DNA of 64,000 nucleotides from Candidatus Aminicenantota bacterium (GTDB taxonomy: Bacteria; Acidobacteriota; Aminicenantia; Aminicenantales; Aminicenantaceae), in contig WVXO01000012.1 in NCBI GenBank assembly GCA_011773465.1, positions 2,368 through 66,367 of the forward strand, in the 5' to 3' direction. The translations under genes and the position numbers were made by a program. This document shows, one piece after another, positions 1 through 64,000 of this stretch. The notes under the pieces are model-generated. The model ran no database searches, was not told the DNA's origin, and was given only the letters and a program-made list of their open reading frames with translations. Numbering within the stretch: position 1 is the stretch's first letter; the number at the start of each line of letters is the position of its first letter.

Positions 1-407
1 GAAGCAGTCTCGCTTGATTTTATATCAACCGTGGGCGATTCAGCGATGACTGTAACTTCTTCCTCGATAGTGGCTAGCTTCATGGCAAAGTCAATGGTTA
101 ATCTGATCGTGGTTGAGACTCTGATATTCTCCTGGCGAACCGTGATGAATCCTGAAAGCTCGGCTGTAACTACATAATCACCGGGGGGGAGAGCAGGGAA
201 TCGATACGAACCATCTGCTCCAGTGACTGCTGTTCGAATTCCCATTAATTGAGGGCTTGACAGCGTTATTGTCACACCAGGAAGCAGAGCGTTATCTTCA
301 TCCCGCGCTGTCCCGACAATAGCACCTGTTTCTTTGGACTGAGAAAAAACGAGGGGTGCAGCTACAAGGAGTAGAGCTAAAAGAGATGCGAGAGGTTTGA
401 ATTTCAT
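1..407 (-). CDS. TonB-dependent receptor / Oar-like protein, N-terminal part with carboxypeptidase-regulatory-like domain (truncated by window edge)
   Basis: Not in the ORF track. Reverse-strand reading from CAT at 405-407 gives MKFKPLASLLALLLVAAPLVFSQSKETGAIVGTARDEDNALLPGVTITLSSPQLMGIRTAVTGADGSYRFPALPPGDYVVTAELSGF..., open to the window edge; signal peptide plus CarboxypepD_reg-like repeat; RBS-like AAGGAGAAAAGA upstream. Confidence 0.85.
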   Translation of the reverse strand, partial: MKFKPLASLLALLLVAAPLVFSQSKETGAIVGTARDEDNALLPGVTITLSSPQLMGIRTAVTGADGSYRFPALPPGDYVVTAELSGFITVRQENIRVSTTIRLTIDFAMKLATIEEEVTVIAESPTVDIKSSETA

Positions 408-690
408 TCTTTTCTCCTTTTCTTTTTTATCTTGTCTTAATTCTCCCATTATTCTTTTTACCTTTTTTCTATCTCTCTGCTCGATTATCACCTCCTCTAA
501 ATTGGAATTCAGTAACAAAAAATTGTTTATTAATTTATATACTATATTTTTTATATAAAATAAAGAATACTATCTACAATCTAAAATAATACCATATAAG
601 CGAATTTCATGCCAATTTTTTATATACTGATAATTCTTTTTTTATCAATAAGATACATTTCTTTGTTCTTACGAAAAAGCGCCTAAATAG

Positions 691-721
691 TTCAAATATT
701 TGGATTCTCCAAATATTTGAA
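691..721. promoter_or_regulatory. Perfect 14-bp inverted repeat TTCAAATATTTGGA-TTC-TCCAAATATTTGAA (candidate operator)
   Basis: Read directly; contains two copies of the palindrome CAAATATTTG, in the intergenic region between divergent genes. Confidence 0.5.
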
Positions 722-907
722 TCCCTCCTCTTGCTTATTATTTTGTAGTATTATAATAAATAAAAAAATTCAAAATCTTTCTGACCTTTCTTTATTTTTC
801 AGCCGTCGAAGAGTTTCCAGCTTCTAGGGCACAGCGATAATCGATAGTAAGAAATTTGAAACTCTTTCATGCTTGTGATATTTTTAGTAGTAGAAAAGAG
901 TTTAAGA

Positions 908-2950
908 ATGAAGAAGATTTCTATTTTCTTTTTTGTCCTTCTAGTTATTGCTTCGCATCTTACACCTGAAGAAAAACTCTTGCCAGAGCATAAAAACTGG
1001 CTGGAGCTAGTGGATCCCATTATCACCAAAACAGAAAAAGAAGTTTTTTTAAAACTGAAGACAATCCAGGAAAGAAACAAATTCATCCAGCTTTTTTGGA
1101 AAAGACGCGACCCTCTACCTGACACGAGCGAAAATGAATTTTTCAAAGAATACATGAAGCGAGTTAGTTTCGCTGATCTCAATTTTGGCCGTGGAGGTGT
1201 AAAAAAGGGAAGTCAGACTGAAAGGGGCCATTTTTATCTTCTTCTTGGTCCGCCTCTTGAAAGGCACATTTATGCAACTAGCTCTGAGCTTTGGCCTCTT
1301 GAACTATGGTATTACAAAGGCGAGCAACAATATGGCCTTCCACCCTATTTTTATCTAATCTTCTATCAGCCTCATGGATTGGGTGAGTATCGTCTTTATT
1401 ATCCTGGCGTTGAGGGGCCAGAAAAACTGGTCATACCCTCAGGAGCCCAGGCGTTGACTCGAACGATTGCCTACCAAGCAATGAAAAAAATCTCAGGAGA
1501 ACTGGCCAGTGCATCTCTCTCTTATCTTCCAGGAGATTCAACTTTTGGAGTAAGCTCCTTTTCCTCAAATATTATTATTTCCAACGCCTACTCTCTGGCC
1601 GAAAAGAAATTCTCTGACGCCTATGCTCGTTCCTTTTTATACTACAAAGACCATATTGATGTGGACTACACCCATAATTTTATCCAGAGCAGTTCTAAAG
1701 TTAAAGTCTTCAAGAACGGTGATCAATTTTATATCCACTGGACTCTGGAGCCGAAAAAGATCAATTTCGCTTCTTACCAAGGAAAATATTATTCTACTTT
1801 CCAGCTTAATCTAAGGATTGAAGATACCCAGGGAAACCTTGTTCTGGAAAAAGAAGAAGAGATTCCTCTCCAGATCACTCCCGAACAATACAAGCAGCAT
1901 GAACGCCAGCTTTTCGCTCTGCAAGACATCCTGCCGGTCATCTCAGGGAATTATAAGCTCTTTTTCTTACTCAAAAGTAAAACAGCCAAAGACTTCACCT
2001 CATTCGAGACTGAGGTCTTCGTTCCTCAAGAAGAGAGTGGCCCTTTTCTCAGCAACTTGATACTTTATCATTCTTCAGAAGAGCTGAAAGAAGGACAGAA
2101 AAGAAAACTTAAAGCATTTGCCTTTGGCGGAAAACAATATATTATTAACGCCCAGAACGATTTCCTTCCTCAAAAGGATATAGGCCTTTACTGCCAGGTT
2201 TACAACCTGGAGGAAAAAAATGAAAAGTTGCTTTTAATCGAAATACTTCCGATGAATGTTGAGACGCCTGTCCAAAGCTATAAAAAATCTCTGAGTGAAG
2301 TTTTATCTCCTGATGGCAACGGAATAGATGTCCGCTCCTTTACTTCTTCCTCCTTAAAGCCTGGCTACTACCGTCTCCAGGTCTCCCTCCTTGATGAAGC
2401 GGGGGAGAAGTTTCTGACGGAAAGAGAAAACTTCGTTGTCCTTTCCCAGCCATATCCTGTCATCCCCTGGATCTATTCTAAGATGCACACCTTTCCCAGC
2501 TCAGAACAGCTTTATACGTTAGCTTCCCAGTACTTTATGACCGGAAAGTACGAGCGTGCCCATAGCTTACTCGCGCAAGCTCTCAAAATGAGGGACGAAC
2601 CTAAGACAAGGCTTTTGTCGGCAAAATCTCTTTATGCCCTCAAGCAGTATAAAGATTCCCTTGCTATTGTCTTCCCGGTCTATCATGCCACTCAGAACAG
2701 AGAGGCAGCTAAAATCATTGCTGTAAACTATGCAGGTCTCGAAGATTGGACGACAGCTCTTGTCTATTTAGAAAAGCTTATGGAGCAGGCAGCAGAAATC
2801 AGCGTCCTAAACCTGGCTGCTGAATGCTATTTAAACTTAAACCAGCTTGAGAAAGCCCTGCCTCTTCTTCAAAAATCTCTAGAGCTAAATCCCAATCAGG
2901 CGAGAATCAAGGAGCTTGAAGCAAAAACAAAAAAACGCCTGGAAAATTAG
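908..2950 (+). CDS. GWxTD domain-containing protein with C-terminal TPR repeats, secreted
   Basis: ORF 869..2950; signal peptide starts at internal Met (MKKISIFFFVLL); FIQLFWKRRDPLPDTSENEFFKEYMKRVSFADLNFG typical of GWxTD domains; C-terminal TPR-like helices. Confidence 0.75.
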   Translation: MKKISIFFFVLLVIASHLTPEEKLLPEHKNWLELVDPIITKTEKEVFLKLKTIQERNKFIQLFWKRRDPLPDTSENEFFKEYMKRVSFADLNFGRGGVKKGSQTERGHFYLLLGPPLERHIYATSSELWPLELWYYKGEQQYGLPPYFYLIFYQPHGLGEYRLYYPGVEGPEKLVIPSGAQALTRTIAYQAMKKISGELASASLSYLPGDSTFGVSSFSSNIIISNAYSLAEKKFSDAYARSFLYYKDHIDVDYTHNFIQSSSKVKVFKNGDQFYIHWTLEPKKINFASYQGKYYSTFQLNLRIEDTQGNLVLEKEEEIPLQITPEQYKQHERQLFALQDILPVISGNYKLFFLLKSKTAKDFTSFETEVFVPQEESGPFLSNLILYHSSEELKEGQKRKLKAFAFGGKQYIINAQNDFLPQKDIGLYCQVYNLEEKNEKLLLIEILPMNVETPVQSYKKSLSEVLSPDGNGIDVRSFTSSSLKPGYYRLQVSLLDEAGEKFLTERENFVVLSQPYPVIPWIYSKMHTFPSSEQLYTLASQYFMTGKYERAHSLLAQALKMRDEPKTRLLSAKSLYALKQYKDSLAIVFPVYHATQNREAAKIIAVNYAGLEDWTTALVYLEKLMEQAAEISVLNLAAECYLNLNQLEKALPLLQKSLELNPNQARIKELEAKTKKRLEN

Positions 2951-3028
2951 CCAGATTTTTCAGACATCAATAATTGATGAAAAAGCTAATAATAAAAACA
3001 TAAATATGAGACAGTTAGGGAGGAAACT

Positions 3029-3943
3029 GTGATAAAAAAAGCGATAATTTTATCCTGCTTAATTGGTTTGCTTCTACCGAATCTCTGGCCCTCAGTTCAA
3101 GGCAAGATTGAAGGAATCGTCACTGATAGCCAGGGTAATCCCCTGGAAAAAGTAACAGTCTCAATTGCTTCGATAAAAGCCTCAACTGGCCATATGAACC
3201 TCAAAACAGATAAAAAAGGCAAATTTGTTCAAGTCGGACTCTGGCCTGGTCGTTATCAGGTAAGCCTTAAAAAATCAGGCTATCTCCCCATTTCTCAGGA
3301 AGTAAAGGTCAGCATCGCAGAATCGACAAAACTTGTAGTCAAAATGGAGAAAGCTGAGGAGGCAATAGAGCGAAGCCTCTCCAAGGCGGACAGATTATTT
3401 CTTAAAGGATATAAACTCTACGAACAAAGCAAATATGAGGAGGCTGTCCAAGCTTATGAGGAGGCAGTAAAACTCAGCTCAACTCAGTGGGGTTATTTTT
3501 TTAACCTGGGCTTGGCTTATGAAAAACTGGACAAGAAGGAAGATGCTATGGCGGCCTTTCGGAAAGCTGTAGAACTCAATCCAGAGAGCTTCAGTAGCAA
3601 TAAAGAGCTGGGAGAGGTTTTAGGCAAGAGCGGAAATTACGAAGAAGCAAGAGTATATTACAAGAAAGCAACAGAGCTAGGCCCGGATGAGCCGGATGCT
3701 TTCTACAATCTTGGAGTCTGTTTGATGAACCTGGGTCATTCCGTTGAAGCTCTGAACGCCTTTCTGAAAGCAGTGGAGATTAAGGAAGATTATGTTGAAG
3801 CCTATTACCAGATAGGGACAATTTATATCGGTCAAAACAAGACTGAAGAGGCGGTGATAAGTTTAGAAAAATTCCTGGAATTGGCTCCAGAACATGAAAA
3901 AGCAGACATAGCCAAACAATTGCTTGATTATTTAAAAAAATAG
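3029..3943 (+). CDS. TPR protein with N-terminal carboxypeptidase-regulatory-like domain
   Basis: GTG start after AGGGAGG; signal peptide; GKIEGIVTDSQGNPLEKVTVSI...; repeated TPRs (YFFNLGLAYEKLDKKEDAMAAFRKAVELNP). Confidence 0.8.
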   Translation: MIKKAIILSCLIGLLLPNLWPSVQGKIEGIVTDSQGNPLEKVTVSIASIKASTGHMNLKTDKKGKFVQVGLWPGRYQVSLKKSGYLPISQEVKVSIAESTKLVVKMEKAEEAIERSLSKADRLFLKGYKLYEQSKYEEAVQAYEEAVKLSSTQWGYFFNLGLAYEKLDKKEDAMAAFRKAVELNPESFSSNKELGEVLGKSGNYEEARVYYKKATELGPDEPDAFYNLGVCLMNLGHSVEALNAFLKAVEIKEDYVEAYYQIGTIYIGQNKTEEAVISLEKFLELAPEHEKADIAKQLLDYLKK

Positions 3944-3955
3944 GAAGGAAAAACG

Positions 3956-5413
3956 ATGTATAAGAAGAATTTTATATTCATTTTTGCCCTGGTATTCTTA
4001 GTCTTTCTAAATTTATCAGCTAAAAAGAAAGACAAGTACGAGAAATGGCTGGATGAAGTGAATCCTATCATAACTGATGCTGAAAAAGCTGAATTTAAAG
4101 AATTAAAAAAAGAAAAGGAAAAGGAGTTTTTTACGAAGCTTTTCTGGGCAAAAAGAGATCCCACCCCTCAAACAGAAAAAAACGAGCTTAAAGAAGAATA
4201 TTACAAACGCCTGAGTCATGTAAAAAAAGCTTATATTTATGGATACAAAAAGGGGGCTGCAACGGACATGGGGAAAGCGTATCTTTATTTTGGGAAGCCT
4301 AAACTCTTTCACGCGAAAGCGCCTGTTCCTGGTGCTGACCAGACTCCTCCTCGAGTTGACTCACCTTCCATGCACACTGAAAGAGAGTTCCCCCCACAAA
4401 TGTGGATTTATCCAACTCTACCCTGGATGAATATTCCAAAAGAAGGTTTCAACCTTATCTTCTCTCATGATGGACTCGGGTATGTCCTGGACCGCGAGAA
4501 GACCGAAACAAGAGCGATGCAAGCTTTTTATGCCTATCCAGAAAAAATCTTATTATTTCCAGATTTGAAAGAAATCCCTAAGCGGAGAAAAATCGTAACA
4601 TTCTCCCCGGAGTCATTTGAAGGAAAGCTCATTCAAAAGCTAAAATCCGCTCAAGAAGATATTGTTCAGATTCCTTTTGAAAAAAAGACAATATTCACCA
4701 AGGCTGAAAATGAAAGCAGCTATTTAACTATTCTTCTAAAAATTGATACAGCAGAGAAGAAAGAAATAATCGAAAAAAAATTAAATTTTTTCGCCAGGGT
4801 TGAATCAGAATCATATTTCTACGATTTCAGCGAGGAAAAAGCTCCGATTAAAGAGAAAGACTATTTTATCTCCCAGGTCGGCCTTCCTCTCAGGCCAGGA
4901 GAATACAAACTGTATCTCGGTTTCTACTCGCCCGACAAGAAAACATATTCAATAAAAGCAGACAACATTGAAGTCCCCGATTTCTGGACACAAGAGCTTG
5001 CTTTCTCATCTTTGCTTGCTTCCTCCCAGGTTCAGGAAGTGACAGCAGCGGCCAAGAAAGAAGAATTTGATGTTTTCTCTCTAGGCCGCTATTCTCTTCT
5101 GCCGCTCTATGGCCAGGAGTACACCAAAGAAGAATCTCTGAATATATTTTATTATATCTATAATCCCGCGGTGGATGAAAACCAAAACTGTTCCCTAACG
5201 ATTGAATTAGAGCTTCAATTGGGAGAAAAGAAATTCAACCTGAATCCTCAAAAAATACAAAGAAAAGTGGGCGAAGTAAGAGCCATACTGGAAGGCCACC
5301 AAATTCCACTCTCTGCTCTTCCAGAATCAGGTGAATATCAGCTGATTGTGAAAGTGACAGATGAAATAACTAAAAAAACTGTCAGCAAAAAGCTGAAATT
5401 CATTCTCCTTTAA
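3956..5413 (+). CDS. GWxTD domain-containing protein
   Basis: WLDEVNPIITDAEKAEFKELKKEKEKEFFTKLFWAKRDPTPQTEKNELKEEYYKRL parallels the 908..2950 protein; signal peptide. Confidence 0.75.
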   Translation: MYKKNFIFIFALVFLVFLNLSAKKKDKYEKWLDEVNPIITDAEKAEFKELKKEKEKEFFTKLFWAKRDPTPQTEKNELKEEYYKRLSHVKKAYIYGYKKGAATDMGKAYLYFGKPKLFHAKAPVPGADQTPPRVDSPSMHTEREFPPQMWIYPTLPWMNIPKEGFNLIFSHDGLGYVLDREKTETRAMQAFYAYPEKILLFPDLKEIPKRRKIVTFSPESFEGKLIQKLKSAQEDIVQIPFEKKTIFTKAENESSYLTILLKIDTAEKKEIIEKKLNFFARVESESYFYDFSEEKAPIKEKDYFISQVGLPLRPGEYKLYLGFYSPDKKTYSIKADNIEVPDFWTQELAFSSLLASSQVQEVTAAAKKEEFDVFSLGRYSLLPLYGQEYTKEESLNIFYYIYNPAVDENQNCSLTIELELQLGEKKFNLNPQKIQRKVGEVRAILEGHQIPLSALPESGEYQLIVKVTDEITKKTVSKKLKFILL

Positions 5414-5437
5414 TATTAAGACTCTTCTTTAAAGAGT

Positions 5438-5521
5438 AAGGAAAAATTTCTTGAATTAACACCCGAACACGAAAAGGTAAATATTGCCAGACAATTACTT
5501 GAGTATTTAAAGCAAAGCTGA
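5438..5521 (+). pseudogene. Fossil 3' end of a TPR gene (28 codons including stop)
   Basis: Frame reads KEKFLELTPEHEKVNIARQLLEYLKQS*, closely matching the C-terminus of the 3029..3943 protein (EKFLELAPEHEKADIAKQLLDYLKK*). Confidence 0.7.
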
Positions 5522-7651
5522 ATGAAGAAAAGACTGAAAAAAACTATTCCTTTCTTACTCTTAATACTGACCGGAATAGTTTCTGCAGATTATTCATTCC
5601 TGGTTTCACAAGAAAAACAAGCGAACTTGAATGTGCTCCTTATAACTATTGATACTATAAGACCGGACAGACTAAGTTGCTACAGCAGGAAATATTTACA
5701 GACTCCTCATATAGAAACGTTAGCTTCGAAGGGCATACTCTTTAAAAGAGCATTTGCGCACAATCCAACGACTCTTCCTTCTCATGCCAATATCTTATTA
5801 GGAACCACTCCTCTCTATCACGGAGTTCATGACAATTCAAATTTCATCGTTGCTCAAGATTTTCTTACTTTAGCCGAACACTTAGAAAGCAAAACGTATT
5901 CAACGGGAGCTTTTGTAGGTGCTTTTCCTCTCGATTCTCGCTTTGGCTTAACTCAGGGATTTGACGTTTATGATGACTCTTATCCTTCCAAATCTTCGAT
6001 TGCCTTTGCCTTTACAGAAAGAATCGCTGAGAGAGTTATCGATGAAGCTCTAGGCTGGATGAAGAAACAAAATTCTCCATGGTTTTGCTGGATTCATCTC
6101 TGGGACCCTCACGCGCCCTACATTCCTCCTGAACCTTTTAAAAGCAAATTCAAGGATGAACCTTATTCAGGAGAAGTCGCCTATGTTGATTACGCATTAG
6201 GAAAATTGTTTGATTACTTGGAAAAAAATAGTCTTATGGAAAATACGTTGATCATATTAACCGGAGACCATGGAGAATCTCTGGGTGAACACGGTGAATT
6301 AACCCATGGCTATTTTGCTTATAACAGCACTCTCTGGGTTCCTTTAATCATTGTGGGCCCAGGAGTGAATTCTGGTCAAACAGATCAATATGCCAGCCAC
6401 ATTGATATATTTCCTACTGTGTGCGATTTTCTGGGTATAGAAAAACCAGCTTTCCTTCAAGGAGTTTCCCTGCTGCCTTTAATAAGAGGAGAGAAAATAA
6501 AGAAAAGGGCCATCTATTTTGAATCATTAGAGGCCTACTATAATAGTGGCTGGGCATCTCTTCGAGGATTCATAGAAGAGGAGAAAAAATTTATAGACTC
6601 CCCTATTCCCGAATTTTACAGCCTTGAAAATGACTTTGATGAAAAGATAAATCTTATCAAGAAGATTAATTTGGAGAAATATCAGAAAAAGCTAAAAAAA
6701 ATGGAAGAAGAATTTTCTTTTCCTCTTAAAGGCCAAGTCGTTCAAAAAATTGACAGAGAAGCTCAAGAGAAACTGAGAAGTTTGGGATACCTTGCCTCTC
6801 CAGTGCCTCAGTTAAAAAAGAATTTCGGACCAGAATATGATTTAAAAACCCTTCTGCCTTTTCAGAAAAAATTGAACAGAGCGATTATGTTTTATGATGA
6901 GGGCAGAATGGAGCAAAGCATCAAATTATTGAATGAAATTATCCAGAAGAGAAAGGACTTTGCTGCGGCTTATACTCATCTTTCCCATATATATAAAAAT
7001 CAAGGACGGATAGAAAAAGCTATCCAAGTCATGGAGGAAGGATATAATAATAATCCGAACAACTATACAATCATCTCAACCTACGGCATTCTTTTGATTG
7101 AAGAAGGGAGATTGGATAAAGGTATTGAGGCTCTCCAGCAAGGACTCGCATTATTAGACTTTGATCCTGAGCTATGGAATTACTTAGGAGTTGCTTATTG
7201 GAAAAAAGGGAATTACGAAAAAGCTCTTGAACACTACAGGAAAGCCCTTTCTCTTGATAATAACGATGCTGTAATTCTTAATAACTTAGGTACGCTTTTC
7301 CTCTCGATTTTTATCCGCAACAAAAAAGTAGATGCTCATTCTCAATCAGTTGAATATTTTAAGAAAGCTATCGAGCTCGATCCCGATTTAGCTTCAGGAT
7401 ATAACGGATTAGGTGGAGCCTATAAAATAATAGGAAAAATCGATGGTGCCATATCTTGTTGGGAAAAGTCATTAGAACTGAACCCGAATTATGATTTTCC
7501 TGTTTATAACTTAGGAATGGCTTATTATGAAAAAGGGGATAAGGCTCAAGCCCTCAGATATTTCAAGAAATACCTTGCACTAAAAGCTGATATCATTTCT
7601 CATGAAGAAAAGAGAAAAATAGAAGACCTTATCCAAAAGTGCAAATTATAA
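5522..7651 (+). CDS. Sulfatase-fold (alkaline phosphatase superfamily) hydrolase fused to TPR repeats
   Basis: NVLLITIDTIRPDRLSCY, LPSHANILLGTTP, LIILTGDHGESLGEHGE; C-terminal TPRs. Confidence 0.85.
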   Translation: MKKRLKKTIPFLLLILTGIVSADYSFLVSQEKQANLNVLLITIDTIRPDRLSCYSRKYLQTPHIETLASKGILFKRAFAHNPTTLPSHANILLGTTPLYHGVHDNSNFIVAQDFLTLAEHLESKTYSTGAFVGAFPLDSRFGLTQGFDVYDDSYPSKSSIAFAFTERIAERVIDEALGWMKKQNSPWFCWIHLWDPHAPYIPPEPFKSKFKDEPYSGEVAYVDYALGKLFDYLEKNSLMENTLIILTGDHGESLGEHGELTHGYFAYNSTLWVPLIIVGPGVNSGQTDQYASHIDIFPTVCDFLGIEKPAFLQGVSLLPLIRGEKIKKRAIYFESLEAYYNSGWASLRGFIEEEKKFIDSPIPEFYSLENDFDEKINLIKKINLEKYQKKLKKMEEEFSFPLKGQVVQKIDREAQEKLRSLGYLASPVPQLKKNFGPEYDLKTLLPFQKKLNRAIMFYDEGRMEQSIKLLNEIIQKRKDFAAAYTHLSHIYKNQGRIEKAIQVMEEGYNNNPNNYTIISTYGILLIEEGRLDKGIEALQQGLALLDFDPELWNYLGVAYWKKGNYEKALEHYRKALSLDNNDAVILNNLGTLFLSIFIRNKKVDAHSQSVEYFKKAIELDPDLASGYNGLGGAYKIIGKIDGAISCWEKSLELNPNYDFPVYNLGMAYYEKGDKAQALRYFKKYLALKADIISHEEKRKIEDLIQKCKL

Positions 7652-7661
7652 GATTATTCTT

Positions 7662-8624
7662 TTATTTTTTCAGGATATAAAAGTCCCTTTTGCTTTTGTC
7701 TTTTTTTACGAGTCTGAAATCAATAATCTTATACTCCCTCTCGAATAGAGCCTTGAAAACCTGCCTTGTCTTCATCCTCCATTCAACGGGAATACTCCTG
7801 ACTTTGTTCTCAGCGACATCTGTCTCCTGGAGCATGCGATAAAAATCAACAGGAATTTCAACCAAAAGGAATTCATGGTCTAAATCAAGGTTTAAGTCTT
7901 TAACCACTTCAATCTTAAGAGCTCCGCTCCTGCCTTTGACTTCCTCGATGCCAGCCTCGAGAGCAATACAGCCTGAGTCAATCAAGCGCTCTAGATCGTA
8001 TTCAGGCCTTTGAATATCTTTCTTGAGATCCCAGGAGACAGTAAACCTGTCGCAGGGAATATCTACTCTATTCAGCAATCCGATAAAATCTTTATAAAAA
8101 GCATCTCTGTATTCGACCACATCCATTCCAAAGTGATGGATATTCCGGTAAGCATTGATTCCTGTTAAAGGATCAAAAGTATTGGTAACAGTATAAATCC
8201 CGAAGTTCTCCATCAACTTTTCTCTCTGAAACTCCTTTATTAGAATCCCAAGACCATAAAGCTGAAAATCTTGCCTGACCCCTACATACTGGGAATAAAA
8301 TAGGAGATTATCAGCTTCTCTGAAGGCAACTTTTTTGTCCTTTATTCCGACAAATCCATAAGAAAAGCCGACAAGATGCTCTCTATCCTGCTTGAATTCT
8401 CCGCTCCTGCTTTCCACATAAACGGCTATAAATAAGCTGCTTCCATCATACAGAAAATTTGTGCACATCATGTTTCTCGCACCAGGTAGGTTATCCTTTG
8501 GATCACCCCAAATCTCATTCCTCAGCTCTTCGTATTTCTGGTAGTCGCTTGGGTGGTCTGAGCTTTCCACTTTAAACAAAAAATTCTTTCCTTTGATCTT
8601 GTGAATTTTTTCAAATTCTTTCAT
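7662..8624 (-). CDS. Putative GNAT-like acetyltransferase family protein
   Basis: Intact 320 aa ORF; pattern (LVGFSYGFVGIKD...YSQYVGVRQDFQLYGLGILIKEFQREKLMENFG) resembles the GNAT fold. Confidence 0.5.
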   Translation of the reverse strand: MKEFEKIHKIKGKNFLFKVESSDHPSDYQKYEELRNEIWGDPKDNLPGARNMMCTNFLYDGSSLFIAVYVESRSGEFKQDREHLVGFSYGFVGIKDKKVAFREADNLLFYSQYVGVRQDFQLYGLGILIKEFQREKLMENFGIYTVTNTFDPLTGINAYRNIHHFGMDVVEYRDAFYKDFIGLLNRVDIPCDRFTVSWDLKKDIQRPEYDLERLIDSGCIALEAGIEEVKGRSGALKIEVVKDLNLDLDHEFLLVEIPVDFYRMLQETDVAENKVRSIPVEWRMKTRQVFKALFEREYKIIDFRLVKKDKSKRDFYILKK

Positions 8625-8842
8625 TTTTGAAAAAGTCAGCTTCAGAAAATCTTGTTTAAGATTACAATGATTTTATCCAAACGCTCTTTCCATTGCAAAT
8701 TCCTTCTGGGGTCAAGTCTTGCTTTTTGCACCCCTTTCTAGTCCCCTTTTTATGACTCCTTTCTGGTTTCTAGAAAAAGCAGACTGTTCTTCATGCTCAT
8801 TAATTAGGTAACACCTTCTGTAATGATATTGAAGATATAAGT

Positions 8843-8936
8843 GTCATTGCGAGCGACCGAGGGGAGCGTGGCAATCTCACCGGAATAAATAACTCCTTTT
8901 TATGAGATTGCTTCGTCGCTTCGCTCCTCGCAATGA
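8843..8936. repeat. Palindromic intergenic repeat of the widespread GTCATTGCGAGCGA.../...TCGCAATGA type
   Basis: gtcattgcgagcgaccgaggggagcgtggcaatctca ... tgagattgcttcgtcgcttcgctcctcgcaatga are inverted arms. Confidence 0.75.
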
Positions 8937-9095
8937 AATTATAAGAGTGTTACAGGATTAATGAGTTAGTATACCTCTCCCCTTTTCTTTATTATTTATG
9001 GATTTGAATTCCGTTTTTTTTTAGTATATGTTAATCATCTTTAATGGAAGATAGCTATCTGAAAAGACTCTACTCGACTTAACAGGAGAAATAAG

Positions 9096-11624
9096 ATGAA
9101 AGCCTTCAAAAAAATCATTATCGTGGCTTTTTCACTCCTTATTCCTTTTCTTCTCCAGGCAGCAGAATTTCAGGTTAAAGTCATAAAAAGCGAAGATGAC
9201 CTACCTGAAAAATTTTGCAGTCACTGGGAAAAAGGAGACTTTCTTATTTTTAACGGAAAGAACCTAGCCCTAATCGGTGGAGCCAAGAGACGTTTAAAAA
9301 ACCTGACTAACTATCCGACAGGCGACGCCATGGGCAGTATTATAAGTTTCGTCCCTGCAGGAAAAAAAATAGTAAGCAACCTGAATATCGGATCACCTTA
9401 CATCAGGATAAAGAGAAAAAGAGAATATATAACCTACACCTCAGTTAAACCTTTAAAAGAGACTGCCCAAAAAGCGGCTCTTGCTTTTGAAGCCGCGGCT
9501 CTTTACGAAGGGAAAAAAGGGGAAAAAGCCCGGATCAGGACTCGCTATCATTTTTCCCCTCTTGAAGGAAGAATTGACGTCACTTCAACCATAACTAATA
9601 CGGGAAAGAAAACGTTCGAAGATCTGGATTATGATCTCTATTTTTATGCATTTAACCAGTACTATTTCAGCCCTTTTGACAGAAAGAAACATCCTGACTT
9701 AAGGTTCAGAGTTTACCAGAAAAAAGGACATTATTTGGGCTGGCTCAATATGAATCCTCTTCAAGAGAAAGAAAAATCTGTTAAAGAAGACGAAGAATCT
9801 CCTCCTATACCAGGAACACTAGCTCCTAAGGAAATATTTGAAATTCGCCACATTCTGCTCGTGGATATTCAACATGAAAACTTACTACAAAAGATCTATA
9901 AAATTTTTAACGTAGAGCCAGAAGAAGCGTTCATTCATTTTAAGGATTTCAGTGGCAGTACCATGGAGGTCATTGTCAAAGATGCTTATTCCTCTTCTAC
10001 CTTTTTCCGCTCCTTTCTGGAAAATCCTTTTTCCCTCAAAGTTCCTCTTCCCAAGGGCGCCTATAAGGCGAGAGCAAATTTCTTCCCGGCCGTCTGCGAA
10101 GAGCTCCTTGTTGTCGGATTAGAAGATGAAAGTTCATGCGTTCTTCAAAACCTCCCGCAGGGGAAGGTGAAAGTAAAAATTGTAAACAGCAAAGGAGAAT
10201 TTGTGCCCGGGAAGGTCACTTTTATCGGCCTTTCGCCGACTAAAACTCCCTATTTTGAACCCGAGAATCCTGTAAAGAGCGGAAGAAAATGGGAAACTTC
10301 CAAAAATTCCTGTTTTCCTCAAGAAGAAGGGAAGGAAGTGAAATTGCCTGTAGGAACCTATCTTGTCACTGCTTCAAGAGGGCCGGAATATTCTATAGAC
10401 AAAAAAGTCGTCGAAATATTGAAGAATGAGCAGCAAGAGTTGATCTTTTGCATAGATAGGGTATTAAAGACTCCAAATCTCATCTCAGTCGATCCTCACA
10501 TGCACACCGATCAATCAGACGGAAGAGTTCGAATTTCTGAAAGAATAAGATCCGTTGTAGCCGAGGGGATCGACGTGGCTGTAGCGACTGACCACAATAA
10601 CATCACGGATTATTTTCCAACGCTTAAGAGACTTGGCCTGAACAAATATTTAGCAGTCATATATGGGAGTGAAGTGACCGTCTCAGGCTTAATCCATTAC
10701 AACACTTACTCATTAAAATTCAGACCAGAGGAAGAATACAACGGCGCAATCTACCCTGGCGTCGACGAAGCCTCCCTCCTCTTTGAAGCAAGCCGGAAAA
10801 AAGATCTCAAAGCCATTCTTCAAGTAAATCATCCAAGATCAGGGACCTTAGGTTATTTCAATACCTATCTACTTGACCTTGAATCCGCAGCCTTTGCTCG
10901 AGTGAATTTCGATACGTCCTTTGATGTCCTGGAAATAATGAATGGACCTTATTATTATTCCTCCAATTTTTGGGCGATTGAGGATTGGCTTCATCTTTTA
11001 AATAGAGGTTACTACTTCCCTCTCATCGGCTCTTCTGACTCCCATTCAATAGACAGGGGAGAACCAGGTTACTCTCGAACATATATTATGTATGAGGGAG
11101 AAGAGGGCGATAACCTGAAAGGGGACGCCCTTGCTCTTTCCATAAAGAAAGGGCGCTCTTTTGCCAGCAACGGTCCCCTAGTGGAGTTTAAAGTCAACGA
11201 TAAATACCGCTCAGGCGATTCCTTTACGTCCTCAGCCGGAAAAGCCGAGGTTTGGATTAGAGTTCAAAGCTCGCCCTGGGTAGCAGTGGATGAAGTGAGA
11301 TTAATCGTGAACGGAGAAAGGAAAATTATTTTTCCAATCAAGACTGCAAGAGAGGACATTCAAAAATTCACAGAACAAATCAGTTTGAAACTGAAGAAGG
11401 ACTCCTACATAGCTGTAGAAGTCCTGGGCAAGAAGTCTCTCTACCCTGTCTTACAACAATATTCCAAAAAGGGGCTCTTAAAGGATGCAGCCCTCCCTTA
11501 CGCTCTGACAAACCCGGTGTTTATTGATGTGGACGGAAACGGGAAGTTTGACCCTCCTCTGCCTGGAAAAATCAAGTTGCGTTCTGACATTCCAGAACCA
11601 AAAAAATTAATACAGCGCTATTAA
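9096..11624 (+). CDS. CehA/McbA-type PHP-domain metallohydrolase, secreted
   Basis: Signal peptide; PHP motifs SVDPHMHTDQSDGRV, VAVATDHNNITDY, LQVNHPRSG, GSSDSHS. Confidence 0.8.
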   Translation: MKAFKKIIIVAFSLLIPFLLQAAEFQVKVIKSEDDLPEKFCSHWEKGDFLIFNGKNLALIGGAKRRLKNLTNYPTGDAMGSIISFVPAGKKIVSNLNIGSPYIRIKRKREYITYTSVKPLKETAQKAALAFEAAALYEGKKGEKARIRTRYHFSPLEGRIDVTSTITNTGKKTFEDLDYDLYFYAFNQYYFSPFDRKKHPDLRFRVYQKKGHYLGWLNMNPLQEKEKSVKEDEESPPIPGTLAPKEIFEIRHILLVDIQHENLLQKIYKIFNVEPEEAFIHFKDFSGSTMEVIVKDAYSSSTFFRSFLENPFSLKVPLPKGAYKARANFFPAVCEELLVVGLEDESSCVLQNLPQGKVKVKIVNSKGEFVPGKVTFIGLSPTKTPYFEPENPVKSGRKWETSKNSCFPQEEGKEVKLPVGTYLVTASRGPEYSIDKKVVEILKNEQQELIFCIDRVLKTPNLISVDPHMHTDQSDGRVRISERIRSVVAEGIDVAVATDHNNITDYFPTLKRLGLNKYLAVIYGSEVTVSGLIHYNTYSLKFRPEEEYNGAIYPGVDEASLLFEASRKKDLKAILQVNHPRSGTLGYFNTYLLDLESAAFARVNFDTSFDVLEIMNGPYYYSSNFWAIEDWLHLLNRGYYFPLIGSSDSHSIDRGEPGYSRTYIMYEGEEGDNLKGDALALSIKKGRSFASNGPLVEFKVNDKYRSGDSFTSSAGKAEVWIRVQSSPWVAVDEVRLIVNGERKIIFPIKTAREDIQKFTEQISLKLKKDSYIAVEVLGKKSLYPVLQQYSKKGLLKDAALPYALTNPVFIDVDGNGKFDPPLPGKIKLRSDIPEPKKLIQRY

Positions 11625-11740
11625 TCAGATATGAATGAGAGGAGTAAAAGTTAATAACTTAGGAAAGATCATCAATAGGAAAGGATAACACGATAATCCT
11701 CGGCTGCCTGGTGATGCATATTTTACCTCTACTCGATTGA

Positions 11741-12424
11741 ATGAAAAGCAATAATAATCTTTCAGGCCTTTCTCCTGCAAAGTCCCGTGAAATACGTTTT
11801 AGAATCAAGACATTATTATTTGCTCTTCAGATTATTGTAGTAGCTGCTCTCCTTGTGGTCTGGCTGAGTTCTGAGTCTATTCAGAAGAGCAAAAATTTGT
11901 GGGTTCTCTTCATCTATAGTTTTCCTTCTCAATTTTTAATCCCTATTGTCCCTCATGAACCTGTTCTACTCTATTTTGGCAAATTCTATCCTCCTTTAAC
12001 GGTTGCCTTGGTAGACATAGCTGGCACATTGCTGACCGAGGCCCTCAACTACTCAGTATTTAAGTATATAATTGATACAAACTTTTTCCAGAAAGTGCGT
12101 TACAGAAAAACTGTTACCAAAGTAGTTGAACTATTCAACAGAGCTCCTTTTATCGCTCTTTTTGTGGCAGGATTCACTCCCGTACCATTCTATCCTTTCC
12201 GTTTCTTGGTTGTCATGGCGCATTACCCTATCTGGAAATACCTTCTGGCTGTTTTTCTCTCGAGAACTCCTCGTTTTTATGTCCTTGCCCTTATAGGTTA
12301 CGCAATCAAAATTCCCGATTATTTGATAATCGCAATTTTTATAATTCTTATCGCCTCAGCCAATATTCCTCTTTTGAGGAAATTTTTTAAAAAAAGACAA
12401 AGAAATAAAACATATGCCTCTTAA
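11741..12424 (+). CDS. VTT/DedA-like membrane protein
   Basis: Multi-TM; P-x(n)-E layout and FVAGFTPVPFYPFRFLVVMAHYPIWKYLLAVFLSRTPRFY typical of VTT (SNARE-associated) proteins. Confidence 0.65.
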   Translation: MKSNNNLSGLSPAKSREIRFRIKTLLFALQIIVVAALLVVWLSSESIQKSKNLWVLFIYSFPSQFLIPIVPHEPVLLYFGKFYPPLTVALVDIAGTLLTEALNYSVFKYIIDTNFFQKVRYRKTVTKVVELFNRAPFIALFVAGFTPVPFYPFRFLVVMAHYPIWKYLLAVFLSRTPRFYVLALIGYAIKIPDYLIIAIFIILIASANIPLLRKFFKKRQRNKTYAS

Positions 12425-13388
12425 AGCTTTGGTTACTGGAGCAACTGGTTTTATCGGGAGCCATCTGGTTCAAAGCCTGGTCGAAGAAAATTGGGATGTG
12501 ACCTGTCTTATAAGGTCCAAAAGTAGGACCGATTTTCTCCAAAAATTCCCTGTCCGTTTTGTCCAAGGCTCTGCGACTGACATAGATAGCTTGGGGAAGG
12601 CGGCCAAAGGTCAGGATTATGTCTTCCATCTGGCGGGGCGAATTCACCCAGCAAGCCGTGCAGTCTATGATATAGCAAATCATCAACTGAGCAGGAATTT
12701 AGTCCAGGCATGCCTCAGGAAAAATCCATCCCTCAAACGTTTTGTTTACATCTCGTCTATATCCGCAGCCGGTCCCTCTCTTCCAAATTTTTACTCTGAT
12801 GAAAACCAGGCTCCTTCTCCTGTTTCAGAGTACGGCCGAACCAAACTCAAAGGAGAAGATGCCGTCCGTGAAGTATGGGATCTCATCCCGGCCACCATTA
12901 TTCGCCCTCCCAACGTATACGGTCCAAGGCAGCAGGAAACTGAACTTCTGATAAAACTTATCAGTAAAAGGATTGTGCCCCTTCTCAAAGAAAAAAAAGA
13001 AACAACCAGCCTCATTTATGTCATAGACCTCATACAAGGTATACTCCAGGCAGCTCTTTCGCCAAAAACTAAAAACCAGGTCTATTATTTAACTGACGGA
13101 AAAGGCTATTCCTGGCGTAAAATTATTCTCACTATAAAAAAAGTTGTTATAGGAGAGTCTTTCTTTTTTCCTCTTCCTGAGGGATTAATTTCTTTTGCAG
13201 CTTGGCTCGTTGATATGCTCAAGAAGACAAGGCTTATAAAATCCTATTTCGGGCGAAAGCTCTGGCGGGCCATGACACAAACTCCCTGGCTTTTTTCTTC
13301 ATCCAAAGCAGAGAAAGATTTCGGTTTCCGCACCAGTTACAGCCTGGAAAATGGAATCAATGAAACAGTGAATTACTATCGAAAGTGA
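12414..13388 (+). CDS. NAD-dependent epimerase/dehydratase (extended SDR)
   Basis: ALVTGATGFIGSHLVQSL Rossmann motif; YGRTKLKGED (YxxxK); RPPNVYGPRQQE. Confidence 0.9.
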   Translation: MPLKALVTGATGFIGSHLVQSLVEENWDVTCLIRSKSRTDFLQKFPVRFVQGSATDIDSLGKAAKGQDYVFHLAGRIHPASRAVYDIANHQLSRNLVQACLRKNPSLKRFVYISSISAAGPSLPNFYSDENQAPSPVSEYGRTKLKGEDAVREVWDLIPATIIRPPNVYGPRQQETELLIKLISKRIVPLLKEKKETTSLIYVIDLIQGILQAALSPKTKNQVYYLTDGKGYSWRKIILTIKKVVIGESFFFPLPEGLISFAAWLVDMLKKTRLIKSYFGRKLWRAMTQTPWLFSSSKAEKDFGFRTSYSLENGINETVNYYRK

Positions 13389-13430
13389 CTCCGCGTATCC
13401 ATAAGATCTGATCCCTCCTGATAATAACAT

Positions 13431-13667
13431 CGTGGGGGTCTGATTCATCAATCCCACATTTTTTATCTTCTGTAGGGGCTTGATTCATCAAGCCCACCTT
13501 ATAATTATACACAAATAATTGATTTGTATTCTGTAAGGGCTTGATTCATTTGTAGGGGCTTGATTTATCAAGCCCACCTTATGATTATGCGTAAGTCATT
13601 GATCCATATACCGTAGGGGCTTGATTTATCTTGTGTAGGTGTTTGATTTATCAAACACACCTTATGA
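13431..13667 (+). repeat. REP-like cluster, units GTAGGGGCTTGATTTATCAAGCCCACCTT in forward orientation
   Basis: Several full palindromes plus half-units read directly; hairpin GGGCTTGAT-TT-ATCAAGCCC preceded by GTAG. Confidence 0.9.
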
Positions 13668-13765
13668 GGTAAAAGGAATCGCACATGAGCTAAAATGCAA
13701 TAGTAACTCGATTAGTTTTTGACTTAAATATATCGAGATGCTATAAGTTCAAAGTTGGGCTACGA

Positions 13766-14695
13766 ATGAACGAAAACATTTTTTCCTCACAAGAAATTTC
13801 CTGCATCGTCAACCCGCAGGCAGCAAACAAAAAGTGGAAGAGAAGAAAGAAGCTTAGAAGCTATCTCCAGAAAAACCTGCCATGTCGAATCATTGATTTT
13901 CAAGGAAGCAAAGAAGGAACCATTGAAATGGCCAAGAAACAAAGTCTGACCCAAAAGATCATAGTGGCCGTGGGCGGAGATGGGACAGTTGCCGATGTCA
14001 TCCAAGGCATCATCGAAGCACGAAGAGAGAAGGATATCATCTTAGGAATCATACCCTTTGGAAGCGGAAATGCTTTCCGAAAATCCCTGGGCATTCCTAA
14101 AAGTGTAAAAAAGGCCATAAGGCTCCTCAAAGAAGGAGAAGAAAAAACAATCGATCTTATAGATATCGAAGGAAAAGTGACCGGAATTGCCAGTATCGGA
14201 GCAACGGCCAAAGTCACCCAGGAAAAACTTCAACATAATATTCAAGGCTTCTTAGGCCATATTTTAGCCTCAAGGATCATGCCCTCATTACCCAAAACAG
14301 AACAGCAAATAGAGCTCTTCGATGGTATTAGCGATAACGGAGAGCAATTTGATAAAAAAACTTTAAACCTTAGCCTTTATGAGTGTGTGGTAGGGAAAAC
14401 AATCTATTTTGGCTATAACTGGAAAGTTTCTCCCAGAGCCAAGATCGATGACGGATTTCTCGATATTACTCTATATGAGACAAGTGGATTAAAATACTTG
14501 TTATTTTTTCCTCTCATCTATTTCGGCCTTTATCAAAAAACACAAAAACATTTTAAAGCAAAAAAAATGATAGTTCGGGGTAAAAATCTTCCTGTCCAGT
14601 ACAACGGCGAATTTCTGGGGATGAAGGATAAGTTTGAATTTAGAGTTCTTCCTCGAGCCCTGAAAATAATCGGTGCAAAAGACGATAAAAAGTAG
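13766..14695 (+). CDS. Diacylglycerol kinase family lipid kinase (YegS/BmrU-like)
   Basis: CIVNPQAANKKW, VAVGGDGTVADVIQGI, LGIIPFGSGNAFRKSLGIP. Confidence 0.9.
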   Translation: MNENIFSSQEISCIVNPQAANKKWKRRKKLRSYLQKNLPCRIIDFQGSKEGTIEMAKKQSLTQKIIVAVGGDGTVADVIQGIIEARREKDIILGIIPFGSGNAFRKSLGIPKSVKKAIRLLKEGEEKTIDLIDIEGKVTGIASIGATAKVTQEKLQHNIQGFLGHILASRIMPSLPKTEQQIELFDGISDNGEQFDKKTLNLSLYECVVGKTIYFGYNWKVSPRAKIDDGFLDITLYETSGLKYLLFFPLIYFGLYQKTQKHFKAKKMIVRGKNLPVQYNGEFLGMKDKFEFRVLPRALKIIGAKDDKK

Positions 14696-14737
14696 TCATT
14701 ATTCATCAAAGATTTGATGAGTTAAATCCTTATAATT

Positions 14738-14823
14738 TAAGGTGGATTTGATGAATCAAACCCCTACAATAGAAGGTGGGCTTGATAAATCAAGCCCCTA
14801 CATAAGATAAATCAAACGCCTAC
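14738..14823 (-). repeat. REP-like cluster, reverse orientation
   Basis: aaggtggatttgatgaatcaaacccctaca, aaggtgggcttgataaatcaagcccctaca, then half-unit gataaatcaaacgcctac. Confidence 0.9.
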
Positions 14824-14936
14824 GATTCAATTCCACAATCATCAAGAGTGCAGGATTGATTTTCTTTATCCATTAATACTAAAAATCTCTAAGTTGGTCT
14901 ATAAAAAATACAAAAAAAATGATAGTCTTACTGGTC

Positions 14937-16052
14937 ATGACCAAAAGAAAAATTCCAATTTCTCTTCTCCTCTTTTTTATGGCCGGACACTCTTTTATTT
15001 TTGCCTCTAACCTCGAGACGTTCGGGTATTATGAGAATCGGTTTTTTATACTCAGCAGCGGCAAGCTGAGCCTCCAAGATATCAGTGAGAATTTTTCCTT
15101 GGGCGATTATAACCGTCTCCGCCTTCAATTCAGGTCTTCGTTATCAGAGAACATATCATTGAATCTTGCAGTGGATTTCTTCACTTTCCATGGAATTATC
15201 AGTAGCCCCTTGGGAGTGTACGAGAACTCCGATCGGTCAGACACGACTCATACTCAGTTAGACAGGGCGTACATCGATCTTTACTTTCCTGGATTCGACA
15301 TCACTATCGGAAAACAGCGAGTCGCCATAGGCATCTCCCATCTCTGGGCACCGCTGGACCTGTTCAACAGAGTAAATATCTTCGAACCCGCTGAGGAAAA
15401 ACCTGGAGTGAATGCCATCAAGGTTTACGTTCCAATCGGGCAAACATCGAGTCTAACTGGAGTTTTTTCGCCTGAAGATAATTTCAACTCTTCAAAATCG
15501 GGCCTCAGAGCACAAACCCAAATTGCCGGTGTGGATGCGGCTTTGACGTTTATCAGTTGGGGAACGCGAAATCAAACCATTTACGGCCTGGACCTCCGCG
15601 GTGAAAACTTCATCGGCTGGTGGGTAGAGGGAGGCTATTTTTCATCTCCCGGAGAGAAAAACATGAAGCTTGTTGTCGGGTTCGATTATACTTTTCCGTT
15701 TAAAAGCGGAATCTACTGGCTGAATGAATTCTTCTATGATGAGAGTGGAGAAAAAGACAGCGGTCAGTATGACTTCGATAGGCTTTTTACAGGAGAGAGC
15801 TTCACTCTAGCTCGAGAATATTATTTTTCCGCTCTGCAGTTTCCTTTTATCGGCCTTCTCTCTTTAAGCACAACTTATATCGGGAACTGGACAGACGGCT
15901 CATATATCTTCAGCCCTGGCCTTCGGTACGAGCTTACCCAAAATGTAACTTTGAATCTGGGCATATTCTTTTTGATGGGCAGAAAAGGAGGAGAATTCAA
16001 CAGGGAAGGGGCAAATGATGTATTCTATATCTGGCTTAAAATGAATTTTTAA
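14937..16052 (+). CDS. Outer-membrane beta-barrel/porin-like protein
   Basis: Signal peptide; alternating beta pattern; YNRLRLQFRSSLSENISLNLAVDFF; terminal ...VFYIWLKMNF. Confidence 0.65.
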   Translation: MTKRKIPISLLLFFMAGHSFIFASNLETFGYYENRFFILSSGKLSLQDISENFSLGDYNRLRLQFRSSLSENISLNLAVDFFTFHGIISSPLGVYENSDRSDTTHTQLDRAYIDLYFPGFDITIGKQRVAIGISHLWAPLDLFNRVNIFEPAEEKPGVNAIKVYVPIGQTSSLTGVFSPEDNFNSSKSGLRAQTQIAGVDAALTFISWGTRNQTIYGLDLRGENFIGWWVEGGYFSSPGEKNMKLVVGFDYTFPFKSGIYWLNEFFYDESGEKDSGQYDFDRLFTGESFTLAREYYFSALQFPFIGLLSLSTTYIGNWTDGSYIFSPGLRYELTQNVTLNLGIFFLMGRKGGEFNREGANDVFYIWLKMNF

Positions 16053-16067
16053 TAAATGGAGCAAGAC

Positions 16068-16763
16068 ATGTCTATCGCTAAACTGGAAAACATTCACAAA
16101 GTTTACCATATCGGAAAAATCGACTTCCCAGCCCTGAGAGGAATCTCCTTCTCTATCGAGGAAGGAGAATTTCTATCGATCGCCGGTCCTTCAGGCTCAG
16201 GAAAAACCACAATCCTCAATCTCCTCGGCTGTCTGGATAAACCCAGCCAGGGAAAAATCTTCTTGGAGGAAAAAGACATCACCGCTCTTCCGACATCCAA
16301 ATTGGCGGATGTGCGGCGGAAAAATATCGGCTTCGTCTTCCAGACGTTCAATCTTATTCCTGTTCTGACCGCCATGGAGAACGTGGAATTCCCGTTGATC
16401 CTGGAAGGTCAGCACGATCCCAAAGAGCGACGCCAGGTAACGGAGGATATTCTCACTGAAGTTGGGTTGAAAGATTTTCTTCACCGTCGCCCCAACGAGA
16501 TGAGCGGCGGCCAGCAACAAAGAGTAGCTGTCGCTAGGGCATTGGTTAAAAAACCAAAACTAGTTCTGGCAGATGAACCTACTGCCAACCTGGACTCTGT
16601 GACAGGCGAGGAGATACTCCAACTGATGCTCGAGCTAAACCAGAAAACATCAACCACTTTTGTCTTCTCCACACACGATAAGATGGTCATGGATTTCGCC
16701 CGAAGGATTATCAGGCTCCGAGACGGGAAAATCGAATCTGACCAGAAGGTTAACAAGAAATGA
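16068..16763 (+). CDS. ABC transporter ATP-binding protein (MacB/LolD class)
   Basis: Walker A AGPSGSGKTTILN; signature MSGGQQQRVAVARAL; Walker B LVLADEPTANLD. Confidence 0.95.
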   Translation: MSIAKLENIHKVYHIGKIDFPALRGISFSIEEGEFLSIAGPSGSGKTTILNLLGCLDKPSQGKIFLEEKDITALPTSKLADVRRKNIGFVFQTFNLIPVLTAMENVEFPLILEGQHDPKERRQVTEDILTEVGLKDFLHRRPNEMSGGQQQRVAVARALVKKPKLVLADEPTANLDSVTGEEILQLMLELNQKTSTTFVFSTHDKMVMDFARRIIRLRDGKIESDQKVNKK

Positions 16764-18016
16764 AGATGCTGTTTAAGCTCGCGTTCCGGAATGTCTTCCG
16801 GTACAGAAGACGCACGATCATCACCTTCTCCGCTATATCTTATGGTCTGGGCTTGATGGCCGTAGGAATCTCCCTTTATAACGGAGTCGACACGCATGCC
16901 ATGGATAACATCATCAACAGCCAGACAGCTCATCTCAAGATCTTGGCCGCCGGATACTTTGAAAAAAAAGATGAAGTTCCTCTTGAATTCACCATCGACG
17001 AACCTCAGGAAATAAAAAGCCTACTGAAAAATAACCGGGATATTCAAGGTATCGAGAGTCGCGTCCTCTTCCAAGCAAGCATCATCTCCGGCATGGATGA
17101 GCTTCCCTGTATGGGTGTGGCCATCGAGCCTGAAATCGACCCGCTGGTATTTAAAATAAAAGACTCCATTATAGACGGACGCTTCCTGGAACCGTCGGAA
17201 TCGAAGATCATCCTGGGCAGCGGGCTAGCCCGGGATCTAGGCCTGAAAGTCGGAGACGATTGCACTCTCAGGATTTTTTTCTCCATAGAAGATTTTATCT
17301 GGAATGCGCTCGACCTTGAAATTGCTGGGATTGCCAAAACCGAAAACCCGATGGTCAACCGAGGGACCGTATTCATTCCCCTCTCCCTCGCTCAGGAAGC
17401 CTTAAGCCTAGAAAACAGCGTGACTGAGCTTGCGGTTCGGATTGAAGACAGGAGGCGACTTCTTGAGGTAAGGGAGTCCATTGAGGGTCGACTGGCGAGC
17501 TTGAGCAAAGACTATGAGGTCGTGAGCTTCGAAGAATACGCATCTGACTTCAAAGAGCTGATGAGGATGAGAAGCAGAATGCAGGCCCTTATCCCTCTGA
17601 TGATGATCCTGATCGCCACCCTGGGAATCGTGAATACCATGCTCATGGCAGTCATGGAGCGGACGCGTGAAATCGGGATGCTGGCCGCGATGGGCATGCG
17701 GAAAATGGAAGTCATGCTCGTATTTATCTTCGAGGGCGCTCTCATCGGTATTTTTGGCTCTTTTGCGGCCTGCGTCATCGGGGGTTTGGGGGGGTGGTGG
17801 CTGGAAGCCAAGGGATTTAGTCTAGCCTTTTTGGGAGAGGAGATAGCCGAAATGGTGTCGTTTCTCCCTATGGAAGTGTACAAGGGGGATTTGACAGCAG
17901 GAACACTGATTTTTACTTTTATTTTAGGAACCGTTATCTCTATACTGGCTAGCCTTTACCCAGCCTATAAGGCTGTCAAGCTCGACCCGATTCAGGCATT
18001 GAGGCACGTGGGATGA
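16760..18016 (+). CDS. FtsX/MacB-type ABC permease
   Basis: N-terminal LAFRNVFRYRRRTIITFSAI; C-terminal FtsX domain (GIVNTMLMAVMERTREIGMLAAMGM); ATGA overlap with the ATPase gene. Confidence 0.92.
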   Translation: MKMLFKLAFRNVFRYRRRTIITFSAISYGLGLMAVGISLYNGVDTHAMDNIINSQTAHLKILAAGYFEKKDEVPLEFTIDEPQEIKSLLKNNRDIQGIESRVLFQASIISGMDELPCMGVAIEPEIDPLVFKIKDSIIDGRFLEPSESKIILGSGLARDLGLKVGDDCTLRIFFSIEDFIWNALDLEIAGIAKTENPMVNRGTVFIPLSLAQEALSLENSVTELAVRIEDRRRLLEVRESIEGRLASLSKDYEVVSFEEYASDFKELMRMRSRMQALIPLMMILIATLGIVNTMLMAVMERTREIGMLAAMGMRKMEVMLVFIFEGALIGIFGSFAACVIGGLGGWWLEAKGFSLAFLGEEIAEMVSFLPMEVYKGDLTAGTLIFTFILGTVISILASLYPAYKAVKLDPIQALRHVG

Positions 18017-19263
18017 AAAAGTTCATTAAATTAGCCTGGCGGAACATCTGGAGAAATTGGCGCCGGACAATTCTGACCTCCCTGGCTGTGGCCTTTGGAA
18101 TGGTCTCCATCATCTTCACCAACAGCTATATTGAAGGTGTCAGCGAAAGCGTCTATAGAAGCCTGATAGAAACAGAACTCGGGCATGTAAAAATTGTCTC
18201 CAGAGAGTTCCTGAGGCTGGAAAGAGTCATGCCCAGGGAGCAGCTCGTTTATAACGCCCAGAGCATTGAAAACGGCATTTCTTCTCTTCCCGGAATATCC
18301 AACATAACGGAAAGGATCAAATTCCGTCTCATCCTCTCCTCCGAAGACGAAAACGAGCCTGCTCTAGGCGTAGGCATCAACCCAGAGAAGGAGAAAAACC
18401 TTTTTGATTTAAGACAATATTTGATCCAGGGGAGTTACTTTCAAGATTCATCGGCAGAAATGCTCATCGGTGACGGTCTAGCTAAAAAATTAGAGGTAGG
18501 CCTCGGCGACGAGCTCCTGGCTGTGACCACGGATATCAACTACTCCACTTACGCTTTGAGCTTCACCGTGGCCGGAATCTTCAAGACTGGGTTTACCTTC
18601 ATGGACAAAAATCTTATCTACATTCCTATCGAAAAGGCCCAGGAAATGCTCGATTGCGATGGAGCCGCGCACGAAATACTGCTTCTCCTTGAGGACGCAG
18701 AGACAGCAACGGAAATTTCTTCTGAAATCCTGACCTTCCTCAAAGAGAGCGGATTGGAGGATACCCTCACCGCTGTCCCCTGGCAAGACAACTTCTTTTT
18801 GACCTATCTGCCTTTTGCAACAGTCGCCGTGGGCAGCATCTTGTTGATCATCATGCTTATCGCTGCCCTGGTGATCCTGAATACTATGCTCATGGCTGTA
18901 GTGGAAAGAACCCACGAGATCGGGATCATCAAATCCATGGGAATGAGGAATGGAGGGATTGTGGCTTTGATCCTGGTTGAGGCTACGTACATAGGCCTTT
19001 TGGGCGTGTTCATAGGAGGTTTGATCGGAAGCGGTCTATCATTGCTGGCCCAGAACACCGGGCTGAATTTCACACGGATGATGGAAAAAATGGAATTCGA
19101 GATCGCCTTCTTTTCCCCCATCATCTATCCCAAGTTCAGCCTCGGGATTCTCGCTGGTGCGGCGGTTTTCTGCCTGGCAACCACACTCTTCGCAGCTATA
19201 TACCCGGCCCGGAAAGCCTCGCGAATGGAGCCAGTGGAGGCTCTGCGAACAAGCATGAAATAA
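18013..19263 (+). CDS. FtsX/MacB-type ABC permease (second subunit)
   Basis: LAWRNIWRNWRRTILTSLAV; VILNTMLMAVVERTHEIGIIKSMGM; ATGA overlap. Confidence 0.92.
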   Translation: MKKFIKLAWRNIWRNWRRTILTSLAVAFGMVSIIFTNSYIEGVSESVYRSLIETELGHVKIVSREFLRLERVMPREQLVYNAQSIENGISSLPGISNITERIKFRLILSSEDENEPALGVGINPEKEKNLFDLRQYLIQGSYFQDSSAEMLIGDGLAKKLEVGLGDELLAVTTDINYSTYALSFTVAGIFKTGFTFMDKNLIYIPIEKAQEMLDCDGAAHEILLLLEDAETATEISSEILTFLKESGLEDTLTAVPWQDNFFLTYLPFATVAVGSILLIIMLIAALVILNTMLMAVVERTHEIGIIKSMGMRNGGIVALILVEATYIGLLGVFIGGLIGSGLSLLAQNTGLNFTRMMEKMEFEIAFFSPIIYPKFSLGILAGAAVFCLATTLFAAIYPARKASRMEPVEALRTSMK

Positions 19264-19276
19264 TAATCGATAAAAA

Positions 19277-19407
19277 TGTAGGGGCTTGATTTATCAAGCC
19301 CACCTGCTTATTTGAATGGAATGAAGAAATTTGTAGGGGCTTGATTTATCAAGCCCACCTTATTATTTGAATGAAGAAAAATGTGTGTTTGATAAAACAA
19401 GCACCTA
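19277..19407 (+). repeat. REP-like cluster, two exact full palindromes in a roughly 55-bp direct repeat
   Basis: tgtaggggcttgatttatcaagcccacct...ttatttgaatg...atgaagaaa repeated in tandem; third degenerate unit. Confidence 0.9.
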
Positions 19408-19486
19408 AAGAATATGAATTGAGCATAACATGCCAAATATACGATTCAAGCGATAAAATCTATAATAAAATAAAAGGTAACTAGCT

Positions 19487-20239
19487 ATGAATAAAGTATT
19501 TTTATTTCTATTGATCATTTGTATCGCGGTGACTTGTGGGAGAGCCGGGGAGGATTTAACGGCAGAAGAGATACTTGCCATGAGAGATCAAAACATGGTT
19601 TTCAAAACCGCTTATTCAGAAATCGACATGATCATCACCATAAAAAAGAGGATTATCGAAAAAAAACTCACGAGCTACACAGAAGGAACAGAAAAATCTT
19701 TTGTTGAATTCCTGAGTCCTGCAAGAGACCGGGGAACAAAAATGTTGAAAATCGGAAAAGTTCTTAAAATATATTTTCCCTCTGCAGAGAGGGTGATGCG
19801 CCTTTCAGGCCACATGCTGAGGCAAAGCATGATGGGATCAGATTTCTCCTACGAGGACATGACAGAAACAGCCGAAGAGCTAAGGAAAGAATATGATGTC
19901 AAGCTTCTGGGAGAAGAGGTCTTTGGTGGGGCTCAATGTTATGTATTGGAGCTTGAGTCCAAAATTGAAAATAAAACTTATTTTTTTATAAAAATCTGGG
20001 TGGACAAGGAAAGATTTATCGGCTTAAAAGTGGAATTTTACGCCAAAAGCGGAAAACTCTTAAAGGTCCTTACTGTGGAAGACATTAAATCCTTCAAGAA
20101 CAGATTTTACCCCACAAAAGTCACGATGGAAGATAAATTAAGGAAAAACTCCAAAACTGAGATGATAATCAAACGTATCGAGTTTGATCTTCTCATTCCT
20201 CGAGGGACATTCACTGAAAGAAACTTAATGCGCAGGTGA
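19487..20239 (+). CDS. LolA-like outer membrane lipoprotein-sorting protein family
   Basis: Signal peptide; EFLSPARDRGTKMLKIGKVLKIYFPSAERVMRLSGHMLRQSMMGSDFSYEDM typical of this family; downstream of FtsX permeases. Confidence 0.8.
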   Translation: MNKVFLFLLIICIAVTCGRAGEDLTAEEILAMRDQNMVFKTAYSEIDMIITIKKRIIEKKLTSYTEGTEKSFVEFLSPARDRGTKMLKIGKVLKIYFPSAERVMRLSGHMLRQSMMGSDFSYEDMTETAEELRKEYDVKLLGEEVFGGAQCYVLELESKIENKTYFFIKIWVDKERFIGLKVEFYAKSGKLLKVLTVEDIKSFKNRFYPTKVTMEDKLRKNSKTEMIIKRIEFDLLIPRGTFTERNLMRR

Positions 20240-20248
20240 AATAAACTC

Positions 20249-20896
20249 TCAGCGGCTCCTTGAAGAAAAAGGCATTAGGATTGCCCCATGAGTAAAATCA
20301 CCGTAGACCTCAGCTTTTCCCTGCAAGAAAAGAAGGCCTACCAGTGCCCCTGTGGCAGCATCCAGCTCGTGGCCCGAGCATTCTATCTTCAGACCTGATA
20401 TCCCTAGCTTTCTAAGTCCCTTCTTCAATCCTGAAAGACTATGTTTGGCTCGAGGAATTCCCCAGATATCTTGGGCACCACCCGGATAAACCTCAAGAAC
20501 TTGAAATCCATCTGCTTCCAGAAGACTCCGAAGTCTAATTCCCCTCTTCGTCAGGTCTCTCATCGGCCCCAGCGTGATCGGGAAAAAAGGGATTCTCCTG
20601 CGTTTCAACTCTTCATCGCAGGGACGAAAATGAGATCCTGTGGTTTCGTCAATAGAGCTTCTTCCGGGAGGAAGAGTCAGAGGAGCATCGATGGCCACAA
20701 GGTCTGGCTTCTCTTCTTGGATGCAGCTCAAGATATCTTCATCAGAGTAGAGGAGTGAAGTTCTTGCTCTTAATCCTTTCAGGATGCATAATCCAGTCGG
20801 GCGGTGAGCAACGCCTGCTAAATCAACGCCTGCGACGAGAAAATTTTTCATTTTAACTTTATTCCCTGCTATATCATCCGGGCTGCCTGAAGTCAA
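20249..20896 (-). CDS. DUF429 family protein (predicted RNase H-like nuclease)
   Basis: VAGVDLAGVAHRPTGLCIL..., DLVAIDAPLTLPPGR, LEVYPGGAQDIW. Confidence 0.75.
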   Translation of the reverse strand: MTSGSPDDIAGNKVKMKNFLVAGVDLAGVAHRPTGLCILKGLRARTSLLYSDEDILSCIQEEKPDLVAIDAPLTLPPGRSSIDETTGSHFRPCDEELKRRRIPFFPITLGPMRDLTKRGIRLRSLLEADGFQVLEVYPGGAQDIWGIPRAKHSLSGLKKGLRKLGISGLKIECSGHELDAATGALVGLLFLQGKAEVYGDFTHGAILMPFSSRSR

Positions 20897-20931
20897 TAAG
20901 CCTCATCGAGATGGAAGAATCTTTTTTTCGT

Positions 20932-21023
20932 AAAAAAGGGGACGTGCTGCTTTTTCTGTATGAAATGTCGATGAGTAAAGACAGTCCTCTTCCTTCCAGA
21001 AAAAGTAGCCTGTCTCCTTTTTT
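20932..21023. repeat. Inverted-repeat element with arms AAAAAAGGGGACGTGCTGCTTTTTCTG / CAGAAAAAGTAGCCTGTCTCCTTTTTT
   Basis: 27-bp arms with about 4 mismatches; same core (AAAAGGGGACAGGCTACT) recurs as a solo arm near 35486. Confidence 0.75.
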
Positions 21024-21118
21024 CAATCACGGGAAAAAAGATGATTACTATCGAGATAATCGCCTTAGTAATATGGTATAATTACTAAGGATACGAACTT
21101 CAGAGCCCAGGAGGAGAG

Positions 21119-22090
21119 ATGAAAAAGAATCTTGTCTTAATCATTACCGTTTCTTTGTTGTTATCCGGTTGTGCACCCCACATCCACCTCGATTTTCTTG
21201 GAAAAGAGGAAATTCACGAAGTGCTCCTTATCAAGAGTCCGGCTAAAGAAAAAATCCTCATCCTTGATGTCGCGGGTCTCATCAGCACCACCCTTAATCC
21301 TGGATTGTTCGAAAGAGAAGGGGATATCCTCTCGAGAGTTTATTACAGGCTGGAGAAAGCCTCAGAAGATAAAAGGATTAAAGCGTTAATCCTGCGCCTG
21401 GATACTCCGGGCGGGGAAGTCACAGCAAGCGATATTCTTTACAACGAAATTATAAGATTCAAAGAGAAAAACCGCATCCCTGTCGTGGGCTTAATGATGG
21501 GGCTGGCCGCATCCGGGGGGTATTATGTCGCTTCAGCCTGTGACCATATCATTGCCCATCCTTCAACAATCACCGGGAGCATCGGTGTTATTTCAATTTT
21601 TCCCAACCTTCAGGAGCTCTTTACGAAAATCGGAATAAAGGTAAATGTCATTAAATCAGGAGAGATGAAAGATTCAGGAAGTGCCTTTAGAGATTTAACC
21701 GAAGAAGAGAAAAAGATTTTTCAAGATGTCATCGATGAACTGCACAACAAGTTTCTTGATGTGGTCTACCAAAAAAGGAAAGACTCGCTTTCCTTGGAGG
21801 AGCTAAAAAAAATAGCGGATGGCCGGATTTACACTGCCACTCAAGCCCACGAGCTAAGATTGATCGATGAAATTGGCTATTTTGATTCGGCTTTGAAGAA
21901 AGCTCTTTCTCTGGCTGACATTAAAGATGCAAAAGTTATCGCTTATACCTATTATCCTAAGAGAAAAACAAATATCTACGCCACAAAACTAGAGAAGTCT
22001 TCTCTGTTTGAAGGGAAAAGCTTTGAAGATATGCTTCGCTCTCTAAAAAGTGGCTTTTATTATCTCTGGTTGCCGCAGGTTTCTAGGTAA
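21119..22090 (+). CDS. sppA: Signal peptide peptidase SppA (lipoprotein form)
   Basis: Lipobox LLSGC; ILRLDTPGGEVTASDILYNEI; GLMMGLAASGGYYVASACDHIIAHPSTITGSIGVI. Confidence 0.9.
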   Translation: MKKNLVLIITVSLLLSGCAPHIHLDFLGKEEIHEVLLIKSPAKEKILILDVAGLISTTLNPGLFEREGDILSRVYYRLEKASEDKRIKALILRLDTPGGEVTASDILYNEIIRFKEKNRIPVVGLMMGLAASGGYYVASACDHIIAHPSTITGSIGVISIFPNLQELFTKIGIKVNVIKSGEMKDSGSAFRDLTEEEKKIFQDVIDELHNKFLDVVYQKRKDSLSLEELKKIADGRIYTATQAHELRLIDEIGYFDSALKKALSLADIKDAKVIAYTYYPKRKTNIYATKLEKSSLFEGKSFEDMLRSLKSGFYYLWLPQVSR

Positions 22091-22191
22091 TATAACAGCT
22101 CTCGCGGGAGAAGCTCTAACAAGAAAGGGGCAACTTAATCTCTGGTGATTGGTCGTATTTTATAAAATCAAACTAATTCGAATTTCTAAAA

Positions 22192-22380
22192 TTGTGGGCT
22201 TGATGAATCAAGCCCCTACAAAAGAAATTAAATCACTACAAAAGAAATCAAGTCCCTGCATATAATAAAAAATGTGTTTTTGATTAATCAGATCCCTTTG
22301 AATAATCAAAAGGTGGGCTTGATGAATCAAGCCCCTACAAATTAAATCAAGCCCCCTCAAGATAAATCAAATCCCTGCAA
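22192..22380 (-). repeat. REP-like cluster, reverse orientation, two copies of a full/half/half pattern
   Basis: tgggcttgatgaatcaagcccctaca occurs twice, each followed by truncated ...aaatcaagtccctgca-type half-units. Confidence 0.85.
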
Positions 22381-22386
22381 TTTAAT

Positions 22387-22791
22387 CTATTTGCTAATCT
22401 TGGCTTCAATTTCAAAAGCTGGCGGATTTAAAATATGTATTTTAACAGAACAACCATCCACAGCTTTGATCACAGCGTTTTTATACTTCTCAGGAAACTC
22501 GGAAGGAAGTTGAATCTCGATTGATATTTTCTCTATCATCTTTGTCTCTGGGCTCCTGCTCGTCCTCATTATTAGGGATGCTTTTTCAGCAGATATCCCT
22601 CGCTTGTTGCAGAAAGCAAGAACATAATAGCCAGCACAGGTAGCAATAGAGGCCAGAAACAAATCAAATGGGGAAGGTTCCGAGCCCTCACCATCTTGGT
22701 ATGCTGGCTGATCGGTTTTTATGACAAATCCTTTGTATTCGGCTTCCACCCGCACACCACCCGGGAAGGAAACGTTCATTTCTCGATCCAT
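22387..22791 (-). CDS. OsmC family protein
   Basis: DGEGSEPSPFDLFLASIATCAGYYVLAFCNKRGI, typical OsmC/YhfA-like Cys motif. Confidence 0.85.
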   Translation of the reverse strand: MDREMNVSFPGGVRVEAEYKGFVIKTDQPAYQDGEGSEPSPFDLFLASIATCAGYYVLAFCNKRGISAEKASLIMRTSRSPETKMIEKISIEIQLPSEFPEKYKNAVIKAVDGCSVKIHILNPPAFEIEAKISK

Positions 22792-22812
22792 ATCTTTCCT
22801 CCTCTCCGCTTA

Positions 22813-23517
22813 TTATTTTACAGTTTGCCGGATAACAGCTTTCGAAAAAATAGCGAGCAACAATTTCCTATCTTTTGATGTCAAAGCGAATCTTCCAAAA
22901 AGGTCATAAATCATTTCTGTCATATGGCGTTTGTTTGTGCTGTGAATAAAATTACTCTCCTCCAATTTGAGAAGAATAAGGCGTATGCATTCCTCCTGTT
23001 CCTTTCGGGAAAGAGGCTTTTCTCTTGTAGCCTCAACTTCTTTAAAATAACCAAAGGCGAATATATGAAACAGGGTCAGGAGCACAGCAGAAGCAAGGTT
23101 ATAAGAAGGCTGTCGTGTGGCTTGGGGAATCACAAACCTGAAATTTGAGGAGCGCAGCTCCTCTGAAGTCAGGCCTGTCCTTTCACTTCCAAACAGAAGC
23201 CCGATCTTTGTAGAGGCGGGAAATTGAAACATTTTTTCCACGGCATCCTTTAGTGAAACAGAAGGAAAATTCTTCCTTATCTTCGAGGTGGAAGCAAAAA
23301 TTATATCCAGATCAGACGTCGCTTCGTTCACGTCAGGATAAAATCTGGCTCTCTCCAGTATATCTCGGGCATGAACTGCAGTCACATAGGATTTCTTGTC
23401 TAAGTTCTTAACGCCCACAAGCCTTAATTTATCAAATCCTGTATTTTTCATATTTCGAGCGACAAGGCCGATATTTTCTGGATTTTTAGGACGGACAAGA
23501 ACAACAGTGAATTTCAT
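22813..23517 (-). CDS. TrmJ/TrmH-type (SPOUT) RNA methyltransferase
   Basis: VVLVRPKNPENIGLVARNMKNTGF; IGLLFGSERTGLTSEEL; VIPQATRQPSYNLASAVLLTLF. Confidence 0.9.
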   Translation of the reverse strand: MKFTVVLVRPKNPENIGLVARNMKNTGFDKLRLVGVKNLDKKSYVTAVHARDILERARFYPDVNEATSDLDIIFASTSKIRKNFPSVSLKDAVEKMFQFPASTKIGLLFGSERTGLTSEELRSSNFRFVIPQATRQPSYNLASAVLLTLFHIFAFGYFKEVEATREKPLSRKEQEECIRLILLKLEESNFIHSTNKRHMTEMIYDLFGRFALTSKDRKLLLAIFSKAVIRQTVK

Positions 23518-23652
23518 CTTCTGATTAGTTTTGTTTGTCTGGCTGACAAGAATCTTTTTAATTATCTTGGTCGCTTTCTTTCTTTTCTTTCTCTTTTTCC
23601 ATGCTTTTCTTCTTTCTCTTTTTCCTCCTTTTTGGCTCTGGCATTTCTTCGG

Positions 23653-24324
23653 TTATTTTTTTGCCAGACTCTCGCTTTCTATCCAGTTTACCGTTAAATC
23701 AATAATCACCTTTAGGTCATTTAGATCTTTATCCCCCCATTTTCTATAATAATGACTTTCCCCGTCACTAAGCCATGCTGCCATTTTTGCACATTCTTTT
23801 ATCCTTGGATCATCAATATATTGTTCAACACAATCAAGCAAGCTCTTATTTTCTATTTCTTCCTTTTCATCTTTTTTTTCATGGATTAAATAGTCTTTTA
23901 TTAAAAATTCAATAGCCCTCCTAAAGCCTGGGCCATAGATATTCTTTAGTCTCCTTTGCTCTGCTATTCGGGCTTCATTATAAACTTCACAGAATTGAGC
24001 TGATATGTTTGCTATCGTTTCAGAAAAAACCTTCTCTTTAACTCTTATAGGCTCACTGCTACTGTAATAGTATTCAATCTCCACCTGACTTCTTTCATCT
24101 GCTGTCGAAGTGCGATAGTAAGCAATGAAAAGCTTTTGACAGTTCTCTTTTGGGCACTCAAATACTGCTTGTAGGCCTCTATTATCCACCGATGCGTACC
24201 TGTAGACAGGTTTTATACTACTGTGGCATAAAGGACAAAAATCTTGAATCTTATTTACTTTGAAATCCTTTTTATGTAAGGCGAGGTCAATCTCGTATTC
24301 TGCTTTTATGGTTGTAGTCATCAA
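23653..24324 (-). CDS. DUF4145-like protein
   Basis: CPLCHSSIKP...; NIYGPGFRRAIEFLIKDYLI. Confidence 0.6.
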   Translation of the reverse strand: MMTTTIKAEYEIDLALHKKDFKVNKIQDFCPLCHSSIKPVYRYASVDNRGLQAVFECPKENCQKLFIAYYRTSTADERSQVEIEYYYSSSEPIRVKEKVFSETIANISAQFCEVYNEARIAEQRRLKNIYGPGFRRAIEFLIKDYLIHEKKDEKEEIENKSLLDCVEQYIDDPRIKECAKMAAWLSDGESHYYRKWGDKDLNDLKVIIDLTVNWIESESLAKK

Positions 24325-24493
24325 TCACATCCTTGATCAGAGATTTATCCAGGCGAGTACTACCATTTTACATTAGTCCCTCCTTGAAAAGCAACGAAGA
24401 GATCGATGGTAATTAATGTGTGGTTTTTCTGCCCCCGACAAACTAAAAACTATCTATCAGCGCTATTCCAGCAAGATTGATTAATAATTCTAA

Positions 24494-24916
24494 CTAATAC
24501 TTCCCCGTGCTTCCAAATCCTTCTTTTCCGCGCGACGTGTTCTCCAGTTCATCTGCTTCGACAACCTTCACCTCAGTAACGGGCTGGACTAAGAGCTGAG
24601 CAATCTTCATCCCTTTTTCGATAAGATAAGGCTCGTTTCCGAGGTTCACCATAACAACCCGGACCTCCCCCCTGTAGCCTGAATCGATAACTCCTGCTAA
24701 CCGATGGACTCCTTTAAGGGAGATGCCACTCTTATCCCAGACCAACCCTACGTAGCCTTCTGGAACAGCCACTCTAATCCCTGTGGGAACAGGCTTGACA
24801 TCTCCTGCTTCTAAAACACAATCTACAGAAGAGAAAATATCCAATCCAGCATCCCCCTTATGCTGATAAAGGGGGAGTTTAGCATCCTCATGAATTCTTT
24901 GAATTTTGAGTTCCAT
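24494..24916 (-). CDS. dut: dUTP diphosphatase
   Basis: PLYQHKGDAGLDIFS; LVWDKSGISLKGVHRLAGVIDSGYRGEVRVVMVNLG; RGKEGFGSTGKY. Confidence 0.95.
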   Translation of the reverse strand: MELKIQRIHEDAKLPLYQHKGDAGLDIFSSVDCVLEAGDVKPVPTGIRVAVPEGYVGLVWDKSGISLKGVHRLAGVIDSGYRGEVRVVMVNLGNEPYLIEKGMKIAQLLVQPVTEVKVVEADELENTSRGKEGFGSTGKY

Positions 24917-24919
24917 GGT

Positions 24920-25618
24920 TCAAACGCCTTCGATTCTGACTTCTGAAAAATAGGGCTCAGCAATCTTGGCTAATCCCTGAACCTCTTCGCGACGATAAGG
25001 CTTTTTTTGAAGATAATGACTATCCATGGTGTTTAAGGGAACGAATTGCTGTAGCTGGAAAATATTTGCTCCATCGAGCATCTGACAGATTTTTTTGATA
25101 TCTTCCGGTCCTACAAGACCAGGTACCAAAGTGGTCCGGAATACATACCCAAGGCCTGAATTTTTGATGATGTCAACGCTTCGGACAATGTCCTCTTGAT
25201 TCACCGTGGCTCTGGTTACCTCTCGATATCGCGTTAACGGAGCCTTCACATCCATGGCGATATGATCAATGAGTCTCTTCTGAATGAGATCTTCAAGCCT
25301 TGAAGGAAAGGAGCCATTTATGTCGACCTTCACTAAAAGGCTCCTATCTTTTATGAGAATAAGCAAGGTTTCTAGATCATCATGAAGCAGTGGTTCTCCG
25401 CCGGAAATACAGATGCCCTCAAGCCAGCCTTTTCTCAAATCAAGGAAGCTGAGGAAATAATCCAAGGGAAACGTGGGCAGAATCTCCGGCCGAAGCACCA
25501 GATCCGCATTGTGGCAAAAGGGACATCTGAAGTTACATCCGCCCAAAAACACAGTTGAGGAAATATGCCCTGGAAAATCTTTCGGGGCAAATTTTTCTAG
25601 GCCTTTGATCTCAACCAA
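24920..25618 (-). CDS. nrdG: Anaerobic ribonucleoside-triphosphate reductase activating protein (radical SAM)
   Basis: FLGGCNFRCPFCHNADLV (CxxxCxxC); downstream of nrdD. Confidence 0.9.
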   Translation of the reverse strand: MVEIKGLEKFAPKDFPGHISSTVFLGGCNFRCPFCHNADLVLRPEILPTFPLDYFLSFLDLRKGWLEGICISGGEPLLHDDLETLLILIKDRSLLVKVDINGSFPSRLEDLIQKRLIDHIAMDVKAPLTRYREVTRATVNQEDIVRSVDIIKNSGLGYVFRTTLVPGLVGPEDIKKICQMLDGANIFQLQQFVPLNTMDSHYLQKKPYRREEVQGLAKIAEPYFSEVRIEGV

Positions 25619-25863
25619 TCCTCTAGCTCCGTACGGTTATTTAACACGGTAACAACTTCTCCATTCTCCTGAAGGACTAAGGTGGGGATGATGATTGCTC
25701 CTTCATCATCTCGTTTGAGAAAGTTTAGAAACTCTCTTATTTTCAGCCTGTTTTCTTTAAAAACAAGGTTACATTCCCGTACCTTAAAATCAGCCCCTCC
25801 TAAATATTTCTTTATTTCGTCGCATTTTGAACAATTTGGATAGGTAAAAAGGAAGTATTCCAT
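25597..25863 (-). CDS. Glutaredoxin-like protein
   Basis: YFLFTYPNCSKCDEIKKYLGGADFKVRECNL (CxxC); located between nrdD and nrdG. Confidence 0.8.
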   Translation of the reverse strand: MEYFLFTYPNCSKCDEIKKYLGGADFKVRECNLVFKENRLKIREFLNFLKRDDEGAIIIPTLVLQENGEVVTVLNNRTELEDWLRSKA

Positions 25864-25866
25864 CGT

Positions 25867-27939
25867 CTAACCTATCTTTGAGTAAGGAGTTCTTTCTTGG
25901 AATTCCTGCTGCTTGCCGTCGTTCCAGGTGCTAACGGGCCTCAGGTAACCCACTATCCTGGAGTAAACTTCTGTCTCTTCGTCGCATTCAGGACATTTGG
26001 GGAACTCTCCCTTAACATATCCATGATTCGGACAGACGCTAAAAGTGGGAGTGATACTGAAATAGGGGAGTTTTGTTTCAGCAATCTTCCTGACTAATTT
26101 TTTGCATGTTTCCTTGTCAATTGCTTCGGGGAGAAAGGAATGAAATATAGTCCCCCCTGTATAAAGCGGCTGAATATCCTTTTGATGCTCCACAGCTTCG
26201 AAGATATCTCGAGTTGCGTCCACGTTGAGCTGAGTTGAATTAGTGAGATAGGGATACTTATCTGTTCCTGCAGTGATGATGCTGTGGTATTTCTGTTTGT
26301 CAAGCCTTGCCAGGCGGTAAGAAGTTGATTCCGCCGGTGTTGCCTCCAAATTATAAATACTGCCTGTCTCTTCCTGAAATTCTTTGATGGTATCTCTCAT
26401 GAATTCGAGCACTTCCAAGGTGAATTCCTTTCCTTCTGGAGTGCCGATTCCTTTTCCCAGAAAATTCAGACAGGCCTCATGCATGCCGCAAATACCGATG
26501 GTGGAAAAATGATTATCAAAATGACCAAGGTAGACCATGGTGTAAGGCATCATTCCTTTGGCCATCATGTTATTGACGACTTCTCTTTTCGTCTCGAGCG
26601 ATTCTTTGGCTAATATCATTATATTCTTTAACCTGGCAAAGAACTCCTCACGCGAGCTTGCTTCATAACCAATTCTGTTGAGGTTTATGGTCACCACACC
26701 TACCGAACCTGTAGAATCTCCTGGTCCCCACATGCTGCCAGGTCTTCTCTGGAGTTCCCGCTGGTCAAGGTTTAAGCGACAGCACATGGCTCTTATGTCA
26801 CCGGGATCCAGGTTTGTACCGATATAATTTTGAAAATAAGGGATTCCATACTTGGCCGTGACTTCAAACAGAAGATTGGCGTTCGGAGAATCCCAGTCAA
26901 AATCTTTGGTTAAATTGTAAGTAGGTATCGGAAAAGTAAAAACACGGCCCTTCTGGTCTCCTTTGAACATCAACTCCAGAAAAGCCTTATTGATCATATC
27001 CATTTCTTTCTGGTAATCTCCATAGGTCGAATCCTGCTCTTCTCCTCCGATAATAACATTCTTATCCTTCATGTCTGCGGGAACCGTCCAATCAAAAGTC
27101 AGGTTGGAGAAAGGAGTCTGCCATCCCCATCGAGAGGGAACGTTCAGCCCAAAGATAAGCTTCTGGATATCTTGTTTGACGCTTTCGAAGTCAAGGTTGT
27201 CGGCTCTAACAAAAGGGGCCAGAAGAGTATCGACACTGGAAAAAGCTTGAGCCCCAGCAAATTCTCCCTGCATTGTGCCGATAAAATTCACCATATGCAG
27301 AGTTGCCGTTTCCATATGTTTAGCAGGAAAAGAATGGACTTGATTGGGCACATGACCGAATCCTTTTTTGAGAAGGTTCTCCAGTGACCAGCCCGCACAA
27401 TAGCCCACGATAGGGTAGGAAAGGTCATGGACATGGAAATCTCCTTCCATATGAGCCTTCTTGATTTTGTCTGAATAAAGCTGGTTGAGGGCGAAATTCG
27501 AAAGAACCTCGCCGGCCACTCTGGCATTCAGCCCTGAAAAACTCATCACGCCTTCGTTGCTGTTCTCTTTTATCTTCCAATCAGCATCATTGATGTAATC
27601 CTTGATTAGTCTCTCTAGATTGATACCAGTCTCCCTTGCCTCCCTGATCTCTTTGTGCCTTTCCCTATAAAGTATGTATGACTTAGCAATCTCATGATAT
27701 CCCCGCTTCATAAGCACCATCTCTACGATGTCTTGGATCTGTTCCACAGAGGGAATGGTATAGCCTCCGAATTTTTCTTCCAGCATGAAAGTCACAATAT
27801 CAGAGACTGTTCTGGCTGCGCCATTATCTGTAAGCCCGTGAGATTCCATCGCCTTATAAACTGCGTTTGTAATCTTATCCTGAACAAAGTCAGCAATATT
27901 GCCATCTCTTTTCTTGATTCTGGAAATTGTCCTCGGCAT
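25867..27939 (-). CDS. nrdD: Anaerobic (class III) ribonucleoside-triphosphate reductase with ATP-cone
   Basis: N-terminal ATP-cone (IKKRDGNIADFVQDKITNAVYKAM); C-terminal CPNHGYVKGEFPKCPECDEETEVYSRIVGYLRPVSTWNDGKQQEFQER (zinc finger and glycyl-radical motif). Confidence 0.95.
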   Translation of the reverse strand: MPRTISRIKKRDGNIADFVQDKITNAVYKAMESHGLTDNGAARTVSDIVTFMLEEKFGGYTIPSVEQIQDIVEMVLMKRGYHEIAKSYILYRERHKEIREARETGINLERLIKDYINDADWKIKENSNEGVMSFSGLNARVAGEVLSNFALNQLYSDKIKKAHMEGDFHVHDLSYPIVGYCAGWSLENLLKKGFGHVPNQVHSFPAKHMETATLHMVNFIGTMQGEFAGAQAFSSVDTLLAPFVRADNLDFESVKQDIQKLIFGLNVPSRWGWQTPFSNLTFDWTVPADMKDKNVIIGGEEQDSTYGDYQKEMDMINKAFLELMFKGDQKGRVFTFPIPTYNLTKDFDWDSPNANLLFEVTAKYGIPYFQNYIGTNLDPGDIRAMCCRLNLDQRELQRRPGSMWGPGDSTGSVGVVTINLNRIGYEASSREEFFARLKNIMILAKESLETKREVVNNMMAKGMMPYTMVYLGHFDNHFSTIGICGMHEACLNFLGKGIGTPEGKEFTLEVLEFMRDTIKEFQEETGSIYNLEATPAESTSYRLARLDKQKYHSIITAGTDKYPYLTNSTQLNVDATRDIFEAVEHQKDIQPLYTGGTIFHSFLPEAIDKETCKKLVRKIAETKLPYFSITPTFSVCPNHGYVKGEFPKCPECDEETEVYSRIVGYLRPVSTWNDGKQQEFQERTPYSKIG

Positions 27940-28059
27940 ATGCCGCCTCCTCTATATATACAAAGAATTAATTGCTCTTTTTTTCTCATTCCCCAACAGA
28001 AAAACCCCAGAATTAACGCTCTCTAACCCCTTAAAAAAAAGAAATAGGGAATGAAAAAA

Positions 28060-28107
28060 ATGCCATATGTTGTATATTCCTTGAATGAGAGATACAAAAT
28101 ATTGTAT
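28060..28107 (-). promoter_or_regulatory. Tandem NrdR-box-like palindromes upstream of nrdD
   Basis: ATGCCATATGTTGTAT (28060-28075) and ATACAAAATATTGTAT (28092-28107), starts 32 bp apart, 12/16 identical, about 120 bp upstream of the nrdD start. Confidence 0.7.
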
Positions 28108-28183
28108 CTGCGACAAAAAATTTATACCCTACTATCTTCTTTGTCAAGTGTTTTTTTAAATTTTTTTATTTTTTTTCAATAAG

Positions 28184-28349
28184 TGCGGGTTTGATGGATC
28201 AAACCCCTACAATAAAAATATAATTTATCTTGTGTAGGCGTTTGATTTATCTTATGTAAGGGTTTAGGTTTATCCAGTGTACATGTTTGATTTATCTTAT
28301 GTAGGGGCTTGATTTATCTGTAGGGGCTTGATTTATCAAGCCCACCTTT
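28184..28349 (+). repeat. REP-like cluster, one reverse unit then forward half-units ending in a full palindrome
   Basis: gtgcgggtttgatggatcaaacccctac; then ...gtaggcgtttgatttatcttatgtaagggtttagg...gtaggggcttgatttatctgtaggggcttgatttatcaagcccacctt. Confidence 0.9.
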
Positions 28350-28375
28350 TTATCGTATTAATAAAGAGGTGATAA

Positions 28376-28768
28376 ATGAGATCAATTGAAGTCAGGACTC
28401 AGGCAAGAGAAGAATTGGTGGATATAACAGCAAAAGTCAGAGAAGAGCTGGTTTCTACAGGTATTAAAGACGGAATCTGCTATGTCTATGTCCCCCACAC
28501 AACAGCCGCAGTGACCATCAACGAGAGTGCTGATCCCTCTGTTAAAGAAGATATCCTCATGACTCTGAGAAAAATCGTCCCGGATTCCCTCCCCTACAAA
28601 CACTCTGAAGGAAACTCCCCTGCCCACGTTAAAGCCTCTCTTATCGGCTCCTCGATCAAGGTTATCGTAGAAGAGAGACAGCTTTCTCTCGGGACTTGGC
28701 AGGGGATCTTCTTCTGCGAATTTGATGGTCCAAGAAATCGCAGGGTCTTTATAAAAACTTCTTCTTAA
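28376..28768 (+). CDS. YjbQ family (secondary thiamine-phosphate synthase-like) protein
   Basis: GICYVYVPHTTAAVTINESADPSVKEDIL; LGTWQGIFFCEFDGPRNRRVFI. Confidence 0.92.
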   Translation: MRSIEVRTQAREELVDITAKVREELVSTGIKDGICYVYVPHTTAAVTINESADPSVKEDILMTLRKIVPDSLPYKHSEGNSPAHVKASLIGSSIKVIVEERQLSLGTWQGIFFCEFDGPRNRRVFIKTSS

Positions 28769-28852
28769 GAATCTAGGAAATTGCTTGTTAGAAGGACATA
28801 ACTCACGAACGATGAAAATGGATTAAGGTTATGCTTTCTTAGGTTCAATATA

Positions 28853-29027
28853 GATAGGTTTGATAAATCAAATTCCTACATTACAAAAGGTGGGCTTGAT
28901 AAATCAAGCCCCTACACAAAATGAATTATGCTCCTACACAAGATAAATCAAGCCCCTACATAAAACGAATAAAGATCCTACATAAGATAAATCATGCCCT
29001 TGCACAAAATGAATCATGCCCTTGCAG
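28853..29027 (-). repeat. REP-like cluster, reverse orientation, with 44-bp higher-order repeat of half-units
   Basis: aaggtgggcttgataaatcaagcccctacacaaaat followed by alternating 25- and 19-bp truncated units. Confidence 0.85.
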
Positions 29028-29112
29028 AATTGGATATTCTCTGACTAATTACCCTGCTACGAAGGGATTATCGCCAAAATCTATTTTTCAAACAGCAAGG
29101 CTTATCTTTAGG

Positions 29113-29997
29113 TTAGGGAACTTGCCTGGCATTAGATCCATCCACCTTGATCCTCTCTTCCAAAATCGGGATAATCTCCGGCGAAAGGAGAAAGCCTTCG
29201 ATCTTCCGGGCCAAATTGTGCGCAGGAATGTCAGGCTTAAAAGGGGAAATAAGATCCTCGGCCAATCTCTTCTTCTGAATCTCAAACTCTGGATCATCTA
29301 GTCTTCTTGTCTCGTCATACACGGCTTGAATATGACTTTTCATCTCTTCTTCATCGATATCAACCCAAAGGGGAACATGAATTTTCATCGCTTCTAATGT
29401 TCTACTCAAAATTTCCTCTTTTCTTGTTTGGTACAAACGGGAAGGAATACGCCTGATCCTTTCTAAGCTTCTTATCTGGCCTTTGTAATTACTGGCTTGG
29501 CCTATACGCGCCTCTCCTTTAGGAGGAATGATGCAGGGGATAAACTCTTGAAGCTGAAAAATTTGATGGGATTCAAGTCCTTCTTCAATTTGTCTGGCTA
29601 AATCCCTTACACTTTCCTGCATCTCTAATCTTGCTTTCTTTATCTCTTTATCAAGACGGCGATAGTTCTGGACCACATCAGGAGGAATCTCTTTTCTCTC
29701 GCCAAGGTAACTCTTAATCTCTTTGAGAGACTCCTCCATCTTGTCCTGCTGGTAGAGGAGGGTAGCTATAAACCTTTCCCTCAATTTTTTGCTCTCTTCG
29801 GCACTTCTTAGAATCATTTCCATCTGCTCCTGCGTGAGATCTAAGCCGTTGATCAGGTTAAGCAACCTAATTTCCCTTTGCAGCTGCTCAGCTTTTTCTA
29901 ACTTTTCTGCAGGAAACTTCGTAGGGCCCCCAAAAAGACCTATATTCAAAAAGAAAACCATTACCAGCCAAGAAATCAAAATTTTTTCCTTTTCCAT
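29113..29997 (-). CDS. Hypothetical periplasmic helical protein
   Basis: Intact ORF with signal-like N-terminus and charged helical composition; no confident family. Confidence 0.5.
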   Translation of the reverse strand: MEKEKILISWLVMVFFLNIGLFGGPTKFPAEKLEKAEQLQREIRLLNLINGLDLTQEQMEMILRSAEESKKLRERFIATLLYQQDKMEESLKEIKSYLGERKEIPPDVVQNYRRLDKEIKKARLEMQESVRDLARQIEEGLESHQIFQLQEFIPCIIPPKGEARIGQASNYKGQIRSLERIRRIPSRLYQTRKEEILSRTLEAMKIHVPLWVDIDEEEMKSHIQAVYDETRRLDDPEFEIQKKRLAEDLISPFKPDIPAHNLARKIEGFLLSPEIIPILEERIKVDGSNARQVP

Positions 29998-30063
29998 GTC
30001 AACCTCCTAATAATTAGACAAAAAATAGAAAGAATTCTTTGTCTTAGTTCCCCTGAATAAAAT

Positions 30064-30669
30064 TTAGAAAGAAAGTCCTATTTCCCTGAGAATGGCTTCA
30101 AGGTCGGTTTGAGGCCCCATGTGGATAGCGTTTATTCCTAGTTTTTCGGCTGCTTCGATATTCTCTTCTCTATCATCGATAAAGACGCATTCCTTTGCCG
30201 GAAACCCAGCCCTCTCCAAAGCTTTTCTGAAGATTTGTGGATGGGGCTTCATAAATCCAACCTCGAAGGACAGGACATATTCATCAAAAATCAAGATTTC
30301 AGGAAATTTCTTTTTAATGAAGCCATAGCGCATAATATCTGTGTTGGAAAGCAAGACAAGCCTGTAATTTCTCTTCAACCTTTTCATGATTTGAAGCACA
30401 GGTGGATTAAGAGAAAAGACATCGTTATAGATAGAGAAGAAGGTATCGTAATCTATGCGGGCTTCTAGTTCTTGTATGACTCGTGTATGAAAATCCTGGG
30501 GAGTTATCTCTCCTTTATCGAAGAACTCAACAAGGTCAAAATGAGCAGAGGCCAATTCTCGAATCTCTTCTTTTGAATAGGGAGAATAATTTGCAATCTT
30601 TTCGAAGAAAATATTATTGTCGAAAAAAATAATCACCTTGCCCAGATCAGAAAACACACACCGAATCAT
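30064..30669 (-). CDS. HAD family hydrolase
   Basis: CVFSDLGKVIIFFDN; LVLLSNTD; GFMKPHPQIFRKAL; CVFIDDREENIEAAEKLGI. Confidence 0.88.
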   Translation of the reverse strand: MIRCVFSDLGKVIIFFDNNIFFEKIANYSPYSKEEIRELASAHFDLVEFFDKGEITPQDFHTRVIQELEARIDYDTFFSIYNDVFSLNPPVLQIMKRLKRNYRLVLLSNTDIMRYGFIKKKFPEILIFDEYVLSFEVGFMKPHPQIFRKALERAGFPAKECVFIDDREENIEAAEKLGINAIHMGPQTDLEAILREIGLSF

Positions 30670-30784
30670 AGAATCACATCTTCCTCAAAGATGGGAGAGA
30701 GATTTTATAACAGAAACAAGGAAGGGAAGCAATATTTTGTGTCTGGGCTAGTTTATATGTGGGATTCCTTGAAGAGGCCTTGCC

Positions 30785-32095
30785 TCAATCTCCGGCCTGG
30801 GCAAGTTTTGTGGGAAGTTCAATTCCTGCTTTCTCTCTCTTATCAGCAAATTTCAGCAATAGAGAAAAGACAAGCCCAACAAAGCCCAAGCAAGCAAACA
30901 TGATCATCGTATTCGTGAATTCTCCTCCCGAAAGATCCCTTATTTTTCCCGCAAACCAGGGGAAAATCGTTAATCCGATATTCTGGATGCAGGTCATCAT
31001 GCCAAAAGCTGTACCCAGTCGCCTCTCCTCTACCATGATAGGTATCACAGGCCAGAGAGCCGCTGGGACCAAAGAGAAGGATATCCCTATCATGATCATG
31101 GGAATAACAGGATGAATATAGGTAAGCCCCAGCATTGAATGAGCGGGGACAAGCAATAGAGAGCCAAAAATCATCATGATTCCCCTTTTGCCGATTTTAT
31201 CCACGAGAAGTCCCAAAAGAGGCGTGAAAATCATGGAGGCTGTAAAAATCATAGACGTGTAACGGCCCCCCAGAACAGCACTAAACCCGAATTTCGTCTG
31301 GAGTAATAAGGTTGAAAAAGCTGTAAAAGGGAAAATTGCAGAGTAAAAGGTCATGCAAAGCAGGCAAACAAACCAGTAAGAAGTCCTAAATCTATAAATA
31401 TCTTGAAAAGAGAATTTTTCTGCTTCACTCTCTTTTTTCTCTTTCTTAAAATACTTTTCTTTGGACTTATCTATGCCTGAATAAACCAAGAAGAGAGTGA
31501 AGCTTACAAACATGATCACTGCCGATACCCAGATTGCCATTCGCCAGGAGCCGCTCCATTCTTGAATGTTAGCTGCAGAATTAAAGGCAGCAATAGTGCC
31601 AAGCCTGGCAATGGTTATGAGCATCCCAAAAGCAAAAGCAAGTTCTTTTCCTTTAAACCATCTGGAGAGAATTTTATCCATGGTTATGATGAGAGATTCT
31701 GAACCCAGGCCATATATAAATCTTCCTAGAAGCATTATCAAGAAAGTGGAGCCTGATGCTGTTATAATTACTCCGATAGCACAAAGAGCCGCAAATATTG
31801 TACCTGCTTTTCTGATACCGATTATGTCCAGAAAAATGCCTCCCAGAAGGACCATGATTATATTGGGAAGTGAATATACGCTGAAGAATAGCCCGAACTC
31901 TGCACTACTTATTCCCATTCCTTTTATGATAAAATCTGCAACAGGGCTTACCGCATCATAGGCATAATAGGAGCCAAAAATCACTAAACCCATCAACACC
32001 AGGATGAGCCATCTTAGTTTGAGGACCGTTTCTTTTGTCTTCTCGGCCATCGTCTCTCCTTTTTTCCCTTTGAGAATCCTCAAGATGAATCTCAA
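30785..32095 (-). CDS. MFS transporter
   Basis: About 12 hydrophobic segments; FIYGLGSESLIITMDKILSRWFKGKELAFAFG. Confidence 0.88.
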   Translation of the reverse strand: MRFILRILKGKKGETMAEKTKETVLKLRWLILVLMGLVIFGSYYAYDAVSPVADFIIKGMGISSAEFGLFFSVYSLPNIIMVLLGGIFLDIIGIRKAGTIFAALCAIGVIITASGSTFLIMLLGRFIYGLGSESLIITMDKILSRWFKGKELAFAFGMLITIARLGTIAAFNSAANIQEWSGSWRMAIWVSAVIMFVSFTLFLVYSGIDKSKEKYFKKEKKESEAEKFSFQDIYRFRTSYWFVCLLCMTFYSAIFPFTAFSTLLLQTKFGFSAVLGGRYTSMIFTASMIFTPLLGLLVDKIGKRGIMMIFGSLLLVPAHSMLGLTYIHPVIPMIMIGISFSLVPAALWPVIPIMVEERRLGTAFGMMTCIQNIGLTIFPWFAGKIRDLSGGEFTNTMIMFACLGFVGLVFSLLLKFADKREKAGIELPTKLAQAGD

Positions 32096-32240
32096 AGGGC
32101 TTTTATGAATTTCAAAGGCGTTCGATTTGTCAAAAGTGAATCAATAAATTTTCCCTCGAATGCCTTAGAAAAATATGATAATAAAAAGAAGGTGTCAAGA
32201 TTTTTTTCTTTAATTATCAGAATATGAATCTAGACAGACC

Positions 32241-32588
32241 ATGAAGATTTGCCCTTACTGCAACAGTTCAATTCCAGAAAAGGAAGAAAAATGCCCTTCC
32301 TGTGGCGCAGCCTACTGGGAACCAGAACAGGATAAATTAGAAAAGACAGTTGAAACGCAAGAAAGCGAAGAAGGGCGGGGCTGTCTTTCTCTTTTTCTCG
32401 TGCCTCTTTTTCTCGCGATTGGAGTAGCCGCCCTTTTAATCGCAGCTGGATTTGCCGTTAACCTTGTGGTCCATTTTGAAAGCAACCAAGTTAAAATCAT
32501 TTGGATTGGTTCTTCTCTCCTTGCGGGAATTGCCATATATCTTTTGCTTTCAAAAATCAAAAAGCAAAGGGAGAGGAAGAGTACATAG
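32241..32588 (+). CDS. Zinc-ribbon membrane protein
   Basis: MKICPYCNSSIPEKEEKCPSCGAAYW followed by two TM segments. Confidence 0.75.
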   Translation: MKICPYCNSSIPEKEEKCPSCGAAYWEPEQDKLEKTVETQESEEGRGCLSLFLVPLFLAIGVAALLIAAGFAVNLVVHFESNQVKIIWIGSSLLAGIAIYLLLSKIKKQRERKST

Positions 32589-32792
32589 CTGAGCAAAGGA
32601 TAGAGGCAATAAAATGGATAGATGTGAACAATGGAAAGACATGAGTTGGGGACAGATATAAGTAGCAAGCAGCAAGAAAGAAATGGACTATCGTTTTAAA
32701 TTGGGCTATCGTTTCAAAATGAACCTGGTTTGACCTCTCTACAAAAGATCTATTCTAATGAAAAAATTTATTGAAGGAAGGAGAAAAAATCC

Positions 32793-34493
32793 ATGGAAAC
32801 TTTAAGAAAAAAGAAAGGGTCCTCCGCGGTCTTGGTTTTTATCGCCATAGCTTCTGTTTTTCTTCTGATTATAGTTGGAGCCTTTGTTCTGTACCATATC
32901 AAAGGAAAGAGAATAACAACGAAAGATATCGCTGCAAGTGAAAAGGTGATCGGGCTCGAATTCACCTCCAAAGAAAGAAAATTGATGCTGGATGACGTAA
33001 GGAGAAATCTTTCGACGTACGAGGAGCTGAGAAAGATTTCCCTCCAAAACAGCGTCCCTCCAGCCCTTCTCTTTAATCCTGTCATACCTGGGATGCATTT
33101 AGATAAAGACCGGAAGCCTTCAAAAATACCAGAGGCGTCAGGCGTTCAAGTGCCTTCGAATTTTGAAGATTTAGCCTTTTATTCGGTAACAGAACTAGCA
33201 CAGCTGATCAAATCGCGGAAGATAACTTCCACCGAGCTTACAAAGCTTTATCTCGAACGCCTTAAGAAATTTGGCCCCCGCTTGGAATGTGTTATCACCT
33301 TGACTGAAGAATTGGCTTTAGCTCAGGCAAAGCAGGCTGACGAGGAGATAGCTTCAGGCCGCTACAGAGGACCTCTTCACGGCATCCCCTGGGGAGCAAA
33401 AGACCTACTATCTACAAAGGGAATAAAGACAACCTGGGGAGCCATGCCTTACAAAGACCAAATCATAGATGTGGATGCCACTGTGGTTAAGCGACTTGAA
33501 GAAGCAGGAGCAGTGCTTGTGGCCAAACTTACGATGGGGGCCTTGGCTTGGGGAGATGTCTGGTTTGACGGAAAAACAAAAAATCCCTGGAATCCAGAAC
33601 AAGGTTCGAGCGGCTCGTCTGCTGGTTCGGCCGCTGCAACGGCTGCTGGCCTTGTTGGATTCTCCATCGGTACGGAAACCTGGGGTTCGATTGTCTCCCC
33701 TTCTACAAGATGCGGTGTAACCGGACTGCGCCCGACTTTCGGCCGCGTGAGCCGCTACGGGGCCATGGCTTTAAGCTGGAGCATGGACAAGATCGGCCCC
33801 ATCTGTCGCTCTGTTGAAGATTGTTCTCTGGTTTTCAATGCGATATACGGCCCCGATGGAAAAGACTTTACCGTGGTCAACCTCCCCTTTAACTGGGATC
33901 CGTCGCTTGATCTCAAGGATATCCGTATAGGCTACCTGAAAAAGGTCTTTGAAAGAAAATACAGAAACCAGAAAAACGACGAAGCTTCGCTCGAAGCCGT
34001 GCGTTCTCTAGGAGTGGAACTTGTACCTTTTGATCTTCCTGAACTTCCGGTTAACGCCCTTTCTTTTATCCTGAATGCAGAGGCCGCAGCAGCCTTCGAT
34101 GAGCTCACAAGAAGTAACAGGGATGATTTGATGGTTAGACAGATAAAGCAAGCCTGGCCCAACACCTTCCGGCAGGCAAGACTCATTCCGGCAGTGGAAT
34201 ATATCCAGGCTAACCGCGTCAGGACTCTCCTCATGGAGGAGATGGCCGAGAAGATGAAAGGAATAGATGTATATATCGCTCCCTCCTTCGGAGGGAACAA
34301 CCTCCTTTTAACAAATCTCACCGGACATCCTGCAGTCGTTGTACCCAACGGATTTGGTGAGAAGGGAAGTCCGACTTCTATTTCTTTTATCGGGAATCTC
34401 TTTGAAGAGGCCAAAACTCTAAGGGTAGCCAAAGCCTTCCAAGATGTAACGGGCTTTCACCGCAAACATCCTGACCTCGAAAAGAATTTCTAA
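32793..34493 (+). CDS. Amidase (amidase-signature family), membrane-anchored/secreted
   Basis: GPLHGIPWGAKDLLSTKGIKTTWG; QGSSGSSAGSAAATAAGLVGFSIGTETWGSIVSPSTRCGVTGLRPTFGRVSRYG. Confidence 0.92.
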   Translation: METLRKKKGSSAVLVFIAIASVFLLIIVGAFVLYHIKGKRITTKDIAASEKVIGLEFTSKERKLMLDDVRRNLSTYEELRKISLQNSVPPALLFNPVIPGMHLDKDRKPSKIPEASGVQVPSNFEDLAFYSVTELAQLIKSRKITSTELTKLYLERLKKFGPRLECVITLTEELALAQAKQADEEIASGRYRGPLHGIPWGAKDLLSTKGIKTTWGAMPYKDQIIDVDATVVKRLEEAGAVLVAKLTMGALAWGDVWFDGKTKNPWNPEQGSSGSSAGSAAATAAGLVGFSIGTETWGSIVSPSTRCGVTGLRPTFGRVSRYGAMALSWSMDKIGPICRSVEDCSLVFNAIYGPDGKDFTVVNLPFNWDPSLDLKDIRIGYLKKVFERKYRNQKNDEASLEAVRSLGVELVPFDLPELPVNALSFILNAEAAAAFDELTRSNRDDLMVRQIKQAWPNTFRQARLIPAVEYIQANRVRTLLMEEMAEKMKGIDVYIAPSFGGNNLLLTNLTGHPAVVVPNGFGEKGSPTSISFIGNLFEEAKTLRVAKAFQDVTGFHRKHPDLEKNF

Positions 34494-34525
34494 ATGATTT
34501 TAATTCGAGTGTATAATAATATTAT

Positions 34526-35278
34526 TCAGAAAAGGCCATTAAAAAGAACATCGGCATGGAAGAGCTCTCGAGTCCTTCGCCTGACTCTCCACTCTACTGT
34601 ATCTTTTACAGTGAAATAAAACCAGAGCTTATCAAAAAATCTTAACTTTTTTATGTAATACTGAGAAAAATCTGTGAAGTTATCGACAATGATACTTCCG
34701 ACTTCATTGTCTTTCTCGTCAAGAACAATAATCCTGAAGATTTCTTTCTCCTCCTCCCCTTCTGTTACTGTTTCTGTCTCCAGCTTTCCATATATCTTTG
34801 CTTTTTCTATTCCTTCCCATCCCTCTTTTTTATCGAAGGAAAGGGTTTTTATGACATGAAATTCATTTCTTGCTTCTAGGTCCAAGTAATCATCCATTAC
34901 GAATTCTTCTGTTCTAATAAAAATGCTCATCCAATTTCTCCCTGACTCTTTAACTTCGATATCATTCGCTATTAAAATGGACGGCCTTTCAGGGGAAAAC
35001 GCTCCTTTGCCTCTTACCTCTTTGCCGACAAGTGTACTAGCATCACCTGACTCTAGGGGTCCTTGAACAATGATGTCAAATCCACTGGCTTCGGGAATAA
35101 AAAGATACCTTCCAACACCGACATTGACAACACCTTCAAACTCAATAATGCCTTCTTTAGCCACCAAGCCCTCTTCCCCCAAAGCCATCTTTTCTCCTGC
35201 TTTTTTCTTGCAGGAAATACTTCCTCCAATCACCAATAAAAGCGCTAATAAGCTAAGACTAAGAGTCCGGACGATCAT
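34526..35278 (-). CDS. Hypothetical lipoprotein
   Basis: ORF 34526..35326; internal start MIVRTLSLSLLALLLVIGGSISC gives a lipobox. Confidence 0.6.
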   Translation of the reverse strand: MIVRTLSLSLLALLLVIGGSISCKKKAGEKMALGEEGLVAKEGIIEFEGVVNVGVGRYLFIPEASGFDIIVQGPLESGDASTLVGKEVRGKGAFSPERPSILIANDIEVKESGRNWMSIFIRTEEFVMDDYLDLEARNEFHVIKTLSFDKKEGWEGIEKAKIYGKLETETVTEGEEEKEIFRIIVLDEKDNEVGSIIVDNFTDFSQYYIKKLRFFDKLWFYFTVKDTVEWRVRRRTRELFHADVLFNGLF

Positions 35279-35485
35279 CTCCTGCTTACTTTTTCCTTCA
35301 GTTGATACCGATATCCTAATAGCCATAACTCATACCTCCAAATCTTTAATCATTCTCCAAAATGGTAATTAATCGGGAGCGAAAAATCTCCTCTTTATTA
35401 AATAAAAAAATCCTTTCTCTGGATTTAATTTATCGTATTTTATACCACTGAAAAAGACAAAAGTAAAGAAGAAAATTCAATATGT

Positions 35486-35503
35486 AAAAGGGGACAGGCT
35501 ACT
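35486..35503 (+). repeat. Solo arm AAAAGGGGACAGGCTACT of the 20932-21023 element
   Basis: Direct match to the reverse complement of the right arm there, apart from one position (GGGGAC vs GGAGAC). Confidence 0.55.
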
Positions 35504-35536
35504 CCACGAGAGCCACATCTTCAATAACTATCGCTC

Positions 35537-36061
35537 TTAAAAATTCCAGTCTCTTCTCCAAAAACGGTGAAATCTTTGCCGGAAAAAACCACGCCTGAAA
35601 AATCCTTTCCGTCCCATGAATCTGTCTCTCCTCCAACCTATTCGCTTCTTATACTTTTCCAGCTTTTCCCACTGTTCGGGAGTCAGCATCTTTTTTATTT
35701 CTTTTCTGTGCTGGATAGACTTTTTAAAACGATCCGATCGAAATTTCGCTTGCTTGTCATAAATTTCCAGGATTTTTTTCTCGTTGGCTTCTGGATCGCG
35801 CATCAACTCTCTGAGCTCTTTCCGAACTGCCCGCATGTTCTTCATTGACTCTTTTCTCTCCTCCTGCCGCTTCTTTCTGAACTCCTCCAATTTCGATTTC
35901 TGATCAGGAGTCAAATCGAGAAATTCCTCCCAGGTAGAAGGAAAATCCCGGGATACTTCCTTTTCGGGTTTCTTCGCTTCTTGACTATGGGCGCTTGGAG
36001 GGAAAATAGCAAAACTTAAGAAAAAAAGAATCAAGGTCATAAACAGGACATGTCTTTTCAT
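35537..36061 (-). CDS. Spy/CpxP-like LTxxQ-motif periplasmic protein
   Basis: Start MKRHVLFMTLILFFLSFAIFPPSAHS; FLDLTPDQKSKLEEFRKKRQEERKES; MLTPEQWEKLEKYKKR. Confidence 0.7.
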   Translation of the reverse strand: MKRHVLFMTLILFFLSFAIFPPSAHSQEAKKPEKEVSRDFPSTWEEFLDLTPDQKSKLEEFRKKRQEERKESMKNMRAVRKELRELMRDPEANEKKILEIYDKQAKFRSDRFKKSIQHRKEIKKMLTPEQWEKLEKYKKRIGWRRDRFMGRKGFFRRGFFRQRFHRFWRRDWNF

Positions 36062-36143
36062 TTTAAACCTCCTTAATGTTTTCTCAGATTTTTTAGACAA
36101 CAAGAAAACTAAATCCTTGGCTAGCATGGAGGTATAATTAATC

Positions 36144-36331
36144 TGTATGGATTTGATTTATCGAACCCCATCTTTTGATCATGCAAATGCAGAGGCCTGA
36201 TGAATCAACCCTTTATCGTATATATAAGGTGGGCTTGATAAATCAAGCCCCTACGAACAATAAGAAAGTGGGATTGATTTAACAAGCCCCTGCGAGCAAT
36301 AAGAAGGAGTGATTGATTTATCAAACCCGCC
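36144..36331. repeat. REP-like cluster, mixed orientation
   Basis: aaggtgggcttgataaatcaagcccctacg plus degenerate relatives. Confidence 0.8.
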
Positions 36332-36529
36332 CTTTTGACTTGATAGACAGGTAGGGACACAAGAGATTGAAAATTTAATAAGATTAAGAGTTAATAAAGA
36401 TCTTAAAATCCAGCCTCTAAGCTGGAGGCTGTAAAAAGCTACTTCTTCCTCAGCTCTTGACCTCCCCTCATTTTTGTGAGGCTCTACTACTTGATTTTCA
36501 GGAGCCTTAAATCAAATCAGGAGAAAATA

Positions 36530-36727
36530 TTATTTCTTTTTCAGGATGGGCATGCCCGTTCTTTCAGTTTCAATAACTTTGTATCCATCAGGAACTGCAT
36601 CTAATGATCCACTCCTCACATCACGGGCAAAAAAGTAGATTCTCTGTACACGACCCCCTTTTAGGTTAACATCCTTAAAATGGAGATAATACTTTACCCC
36701 TTTTGAGTTGGTGAATTCATATGCCAT
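36530..36727 (-). CDS. Small conserved-looking hypothetical protein (65 aa)
   Basis: MAYEFTNSKGVKYYLHFKDVNLKGGRVQRIYFFARDVRSGSLDAVPDGYKVIETERTGMPILKKK; RBS-like GGAGGT upstream. Confidence 0.65.
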   Translation of the reverse strand: MAYEFTNSKGVKYYLHFKDVNLKGGRVQRIYFFARDVRSGSLDAVPDGYKVIETERTGMPILKKK

Positions 36728-36757
36728 TTACTTTACCTCCAATTTTAATATTATTGA

Positions 36758-38050
36758 CTAAAAAATAAAGCCGATGCTTACTCCGATAAGATGGGCAGTT
36801 GTTGAATATGTGCCCAGCCCAAGATTATCTCTAGTCACGGGATGAAGCACGAGACCCCTATTTTCGCTTTCCCTATCCTTGAAAGGCTCATATTGATAGG
36901 CAACATCGATGACAAAGTTACCGCTTTTATAACCAAATCCTCCTGTAAAGGCCAACCGATTTGCATCAGGAAGGATGGGATCCATATATTCAACAGGCTG
37001 GGGCGTTTTATCATAAAGAACTCCGGCCCTCAAAGCAAAATTTTCATTAACCATGTATTGAAAGCCCCCCCGAATGACATAAGAATCCTTCCAATTTTCC
37101 TCGAATGTTTCAGTTTCATCTGGAATAGGTTCAGGATTATCAACTTCGATAACAAATTCTTTGAAGCTGCTCCAGAGGATATAATGAAAATCAGCAGTAA
37201 CAATCAAGCTTTCGGTCAAATTAAAAGCTGCTCCAAATCCGAGTATATGCGGTATATGGAAAGTAGTAGCAACATCTGCTTCAGTGGGTACAAATGGCTG
37301 TAGTGGTAGGGGAATATCTGAATTATCGAGCATCAGGTCTCCTTCAAGATCAAGATCGAATCCTCCGCGCCAGTTGAATCCCAGGGAAAAATTCTCTCCC
37401 CTATAGAGAGCTCCCGCATTCAAGCCAAATGCATCGCCATTCCCTTCTACAGTAATAGGCGCTTCATAGAAAGTACCACTAAGTGGGGGAAGTTCGAGTA
37501 AATTAACACGTTCAAAGGTTAAAGTCGAATAGATGTAAGTAACACCAACTGCTACAGAGAAATTATCGGTGAGCTTGACGGCAACAACAGGATTGAAGAA
37601 AAACGTCTTCATGTCAGCTTCTGTGGAAATATACTTTAGTGCCCACTCTTCAGGCCATTTTGTCCCCAGGCCGTAAGGACTAAAAAAGCCGAAGCCAGCC
37701 GCAATTCTATCATTTATCTTATGGGAAATGTGAAAATTTGAAGGGTAGAACCATTGACTTACCGTTTCTACAGTTGTGGCTAGGTTTGTTAGCTCCAAAG
37801 AGGTGTTGGATGTGATCAAGGTTGTCCCCAGAGAAATCTGGGTTCCATCCAAAAAGGCTATGCCAGCGGGGTTGTGGAAAACGGCTGAAGGGTTGTTGGC
37901 GAGAGCAACAAATGCACCACCCATGGCCATCGCTGCAGCACCGTGCTCATAGATCAGAAAACCTGCACCATGAGATAAAGAACTAAAACCAAAAAACACT
38001 AAAGAAAATATTGCTATTGCAGTGATGTATTTTCTCATTAGAACCTCCAA
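36758..38050 (-). CDS. OmpP1/FadL/TodX family outer-membrane transporter
   Basis: HGAAAMAMGGAFVALANNPSAVFHNPAGIAFLDGTQISLG; FGFFSPYGLGTKWPEEW; C-terminal ...LIGVSIGFIF. Confidence 0.9.
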   Translation of the reverse strand: MEVLMRKYITAIAIFSLVFFGFSSLSHGAGFLIYEHGAAAMAMGGAFVALANNPSAVFHNPAGIAFLDGTQISLGTTLITSNTSLELTNLATTVETVSQWFYPSNFHISHKINDRIAAGFGFFSPYGLGTKWPEEWALKYISTEADMKTFFFNPVVAVKLTDNFSVAVGVTYIYSTLTFERVNLLELPPLSGTFYEAPITVEGNGDAFGLNAGALYRGENFSLGFNWRGGFDLDLEGDLMLDNSDIPLPLQPFVPTEADVATTFHIPHILGFGAAFNLTESLIVTADFHYILWSSFKEFVIEVDNPEPIPDETETFEENWKDSYVIRGGFQYMVNENFALRAGVLYDKTPQPVEYMDPILPDANRLAFTGGFGYKSGNFVIDVAYQYEPFKDRESENRGLVLHPVTRDNLGLGTYSTTAHLIGVSIGFIF

Positions 38051-38125
38051 AAAGATGTATTAAAAACTCCTGCTAAGAGTGCTTTAATATTAGTAACTTT
38101 CTCCAAGTCCTCAGCCTTGTCCAAG

Positions 38126-38154
38126 TATTTATAAAAAACAGGCTATAATGTCAA
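38126..38154 (-). promoter_or_regulatory. Putative sigma70 promoter of the fadL-like gene
   Basis: Reverse strand TTGACA-17-TAAATA. Confidence 0.45.
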
Positions 38155-38194
38155 GATAAAATTTGAAAAAAAATTTAAAATTTTCAATTTTTTC

Positions 38195-38222
38195 TTTACA
38201 TTTATTTTATTTCTTGTATAAT
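38195..38222 (+). promoter_or_regulatory. Putative sigma70 promoter firing away from the fadL-like gene
   Basis: TTTACA-16-TATAAT; no plus-strand gene downstream. Confidence 0.4.
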
Positions 38223-38356
38223 GATAGTGGTTCTTTTTTGCGGGCTGGAGAGAACCCCCGCCTTTTGGTTCCCATCATCAACCCCCCTTTTGCTGACAAC
38301 AGCCCGCACTCCTTCTCTATAAAAATAGTATGGCTGACTTGCGAAACGAAATTTTT

Positions 38357-39601
38357 CTATTTAAGGCAATATATCAAAAGCAAGATTTGTTTCATCGCCA
38401 AAAAGAGGCCGTCTATTTCAGCCTCCTCCCTAAGAGTGTGCTTAAACCGGCCGTAAGTTCTCCCTAAATTCACAGAGAGGATGCCTCTTTCTATGCCCGC
38501 GTTGGCCTCTGTGGAACCCAGAGGATCCACTTCTATTTCTTTAACCTCGAGAAATTTAAGAATATCGAAAACCGTCCTCACTAAAAAAGAATCCCCTGCT
38601 CCAGGAATTTGATAGGCTTTTGAACGTTCATTAAGGTTCATTTTCAACTCAACTCCCACATCAGCGGCAACATCCTGGCAGATCTTTTTAATTTTACGTT
38701 GGGCTTTCTTAAGCTCTTCCTGGTCGGCCGAACGAAGGTCTACAGTAAAATAAGACTCCTGAGAAACAGCATTCCTGACTTTTCCTCCTCCAATCATGCC
38801 AACATTAATAATAGTCCATTTTTCCGGAGGCTTTGAGCGAAGCTCAATCTCACAGATCCGCTCTATGGCCTTGGCTACGGCCAAATTCGGATTGGGCACA
38901 CCACGACTCTGCATTGTATGGGCCCCAGGACCGCGGAAAGTAATCCTTCCTCCCCCAAATCCTAAAGCACCATAATGAACTTTTCCCAAGTCCCCATCAA
39001 GGGCGATGACTAAATCAAACTTCTCTTTCGTAGAATCCAGGAAAGCCTCCATTCCGACAAACCCGACTTCCTCTCCTACGCTTCCCATGAAATAATAGGT
39101 ATTCTTAGGCTTGAACCCCGCCTGCTTTAAAGCCCGTATTGACCAGAGAAGGTTTACCAAATTGGCTGTATCATCCCCTATGCCAGGAGCCTTAAGAAGA
39201 TTTCCCTCTCTTTTGACTTTGATCTCCCATACTCCCTGGAAGACAGTGTCCATGTGGGCGGAAATGATGATCTTCTTTCCCCGACCAGTTCCTTTCCAGA
39301 TGCCGATAACATTGCCAGAAGTATCGATAAATACTTCATCCAGGCCAGAAGCTTCGAATTGTTTTTTTAGGTACTCGGCTCTCTTCTCCTCATGTCCGGA
39401 AGGCGCAGGAATTTCTGTTAGATAAATCCATTCTTGGATGATCTTTTCTCGATTCTGCGCGATAAAAGAAAACACCTCCCGAACCAAAGGGGAGTTGACC
39501 ATCTCGCGTTTAAAGAGGGACTCCTCGCCCTTAAGGCTGGCTAAAGAAACAGTTGAGAAAACGATTATACCAAGCAAGCCAAATTTAAAATATTTTTTCA
39601 T
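38357..39601 (-). CDS. M20/M25/M40-type metallopeptidase, exported
   Basis: YLTEIPAPSGHEEKRAEYLKKQF; IISAHMDTVFQG; PGIGDDTANLVNLL; GSVGEEVGFVGMEA. Confidence 0.88.
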   Translation of the reverse strand: MKKYFKFGLLGIIVFSTVSLASLKGEESLFKREMVNSPLVREVFSFIAQNREKIIQEWIYLTEIPAPSGHEEKRAEYLKKQFEASGLDEVFIDTSGNVIGIWKGTGRGKKIIISAHMDTVFQGVWEIKVKREGNLLKAPGIGDDTANLVNLLWSIRALKQAGFKPKNTYYFMGSVGEEVGFVGMEAFLDSTKEKFDLVIALDGDLGKVHYGALGFGGGRITFRGPGAHTMQSRGVPNPNLAVAKAIERICEIELRSKPPEKWTIINVGMIGGGKVRNAVSQESYFTVDLRSADQEELKKAQRKIKKICQDVAADVGVELKMNLNERSKAYQIPGAGDSFLVRTVFDILKFLEVKEIEVDPLGSTEANAGIERGILSVNLGRTYGRFKHTLREEAEIDGLFLAMKQILLLIYCLK

Positions 39602-39648
39602 TATTTCTGCTCTTCTCATTATTTTTTCCTTAATTTCTTTAGCAAAGT

Positions 39649-41142
39649 TTATTCGCTGTAGTATTTGATGACCCGAACAACTGCTTGCTCACAGACCTTA
39701 CAAAAAGGCTTCTTTCCTTTGGTGAACATCAGGCAGTCGAGCATAGGCCGATAGAGGCCTTTGGCTGAATAGCCTGCACCCTCAAAAACGCCAACCTTTT
39801 CTTTAAACCTGCTTTTTGAAAGATAGTCATCCACTTTTTGGGCATGTTCTTTGGAAAGCCGTTCAGACTCTTGTTCAACCTTCTCTACTTCAGCTTGGGG
39901 AGCCTTCTCTCTTTTCATCGTCGCAATCTTTTCGTTTATTTCACGGCGTATCTTCTGGTAAGCCATATCCATCTTGTCAAAACCTTCCTTTTCCCAAGGG
40001 GTTGGAATTTCAATATGAGGAGTCAGCAAATCTTTCCATTTAAGGTTCTCGGAATCAAGCAGAGCGGTGATATTAGGCTCTACGGGCTCCACTCCTCTTG
40101 GATAAAATTCATTATAAGCTACGGACGATGTGTAATATTCGTCCGCGAGACCGGCAAAGGAATGGCCAAACTCGTGCAGGAAGAGATACTCATACCACTG
40201 ATTGTCTACCGTAAAAGTGCAGTACAGATTGTAGATTCCTCCACCTCCATAGCGTTTATGATTGATCATGATAAACAGGGTGTCGTAGGGAACATGGGCT
40301 GCTATATCGCGAAGGGATCTGTTGTCTTCTGTCAGTAGATAACGTTCTGAGCCCAGAGAGTTAAAGGTAGCATTGAGCGCAGTATTTTTGAAGATTCCAG
40401 GTCTAGGTTCATCACAACCGCTTTCCTCTGAAGGTTTAAACACGCCATAGATATTGAAACTGTCTTTGTAAGTTATGTAAGGTTCATGGTTAAAAAAAAT
40501 CTCGGTAAACCGCTTTAAATCTGCCTCAACCTTTTCTTCTTCTTTAGAGGTATACCCTTCGGCGATGAAGGCTATATCTACTTTCTCATGAGGACTTCCA
40601 CTTTTCAGGATTTCAAAGACTTTGACTTTTTTGTCCAAATTTTCTTTTATGATGCTTACCGAAAAAGGATCGATCCCCTGGCTGAAAAGAACGTGAAGAT
40701 TATTCTCTCGATCCCTCACTTCCAGGGTAAACTTGATGTTTTTCTTTGGATAAGGAATGAGAATTGTCTCGTGATAAGCTCTTTTTATACCCTTTAGAGC
40801 CTGATTAGTTGTCTTGTACTCGCCGAAGTAGCTATCAAATCCTTTGGAATAAATAAGCTTTCCTGATGAAGAATCGTAAATTTTAGCGTGGTAGCGGCCA
40901 TTATCGAATTTATCAATAAGGTTGCGCTGGCTCCCTGCCCAGATACCCTGCTCGTAAACCTGATCGACTGTGATCCATTCTTCTTTAGCATCACCAATGT
41001 GAAAATAATCCAGGCGCATGGTTCTATCGACAAAATAATCATCAAATCTAAAAGATGCTTGAGTAGACAGGGCTCTTAAGAAAGAGAGAGTAATAATAAT
41101 AAAAGATACAACGGCACTAAAAAATATAATTTTACGTCTCAT
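39649..41142 (-). CDS. M64 family (IgA peptidase-type) metallopeptidase
   Basis: LFLHEFGHSFAGLADEYYTSSVAYNEFYPRGVEPVEPNIT; VDIAFIAEGYTSKEEEKVEADLKRF. Confidence 0.88.
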   Translation of the reverse strand: MRRKIIFFSAVVSFIIITLSFLRALSTQASFRFDDYFVDRTMRLDYFHIGDAKEEWITVDQVYEQGIWAGSQRNLIDKFDNGRYHAKIYDSSSGKLIYSKGFDSYFGEYKTTNQALKGIKRAYHETILIPYPKKNIKFTLEVRDRENNLHVLFSQGIDPFSVSIIKENLDKKVKVFEILKSGSPHEKVDIAFIAEGYTSKEEEKVEADLKRFTEIFFNHEPYITYKDSFNIYGVFKPSEESGCDEPRPGIFKNTALNATFNSLGSERYLLTEDNRSLRDIAAHVPYDTLFIMINHKRYGGGGIYNLYCTFTVDNQWYEYLFLHEFGHSFAGLADEYYTSSVAYNEFYPRGVEPVEPNITALLDSENLKWKDLLTPHIEIPTPWEKEGFDKMDMAYQKIRREINEKIATMKREKAPQAEVEKVEQESERLSKEHAQKVDDYLSKSRFKEKVGVFEGAGYSAKGLYRPMLDCLMFTKGKKPFCKVCEQAVVRVIKYYSE

Positions 41143-42059
41143 GATTCCTCCTCTGACCTTGGTCTGTTTAAAATAGCTATCCCGCCCACCACTTCTTTAA
41201 TGATTTTTACTGCAGCTGCGGCTGTGATTCCTGATTTATCTCGATCAGGATAAACCTCTACTACATCCAATCCCACAATTCGAGCATCTAAAGCATGAAG
41301 GATGTCTAAGGCCTGACGCGTAGAAAGGCCCCCTGCCTCGTGGTGGGCGACTCCGGGGGCAAAAGCAGGGTCAAGGGCATCCATATCAAAAGATATATAT
41401 AGGGGATTTGAAAACTCCAAAGAAAGCGAGCCTTTAATATCTTTCATCTCAATCATCCTAACTCCATGTTCTGATGCTTTTGTTCTCTGCTGACCAGTAG
41501 CAGCTCTTATCCCTACCTGAACAAGATTTTGAGCCAGGCCCTCTTCCATGATTCTGGCAAATGGGCAGGCATGGGAATAACGGTCTCCGCGCATCTCTTC
41601 GTATAAATCCGGATGGGCATCGAAATGGAGGATATCCAAGGGCTCAAACTTTCTGGCAAAGGCTCTCACAACAGGATAGCTGATAGAATGGTCTCCGCCC
41701 AATACAACAGGTACTGCATTCTTTTCTAGTATCTTAAGGACGTTTTCTTCTATTCGGGAGAACGCATCGAAAAAATCTCCTGAAGCATCCATATCCCCCA
41801 GGTCCGTCAAAATTATCTCTTCATCTAAATTAGCACCTAGTTCAGTCCACGGATTGATGGCTCTCCCGGTGGATGCGGCCCTGATGGCCTGAGGTCCTTT
41901 GGAAGCTCCCCTTAAGTAACAGGACTTCTCATCAAAGGGAATTCCGATAATAGCGATATCGTAGTCTTCGGTTTGCTTTACTGCCCCTCCAAAATCAGTC
42001 ATTTCTGTTCTCCAGATGTGGCATATTAAAGATCCATCTCTAAAAAAAGAAGAAAGCAA
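41139..42059 (-). CDS. speB: Agmatinase/ureohydrolase family
   Basis: VVLGGDHSISYPV; LHFDAHPDLY; SFDMDALDPAFAPGVAHHEAGGLS. Confidence 0.88.
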   Translation of the reverse strand: MLSSFFRDGSLICHIWRTEMTDFGGAVKQTEDYDIAIIGIPFDEKSCYLRGASKGPQAIRAASTGRAINPWTELGANLDEEIILTDLGDMDASGDFFDAFSRIEENVLKILEKNAVPVVLGGDHSISYPVVRAFARKFEPLDILHFDAHPDLYEEMRGDRYSHACPFARIMEEGLAQNLVQVGIRAATGQQRTKASEHGVRMIEMKDIKGSLSLEFSNPLYISFDMDALDPAFAPGVAHHEAGGLSTRQALDILHALDARIVGLDVVEVYPDRDKSGITAAAAVKIIKEVVGGIAILNRPRSEEES

Positions 42060-42078
42060 AAAAGATTATACAGTGAAT

Positions 42079-42239
42079 GCGGTCAGACTTGCAAAACTTG
42101 AGTTTTTTGCGGGATAAAATAAAATCATACAAACTGAGGCCGTCAAATAAGAAACAGATAAAAACTTAACTCTTAAAGACCTGACCGACCAGGGAAAACA
42201 GGGTACAATAGAAAGCTCAAGTTTTGCAAGCATGATCCC
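42079..42239. mobile_element. MITE-like element, 161 bp, copy 1
   Basis: Terminal inverted repeats gcggtcagacttgcaaaacttgag / ctcaagttttgcaagcatgatccc; same length and largely alignable to 44401-44561. Confidence 0.75.
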
Positions 42240-42282
42240 AAATTTTTAATTCAATAATTCAAGTTTTCAAAGTCTGAGCCCT

Positions 42283-43410
42283 GTGTTACAATCGCTCTTT
42301 GGCAAAAGGCTTGAAATGTTCACTAGAAGAACTGCTAAAAAGTTCAGCAAGATTTATAAAGAGGCAAAGAAACCAGAAAATCGTTTCCACTTTGATCTTG
42401 AGAAAGACTGCCTGGTCCTTTTTTCTGACCATCACAAAGGCGATGGAAGTGCAGCGGATGACTTCAAGAAAAACGCTCTCCTTTATGAATCAGCTCTTTC
42501 TTTCTACAAAGAAAACGGATTCAAGCTTATCGTTCTCGGAGATAACGAAGAACTCTGGGAGTGCAGCTATGATCAGATTCTGGCGATACACAGACAAATA
42601 ATCGAGAAAGAAATCGAGATCGCTCTAGTCTCCCCGAATCAAAAGAAGATAAGAATATGGGGAAATCATGACAAAGAGGTATCTCTGTGGAGGTTCAGAA
42701 GGTTTTTAAAAGCTCTGGGTGAAAAGATCCTGAATAAAGTTGATCATAGAAAAGGTCTCTGTCTTGGTGAAGATATTTTTCTGATCCATGGTCACCAGGG
42801 GAGATTTTTTGAGGACAAAGCCTGGAGGGTGAGCCGCTGGGCTGTCCAATTTGTTTGGAAAACAATGCAAAAAATCTTTAAAATCGGAATTGACGGCCCC
42901 GCAGAAAATTATGAGATCAGGGACGACTTGGAGTTTCAATACTATGAGTGGGCCAAGAAAAATAAGGTGATGTTAGTCTGCGGTCACACTCATCGAGCAA
43001 TTTTCGCTTCCTTGACTCATTTTGACCGCCTTCAAATAGAAATTCGCCACTTGGAAAAACTCTTAAAGGAAACGCCCACAGAAGGGCGGGAGAAACTAGA
43101 GAAAGAAATAAATAGGAAAAAAGCAGAGAGAGAAAAAATACTGAGGAAAAGATCGGGAATAATGCCTAAATCCTTTGCTAAACATCCTGGGTGGCCCATT
43201 CCTTGTTATTTTAATGCCGGCTGTTGTGGCTACACGAACGGGATAACCTGTCTTGAAATAGAGAGACAAACGATTCGTCTTATCAAATGGCAGCGTGACA
43301 GCGGCGAGAGAATCGTCTTGGCTGAAGAAAACATTCAACTCCTTCTCAAATACATCAAAGAAAGTCGCTCTGTGGATGAATCCCTGGAGCCAAAATTGAA
43401 AGACTACTGA
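42283..43410 (+). CDS. Metallophosphoesterase
   Basis: LVLFSDHHKGDGSAADDF; LIVLGDNEELWE; RIWGNHDKEV; FLIHGHQG; LVCGHTHRA; alternative ATG at 42316. Confidence 0.88.
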   Translation: MLQSLFGKRLEMFTRRTAKKFSKIYKEAKKPENRFHFDLEKDCLVLFSDHHKGDGSAADDFKKNALLYESALSFYKENGFKLIVLGDNEELWECSYDQILAIHRQIIEKEIEIALVSPNQKKIRIWGNHDKEVSLWRFRRFLKALGEKILNKVDHRKGLCLGEDIFLIHGHQGRFFEDKAWRVSRWAVQFVWKTMQKIFKIGIDGPAENYEIRDDLEFQYYEWAKKNKVMLVCGHTHRAIFASLTHFDRLQIEIRHLEKLLKETPTEGREKLEKEINRKKAEREKILRKRSGIMPKSFAKHPGWPIPCYFNAGCCGYTNGITCLEIERQTIRLIKWQRDSGERIVLAEENIQLLLKYIKESRSVDESLEPKLKDY

Positions 43411-43420
43411 TGTCGTGAAA

Positions 43421-43688
43421 GGGATCAAACTTGTAAAACTTGAATAATTTCTTTCTTTTTTATAAACAAATGGCATTAGAATTCTAACGTGTGTAGACCA
43501 ACGGATCCATGCCTTCAAGACTCGAATTTCTTGCCTTTTCTTGTGCTAGACCAAGGGGATCAGACCTTTAAAATTTATGTTTATCACTTTATCTTGAAGG
43601 CCCGATTTTTTATTATATTGAAAAGCTCATGTTTTAAAGGTCGGATCACAAAGATTTAAAATAACTCAAGTTTTGCAAGTCTGACCCC
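43421..43688. mobile_element. MITE-like element, compound copy with a second inverted-repeat element inside (43557-43648)
   Basis: Outer arms gggatcaaacttgtaaaacttgaa / ctcaagttttgcaagtctgacccc; inner arms gggatcagacctttaaaa / ttttaaaggtcggatc. Confidence 0.65.
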
Positions 43689-43832
43689 CTGACTTTGTTT
43701 TTGTTTGAAAAATAATTATAATTCGAAAAAGATAAAAGTTTCAGGAGAATCCGAAAAAAGGATTTCAAATAAGTAAAAGGTTTACTGCTTAGCTCAAAAC
43801 TTAAGCGGACATCAAGCGTGTCATCCTAGGAG

Positions 43833-44399
43833 GTGGCTATGAAAAAAATAACAACTCAAATCGAAAAATTTCAGCATTTTTATCCTTATACTGTGGCCAT
43901 TGTGGGCGCTCAATCAGAAAATCAAATCAATTACATGGCCTGTGCCTGGCATACCGCCCTTTCCTTTGATCCACCGCTCTTCGGTGTTCTTGTCGCCAAA
44001 AAGAGACTTACGCATCAAGTTATCTATGAGGCAAGAGAATTCACCGTGAACTTTATCAGCTCAGAACGGGTAAAACTCTCTGCTCAGATGGGAAGAAAAT
44101 CAGGTCATGATATGGACAAGATCAAAGAGTTTAAGGTTAAACTTTCGCCCGCAAAAATTATCCAAACCCCTGTCTTCGATGAAGCTTATGTCTCTTTCGA
44201 ATGTAAAGTGGCAGATATCAGAGCTTACGGAGACCACGATCTTTTCGTAGGTGAAGTCTTAGCAATCCATGAAGAAGAGAAAAGCTTCAACTCAGAAGGG
44301 ATTCTCAATACCGGAAAAATTCATCCTCTTCTTTATCTTGGAAACGACTTTTACATCACCATCAACCCTGATACTCTCAAGCATGTCATTCCCGATTAG
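43833..44399 (+). CDS. Flavin reductase family protein
   Basis: YTVAIVGAQSENQINYMACAWHTALSFDPPLFGVLVAKKRLTHQVIYEAREFTVNFIS. Confidence 0.88.
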   Translation: MAMKKITTQIEKFQHFYPYTVAIVGAQSENQINYMACAWHTALSFDPPLFGVLVAKKRLTHQVIYEAREFTVNFISSERVKLSAQMGRKSGHDMDKIKEFKVKLSPAKIIQTPVFDEAYVSFECKVADIRAYGDHDLFVGEVLAIHEEEKSFNSEGILNTGKIHPLLYLGNDFYITINPDTLKHVIPD

Positions 44400-44400
44400 C

Positions 44401-44561
44401 GGGATCAGACTTGCAAAACTTGAGTTTTTTGTAGGATAAAATGAAATCATATAAACTAAGGGCGTTAATTAAAAAGCAGAAAAAAACTCAACCTTAAAAG
44501 GCCTGATCCCTCAGGAAAAACAGGCAAAAATAAATAACTCAAGTTTTGCAAGTCTGACCCC
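44401..44561. mobile_element. MITE-like element, 161 bp, copy 2
   Basis: gggatcagacttgcaaaacttgag ... ctcaagttttgcaagtctgacccc, near-perfect terminal inverted repeats. Confidence 0.8.
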
Positions 44562-44574
44562 AATGGAGGTTTAA

Positions 44575-46941
44575 ATGAGGCATATGAAAAAAAAGCATTT
44601 TCTTTCCCTTATCTTTGTACTGATCATTATTTTTGGGATTATTCATGCCCAGGGAGAAAGCACAAAGGCTTCAAAGTTCGAACTGACGATTGACACCATA
44701 ATGAAGGGTACTGAGCTTGTCGGCACCGCGCCCTCAAACGTTATGTGGTCAGTGGAGGGGGCAAAGCTTTATTTCCGCTGGCAAAAACCTGGAGAGGAAA
44801 AGTCTGAATTTTATTCGATTACAAAGTCGAATCTATCCCCAAAAAAGACGACTATCGAAGACCTTCTTAAGCTTCCTCCCATTCCCTCTCGCCGTTCTTC
44901 CTACTCCCGCTACTTTCGTTCTGGACTCCGCGGGGTGGAGATAAAATTCGACAGGAAGAAAAAAAGAGCTCTTATTGTACGGGAAGGGGACATAAGTCTT
45001 CTGGATATTGCGGCAGGAAAAACCACCCAGCTTACGTTCACAGACGACCGGGAGTCAAACGCAAATTTCTCGTTTGACCAGAAAAAAATCTATTTTACCT
45101 ATCAAAATAACCTCTTCCTCCTCTCTCTTGAAAACAACAGCCTTCGCCAGATGACTTCTATCTCTAAAAAGACTCCTCCTCTGGGTAAAAAGCCAGATGA
45201 GGTCGAAGAATGGTACCGTGAACAGCAGCAAGAACTCTTTCAAGAATTCAAGAAAGGGCAAAAAAGAACGGATCAGAGGGAGACACTTCCCTCTTCTGGC
45301 AGAATAAAAAAAAGAAAGCCTTTTTTGCTGGGCCAAGATCAGAACCTTTATAATTTCGATCTTTCTCCCGATGAAAAATACGTTGTTTTTATGATTTCTG
45401 AAAGTCTATCTGCGGCTAAACGGACAATCGTCCCCAACTATGTCACCAGAACAGGATTCACCGAAACAATAAATTCCCACACAAAAGCTGCCCAATCATC
45501 GAGAGATTACAAAGCAGGAATCATGGATGCCTCCAATGGAGAAGTTAAATGGGTCGATTACAATCAAGAAGGAAAAAAAATTCTTCCATCAACTATATTC
45601 TGGTCTCCAGACGGGAAAAAATGTGCCCTGACCGCAAGTTCTGATGACAGGAAGGACGAGTGGCTTTTACTCCTAGATATAAGCAGCGGAAAAACATCCG
45701 TCATCGAATATATCCATGATGAGGCCTGGGTTGGCCCGTTGGGGTTGACAAACATCACCTGGTATCCGGATGGCCGTCGTATTTTTTATATCTCGGAGAA
45801 GGATGGCTATGCTCATCTTTATAGAGCTTCTCCTGACGGGAAACAGAAAAAACAACTTACCAAGGGCAAATTTGAGGTTTACAGAGCCCAGCTCTCCAAG
45901 GATGGTAAAAAATGGTATTTGCTATCTAATGAAGAACACCCGGGGGAGCGCCACTTGTACTCCATGAAAGCGGAAGGAGGCAAAAGGACGAAAATCACCT
46001 CTTTGAGAGGTCGCAACCAGGCCATTCTATCCCCAGATGAATCTTCTCTGGCCATTATTTATTCCTCTAGCAACAATCCTCCGGAACTCTATTTCCAGCC
46101 TAACAGGCCAGGAGCTGAGGCAACCCGGGTGACTCTATCCTCAACAGAAAAGTTTCGCTATTACGATTGGCATGAACCGGAAATCATAACATTTAAAGCT
46201 CGCGACGGAATCAATGTCTACGCCAGGCTCTACAGACCGAAAAACTGGCATGCTCAAAGTCCGGCTGTCATCTTTATCCATGGCGCCGGATATTTGCAGA
46301 ATGCCCATAGGGGTTGGAGCAGCTACTACCGGGAATACATGTTTCATAATTTATTGATGGACAAAGGCTATCTTGTCTTGGATGTTGATTACAGGGGGAG
46401 CGCTGGTTACGGCCGAGATTGTCGGACAGCCATCTACCGTCACATGGGAGGAAAAGACCTTGATGATATCGTCGACGCTGCTCAATTTCTGGTAAAAAAA
46501 TTGAATGTCAACCCGAATAGAATTGGAGTATATGGAGGGAGTTATGGAGGCTTTCTGACACTAATGGCTATGTTTAAAGCTCCTGATGTGTTCAAGGCAG
46601 GCGCTGCTTTACGACCTGTCACTGATTGGGCTCACTACCATCCAGGCTACACCGTAGATATTCTCAATCTCCCCCATGAAGACACCAAAGCTTATAAACA
46701 AAGCTCGCCCATCTATTTTGCAGAAGGACTCAAAGGTTCACTCCTCATCTGCCACGGTATGGTTGACACCAATGTCCATTTTCAGGATACAGTCAGATTG
46801 GTGCAACGTCTGATTGAACTAAGGAAGGAAGGCTGGGAAGTGGCTATTTATCCTGTGGAAGGGCACTCTTTTCATAACAGCTCCTCCTGGGCAGATGAAT
46901 ACAAGCGGATTTTCAAACTCTTCGAAGACAATTTGAAATAA
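44575..46941 (+). CDS. S9 family (prolyl oligopeptidase/DPP IV-like) peptidase
   Basis: Beta-propeller repeats; GVYGGSYGGFLTLMAMF (GxSxGG), GMVDTNVHFQDT, EGHSF catalytic triad motifs; signal peptide. Confidence 0.93.
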   Translation: MRHMKKKHFLSLIFVLIIIFGIIHAQGESTKASKFELTIDTIMKGTELVGTAPSNVMWSVEGAKLYFRWQKPGEEKSEFYSITKSNLSPKKTTIEDLLKLPPIPSRRSSYSRYFRSGLRGVEIKFDRKKKRALIVREGDISLLDIAAGKTTQLTFTDDRESNANFSFDQKKIYFTYQNNLFLLSLENNSLRQMTSISKKTPPLGKKPDEVEEWYREQQQELFQEFKKGQKRTDQRETLPSSGRIKKRKPFLLGQDQNLYNFDLSPDEKYVVFMISESLSAAKRTIVPNYVTRTGFTETINSHTKAAQSSRDYKAGIMDASNGEVKWVDYNQEGKKILPSTIFWSPDGKKCALTASSDDRKDEWLLLLDISSGKTSVIEYIHDEAWVGPLGLTNITWYPDGRRIFYISEKDGYAHLYRASPDGKQKKQLTKGKFEVYRAQLSKDGKKWYLLSNEEHPGERHLYSMKAEGGKRTKITSLRGRNQAILSPDESSLAIIYSSSNNPPELYFQPNRPGAEATRVTLSSTEKFRYYDWHEPEIITFKARDGINVYARLYRPKNWHAQSPAVIFIHGAGYLQNAHRGWSSYYREYMFHNLLMDKGYLVLDVDYRGSAGYGRDCRTAIYRHMGGKDLDDIVDAAQFLVKKLNVNPNRIGVYGGSYGGFLTLMAMFKAPDVFKAGAALRPVTDWAHYHPGYTVDILNLPHEDTKAYKQSSPIYFAEGLKGSLLICHGMVDTNVHFQDTVRLVQRLIELRKEGWEVAIYPVEGHSFHNSSSWADEYKRIFKLFEDNLK

Positions 46942-46973
46942 AAGGCAATTTCCGTATAATAGGGAAGAACTTC

Positions 46974-47891
46974 ATGGGCACGGTACTCAAGATAGAGAAC
47001 CTTCACAAATCCTTCAAGCTGGGCTTTCTTCTCAAAAAAAAGGAAATCCTTAGAGGCATATCTCTATCTGTAGAACAGGGTGAGGTCTTCGGCTATCTCG
47101 GTCCGAATGGAGCAGGAAAAACCACGACCATCAAGTGTATTCTCGGTCTTATCTTTCCCGAGAAAGGAAAAATAGAAATTTTCTCTCATCCCCACCTTTC
47201 CCCTAAGGCTAAAGAGAAAATTGGATTTCTCCCTGAAAATCCTTATTTTTACGATCATCTGACAGCCTCGGAGTTTCTCGATTACTACAGCCAGTTGTTC
47301 TTGCTAAAAAAAGGGGAAAAAGAAGAAAAAATAAAAAACCTGATTCGCCTTGTTAATCTAGAGGATTCCGCAGACCTTCAGCTTCGAAAGTTTTCTCGAG
47401 GGATGCTGCAAAGAATAGGCATGGCTCAGGCTCTTCTCAACGACCCCTCTCTCGCCTTCTTGGATGAACCTCTGGGAGGCCTTGATCCTCTGGGAAGAAA
47501 AGAGATGAGAGACATCATTGTCCGACTCAAAGATGAAGGAAAAACCGTTTTCCTTTCCTCCCATATCCTTCAGGATATTGAAATGATATGCGACCGGGTA
47601 GCAATAATCGTCAACGGAAAGATTATCAACCAAGGAGCTCTTCATGATCTGATATCAGAAAAAATCCTGTTTACAGAAGTCATTCTCTCAGGCGTAGAAG
47701 AAAAAGAGCTTGAAGGACTGGGAGAATATTTTTCTGGGCATGGGGACAGGACACTGCTTAAAGTCTTCAAGGAAGAAAATGTTGAGAAAGTCCTCCAGCA
47801 TGTCCAGTCCAAAAACGGAAAAGTTCACTCTCTTATCCCCAGGACTGAAACCCTTGAAGATCTTTTTGTGGAGATCGTGAAGCAGAGATGA
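46974..47891 (+). CDS. ABC transporter ATPase (PilH-like by context)
   Basis: GYLGPNGAGKTTTIKCILGLI; KFSRGMLQRIGMAQALLNDPSLAFLDEPLGGLDPLG. Confidence 0.92.
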   Translation: MGTVLKIENLHKSFKLGFLLKKKEILRGISLSVEQGEVFGYLGPNGAGKTTTIKCILGLIFPEKGKIEIFSHPHLSPKAKEKIGFLPENPYFYDHLTASEFLDYYSQLFLLKKGEKEEKIKNLIRLVNLEDSADLQLRKFSRGMLQRIGMAQALLNDPSLAFLDEPLGGLDPLGRKEMRDIIVRLKDEGKTVFLSSHILQDIEMICDRVAIIVNGKIINQGALHDLISEKILFTEVILSGVEEKELEGLGEYFSGHGDRTLLKVFKEENVEKVLQHVQSKNGKVHSLIPRTETLEDLFVEIVKQR

Positions 47892-48652
47892 AAATAAAGG
47901 CGATTGCTTTCAACACATTCAAGGAAGCCATAAGAGATAGAATTCTCTATCTCCTCCTCTTTTTTGCAGCGGTCTGCATTATTTTCTCCCGTTTACTGGC
48001 TCTCCTTACTGTGGGAGATAAGGTTAAAATTATCAAGGATGTCGGCCTCACTTCGATCTCTCTCTTCGGTGCTCTGATGGCGATTTTGATGGGAACAGGG
48101 CTTGTTTTCAAAGAAATAGACAAGAAAACAATTTACACCATCGTCTCCAAGCCCATTCACCGTTATCAATTTCTCTTGGGAAAGTTTTTTGGGCTGATCT
48201 TTACCCTCTTCATCATGCTTCTTCTTATGAGCTTTATTTTCTTGGCTTGGGTCTTTTTCCACACCTTCACGATTGAATGGGAAATGTTTGTCGCCATCCT
48301 CTTCATCTTTTTCGAACTCTGCCTCGTAACTTCTGTCGCCCTTCTTTTCTCCTGTTTCTCCACGCCAATATTGAGCTCCATCTTTTCCCTCGCTTTTTAC
48401 GTGATCGGCCACACCGCCTGGGGGCTAGAAACTCTCATCAAAAAGATTCCACCAGGAATGGGAAAAACGCTAGTTCAAGCCCTCTACCACTTTATCCCCG
48501 ATCTTGAAAATTTCAATTTTAAAACAGAAATCGTGCAGCACCTGGATATTCCTTCTGAAGTATTTCTGTATTCGATCCTTTACGGTTTTTTTTACACTCT
48601 TTTTGTCCTGATAATAGCGGTCCTTGTCTTTAGAAAAAGAGATTTTATTTAA
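47888..48652 (+). CDS. ABC-2 type permease (PilI-like by context)
   Basis: Six TM segments; FKEIDKKTIYTIVSKPIHRYQFLLGKFFG; ATGA overlap with the ATPase gene. Confidence 0.82.
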   Translation: MKIKAIAFNTFKEAIRDRILYLLLFFAAVCIIFSRLLALLTVGDKVKIIKDVGLTSISLFGALMAILMGTGLVFKEIDKKTIYTIVSKPIHRYQFLLGKFFGLIFTLFIMLLLMSFIFLAWVFFHTFTIEWEMFVAILFIFFELCLVTSVALLFSCFSTPILSSIFSLAFYVIGHTAWGLETLIKKIPPGMGKTLVQALYHFIPDLENFNFKTEIVQHLDIPSEVFLYSILYGFFYTLFVLIIAVLVFRKRDFI

Positions 48653-48657
48653 GAGCT

Positions 48658-49521
48658 GTGAAAATATTTAAGAGAGAAAAAGATTTCAGCGCCATATTTC
48701 TTGTCGCACTCCTTATCTTATCCTGCGGCATCTTTATGAGTCTAAAAGTTAAAACCGATAATATTTACCGCAAAAAAATCCCTGGCTCTTCGATCATCTA
48801 CATTCCCTCAGGGCAATATCTCAAGTATGCTACTTTTGGCAATTCCTCTCTCCTGGCAGACCTTATTTACATCTGGTCTATCCAGTACTACAGCGACTAC
48901 ACTATCCCCGACATGTATGAATATCTAGATCATATTTTTTCAATCATAAACGAGCTAGACCCCGGCTACCTAGATCCATACGATGTCGGAGCTGTGATCG
49001 CTGCTTATGAAGCTAGAGATTTGGATCTAGCTTTTAAAATCCTGGATAGAGGCCTGGAGAAAAATCCGGAGCAGTGGCTTTTTCCCTACATGGCAGGCCA
49101 TTATGCCCAGATGATAAGGAAAGATCATAAGCTGGCTCAAGAGTACTACAAAAAGGCGATGAATATTGAGGGAGTTCCGCCCATTGTGAAGCGGCTTTAC
49201 GCTGACGCAATCTTCAAGTCCATGGATTATAAAAGAGCCCTGCAGACCTGGCTTGAAATCTACGAGACAGCAAAGGATGAAAGAACAAAAAAAATTGCTT
49301 CAAACCACCTGTATAATATCAAGGCTACAATAGATATCGAGAAGATAAATGGAGCCATCGAGAAATTCAAAGAGAGATACGGCCGTAATCCAATGGAACT
49401 ATCCCAGCTTGTTAGAGCCGGATTCCTTGATTCTCTGCCAAAGGATTTAGATGGAAAGGAATATATTTATGATTCCCGGACTGGAGAAGTGAAGCCCCCA
49501 ACAATCCCATGGAAACGATAA
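48658..49521 (+). CDS. Membrane-anchored TPR-like protein (PilG-like by context)
   Basis: GTG start; N-terminal TM; helical repeats; GFLDSLPKDLDGKEYIYDSRTGEV; overlaps pilD start. Confidence 0.6.
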   Translation: MKIFKREKDFSAIFLVALLILSCGIFMSLKVKTDNIYRKKIPGSSIIYIPSGQYLKYATFGNSSLLADLIYIWSIQYYSDYTIPDMYEYLDHIFSIINELDPGYLDPYDVGAVIAAYEARDLDLAFKILDRGLEKNPEQWLFPYMAGHYAQMIRKDHKLAQEYYKKAMNIEGVPPIVKRLYADAIFKSMDYKRALQTWLEIYETAKDERTKKIASNHLYNIKATIDIEKINGAIEKFKERYGRNPMELSQLVRAGFLDSLPKDLDGKEYIYDSRTGEVKPPTIPWKR

Positions 49522-50285
49522 TCATTATAGCCTGCTTCGGCCTTGCTTGGGGAAGCTTCCTCAACGTGGTGATCTACCGCCTTCCCCTCAGAATGAGCCT
49601 TTTCAAACCTTCATCCTCTTGCCCCCACTGTAAAGAGAAGATAAAATTCTATGACAATATTCCTGTTCTTTCTTTTTTGCTCCTTCGAGGGAAGTGTCGC
49701 CATTGTAAAGGGAGAATTTCTCTAAGATACCCTCTGGTAGAGATATTGACCGCTGTCTGTTTTCTTCTTCTCTACTCCAAGCACTCGTTGAGCTTCTTTT
49801 TCTTTGCCTCCTGTGTATTTGTTTGCGCCTTGATCGCTTTAGGCTTTATCGATTTTTACCACCAGATACTTCCTGACGAGATAACTCTCTCCGGGTTGTT
49901 ACTGGCCCTCATCTACTCGCTTTTCCGCGAAGATTTAAACCTGAGGCAGGCCCTTATAGGGGCTGTGGCTGGAGCTGGATTTTTACTTTTCATCTACGTC
50001 GCTTATTATCTATTGCGCAAAAAGGAAGGGCTTGGGCTGGGAGACGTGACCATGATGCTTTTAATCGGAGCTTATTTAGGCTGGCGGCAGGCTTTTTTCA
50101 CCCTGATCTTGGCTTCCTTTGTCGGAGCCTTGGTTGGAATCTTCTTTATTTTCTACAGAAAGAAGGACTTTCAGTATTCCCTTCCGTTTGGGACCTTTCT
50201 TGCCCCGGCCGCATTTGCCGCACTTCTCTGGGGAGAAAGAATAATAAGTGCCTATTTGAGCCTTTTCAAGAATCTGACCCCTTGA
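49509..50285 (+). CDS. pilD: Prepilin peptidase (A24)
   Basis: GSFLNVVIYRLP; two CxxC pairs SSCPHCKEKIKFYDNIPVLSFLLLRGKCRHCKGRISLRYPLVE; GLGLGDVTMMLLIG. Confidence 0.95.
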   Translation: METIIIIACFGLAWGSFLNVVIYRLPLRMSLFKPSSSCPHCKEKIKFYDNIPVLSFLLLRGKCRHCKGRISLRYPLVEILTAVCFLLLYSKHSLSFFFFASCVFVCALIALGFIDFYHQILPDEITLSGLLLALIYSLFREDLNLRQALIGAVAGAGFLLFIYVAYYLLRKKEGLGLGDVTMMLLIGAYLGWRQAFFTLILASFVGALVGIFFIFYRKKDFQYSLPFGTFLAPAAFAALLWGERIISAYLSLFKNLTP

Positions 50286-50358
50286 AACCAGGAGGCTATC
50301 CGGAGAGATATTCGTCTTCAGCAGAAGGATTAATCTATTAAGCAGAAGCGTCTCTCTA

Positions 50359-51639
50359 TTAAAATGTGGCTGGGATTACTTCTTGCCAGGATTTGATTTT
50401 AAAAGGAGTGTCATCAACGCCGTCAAGAGCTAGGGCAGCTAAAGCCAGGTCGTAATGAATTTTTGAGTTGGAATCACACTCAAAAGATTTGGCCGAGATA
50501 GAACCGTAAAAATCGGCATTGCTGTTGAAATGCACGTCGGCTTTGGGCACGTAAACAGCACCCCAAAATTGGGAATTGGAATTCCACTCCATTTCTCCGT
50601 TAAAAGTATCTGTGCCCAGTATCAGGAGATTGGTAGGGTCTTCGGATAAATTATTGATTTGAGTGTTGCTGTGTTGGATAAAACTTCCACCAAGATAAAT
50701 TGTGACCTTAACTCCAGGGGCAATTTCAAGCTGCGAATTGCTGCGCATGGCGAATTCGCCTGTCACATAAAGGGATACATCAGCCGCAATTGTTACCGTA
50801 CAGTTGGAATCTAGCCTGAAAGAGGTATATACGCCGCTTTCGTCTATTGTATCCGAGTCGTTACCGCCAAGAGAATAGTCACCACTATAAAGGAGGTCTT
50901 CAGGAAGAGGAACTGAAGGCATATCATTGGGCTCGGATAAAGAATCCATTTCTCCAAATATTTCAGCGTTGCCCCGGGTTATTATCACATCCTCCGGAAT
51001 GGTCTCAGGCCCTGATAAAGCATTCCCGTAGATTCTGGCGTTTGAGTCTAAATCAATACAGCCATAATGAGTGCCGTTGGTGCCCACATGTCCTTCAGAA
51101 CCCATGTTCGAGCCGCCATAAGCCCCGTCCCTGGAGTCATAACTATCTACATATGCGTTTGAAGCGAAGTCCAATTCTTCATCGCCAAAAATTCCGTTAA
51201 TCCAGGGTTTATACTTCTCTTCTTCCAAGACTATTCTGGCGCACTTGGATAATACTCGAGACTCAACCATGGCTACTCTGCCTAAAGACGATATAACAGG
51301 ATACTCTCCATCAGGATCTTCAACCCTAATTTCGATATCCCCGATCACATTGCCATCTGGAGTTTGAAAAGATGAAATGGTCATATTCCTCAGGGAGCTA
51401 TCTCCATCCCAGGTCGTGATATCTCCATAATTCAGTTCCCAGATAGCTCTCTCAACCCCAGCTTCAGCCAGAGAGAGGGCTGCGGAAGATTTGTAAGATT
51501 TAGTGGTGAGCTTATTCTCAAAAGAGAGTTGGTATAAAAAAGGAATAGCCAGAAGAAGCAAGAATGACATGACTACCAAACCAACAATCAGGACAAAGCC
51601 TTGTTCCTCACCTTTCCTTTTTAAATCCTTTTTCATCAC
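50359..51639 (-). CDS. PilX-like minor pilin with large beta-rich C-terminal domain
   Basis: EQGFVLIVGLVVMSFLLLLAIPFLYQLSFENK class III-like signal; paralogous to 51825..53141. Confidence 0.75.
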   Translation of the reverse strand: MMKKDLKRKGEEQGFVLIVGLVVMSFLLLLAIPFLYQLSFENKLTTKSYKSSAALSLAEAGVERAIWELNYGDITTWDGDSSLRNMTISSFQTPDGNVIGDIEIRVEDPDGEYPVISSLGRVAMVESRVLSKCARIVLEEEKYKPWINGIFGDEELDFASNAYVDSYDSRDGAYGGSNMGSEGHVGTNGTHYGCIDLDSNARIYGNALSGPETIPEDVIITRGNAEIFGEMDSLSEPNDMPSVPLPEDLLYSGDYSLGGNDSDTIDESGVYTSFRLDSNCTVTIAADVSLYVTGEFAMRSNSQLEIAPGVKVTIYLGGSFIQHSNTQINNLSEDPTNLLILGTDTFNGEMEWNSNSQFWGAVYVPKADVHFNSNADFYGSISAKSFECDSNSKIHYDLALAALALDGVDDTPFKIKSWQEVIPATF

Positions 51640-51824
51640 CTCTTTTGCTTTCCCAATCCTTTGTTTCCTTTTCTGTATTAATCAGCACTGTTTTAATTGT
51701 TTGGTAAAAAAAAGTTTATCACCCATTGCAGCTGATTTTTACGGTTATTTTTTCCTATCTCCATCGCCTTTTGAGGCTAATCTATTTGATGAACTGATTG
51801 CGTGTTTGCGATCTATTCCTAACC

Positions 51825-53141
51825 CTAGTCGGAAACTTTTATTTGCCAGGATTTGACTATGTACAAAGATCCCATCGAAGGAAGAATTTCAAGATCTTCT
51901 AAAGCCTTATCATAATGCAGTACCGTGTCTTGATCAAAAAGGACATTGTTAGCTATTATAGCGCCATAAAAACCGTCTGCCTGATCCAATTCCACAAAAG
52001 CATTAGGCGCATAAATTGCCCCATAAAACTCAGAATTTTGGTCAATATAAATATCTCCTGTAAAGCTTTCTGTTCCAAAAAGCACAAGCTTGGTTGGATC
52101 TCGGGATAGATTGTTCATACTAGACGTCTGGTCCATCTCAAAGGTTCCACTCCCCATGATAATCTGAAGGCTTGCGCCGTCAGCGATATCAAGCCTTGAA
52201 TTCTGGTCCATGTAGAAATCGCCTGTTATGTAGAGGATAACATCATCTTCAATTGTCACTATGGAGTTTGCTTCCATCGTGAAAGAGCCATATTGGCCGC
52301 TCAAGAAAATCGAATCCGTGCCGCTCATCGAATAATCACCCACCCAGAGAAGTCCGCTAGGAGGAGTAATCTGAGGGAACTCTATCGGAACGGTCAATGC
52401 CCGCTTTTCACCATCAATATGGGCGCCGGGAGCAGTTATTATAACCGATTCTGGGTCGCTCTCATAACCAGATACTGCATCGCCGGCTAAATCAGAACTA
52501 TTGTCCATATAAATAGCACTAAAACTGACCGAGTTAGTTCCGATATCTCCGTCCGAGCCCGAATTGCCGGGATTGCTATAGTCTCCATTCCTTGAATCAT
52601 AACTATCGATATATACTTGCCGGTCGATCATTATTCCATCATCCCCAAAAGCTGCAAACTTAAAAGGAGGAAATCCACCCAACTCTGATCTCACTGTCCT
52701 CACCACTTTTTTGTCCCCAACATACAAAACTGTACCCCTTGATTCCACAATAGGATGATCTGCAGTAGGATACACAACCTTTATCCCCACATCGCCTATC
52801 ACACTCCCTCCAGAAGCCTGGAAAGAAGAAATGTCCATAGTACGCAAGGTATCATCACCCGTCCAGCTCGAGATGTCTCCATAATTCAACTCCCAGATAG
52901 CTCTATCAACTCCAGCTTCAGCCAAAGAGATGGCTGCAGAAGATTTGTAAGACTTATTGGTGAGCTTATTCTCAAAAGAGACTTGGTATAAAAAAGGAAC
53001 AGCAAGAAGAAGCAAGATTGCCATAACTACCATACCAACAATCAGGACAAAGCCTTGTTCCTCATGCCTGCTTTTAAAACCCTTGCTTATAACACTTTTT
53101 CTTTGAACATCGTTGCTTTTTGTCTCATCCATTTTGCTCAC
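51825..53141 (-). CDS. PilX-like minor pilin with large beta-rich C-terminal domain (paralog)
   Basis: EQGFVLIVGMVVMAILLLLAVPFLYQVSFENK; same domain layout. Confidence 0.75.
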   Translation of the reverse strand: MSKMDETKSNDVQRKSVISKGFKSRHEEQGFVLIVGMVVMAILLLLAVPFLYQVSFENKLTNKSYKSSAAISLAEAGVDRAIWELNYGDISSWTGDDTLRTMDISSFQASGGSVIGDVGIKVVYPTADHPIVESRGTVLYVGDKKVVRTVRSELGGFPPFKFAAFGDDGIMIDRQVYIDSYDSRNGDYSNPGNSGSDGDIGTNSVSFSAIYMDNSSDLAGDAVSGYESDPESVIITAPGAHIDGEKRALTVPIEFPQITPPSGLLWVGDYSMSGTDSIFLSGQYGSFTMEANSIVTIEDDVILYITGDFYMDQNSRLDIADGASLQIIMGSGTFEMDQTSSMNNLSRDPTKLVLFGTESFTGDIYIDQNSEFYGAIYAPNAFVELDQADGFYGAIIANNVLFDQDTVLHYDKALEDLEILPSMGSLYIVKSWQIKVSD

Positions 53142-53207
53142 CTTTTTTTTAATAATTTATCTCTCATCTTCTGCTGAAAAGATGATGATAAATTCACCAA
53201 TTCTCCC

Positions 53208-53831
53208 TTAATCAGATTTGTTCCTCAGCTTTACTCCAGTCTTAAGAGTCTCCTGGAAAGTGCGACCCAACAGATTCTGAGTCGTTATCAAGGTGATATC
53301 CACGCAGGCAACTTGACTGAAATCAGCTACACCAGAAAGCTCGACTCCTGCAGAGCTTAACTGAAAAGAATTCACTCTTGTGGCTATGGTTCTGCTACTG
53401 TCTGCCCTGCTGCTAACCCCATCATTGGCATCAATAATTCTTTCTAACCGGTTAGGATATTCAGAATTGAGACGATAGACTATATAGTCAAACTGACTAC
53501 TAATATCGATTATGATACCATTAGAATCCAACGAGGGAACTTGAAGAATAATACATTCTGTGGAAGTAGCATAGACATCCCAGCTCGGCACAACTTGGAT
53601 CGCCTCTTTTATATCTCGAGAGATATAATTGAGCACATGCCTGTTATCCCGAAGCACATCAGACCTTGCGCTTCCGTTCATATAATATCTCTGTCCGGCA
53701 ACATAGAGAGAAAGCATAGCCAGGATCATAAAAGAGACAATGGAAACTGTTATCAAGACCTCAACAAGGGTAATGCCCGTTGGCTGGAATTTTCTCTGCT
53801 CGGATTTCCTGGATTTTTTTAAAATCATCAC
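53208..53831 (-). CDS. PilW-like prepilin-type protein
   Basis: PTGITLVEVLITVSIVSFMILAMLSLY; VLRDNRHVLNYISRDIKEAIQ. Confidence 0.8.
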   Translation of the reverse strand: MMILKKSRKSEQRKFQPTGITLVEVLITVSIVSFMILAMLSLYVAGQRYYMNGSARSDVLRDNRHVLNYISRDIKEAIQVVPSWDVYATSTECIILQVPSLDSNGIIIDISSQFDYIVYRLNSEYPNRLERIIDANDGVSSRADSSRTIATRVNSFQLSSAGVELSGVADFSQVACVDITLITTQNLLGRTFQETLKTGVKLRNKSD

Positions 53832-54259
53832 TTTCTATTGATCCCCTTCCTGGTTATAAAAGTAACCACATCCTTACGCATCTGCGTTTCCCTGTAAGTC
53901 CAGAAAACACTCACAGTTAGTTTTTTGATGTCGTCTCCTAAAGAATCTTCGACATTTACGGCTCCAGTGCTGTTTTCCAGGAGAGAGAGACTTTCGTTCG
54001 TAAAAGAACTGTCAAGAGTTAAAATATCATTAAAAGACATGTTCCGAATAAGTTCTAATTCTTCTTGAATGGCTTGAGTGGCAATGGCTATTTGTTTCAT
54101 TCTGGAAAGGACGTTAAAACCATGGAGAAAACAGCTAAGGAGAGCAATTAAAACCAGGGCTAAGATCACCATGGTGACCAAAACCTCGATATAAGTAAGT
54201 CCCTCTTCTCTTTTTTTTCTTTTGACGGCTGCGCCTTTTCTCTCTGCTGGTTCCTGCAT
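53828..54259 (-). CDS. PilV-like prepilin-type protein
   Basis: EEGLTYIEVLVTMVILALVLIALLSCF; ATG at 54259 preceded by GAAGGAGG. Confidence 0.78.
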   Translation of the reverse strand: MQEPAERKGAAVKRKKREEGLTYIEVLVTMVILALVLIALLSCFLHGFNVLSRMKQIAIATQAIQEELELIRNMSFNDILTLDSSFTNESLSLLENSTGAVNVEDSLGDDIKKLTVSVFWTYRETQMRKDVVTFITRKGINRK

Positions 54260-54277
54260 ATTATTTTCCTCCTTCAA

Positions 54278-54796
54278 CTAGATAGTGCTTCCATGTACAC
54301 GAGATGTTGGAATTTGCTTTTGGGGAAAGGAGCATACCCAGTTATATCCACTCTTTTCTAATCCCACTCTGGTGGTTCTCTCCAAATACACTCTGGCAGT
54401 CTTGCCTTCTGCGAGAGGGCTAGTATAGGCTACTCGACCAGTAGACCTCACTTGAGGATTCTCTCCCTCAAGATCTTCAATCCTTATCTTGATATCCCCG
54501 ATCACCTCGCTGGCAGGAGCTTGATAAGAAGAAATAGTCAGTGTTCTCGATGTGCTATCCCCTTTCCAGGTTGAAATATCCCCATAATTCAGCTCCCAGA
54601 TCACTCTCTCTACTCCAGCTTCAGCCAGAGATAGAGCAGCAGCGTAATTGGCAGATTTATCAGTGACCTTGTTCTCAGGAGATTGCTGGAATAGATGCGG
54701 AACAGCAAAAACAAGCAAGAATGCCAAGATGGTCAGTCCGATAATCAGGAGGGAACCATCCTTTCGTCCTCTTTCAATTTTTATTATAACTTTCAT
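54278..54796 (-). CDS. Short PilX-like protein (lacks the C-terminal domain of its two paralogs)
   Basis: KDGSLLIIGLTILAFLLVFAVPHLFQQSPENKVTDKSANYAAALSLAEAGVERVIWELNYGDISTW; stops soon after the shared N-terminal part. Confidence 0.7.
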   Translation of the reverse strand: MKVIIKIERGRKDGSLLIIGLTILAFLLVFAVPHLFQQSPENKVTDKSANYAAALSLAEAGVERVIWELNYGDISTWKGDSTSRTLTISSYQAPASEVIGDIKIRIEDLEGENPQVRSTGRVAYTSPLAEGKTARVYLERTTRVGLEKSGYNWVCSFPQKQIPTSRVHGSTI

Positions 54797-55149
54797 CTCC
54801 TTAGCCTCCTAACGTCCCTTTTATTGTAACTACTGTTTTAGTCGGAGAAGAAGGCTAAAAGTTCATCATCTTCGGAGGCGATTTTTATGATGATCTTTAT
54901 ATCACCCCCCATACCTCCGACGACTAATCAACTTAATGACAGGGTGAAGAGGTTCTTAAGAGAAACGTATGAAGGAGAAGAAGGGGAAAGATAAAAAAAC
55001 TACGTTTTTTGTGCCCCTATTTTTTATAATAATAAAAAAATAGGGAATATAGAGATCTGATTTTGTGGTAAATAATGACTAAAATTTGGGCAATAATGCA
55101 AAACAGGGACTAACCACTTTCTTTGGAATGGCTAACCAAATTGGAATTA

Positions 55150-55239
55150 AAAAAAAATGGGGACAGTCCCCTTTGTTGGGACAGCCCCCCTTTCAGGGAC
55201 TGTCCCTCTATCCCCATTTTTGGGACTGTCCCTATTTTT
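55150..55239. repeat. GGGACAGTCCC/GGGACTGTCCC palindromic repeat tract
   Basis: atggggacagtcccctttgttgggacagcccccctttcagggactgtccctctatccccatttttgggactgtccctatttttt. Confidence 0.85.
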
Positions 55240-58200
55240 TTATCTGAAGATCCTGTAGACTTCTCTCCAGGATTTTACTTTGAGCATAGAAGTGCCTAAC
55301 TGCTCCAGCTTCTGAATAGTCGAATCATACTCTTGAATATAAACCTCTCTCTTCCGGGCACCACCCGAAGCTCTCTCTCTTTCACCTATGGTAACCGCTG
55401 CTCTTGTCTTTATGGCCAGGTCCAGGCTCTCTTTAGGACCGGTGGCTGTTTCAAAGGCCGTTCCACCAAGGGTGGTTCCAGCTTCAGCTTGGATATATCT
55501 TGCATAAAGCTTTCCCACACCGGTTATGCTTTCGCAGGGATCAACACTATCAATACTTCCTGTTAGGGTACTAAAATAAACAACGTAATCAGCAACTTTA
55601 GGATCTGCCCACACCCTCTCTCCAATGCTGATATCGCCCATATCTTTTTCTGGTGGCAGAGCTAGTATGGCATTGTTGCCGAGATACCATTCTACCTCAG
55701 GAATAGGAGAATCCTTAAGTGCAATAAAAGAGTAGACTGCATCACTCGGAGCTCTATCATCGCCCCCTGTCCCAAAATACAGACGGGGGATGGGTCCTCC
55801 TGAAACATAATCAACCCAGACAGCTGGTTTGCTTATAATCGGATAATTGTTAGAGTCTTTATAGATTGTCACCGCGGCCCAAGAAGTGGGATCTTGATAT
55901 TCTATACTCACATCTACTTTCCACATTCTTCCATCCAAATCTGCCACATAGACTCTATCTACATAACCATCTTGATCGATATCGATTATCGTAGGAGATC
56001 CAGGAATGGTGTTAGGAATGTTCCAGCCTAAAGCAGCTGTAGTGTCCACTTCCGGTGCATAAAACGCCCAGAAATATTCCCCTGTCTCCGCGTCTACTGC
56101 ATAAAAAACATTGCCGACAACTTCGCTCGGGCTATTATCATAGCCAGATCCCATAAAGGCAAGCCAAGCGTCCTCTCCGTTGCTTCGGATTTTACCCGTT
56201 ACAGGCACAGACCAGCTTTCTCCCAAAAAGTCATGAGTGAACTCCCAAAGCGGCTCAGGACTATCAGGATCAGTAATATCCAGGGCAAAGTAATAATTTG
56301 TTCCTCCTCCGATGCCGCTTCCTTTACCAGCCCCCTGACCACAGATAAGAATCGTTGTCCATTCTTTGCTGGCATCTCCGTTAACATCTATGTAAACATC
56401 GGCAACCATCGGGCTCCCGTCGACATAAATATCTCTGGCAAAGTACCTCTCTCCTGTTACCTCTGCGACTGCCCATATGTTCTTCATCTTGGGAAGAAGA
56501 TTATAAGGGATAAAGCCCCACAACTCTTCTCCTGTAAGAACATCAAAACAATGAATCATTCCGTCATTCGATCCTACATAAACCACCTTTCGTCTGTCTG
56601 CCCAGGTGTTCATAAACTCCTCGTATCCGTCTCCCATAATAACAGGGGCTTCATCTGGGGGACCGACAACAACGGGATTGGAATGGTTGCTGTCTCCTAG
56701 TTTCCACTCGCGCCCTTCTCCTCTTATAAAATTTATCAATCCTTCATTATCGTTGTTTACATCCTGTAGAATCGGCCCCAGGATAGCCACATTGGAAACA
56801 TTGAAGTCGATTCTTGTTAGAACAGAACCCTCGGCAATGGCCGTGTATATTGTTCTGGTGGCAGCTGAGCGGGCATTCAAGAGCTCTCCCGCGTCCCAGA
56901 CAACCTCCACGCCGGAAGGAACAATCTCTCTTCCTGAAGGCTGGGTTAAATCCTGACGACTCACTGTCCTGAGAACAGAGTAAGCTGTGGTCTCAGGAGT
57001 CATTGCGGTTAAATCATATGCTCTTAGATGTCCGTTCCAGGTCGGAAAGAAAAACGTGCTGGCCAGGAGATATTTTTTCTTCTGATTGCTTTCATCCACA
57101 ACATTGGTTACCACAACAGAGGTTCGAGAGTATTCTTTTTTGTCGACAAGAGTATATGCGAATGTAATCTGGCTAATTATGGGAGAATCGAATGATGCGC
57201 CCGAATATTCTTCCATCGGATCCTCGGGGGCGGTCATGATGGCTTTCCACCTGAGGTGGGAACCAAAGTGTTTAAACGCGTGTATGGGTAGATTATTGTA
57301 ATTTTGGATATCACTTCCCTCAAAAGTTGTGTAATACTCCCAATCTTTTCCGTTATTATTGGATAGATAGTATTCCACTTTAAGGCCGGCTGCGGACGTG
57401 CCTCGAATCTTCTGGCTGAGTCTTGTAATCTGCACTTTGGTTATGGCATAGAGCTCGGGATCCAATGCCCCTGAAATATCAGTAGACCAAGCCTCTCCGT
57501 AGGTGGTATAAACATTGGCTAATTCATTCCTAGCCAGATAATAATCTCCTGAATGGTTGGCATCTGCAAAAACCCAATCAACATCTCCGTCCATGTCAAA
57601 ATCCACGGATATGCCCATATCCACATCATGATACTTTTCATCAACACCATCACCATCACCATCCCTATAAATTGGAGGTGTAATCGGCAGACAATCATTT
57701 AAGCATTCAAATTGGAAGTTAACGGGAATACCTTCGATTTCTGCAAGTCCCTTACTTCTATACATCCACATCCTGGCATCATTCCCTGCGTTCCATACAT
57801 CATTGGAACACATTAGATCGAGCCATCCATCTTGATTAAAATCACCAGCACAGGTCGCAACTGCACCTATACAATCAGGATTGGGAATCAGAAGTTCATG
57901 ACGAGTGAAGTATCCAGTCCCATCATTCTCATAAAAAACTAAAAAGGGAATAGCTTCCACTGTACCGGCGATAACATCTATATCTTCGTCGTTATCCCAA
58001 TCAGCAGCCTCAATAGTAGAGCCTCCCATGTCTATCGTAAAACCTGGTGGTTGGTCATAATTAAGTTCAACTATGTCAAAATTAGCTATATCAAAACTTC
58101 CTGTTCCGGGATTCCTCACGAGAAATATTTGATTCTGACTGATAACCAATACATCTACATCTCCATCTTTGTCTATATCTACAGAACAAAGGTGGTCAGC

Positions 58201-58896
58201 AGACCATCGACAGTAAATCCCTTCAGTCTCGAATCTGCTTGTAAAATCCAAGTTTGGAGAAGAACCATGGGGATAAAAATCTGGATCAGTTGCTGTTCCC
58301 ACATTGATATACATGGCAGCCACAAATTTATCGTAAATTGCATCGTCGCTATCATTCTTATAGAAGAAAAAATCAATTAATCCGTCATTGTTGTAATCTG
58401 CGGTGGTTATAGAAGCTGGCCCCGCATCTAAGCCTGTCTCATAGATTTCGCTCTCATCTGTCTGAAAAATAAGGCCATCATCATCTAATCCATCATTATT
58501 AAGGTCTTCAAATGTATTTCTTACAAGAATCAATACATAACGCCTATCTGTGATACCTGGATCTGGATCCATATCTGTGATATCCAGACCAATCAAATCA
58601 GGAAGACCATCACCATCAAAGTCACCGGCATCACAGACATAAATTTGTGATCCCATCCCCGTGGGTGCTGTAATCTCCAAGTTGCCCCCCAACCAGTTCA
58701 GCGTTATCGGTCCAGGAGGCCAGTAGGCGACTGAAGTGTGGTCCGTGTCTTTATAATCTTCTGTGTTGAAATTTTCGGTAAAAATTCCTCCTACATATTC
58801 TACACAGCCTTCCTGAGCCCAAAACTTCACAGTGAAAAAGCAGATCAGTATGACTAGCGGCAAAAATAGCAGCATGGTTTTCTTTCTTTTATTCAT
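55240..58896 (-). CDS. PilY1/PilC-type pilus tip protein with N-terminal FG-GAP/VCBS repeats
   Basis: N-terminal DGDGLPDLIG, DYNNDGLIDFFF, DIDKDGDVDVLV, DWDNDEDIDVIAG, DFNQDGWLDLMCS, DFDMDGDVDWVF; C-terminal VYVGSNDGMIHCFDVLTGEELWGFIPYNLLPKM, DIDQDGYVDRVYVADLDGRMWKVDV. Confidence 0.88.
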   Translation of the reverse strand: MNKRKKTMLLFLPLVILICFFTVKFWAQEGCVEYVGGIFTENFNTEDYKDTDHTSVAYWPPGPITLNWLGGNLEITAPTGMGSQIYVCDAGDFDGDGLPDLIGLDITDMDPDPGITDRRYVLILVRNTFEDLNNDGLDDDGLIFQTDESEIYETGLDAGPASITTADYNNDGLIDFFFYKNDSDDAIYDKFVAAMYINVGTATDPDFYPHGSSPNLDFTSRFETEGIYCRWSADHLCSVDIDKDGDVDVLVISQNQIFLVRNPGTGSFDIANFDIVELNYDQPPGFTIDMGGSTIEAADWDNDEDIDVIAGTVEAIPFLVFYENDGTGYFTRHELLIPNPDCIGAVATCAGDFNQDGWLDLMCSNDVWNAGNDARMWMYRSKGLAEIEGIPVNFQFECLNDCLPITPPIYRDGDGDGVDEKYHDVDMGISVDFDMDGDVDWVFADANHSGDYYLARNELANVYTTYGEAWSTDISGALDPELYAITKVQITRLSQKIRGTSAAGLKVEYYLSNNNGKDWEYYTTFEGSDIQNYNNLPIHAFKHFGSHLRWKAIMTAPEDPMEEYSGASFDSPIISQITFAYTLVDKKEYSRTSVVVTNVVDESNQKKKYLLASTFFFPTWNGHLRAYDLTAMTPETTAYSVLRTVSRQDLTQPSGREIVPSGVEVVWDAGELLNARSAATRTIYTAIAEGSVLTRIDFNVSNVAILGPILQDVNNDNEGLINFIRGEGREWKLGDSNHSNPVVVGPPDEAPVIMGDGYEEFMNTWADRRKVVYVGSNDGMIHCFDVLTGEELWGFIPYNLLPKMKNIWAVAEVTGERYFARDIYVDGSPMVADVYIDVNGDASKEWTTILICGQGAGKGSGIGGGTNYYFALDITDPDSPEPLWEFTHDFLGESWSVPVTGKIRSNGEDAWLAFMGSGYDNSPSEVVGNVFYAVDAETGEYFWAFYAPEVDTTAALGWNIPNTIPGSPTIIDIDQDGYVDRVYVADLDGRMWKVDVSIEYQDPTSWAAVTIYKDSNNYPIISKPAVWVDYVSGGPIPRLYFGTGGDDRAPSDAVYSFIALKDSPIPEVEWYLGNNAILALPPEKDMGDISIGERVWADPKVADYVVYFSTLTGSIDSVDPCESITGVGKLYARYIQAEAGTTLGGTAFETATGPKESLDLAIKTRAAVTIGERERASGGARKREVYIQEYDSTIQKLEQLGTSMLKVKSWREVYRIFR

Positions 58897-58932
58897 TTTT
58901 TCACCCCGCTTATTTATGTTTAATCATGTAAA

Positions 58933-59544
58933 TCATGTTCCTGGTCGTTCAAGGACCAATTCTATTTCTAACCTTGTTGTCGTAATAGTATTCCCTATCT
59001 CAACACTTCCGATGCAGACCAAAATAGCATCGGTAGGATCAGGGATTCCCACGGCGGCCTCATCGTCAATCAAAAACGCAGTGTACCTGTAACGATTGTC
59101 CAGGCCGCTCTCGGTTTGAATATAGGGCTGTCGACAAAAAATAACGTTTACCAGATTAGATGTCCCATCCCAGTCTGAATCAATCAGGTTCAGAAGTTCT
59201 ATATCGCTTAATCTTCTAAAATAATTATCCGCTTGAGGATTATCAATCCCTATAGGTTCAACGACATAATGTCCTTCAAAATGAGCCCATTCGCCAATGC
59301 CAAAATATTCTTCGATATTTGTCCAGGCCACATCAAACCCTGCTTCAGCAGCATTATAAGCCTGCTGTTGAGTCCGAATGTTTCCGGCTACCTTTGGACC
59401 GGTGCCTGTCACCTGAAGAAGCACAAGCCCGACGACTTGCAGAAATGCCAGCACAATGACGACAATAATTAAGGCCATTCCCTTCTCATGTTTCGAAGCT
59501 GGCAATTTATGGTTTATTTTCAGAGATCTCTTTTTTTCCTTCAT
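58933..59544 (-). CDS. PilX-like minor pilin
   Basis: Internal start MKEKKRSLKINHK; EKGMALIIVVIVLAFLQVVGLVLLQVTGTGPKVAGNIRTQQQAYNAAEAGFD. Confidence 0.8.
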   Translation of the reverse strand: MKEKKRSLKINHKLPASKHEKGMALIIVVIVLAFLQVVGLVLLQVTGTGPKVAGNIRTQQQAYNAAEAGFDVAWTNIEEYFGIGEWAHFEGHYVVEPIGIDNPQADNYFRRLSDIELLNLIDSDWDGTSNLVNVIFCRQPYIQTESGLDNRYRYTAFLIDDEAAVGIPDPTDAILVCIGSVEIGNTITTTRLEIELVLERPGT

Positions 59545-59554
59545 TCTATCCTCT

Positions 59555-60778
59555 TTACATCGTGCCGCTGTTATATACGCCCAAGGACATATTCCTGATT
59601 TGAGCCGTTGACTCAAGCAAAAATCTTCTGTGTTTATCCGGCTGAGTTTGCTCAGGAGAATCAGCAATAGCGGGCTTCCCGTAGAGTTTTATCACTTCAT
59701 CTGGGGGAGCTCCTGTAAAACTAGCATAAGGATTAGCAGTTTTGCCCAGAATTAATATTCTTACAGAGCGAATTCCTGCTACCACCAAAGATTTACTTGT
59801 AAATTCTTTGCTTACAACTTCTTCTTCGTCGTCTTCTACCGGAAAGGGAAGATCAACCCAATTCTGGAAATCATTCACATCGACTGTCCCGTCGCTGTTG
59901 TTGTCATCAAGCTGTTGGTCGTCATTAATATCACCATGGAATTGGAACTGGAGATCTTCGATATTCTGGGCAAGGGCCAGATGCTCGTAACCATTAACCA
60001 GTGGATTCCATTGAGATACATACAAAACTCCTGGGACCCCTAAGTAGCCGTCTGTTCCGGTAATGCAACCCGGATAGTTGCCGTCAACATCAAGCCAGTA
60101 CGTTCTAAACTCGATAAAATGAACAGTGCCTCCGATGTAATCAGCTGGATCCCCTCCAACGGTCAATCCGTTCGGCAGCTTTGCGTTTGCCGGATCGACC
60201 CGCTCAAACGTGATTGTGTTGGCTATAAAGTCTACGGCGGTCATTCGACCGACTTCTCCTTTTCGCTTGTTTAATTCGGGATTGGGAAGAACAATGATTA
60301 ATCTGTTTATGAAACCTACAGGATCATCAGGATAGGCATTTGTATTATAAGGATAAATCTCAAACTGATTTGGTTCAACGGTAATAATGTTTGAACCGGG
60401 AGCAAAGCTTTGAATGAACAGCCTTAAAGGGTCTGCGTTTCCAAGGATTGTTAACCTATCAGGATAAGTTAGCGGACCGCCTTTACTGTCGTTGTTTTCT
60501 GCCTGAACAAAATAGCCAGCAAGTTGCTGAGGCAAGCCTGCTCCAGCGGATTTTATATCTCTGGAGATAAAATACATAGCGGCCCGAACATCGTGCTGAA
60601 GCTCTGCAAATCCCTGCTGGTCGACTGATACTGCGTTGCTCTTCGTGTAGAGAGCCAAGGTTGCGACAACAATAGTCAGCATGATTAAACTGCCGACTAA
60701 AACCTCTACTAGAGTGAACCCGCGTCTAGAAGAAACGCTTAAAGATGAAAACCTTCGATTTGATATTTTGGCTTTCAT
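59555..60778 (-). CDS. PilW-like prepilin-type protein
   Basis: RRGFTLVEVLVGSLIMLTIVVATLALYTKSNAVSVDQQGFAELQHDVRAAMYFISRDIKSAG. Confidence 0.85.
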   Translation of the reverse strand: MKAKISNRRFSSLSVSSRRGFTLVEVLVGSLIMLTIVVATLALYTKSNAVSVDQQGFAELQHDVRAAMYFISRDIKSAGAGLPQQLAGYFVQAENNDSKGGPLTYPDRLTILGNADPLRLFIQSFAPGSNIITVEPNQFEIYPYNTNAYPDDPVGFINRLIIVLPNPELNKRKGEVGRMTAVDFIANTITFERVDPANAKLPNGLTVGGDPADYIGGTVHFIEFRTYWLDVDGNYPGCITGTDGYLGVPGVLYVSQWNPLVNGYEHLALAQNIEDLQFQFHGDINDDQQLDDNNSDGTVDVNDFQNWVDLPFPVEDDEEEVVSKEFTSKSLVVAGIRSVRILILGKTANPYASFTGAPPDEVIKLYGKPAIADSPEQTQPDKHRRFLLESTAQIRNMSLGVYNSGTM

Positions 60779-60815
60779 TTTTTCCTTTCTTTTAGGCTTA
60801 TTCGTAGCTATTCCC

Positions 60816-61319
60816 TCACCTGCTTATAACCGTGCCTATGTCAGCTCGGACTTGATAATAGGATGGATTGGCGATAAGATTATCCAGCGCCGCTTGCGCC
60901 TGGACTGCTGGGAAGACCAGAACTCTCACGTCCCAATAAAATCCTGAGGCTGCGATCTGAGTTATTCTTCTGAAATCAACCGTTCCATCGCTATTGATAT
61001 CCATTAGTTCATCAATCGGACTCAAGGATAAGTTATGCAATTCATCGGCTGATAAGTTCCTCAGAAAGTCAATCTGTTGCTGAGCTAAAAAAGTTGCATT
61101 AGTCATTGCGTCTGAGCGAGCATTATTCATCACGCTCAAGCAGAAAAGCTGGGCCAATCCTAATAAGGCAACACCCACAAGGGCTATCCCCACCACAATT
61201 TCTATCATAGAAAAACCCTTGTTTTTAGCATCATCCCTGGAATTATTATCTAACGATCCCTCACTGGGAATCTGTGATTTTTTATCAAAAATTTCTCTCT
61301 TATTAATCATTTTATTCAC
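60816..61319 (-). CDS. PilV-like prepilin-type protein
   Basis: NKGFSMIEIVVGIALVGVALLGLAQLF. Confidence 0.82.
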   Translation of the reverse strand: MNKMINKREIFDKKSQIPSEGSLDNNSRDDAKNKGFSMIEIVVGIALVGVALLGLAQLFCLSVMNNARSDAMTNATFLAQQQIDFLRNLSADELHNLSLSPIDELMDINSDGTVDFRRITQIAASGFYWDVRVLVFPAVQAQAALDNLIANPSYYQVRADIGTVISR

Positions 61320-61875
61320 CTTCAGCTACTATGTATTGAATTGAGCCCCCGGCTATCACCTTAATAACTCTCTGGTCAGGTTTGCCATAGATTGCTAATT
61401 TAAGACTCTTGAAAGTGATGCTGTTTTGTGTGGAGCTGTAGTTTGCAACAAGACCCAATGGTGAGAATTCGACAGTCTCATTCGGAAAATTGACATTCAC
61501 TTGAAATTCACGTGGGATTGATTTTTTTATGAATCCACGCATTATATTCCACTGGGTCGGATTATCTTCTCTTTCAATAGAATAAATCCAGCCTTCACCC
61601 ACAGCCTCAAACCTCACCCTATGGTTCAATTTTGTTTTAACAGCCTGAAATTTTGCCCTTTGTAAAGTTGTCAGGACTCCTCTTGCTGAACCCTCAATCT
61701 TTCTTGTCTCCAAAGTGTTCAGGATGTTCGGATAGAATATTAAAGCCATGATGCCTATTATCGCTACGACTGCCAGAATCTCAACCAAGGTGAAGCCTTT
61801 TTGAGCAGATGTAGATTTATCCCTGGTATTTGCTTTTTCGTGTTTGTGCTTAGAAATTCTTGATATATTGTTCAT
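61312..61875 (-). CDS. GspH/FimT-like prepilin-type protein
   Basis: QKGFTLVEILAVVAIIGIMALIFYPNI; C-terminal GspH-like beta region. Confidence 0.85.
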   Translation of the reverse strand: MNNISRISKHKHEKANTRDKSTSAQKGFTLVEILAVVAIIGIMALIFYPNILNTLETRKIEGSARGVLTTLQRAKFQAVKTKLNHRVRFEAVGEGWIYSIEREDNPTQWNIMRGFIKKSIPREFQVNVNFPNETVEFSPLGLVANYSSTQNSITFKSLKLAIYGKPDQRVIKVIAGGSIQYIVAEGE

Positions 61876-62007
61876 TATCTTCCTTGCTTAGGAAAAAATA
61901 GGCGCTTCAGGCACGATAACAACTTTCACCTGGTATCTAGGCTATCTTCCTCGCTCCAGGTATTTCTTTTTCGTAACTTTATTAATCTTGGTCCTGTCCC
62001 TGTTGTT

Positions 62008-62178
62008 CTAATAACATGCGTTTTCTGAAACAGTTGCAAGATGTCCATCATCTCGTAAAAACAAGCAAGCGGCAAAACCAGGGCTAACTGAACCCAAGCC
62101 TCCACTCAACAAAACAAAGAATGTGCTCGTAGCACTTTTATACATAGCAACTATATTAATACATTTAATGTCCAGCAT
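62008..62178 (-). CDS. Candidate small ORF upstream of the pilin operon (56 aa)
   Basis: Below the ORF-track length cutoff; reverse strand reads MLDIKCINIVAMYKSATSTFFVLLSGGLGSVSPGFAACLFLRDDGHLATVSENACY*; weak GAAAGGG upstream. Confidence 0.3.
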   Translation of the reverse strand: MLDIKCINIVAMYKSATSTFFVLLSGGLGSVSPGFAACLFLRDDGHLATVSENACY

Positions 62179-62490
62179 TCTCAATGCCCTTTCAAGATGA
62201 AATTTAGGGTGATATTTATCTGAACATCCTTAACCTTGTTATACGAGCTTTCTCACCTTAAGAGACTAACAATTTTTTTTAATTAATAAAGTTAACAAAT
62301 AAGAAAGAGAAATATAAGTGAGGATGTTTTTTCAATGTTGATTGCGAAAAGATCTATTTCCATATCGCAAGAGGATAGAGTTAAGCACGAGCCCCGGGCT
62401 TTCGTTTTTGCTTTTCCAGAGAGAAAAAAGCCTCGGGCACGAGCTCTGGATTCTTTGGTTCTTAACAACTGGGAGGAAATTTATTGCTTT

Positions 62491-63873
62491 TTACAGCTTT
62501 TTTATCGTAAAAATGTCGCTTGTCCCCTCCTCGACTTTAAACTTTTCTGAGACGGGAAATCCGAGAATCCAGACGATTTTGTCTTCAGAGAGAAAAACCG
62601 GCCTTTTTTCTCTTTCAGATAAAGGAAGACCTTTAGCTCTCATTATTTCCTTAAGCTTTTTTTGACCGGGTGCTCCTAAAGGCTGATACCGGTCTCCTTC
62701 ACGCCGGTTTCGAATTAGAAGGGGAAATTTCAATTTCCCTAGATCAAGGAAAGCACTGGTTTGATCGTCGAAATCAGTATGGAGAGATTTACGCCTTTTA
62801 ATCTTTTTTCCCTCAAGCTTTAATTTGAGTTCTTTTATTTCAAGGGTTTTTTTCCCTTCCCACCTGTATTCATATCTTATCTTTGGAGTAGCCTTGCTTT
62901 TTAAAAATATCTTATCCTTCTCTCTTCGCAAAACATGGTCTTTTCTTAAAGTTAATTCTTTCCCCTCCCTCAGGCATAAAACAGATTCGACATCTTTAAA
63001 GGAAATTTCTCTCAGGTTTCCCTTTAACTCAGAGATAAAATCCCGGACAACCCGCCTCGCCATTGCCAGAGGAAGAGAGGAAAGAGGCTTTACTTCAAGA
63101 GAGATCCGATTGTTCTTCTTCGATACGGCTTTTTTGGTCTTTTCTTGAGCTATCTTTTCCAAAAGACTGTCTTCATCCCGAATGATGGAGGCTATCCTGC
63201 CCAGGCTGGAAACGATTTCAGCCTCAAAATTCCGTTTAATATAGGGAATAAGATCTAGCCTTATCCTGTTTCGCAAAAATCGCCGGTCAAGATTGCTCTC
63301 ATCGATGCGGAATTCTATCTTTTTCTTTTTAAGATAGGCCTCGATATCCTGGCGCTCTATCTGAATAAGCGGCCTGACAATCTTACCTTCCACCAGGGGA
63401 AAGATGCCGCCCAGCCCTCGAAGCCCGCTTCCCCTCATGAGCCGCATCAGAAAAGTCTCTGCCTGATCGGTCATGGTATGACCAGTTGCAATTTTAGCTC
63501 CTCCGATCTTAAGAGCAGTCTTTTTTAAGAAATCATACCTGAGCTCTCTTCCAGCCTCCTCGACGTTAAGCTTCTTTTTCCGGGCATAGGAGCGAACATC
63601 TTTGCTTCCAACAAAAAGCGGAAGGGAGTATTTCTTAGCCATACGTCTGACAAATTGTTCATCTTCATCTGCGTTATGGCGAAGCATATGGTTAAAGTGA
63701 CCCAGGAATAGCTCAAAAGACCATTTCTCTCGAAGTTCAAGGAGAAGGTTGAGCAAACCTGTGGAATCCACTCCTCCTGAGTAAGCAACGAGAATCCTGT
63801 CCTTTTTCTCGAAGAGCTTGTACTCCTGGATTGTCTTTTTTATTCTCTTTAAAATCATTTGACTCTGTTTCAT
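62491..63873 (-). CDS. tilS: tRNA(Ile)-lysidine synthase
   Basis: ILVAYSGGVDSTGLLNLL PP-loop; GHFNHMLRHNADEDEQFVRRMAKK; ATGHTMTDQAETFLMRLMRGSGLRGLGG; C-terminal RNRREGDRYQPLGAPGQKKLKEI. Confidence 0.95.
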   Translation of the reverse strand: MKQSQMILKRIKKTIQEYKLFEKKDRILVAYSGGVDSTGLLNLLLELREKWSFELFLGHFNHMLRHNADEDEQFVRRMAKKYSLPLFVGSKDVRSYARKKKLNVEEAGRELRYDFLKKTALKIGGAKIATGHTMTDQAETFLMRLMRGSGLRGLGGIFPLVEGKIVRPLIQIERQDIEAYLKKKKIEFRIDESNLDRRFLRNRIRLDLIPYIKRNFEAEIVSSLGRIASIIRDEDSLLEKIAQEKTKKAVSKKNNRISLEVKPLSSLPLAMARRVVRDFISELKGNLREISFKDVESVLCLREGKELTLRKDHVLRREKDKIFLKSKATPKIRYEYRWEGKKTLEIKELKLKLEGKKIKRRKSLHTDFDDQTSAFLDLGKLKFPLLIRNRREGDRYQPLGAPGQKKLKEIMRAKGLPLSEREKRPVFLSEDKIVWILGFPVSEKFKVEEGTSDIFTIKKL

Positions 63874-64000
63874 GATTTTAATTCAGCATCAAATTCTTTT
63901 GAAGACCTGACTCAACTCATTAACACCCTCTTAACATCTGCCTGGAAATAGGATCTAAGCCAGGATGCACGCCTGGAAATAAGCTATCTGTCTTCTTTTC

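Follow-up and report, generated by a model that had tools for sequence, protein, structure and literature searches.

REPIN-like doublets of inverted repeats, probably mobilised in trans by a resident TIRYT-type transposase, in a genus of Aminicenantaceae

Three non-coding units with related ends lie within 2.5 kb of one another in the window analysed here, a stretch of 64,000 nucleotides from a Candidatus Aminicenantota genome, and raise the question of what kind of element they are and what would move them. A sequence-only reading had described them as a MITE-like family mobilised in trans. Comparison with related genomes makes it highly probable that the units are non-autonomous, REPIN-like hairpin doublets of terminal inverted repeats (TIRs), mobilised in trans by a resident Y1/HUH transposase of the TIRYT kind. 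We read them as transposase-mobilised doublets because they have ends in common with the transposase gene, are dispersed, have folding potential, lie mostly between genes and belong to sites found both with and without elements.

Both 161-bp units and the 268-bp compound unit have the inverted ends GGGRTCAGACTTGCAAAACTTGAG in common (Table 1). The two 161-nt units are 80% identical overall and 76% identical in the interior, and an ungapped alignment of 159 nt (42083-42241 versus 44405-44563) gives 81% identity, in agreement with the equal lengths and alignable interiors described earlier. The shared TIRs also reported then hold for the family; the ends quoted are those of copy 2, and both outer ends of copy 1 have decayed. 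The compound copy proved to be a pair of type A ends around a type B doublet, and the tight placement of copy 2 is confirmed, as it starts one base past the flavin reductase stop codon (44397-44399) and ends 13 bases ahead of the ATG of the S9 peptidase gene. A 24-nt end has five matches in the window at up to three mismatches, versus 0.00 expected from dinucleotide shuffles. The predicted folding energies of the three units are -46, -54 and -68 kcal/mol, raw values taken without a shuffle control. Additional to the earlier description are the lone end before the phosphoesterase gene and a third, internal end in each 161-bp unit. Elsewhere in the window (50359-61875), reading the ORF list by eye picks out a series of genes whose products have type IV pilin-like N-termini (prepilin/minor pilin signatures), together with a 1218-aa protein.

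Table 1. Repeat elements and neighbouring genes in the window
Feature	Position	Strand	Remarks
Copy 1, type A doublet, 161 bp	42079..42239	+	decayed ends GCGGTCAGAC (left) and GCATGATCCC (right); internal end present
Lone decayed type A end	42256..42281	-	AATTCAAGTTTTCAAAGTCTGAGCCC; before phosphoesterase gene
Calcineurin-like phosphoesterase gene (neighbour)	42283..43410	+	between two elements
Compound element, 268 bp	43421..43688	+	type A outer ends GGGATCAAACTTGTAAAACTTGAA...CTCAAGTTTTGCAAGTCTGACCCC
Type B doublet nested in compound element	~43556..43649	+	GGGATCAGACCTTTAAAATTT...TTTTAAAGGTCGGATCAC
Flavin reductase gene (neighbour)	43833..44399	+	
Copy 2, type A doublet, 161 bp	44401..44561	+	between flavin reductase and S9 peptidase
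Third, internal end in copy 2	44481..44510	-	GGGATCAGGCCTTTTAAGGTTGAG as read on the minus strand
S9 (DPP IV-like) peptidase gene (neighbour)	44575..46941	+	

The ends extend well beyond this locus. Genome-wide copy counts were taken from sequence searches rather than exhaustive alignment, and in this genome (G000; 2.59 Mb in 74 contigs, 81% complete) they gave only two full-length 161-bp matches, with over 30 places matched by a 30-nt end. Each strand has 29 copies of the head GGGRTCAGAC, whereas the reversed pattern gave 0 and 2, and 29 to 80 such heads were found in each of four congeners (the sister species G001-G004). The earlier proposal of a dispersed, non-autonomous family with inverted ends that would move in trans is thus supported, and confinement to the window, which would have spoken against it, applies nearly to the full 161-bp unit and not to the ends, which are present in all four congeners. 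Among 60 relatives searched for the unit and the end types, the 161-bp query matched within the genus only, apart from one weak match in each of two other genera, and the ends too are essentially confined to the genus; two full-length units were found in G004. No exact type A end was found in the viral contigs searched.

A catalogue of fetched loci distinguishes several end types, including type A (GGGGTCAGACTTGCAAAACTTG), type B (GGGGTCAGACCTTTCAAACTTTTATA), type C, a compact doublet of 78-80 bp, the separate type E (GGGGTCAGGTCTTGTTTTTTGC) and further types. The consensus sequences of type A (113 ends) and type B (53 ends) match the motif GGGGWSAS with GGGGTCAG; ends start with GGGRTC and bear no GTAG tag, and inspection revealed no stem-loop within a single type A end. 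Inverted doublets are mostly 65-270 bp in size, lie mainly between genes and are able to fold into hairpins. Counted without the automatic A/B labels, which confuse some A and B ends, the 82 doublets comprise 30 A/A (43-268 bp), 11 C/C and 9 B/B (95-154 bp) pairs, and seven A/B mixed doublets are also catalogued. Only 8 of the 82 fall mainly inside an ORF of at least 120 aa, at loci that are themselves 79% coding. In 46 of 63 doublets, at least one end has AWY as its nearest flank, against a background of 8% per end. Paired arm changes in type A number 23, compared with a shuffled mean of 16.5, a weak excess that 61 of 2000 shuffles reach; type B arms show no covariation excess over shuffles.

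Orthologous places were compared mostly at loci already picked for carrying ends, and the comparisons therefore give no rate estimates. Of the relatives, in which empty sites were to be sought, G003 has speB, the phosphoesterase, the flavin reductase and an ABC gene in the same order (L174) without the three window elements, and a related remnant stands at the place of the lone decayed end at 42256-42281. In G004, a 161-bp unit lies between the flavin reductase and ABC genes, orthologous in position to copy 2 and 83% identical to it; the other full-length unit of G004, at an unrelated gene, shares 94% identity with the first. The same gap is only ~11 nt in G001, G002 and G003 (GGGGTCCGAAA, GGGTTTCGAAA and TGGATCAGAGT), which would fit either an empty site or a remnant. 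G001-G004 lack the S9 peptidase gene at the site adjacent to flavin reductase, whereas in the more distant relatives G017, G044 and G046 it adjoins flavin reductase, so that its absence from the congeners looks like loss; insertion of the peptidase gene beside copy 2 had been considered and was dropped, given the same neighbour pair in these distant genomes. TTTGAAATAA, the end of the S9 peptidase gene here, persists between the flavin reductase and ABC genes in G001-G004, which puts the boundary of the apparent loss near the outer end of the element. The phosphoesterase gene is present in G003 and missing from G001, G002 and G004, possibly through gene loss mediated by flanking repeats. The gap between speB and flavin reductase in the three genomes missing it holds a 13-nt palindrome or a decayed element.

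Such variation bears on the possibility that the hairpins persist chiefly for their use as transcription terminators or as mRNA-stabilising or regulatory structures, with their spread being secondary. Roles of this kind are known for REPs in other bacteria, and the long hairpin directly after the stop codon at copy 2 and the mostly intergenic position of the elements would fit them. However, the presence, type and length of elements vary among sister species at the same gene pair, and the elements have no Rfam match at E-values up to 0.1, and we consider this explanation very unlikely.

A Pfam Y1_Tnp search found two genes in G000 and ten places in the four congeners. The Y1 transposase gene next to lepA in G000 (L029) lies between type B ends (GGGGTCAGACCTTTCAAACTTTTATA; inverted-repeat score 28), the end type nested in the compound copy of the window. 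In G004 the orthologous gene, likewise next to lepA (L082/L263), lies between type A ends, GGGGTCAGACTTGCAAAACTTGCATAATTT and GGGGTCAGACTTGCAAAACTTGAGTTATTT (score 22.5), with a type B end standing just outside the bracket. The two proteins are 66% identical, both contain Y1_Tnp and Bac_DnaA_C (DnaA-like C-terminal) domains above cut-off, and they score 81.6 bits (G004) and 77.5 bits (G000) against the NCBIfam model for REP-associated tyrosine transposases, REP_Tyr_transpos, with a cut-off of 80; the HUH residues H60/H62 are invariant in the compared transposases. An A-like end (GGGGCCTGGCCTGCAAAACATGAATTATTT) accompanies the G005 ortholog, a hint that this gene had type A ends before type B. 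A type A-bracketed transposase was not found in G000, at 81% completeness of the assembly, nor in G001, G002 or G003. Across the order, inverted repeats flank most such transposase genes tested; they commonly start with GGGGTC or GGGGCC and continue in gene-specific tails. The most likely mobiliser is the lepA-adjacent Y1 (HUH) transposase with its DnaA-like C-terminal domain, rather than a DDE-type IS. The genus also contains a second, shorter Y1 transposase (L028, at G000:C55:4611-7949, L083 and L086) with GGGGCCAGGCCCCATTTTT brackets, the first 13 nt of which are themselves palindromic, like the solo remnant of types A and B.

These findings also bear on the MITE-like description. A classical MITE would be a deletion derivative of an IS with a DDE transposase, moved in trans with target duplication, and the inverted ends, lack of coding capacity and intergenic position would suit it. 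However, no target-site duplication is visible at 42079/42239, 43421/43688 or 44401/44561, the only genes found with these ends encode Y1/HUH transposases of the RAYT/TIRYT kind, not a DDE enzyme, and third ends inside units, like clusters of ends, are characteristic of REP/TIR repeats. While the units are indeed non-autonomous and dispersed with inverted ends, a classical MITE is highly improbable, and REPIN-like TIR doublet is the better name.

The association of ends with transposase genes recurs for type E, which has 12 to 62 copies in every genome of the genus and 68 in G016; G007, G025 and G034 carry smaller numbers, and 49 of the 60 relatives carry none. G001, G003, G004 and G007 each hold dispersed type E copies together with a type E-bracketed transposase; none was found in G000 despite 20 type E ends there. 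Separately, abutting type E ends without a spacer form perfect 44-bp palindromes at G007:C106:62317-62360, G007:C139:6153-6196 and G034:C370:3982-4025. Copies might instead have multiplied independently of any transposase, through recombination, gene conversion or template switching between scattered inverted repeats. The seven A/B mixed doublets, nested forms, tandem end clusters such as L217 and many sizes of internal deletion do suggest that the repeats undergo recombination and slippage, but this explanation is highly improbable, the least probable of the alternatives, as it leaves unexplained both the own-type inverted-end brackets on most RAYT/TIRYT genes of the order and the limitation of dispersed type E to some genomes, four of them with a type E-bracketed gene.

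For transposase-mobilised doublets, we hypothesise a mechanism whose steps of recognition, nicking, copying and target choice are modelled on work on IS200/IS605 and TnpA_REP (PMC8266576, PMC3116915). The TIRYT transposase gene would hold a fixed chromosomal position next to lepA, between inverted ends of the same kind, and its product would recognise both ends as single-stranded DNA, probably on the replication fork, nick within the ends and copy or move the doublet as a unit. The doublet would then enter, without target duplication, next to short A-rich motifs, AWY flanks being enriched. Type A units were probably spread by a type A version of the transposase, still present in G004. Since no type A-bracketed gene was found in the incomplete G000 assembly and the ortholog there carries type B ends, the type A units of this window are probably ageing relics. 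Loss of elements would leave internally deleted forms, and perhaps the 13-nt palindrome, through rejoining by the transposase or replication slippage across the hairpin.

The palindrome GGRGTCAGACYCC occurs 0, 4, 4, 1 and 1 times in G000, G001, G002, G003 and G004, respectively, and a reversed-pattern control gave zero in all five genomes. At three orthologous sites, the palindrome or a one-base variant lies exactly at the element position of a sister species, and a single site can carry, across species, type A, type B or only the 13-nt palindrome GGGGTCAGACCCC. One such site has a solo palindrome in G002, type A in G004, type A with an inserted type in G000 and type B in G003; another has a solo palindrome in G001 and G002 and type B in G000 and G003. 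The palindrome is made up of the outermost 6 nt of one element end and 7 nt of the other, and the join within it falls between C and A or between C and T, dinucleotides reportedly cut by TnpA_REP enzymes (PMC8266576). Deletion between the short GTC/GAC end repeats and transposase rejoining at these dinucleotides would give an identical product, and part of the solo 13-mers may derive not from type A or B ends but from ends of the GGGGCCAGGCCCC type. In a tree of the locus, G001, G002 and G004 group at 100 but G000 and G003 at only 61, so that either polarity between element and palindrome is possible. That the palindrome GGGGTC(A/T)GACCCC is both an excision footprint and a reusable landing site, which doublets of different end types leave and re-enter as species diverge, with the resident transposase switching end type in place, is a tentative idea that we regard as rather unlikely.

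Among known systems, the window elements fit the TIRYT/TIRtron kind and behave like REPINs, not like canonical GTAG REPs. TIRYTs are RAYT-like transposases flanked by TIRs with GGGGWSAS, some TIR families being dispersed, and include an Acidobacteria group (Di Nocera et al. 2013, PMC3733652). As there, we find an HUH Y1 transposase with a DnaA-like helix-turn-helix C-terminus, its gene (L029/L263) bracketed by terminal inverted repeats with GGGGWSAS rather than by stem-loop REPs, and TIR families as singles, dimers and clusters, in keeping with the sharply defined group in Acidobacteria. Most TIRYTs belong to TnpA_Y1 subclass 2.1, with DnaA-like C-terminal domains (PMC6006769), which the transposase here fits by domain layout; that 2018 survey equates the subclass with RAYT group 1 and reported that REP-like sequences were lacking in the vicinity of its genes. 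The elements share with Pseudomonas REPINs (Bertels and Rainey 2011, PMC3116915) inverted doublets, short conserved ends, variable spacers, intergenic hairpins and a transposase acting in trans, and the 13-nt palindrome is much like the REPIN excision footprints, which keep ~6 bp of conserved end. Unlike those REPINs, they have no GTAG-type tag and no palindrome within a single end, number tens rather than hundreds of copies and go with a different RAYT subclass. REP/BIME systems with canonical RAYTs (Nunvar 2010, PMC2817692; NAR 2021, PMC8266576) likewise have the rayt gene in place, an inverted-repeat bracket and coevolution, but their REPs carry GTAG/GTGG at the foot of the stem-loop. The Y1_Tnp catalytic domain is common to IS200/IS605, which, unlike the system here, with its single gene per end type, does not have the DnaA-like C-terminal domain. 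IS200/IS605 elements have no terminal inverted repeats and move autonomously.

The kind of element is thus already known; what the comparison of species adds is evidence for mobility, for turnover of types and for a switch of ends. Beyond the TIRYT/TIRtron description, it catalogues several end types over the sister species, together with sites lacking an element, 13-nt palindromes and a transposase that changed its end type between orthologs. TIRYT (group 1 RAYT) transposases are widespread, and this genus carries dispersed doublets matching their ends, in sister genomes so closely related that absent sites, possible footprints and, at one orthologous gene, a switch of end type can be read from them. 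The genus-wide doublets make the substrate, target and excision product of a TIRYT transposase directly testable with a single protein and a few oligonucleotides.
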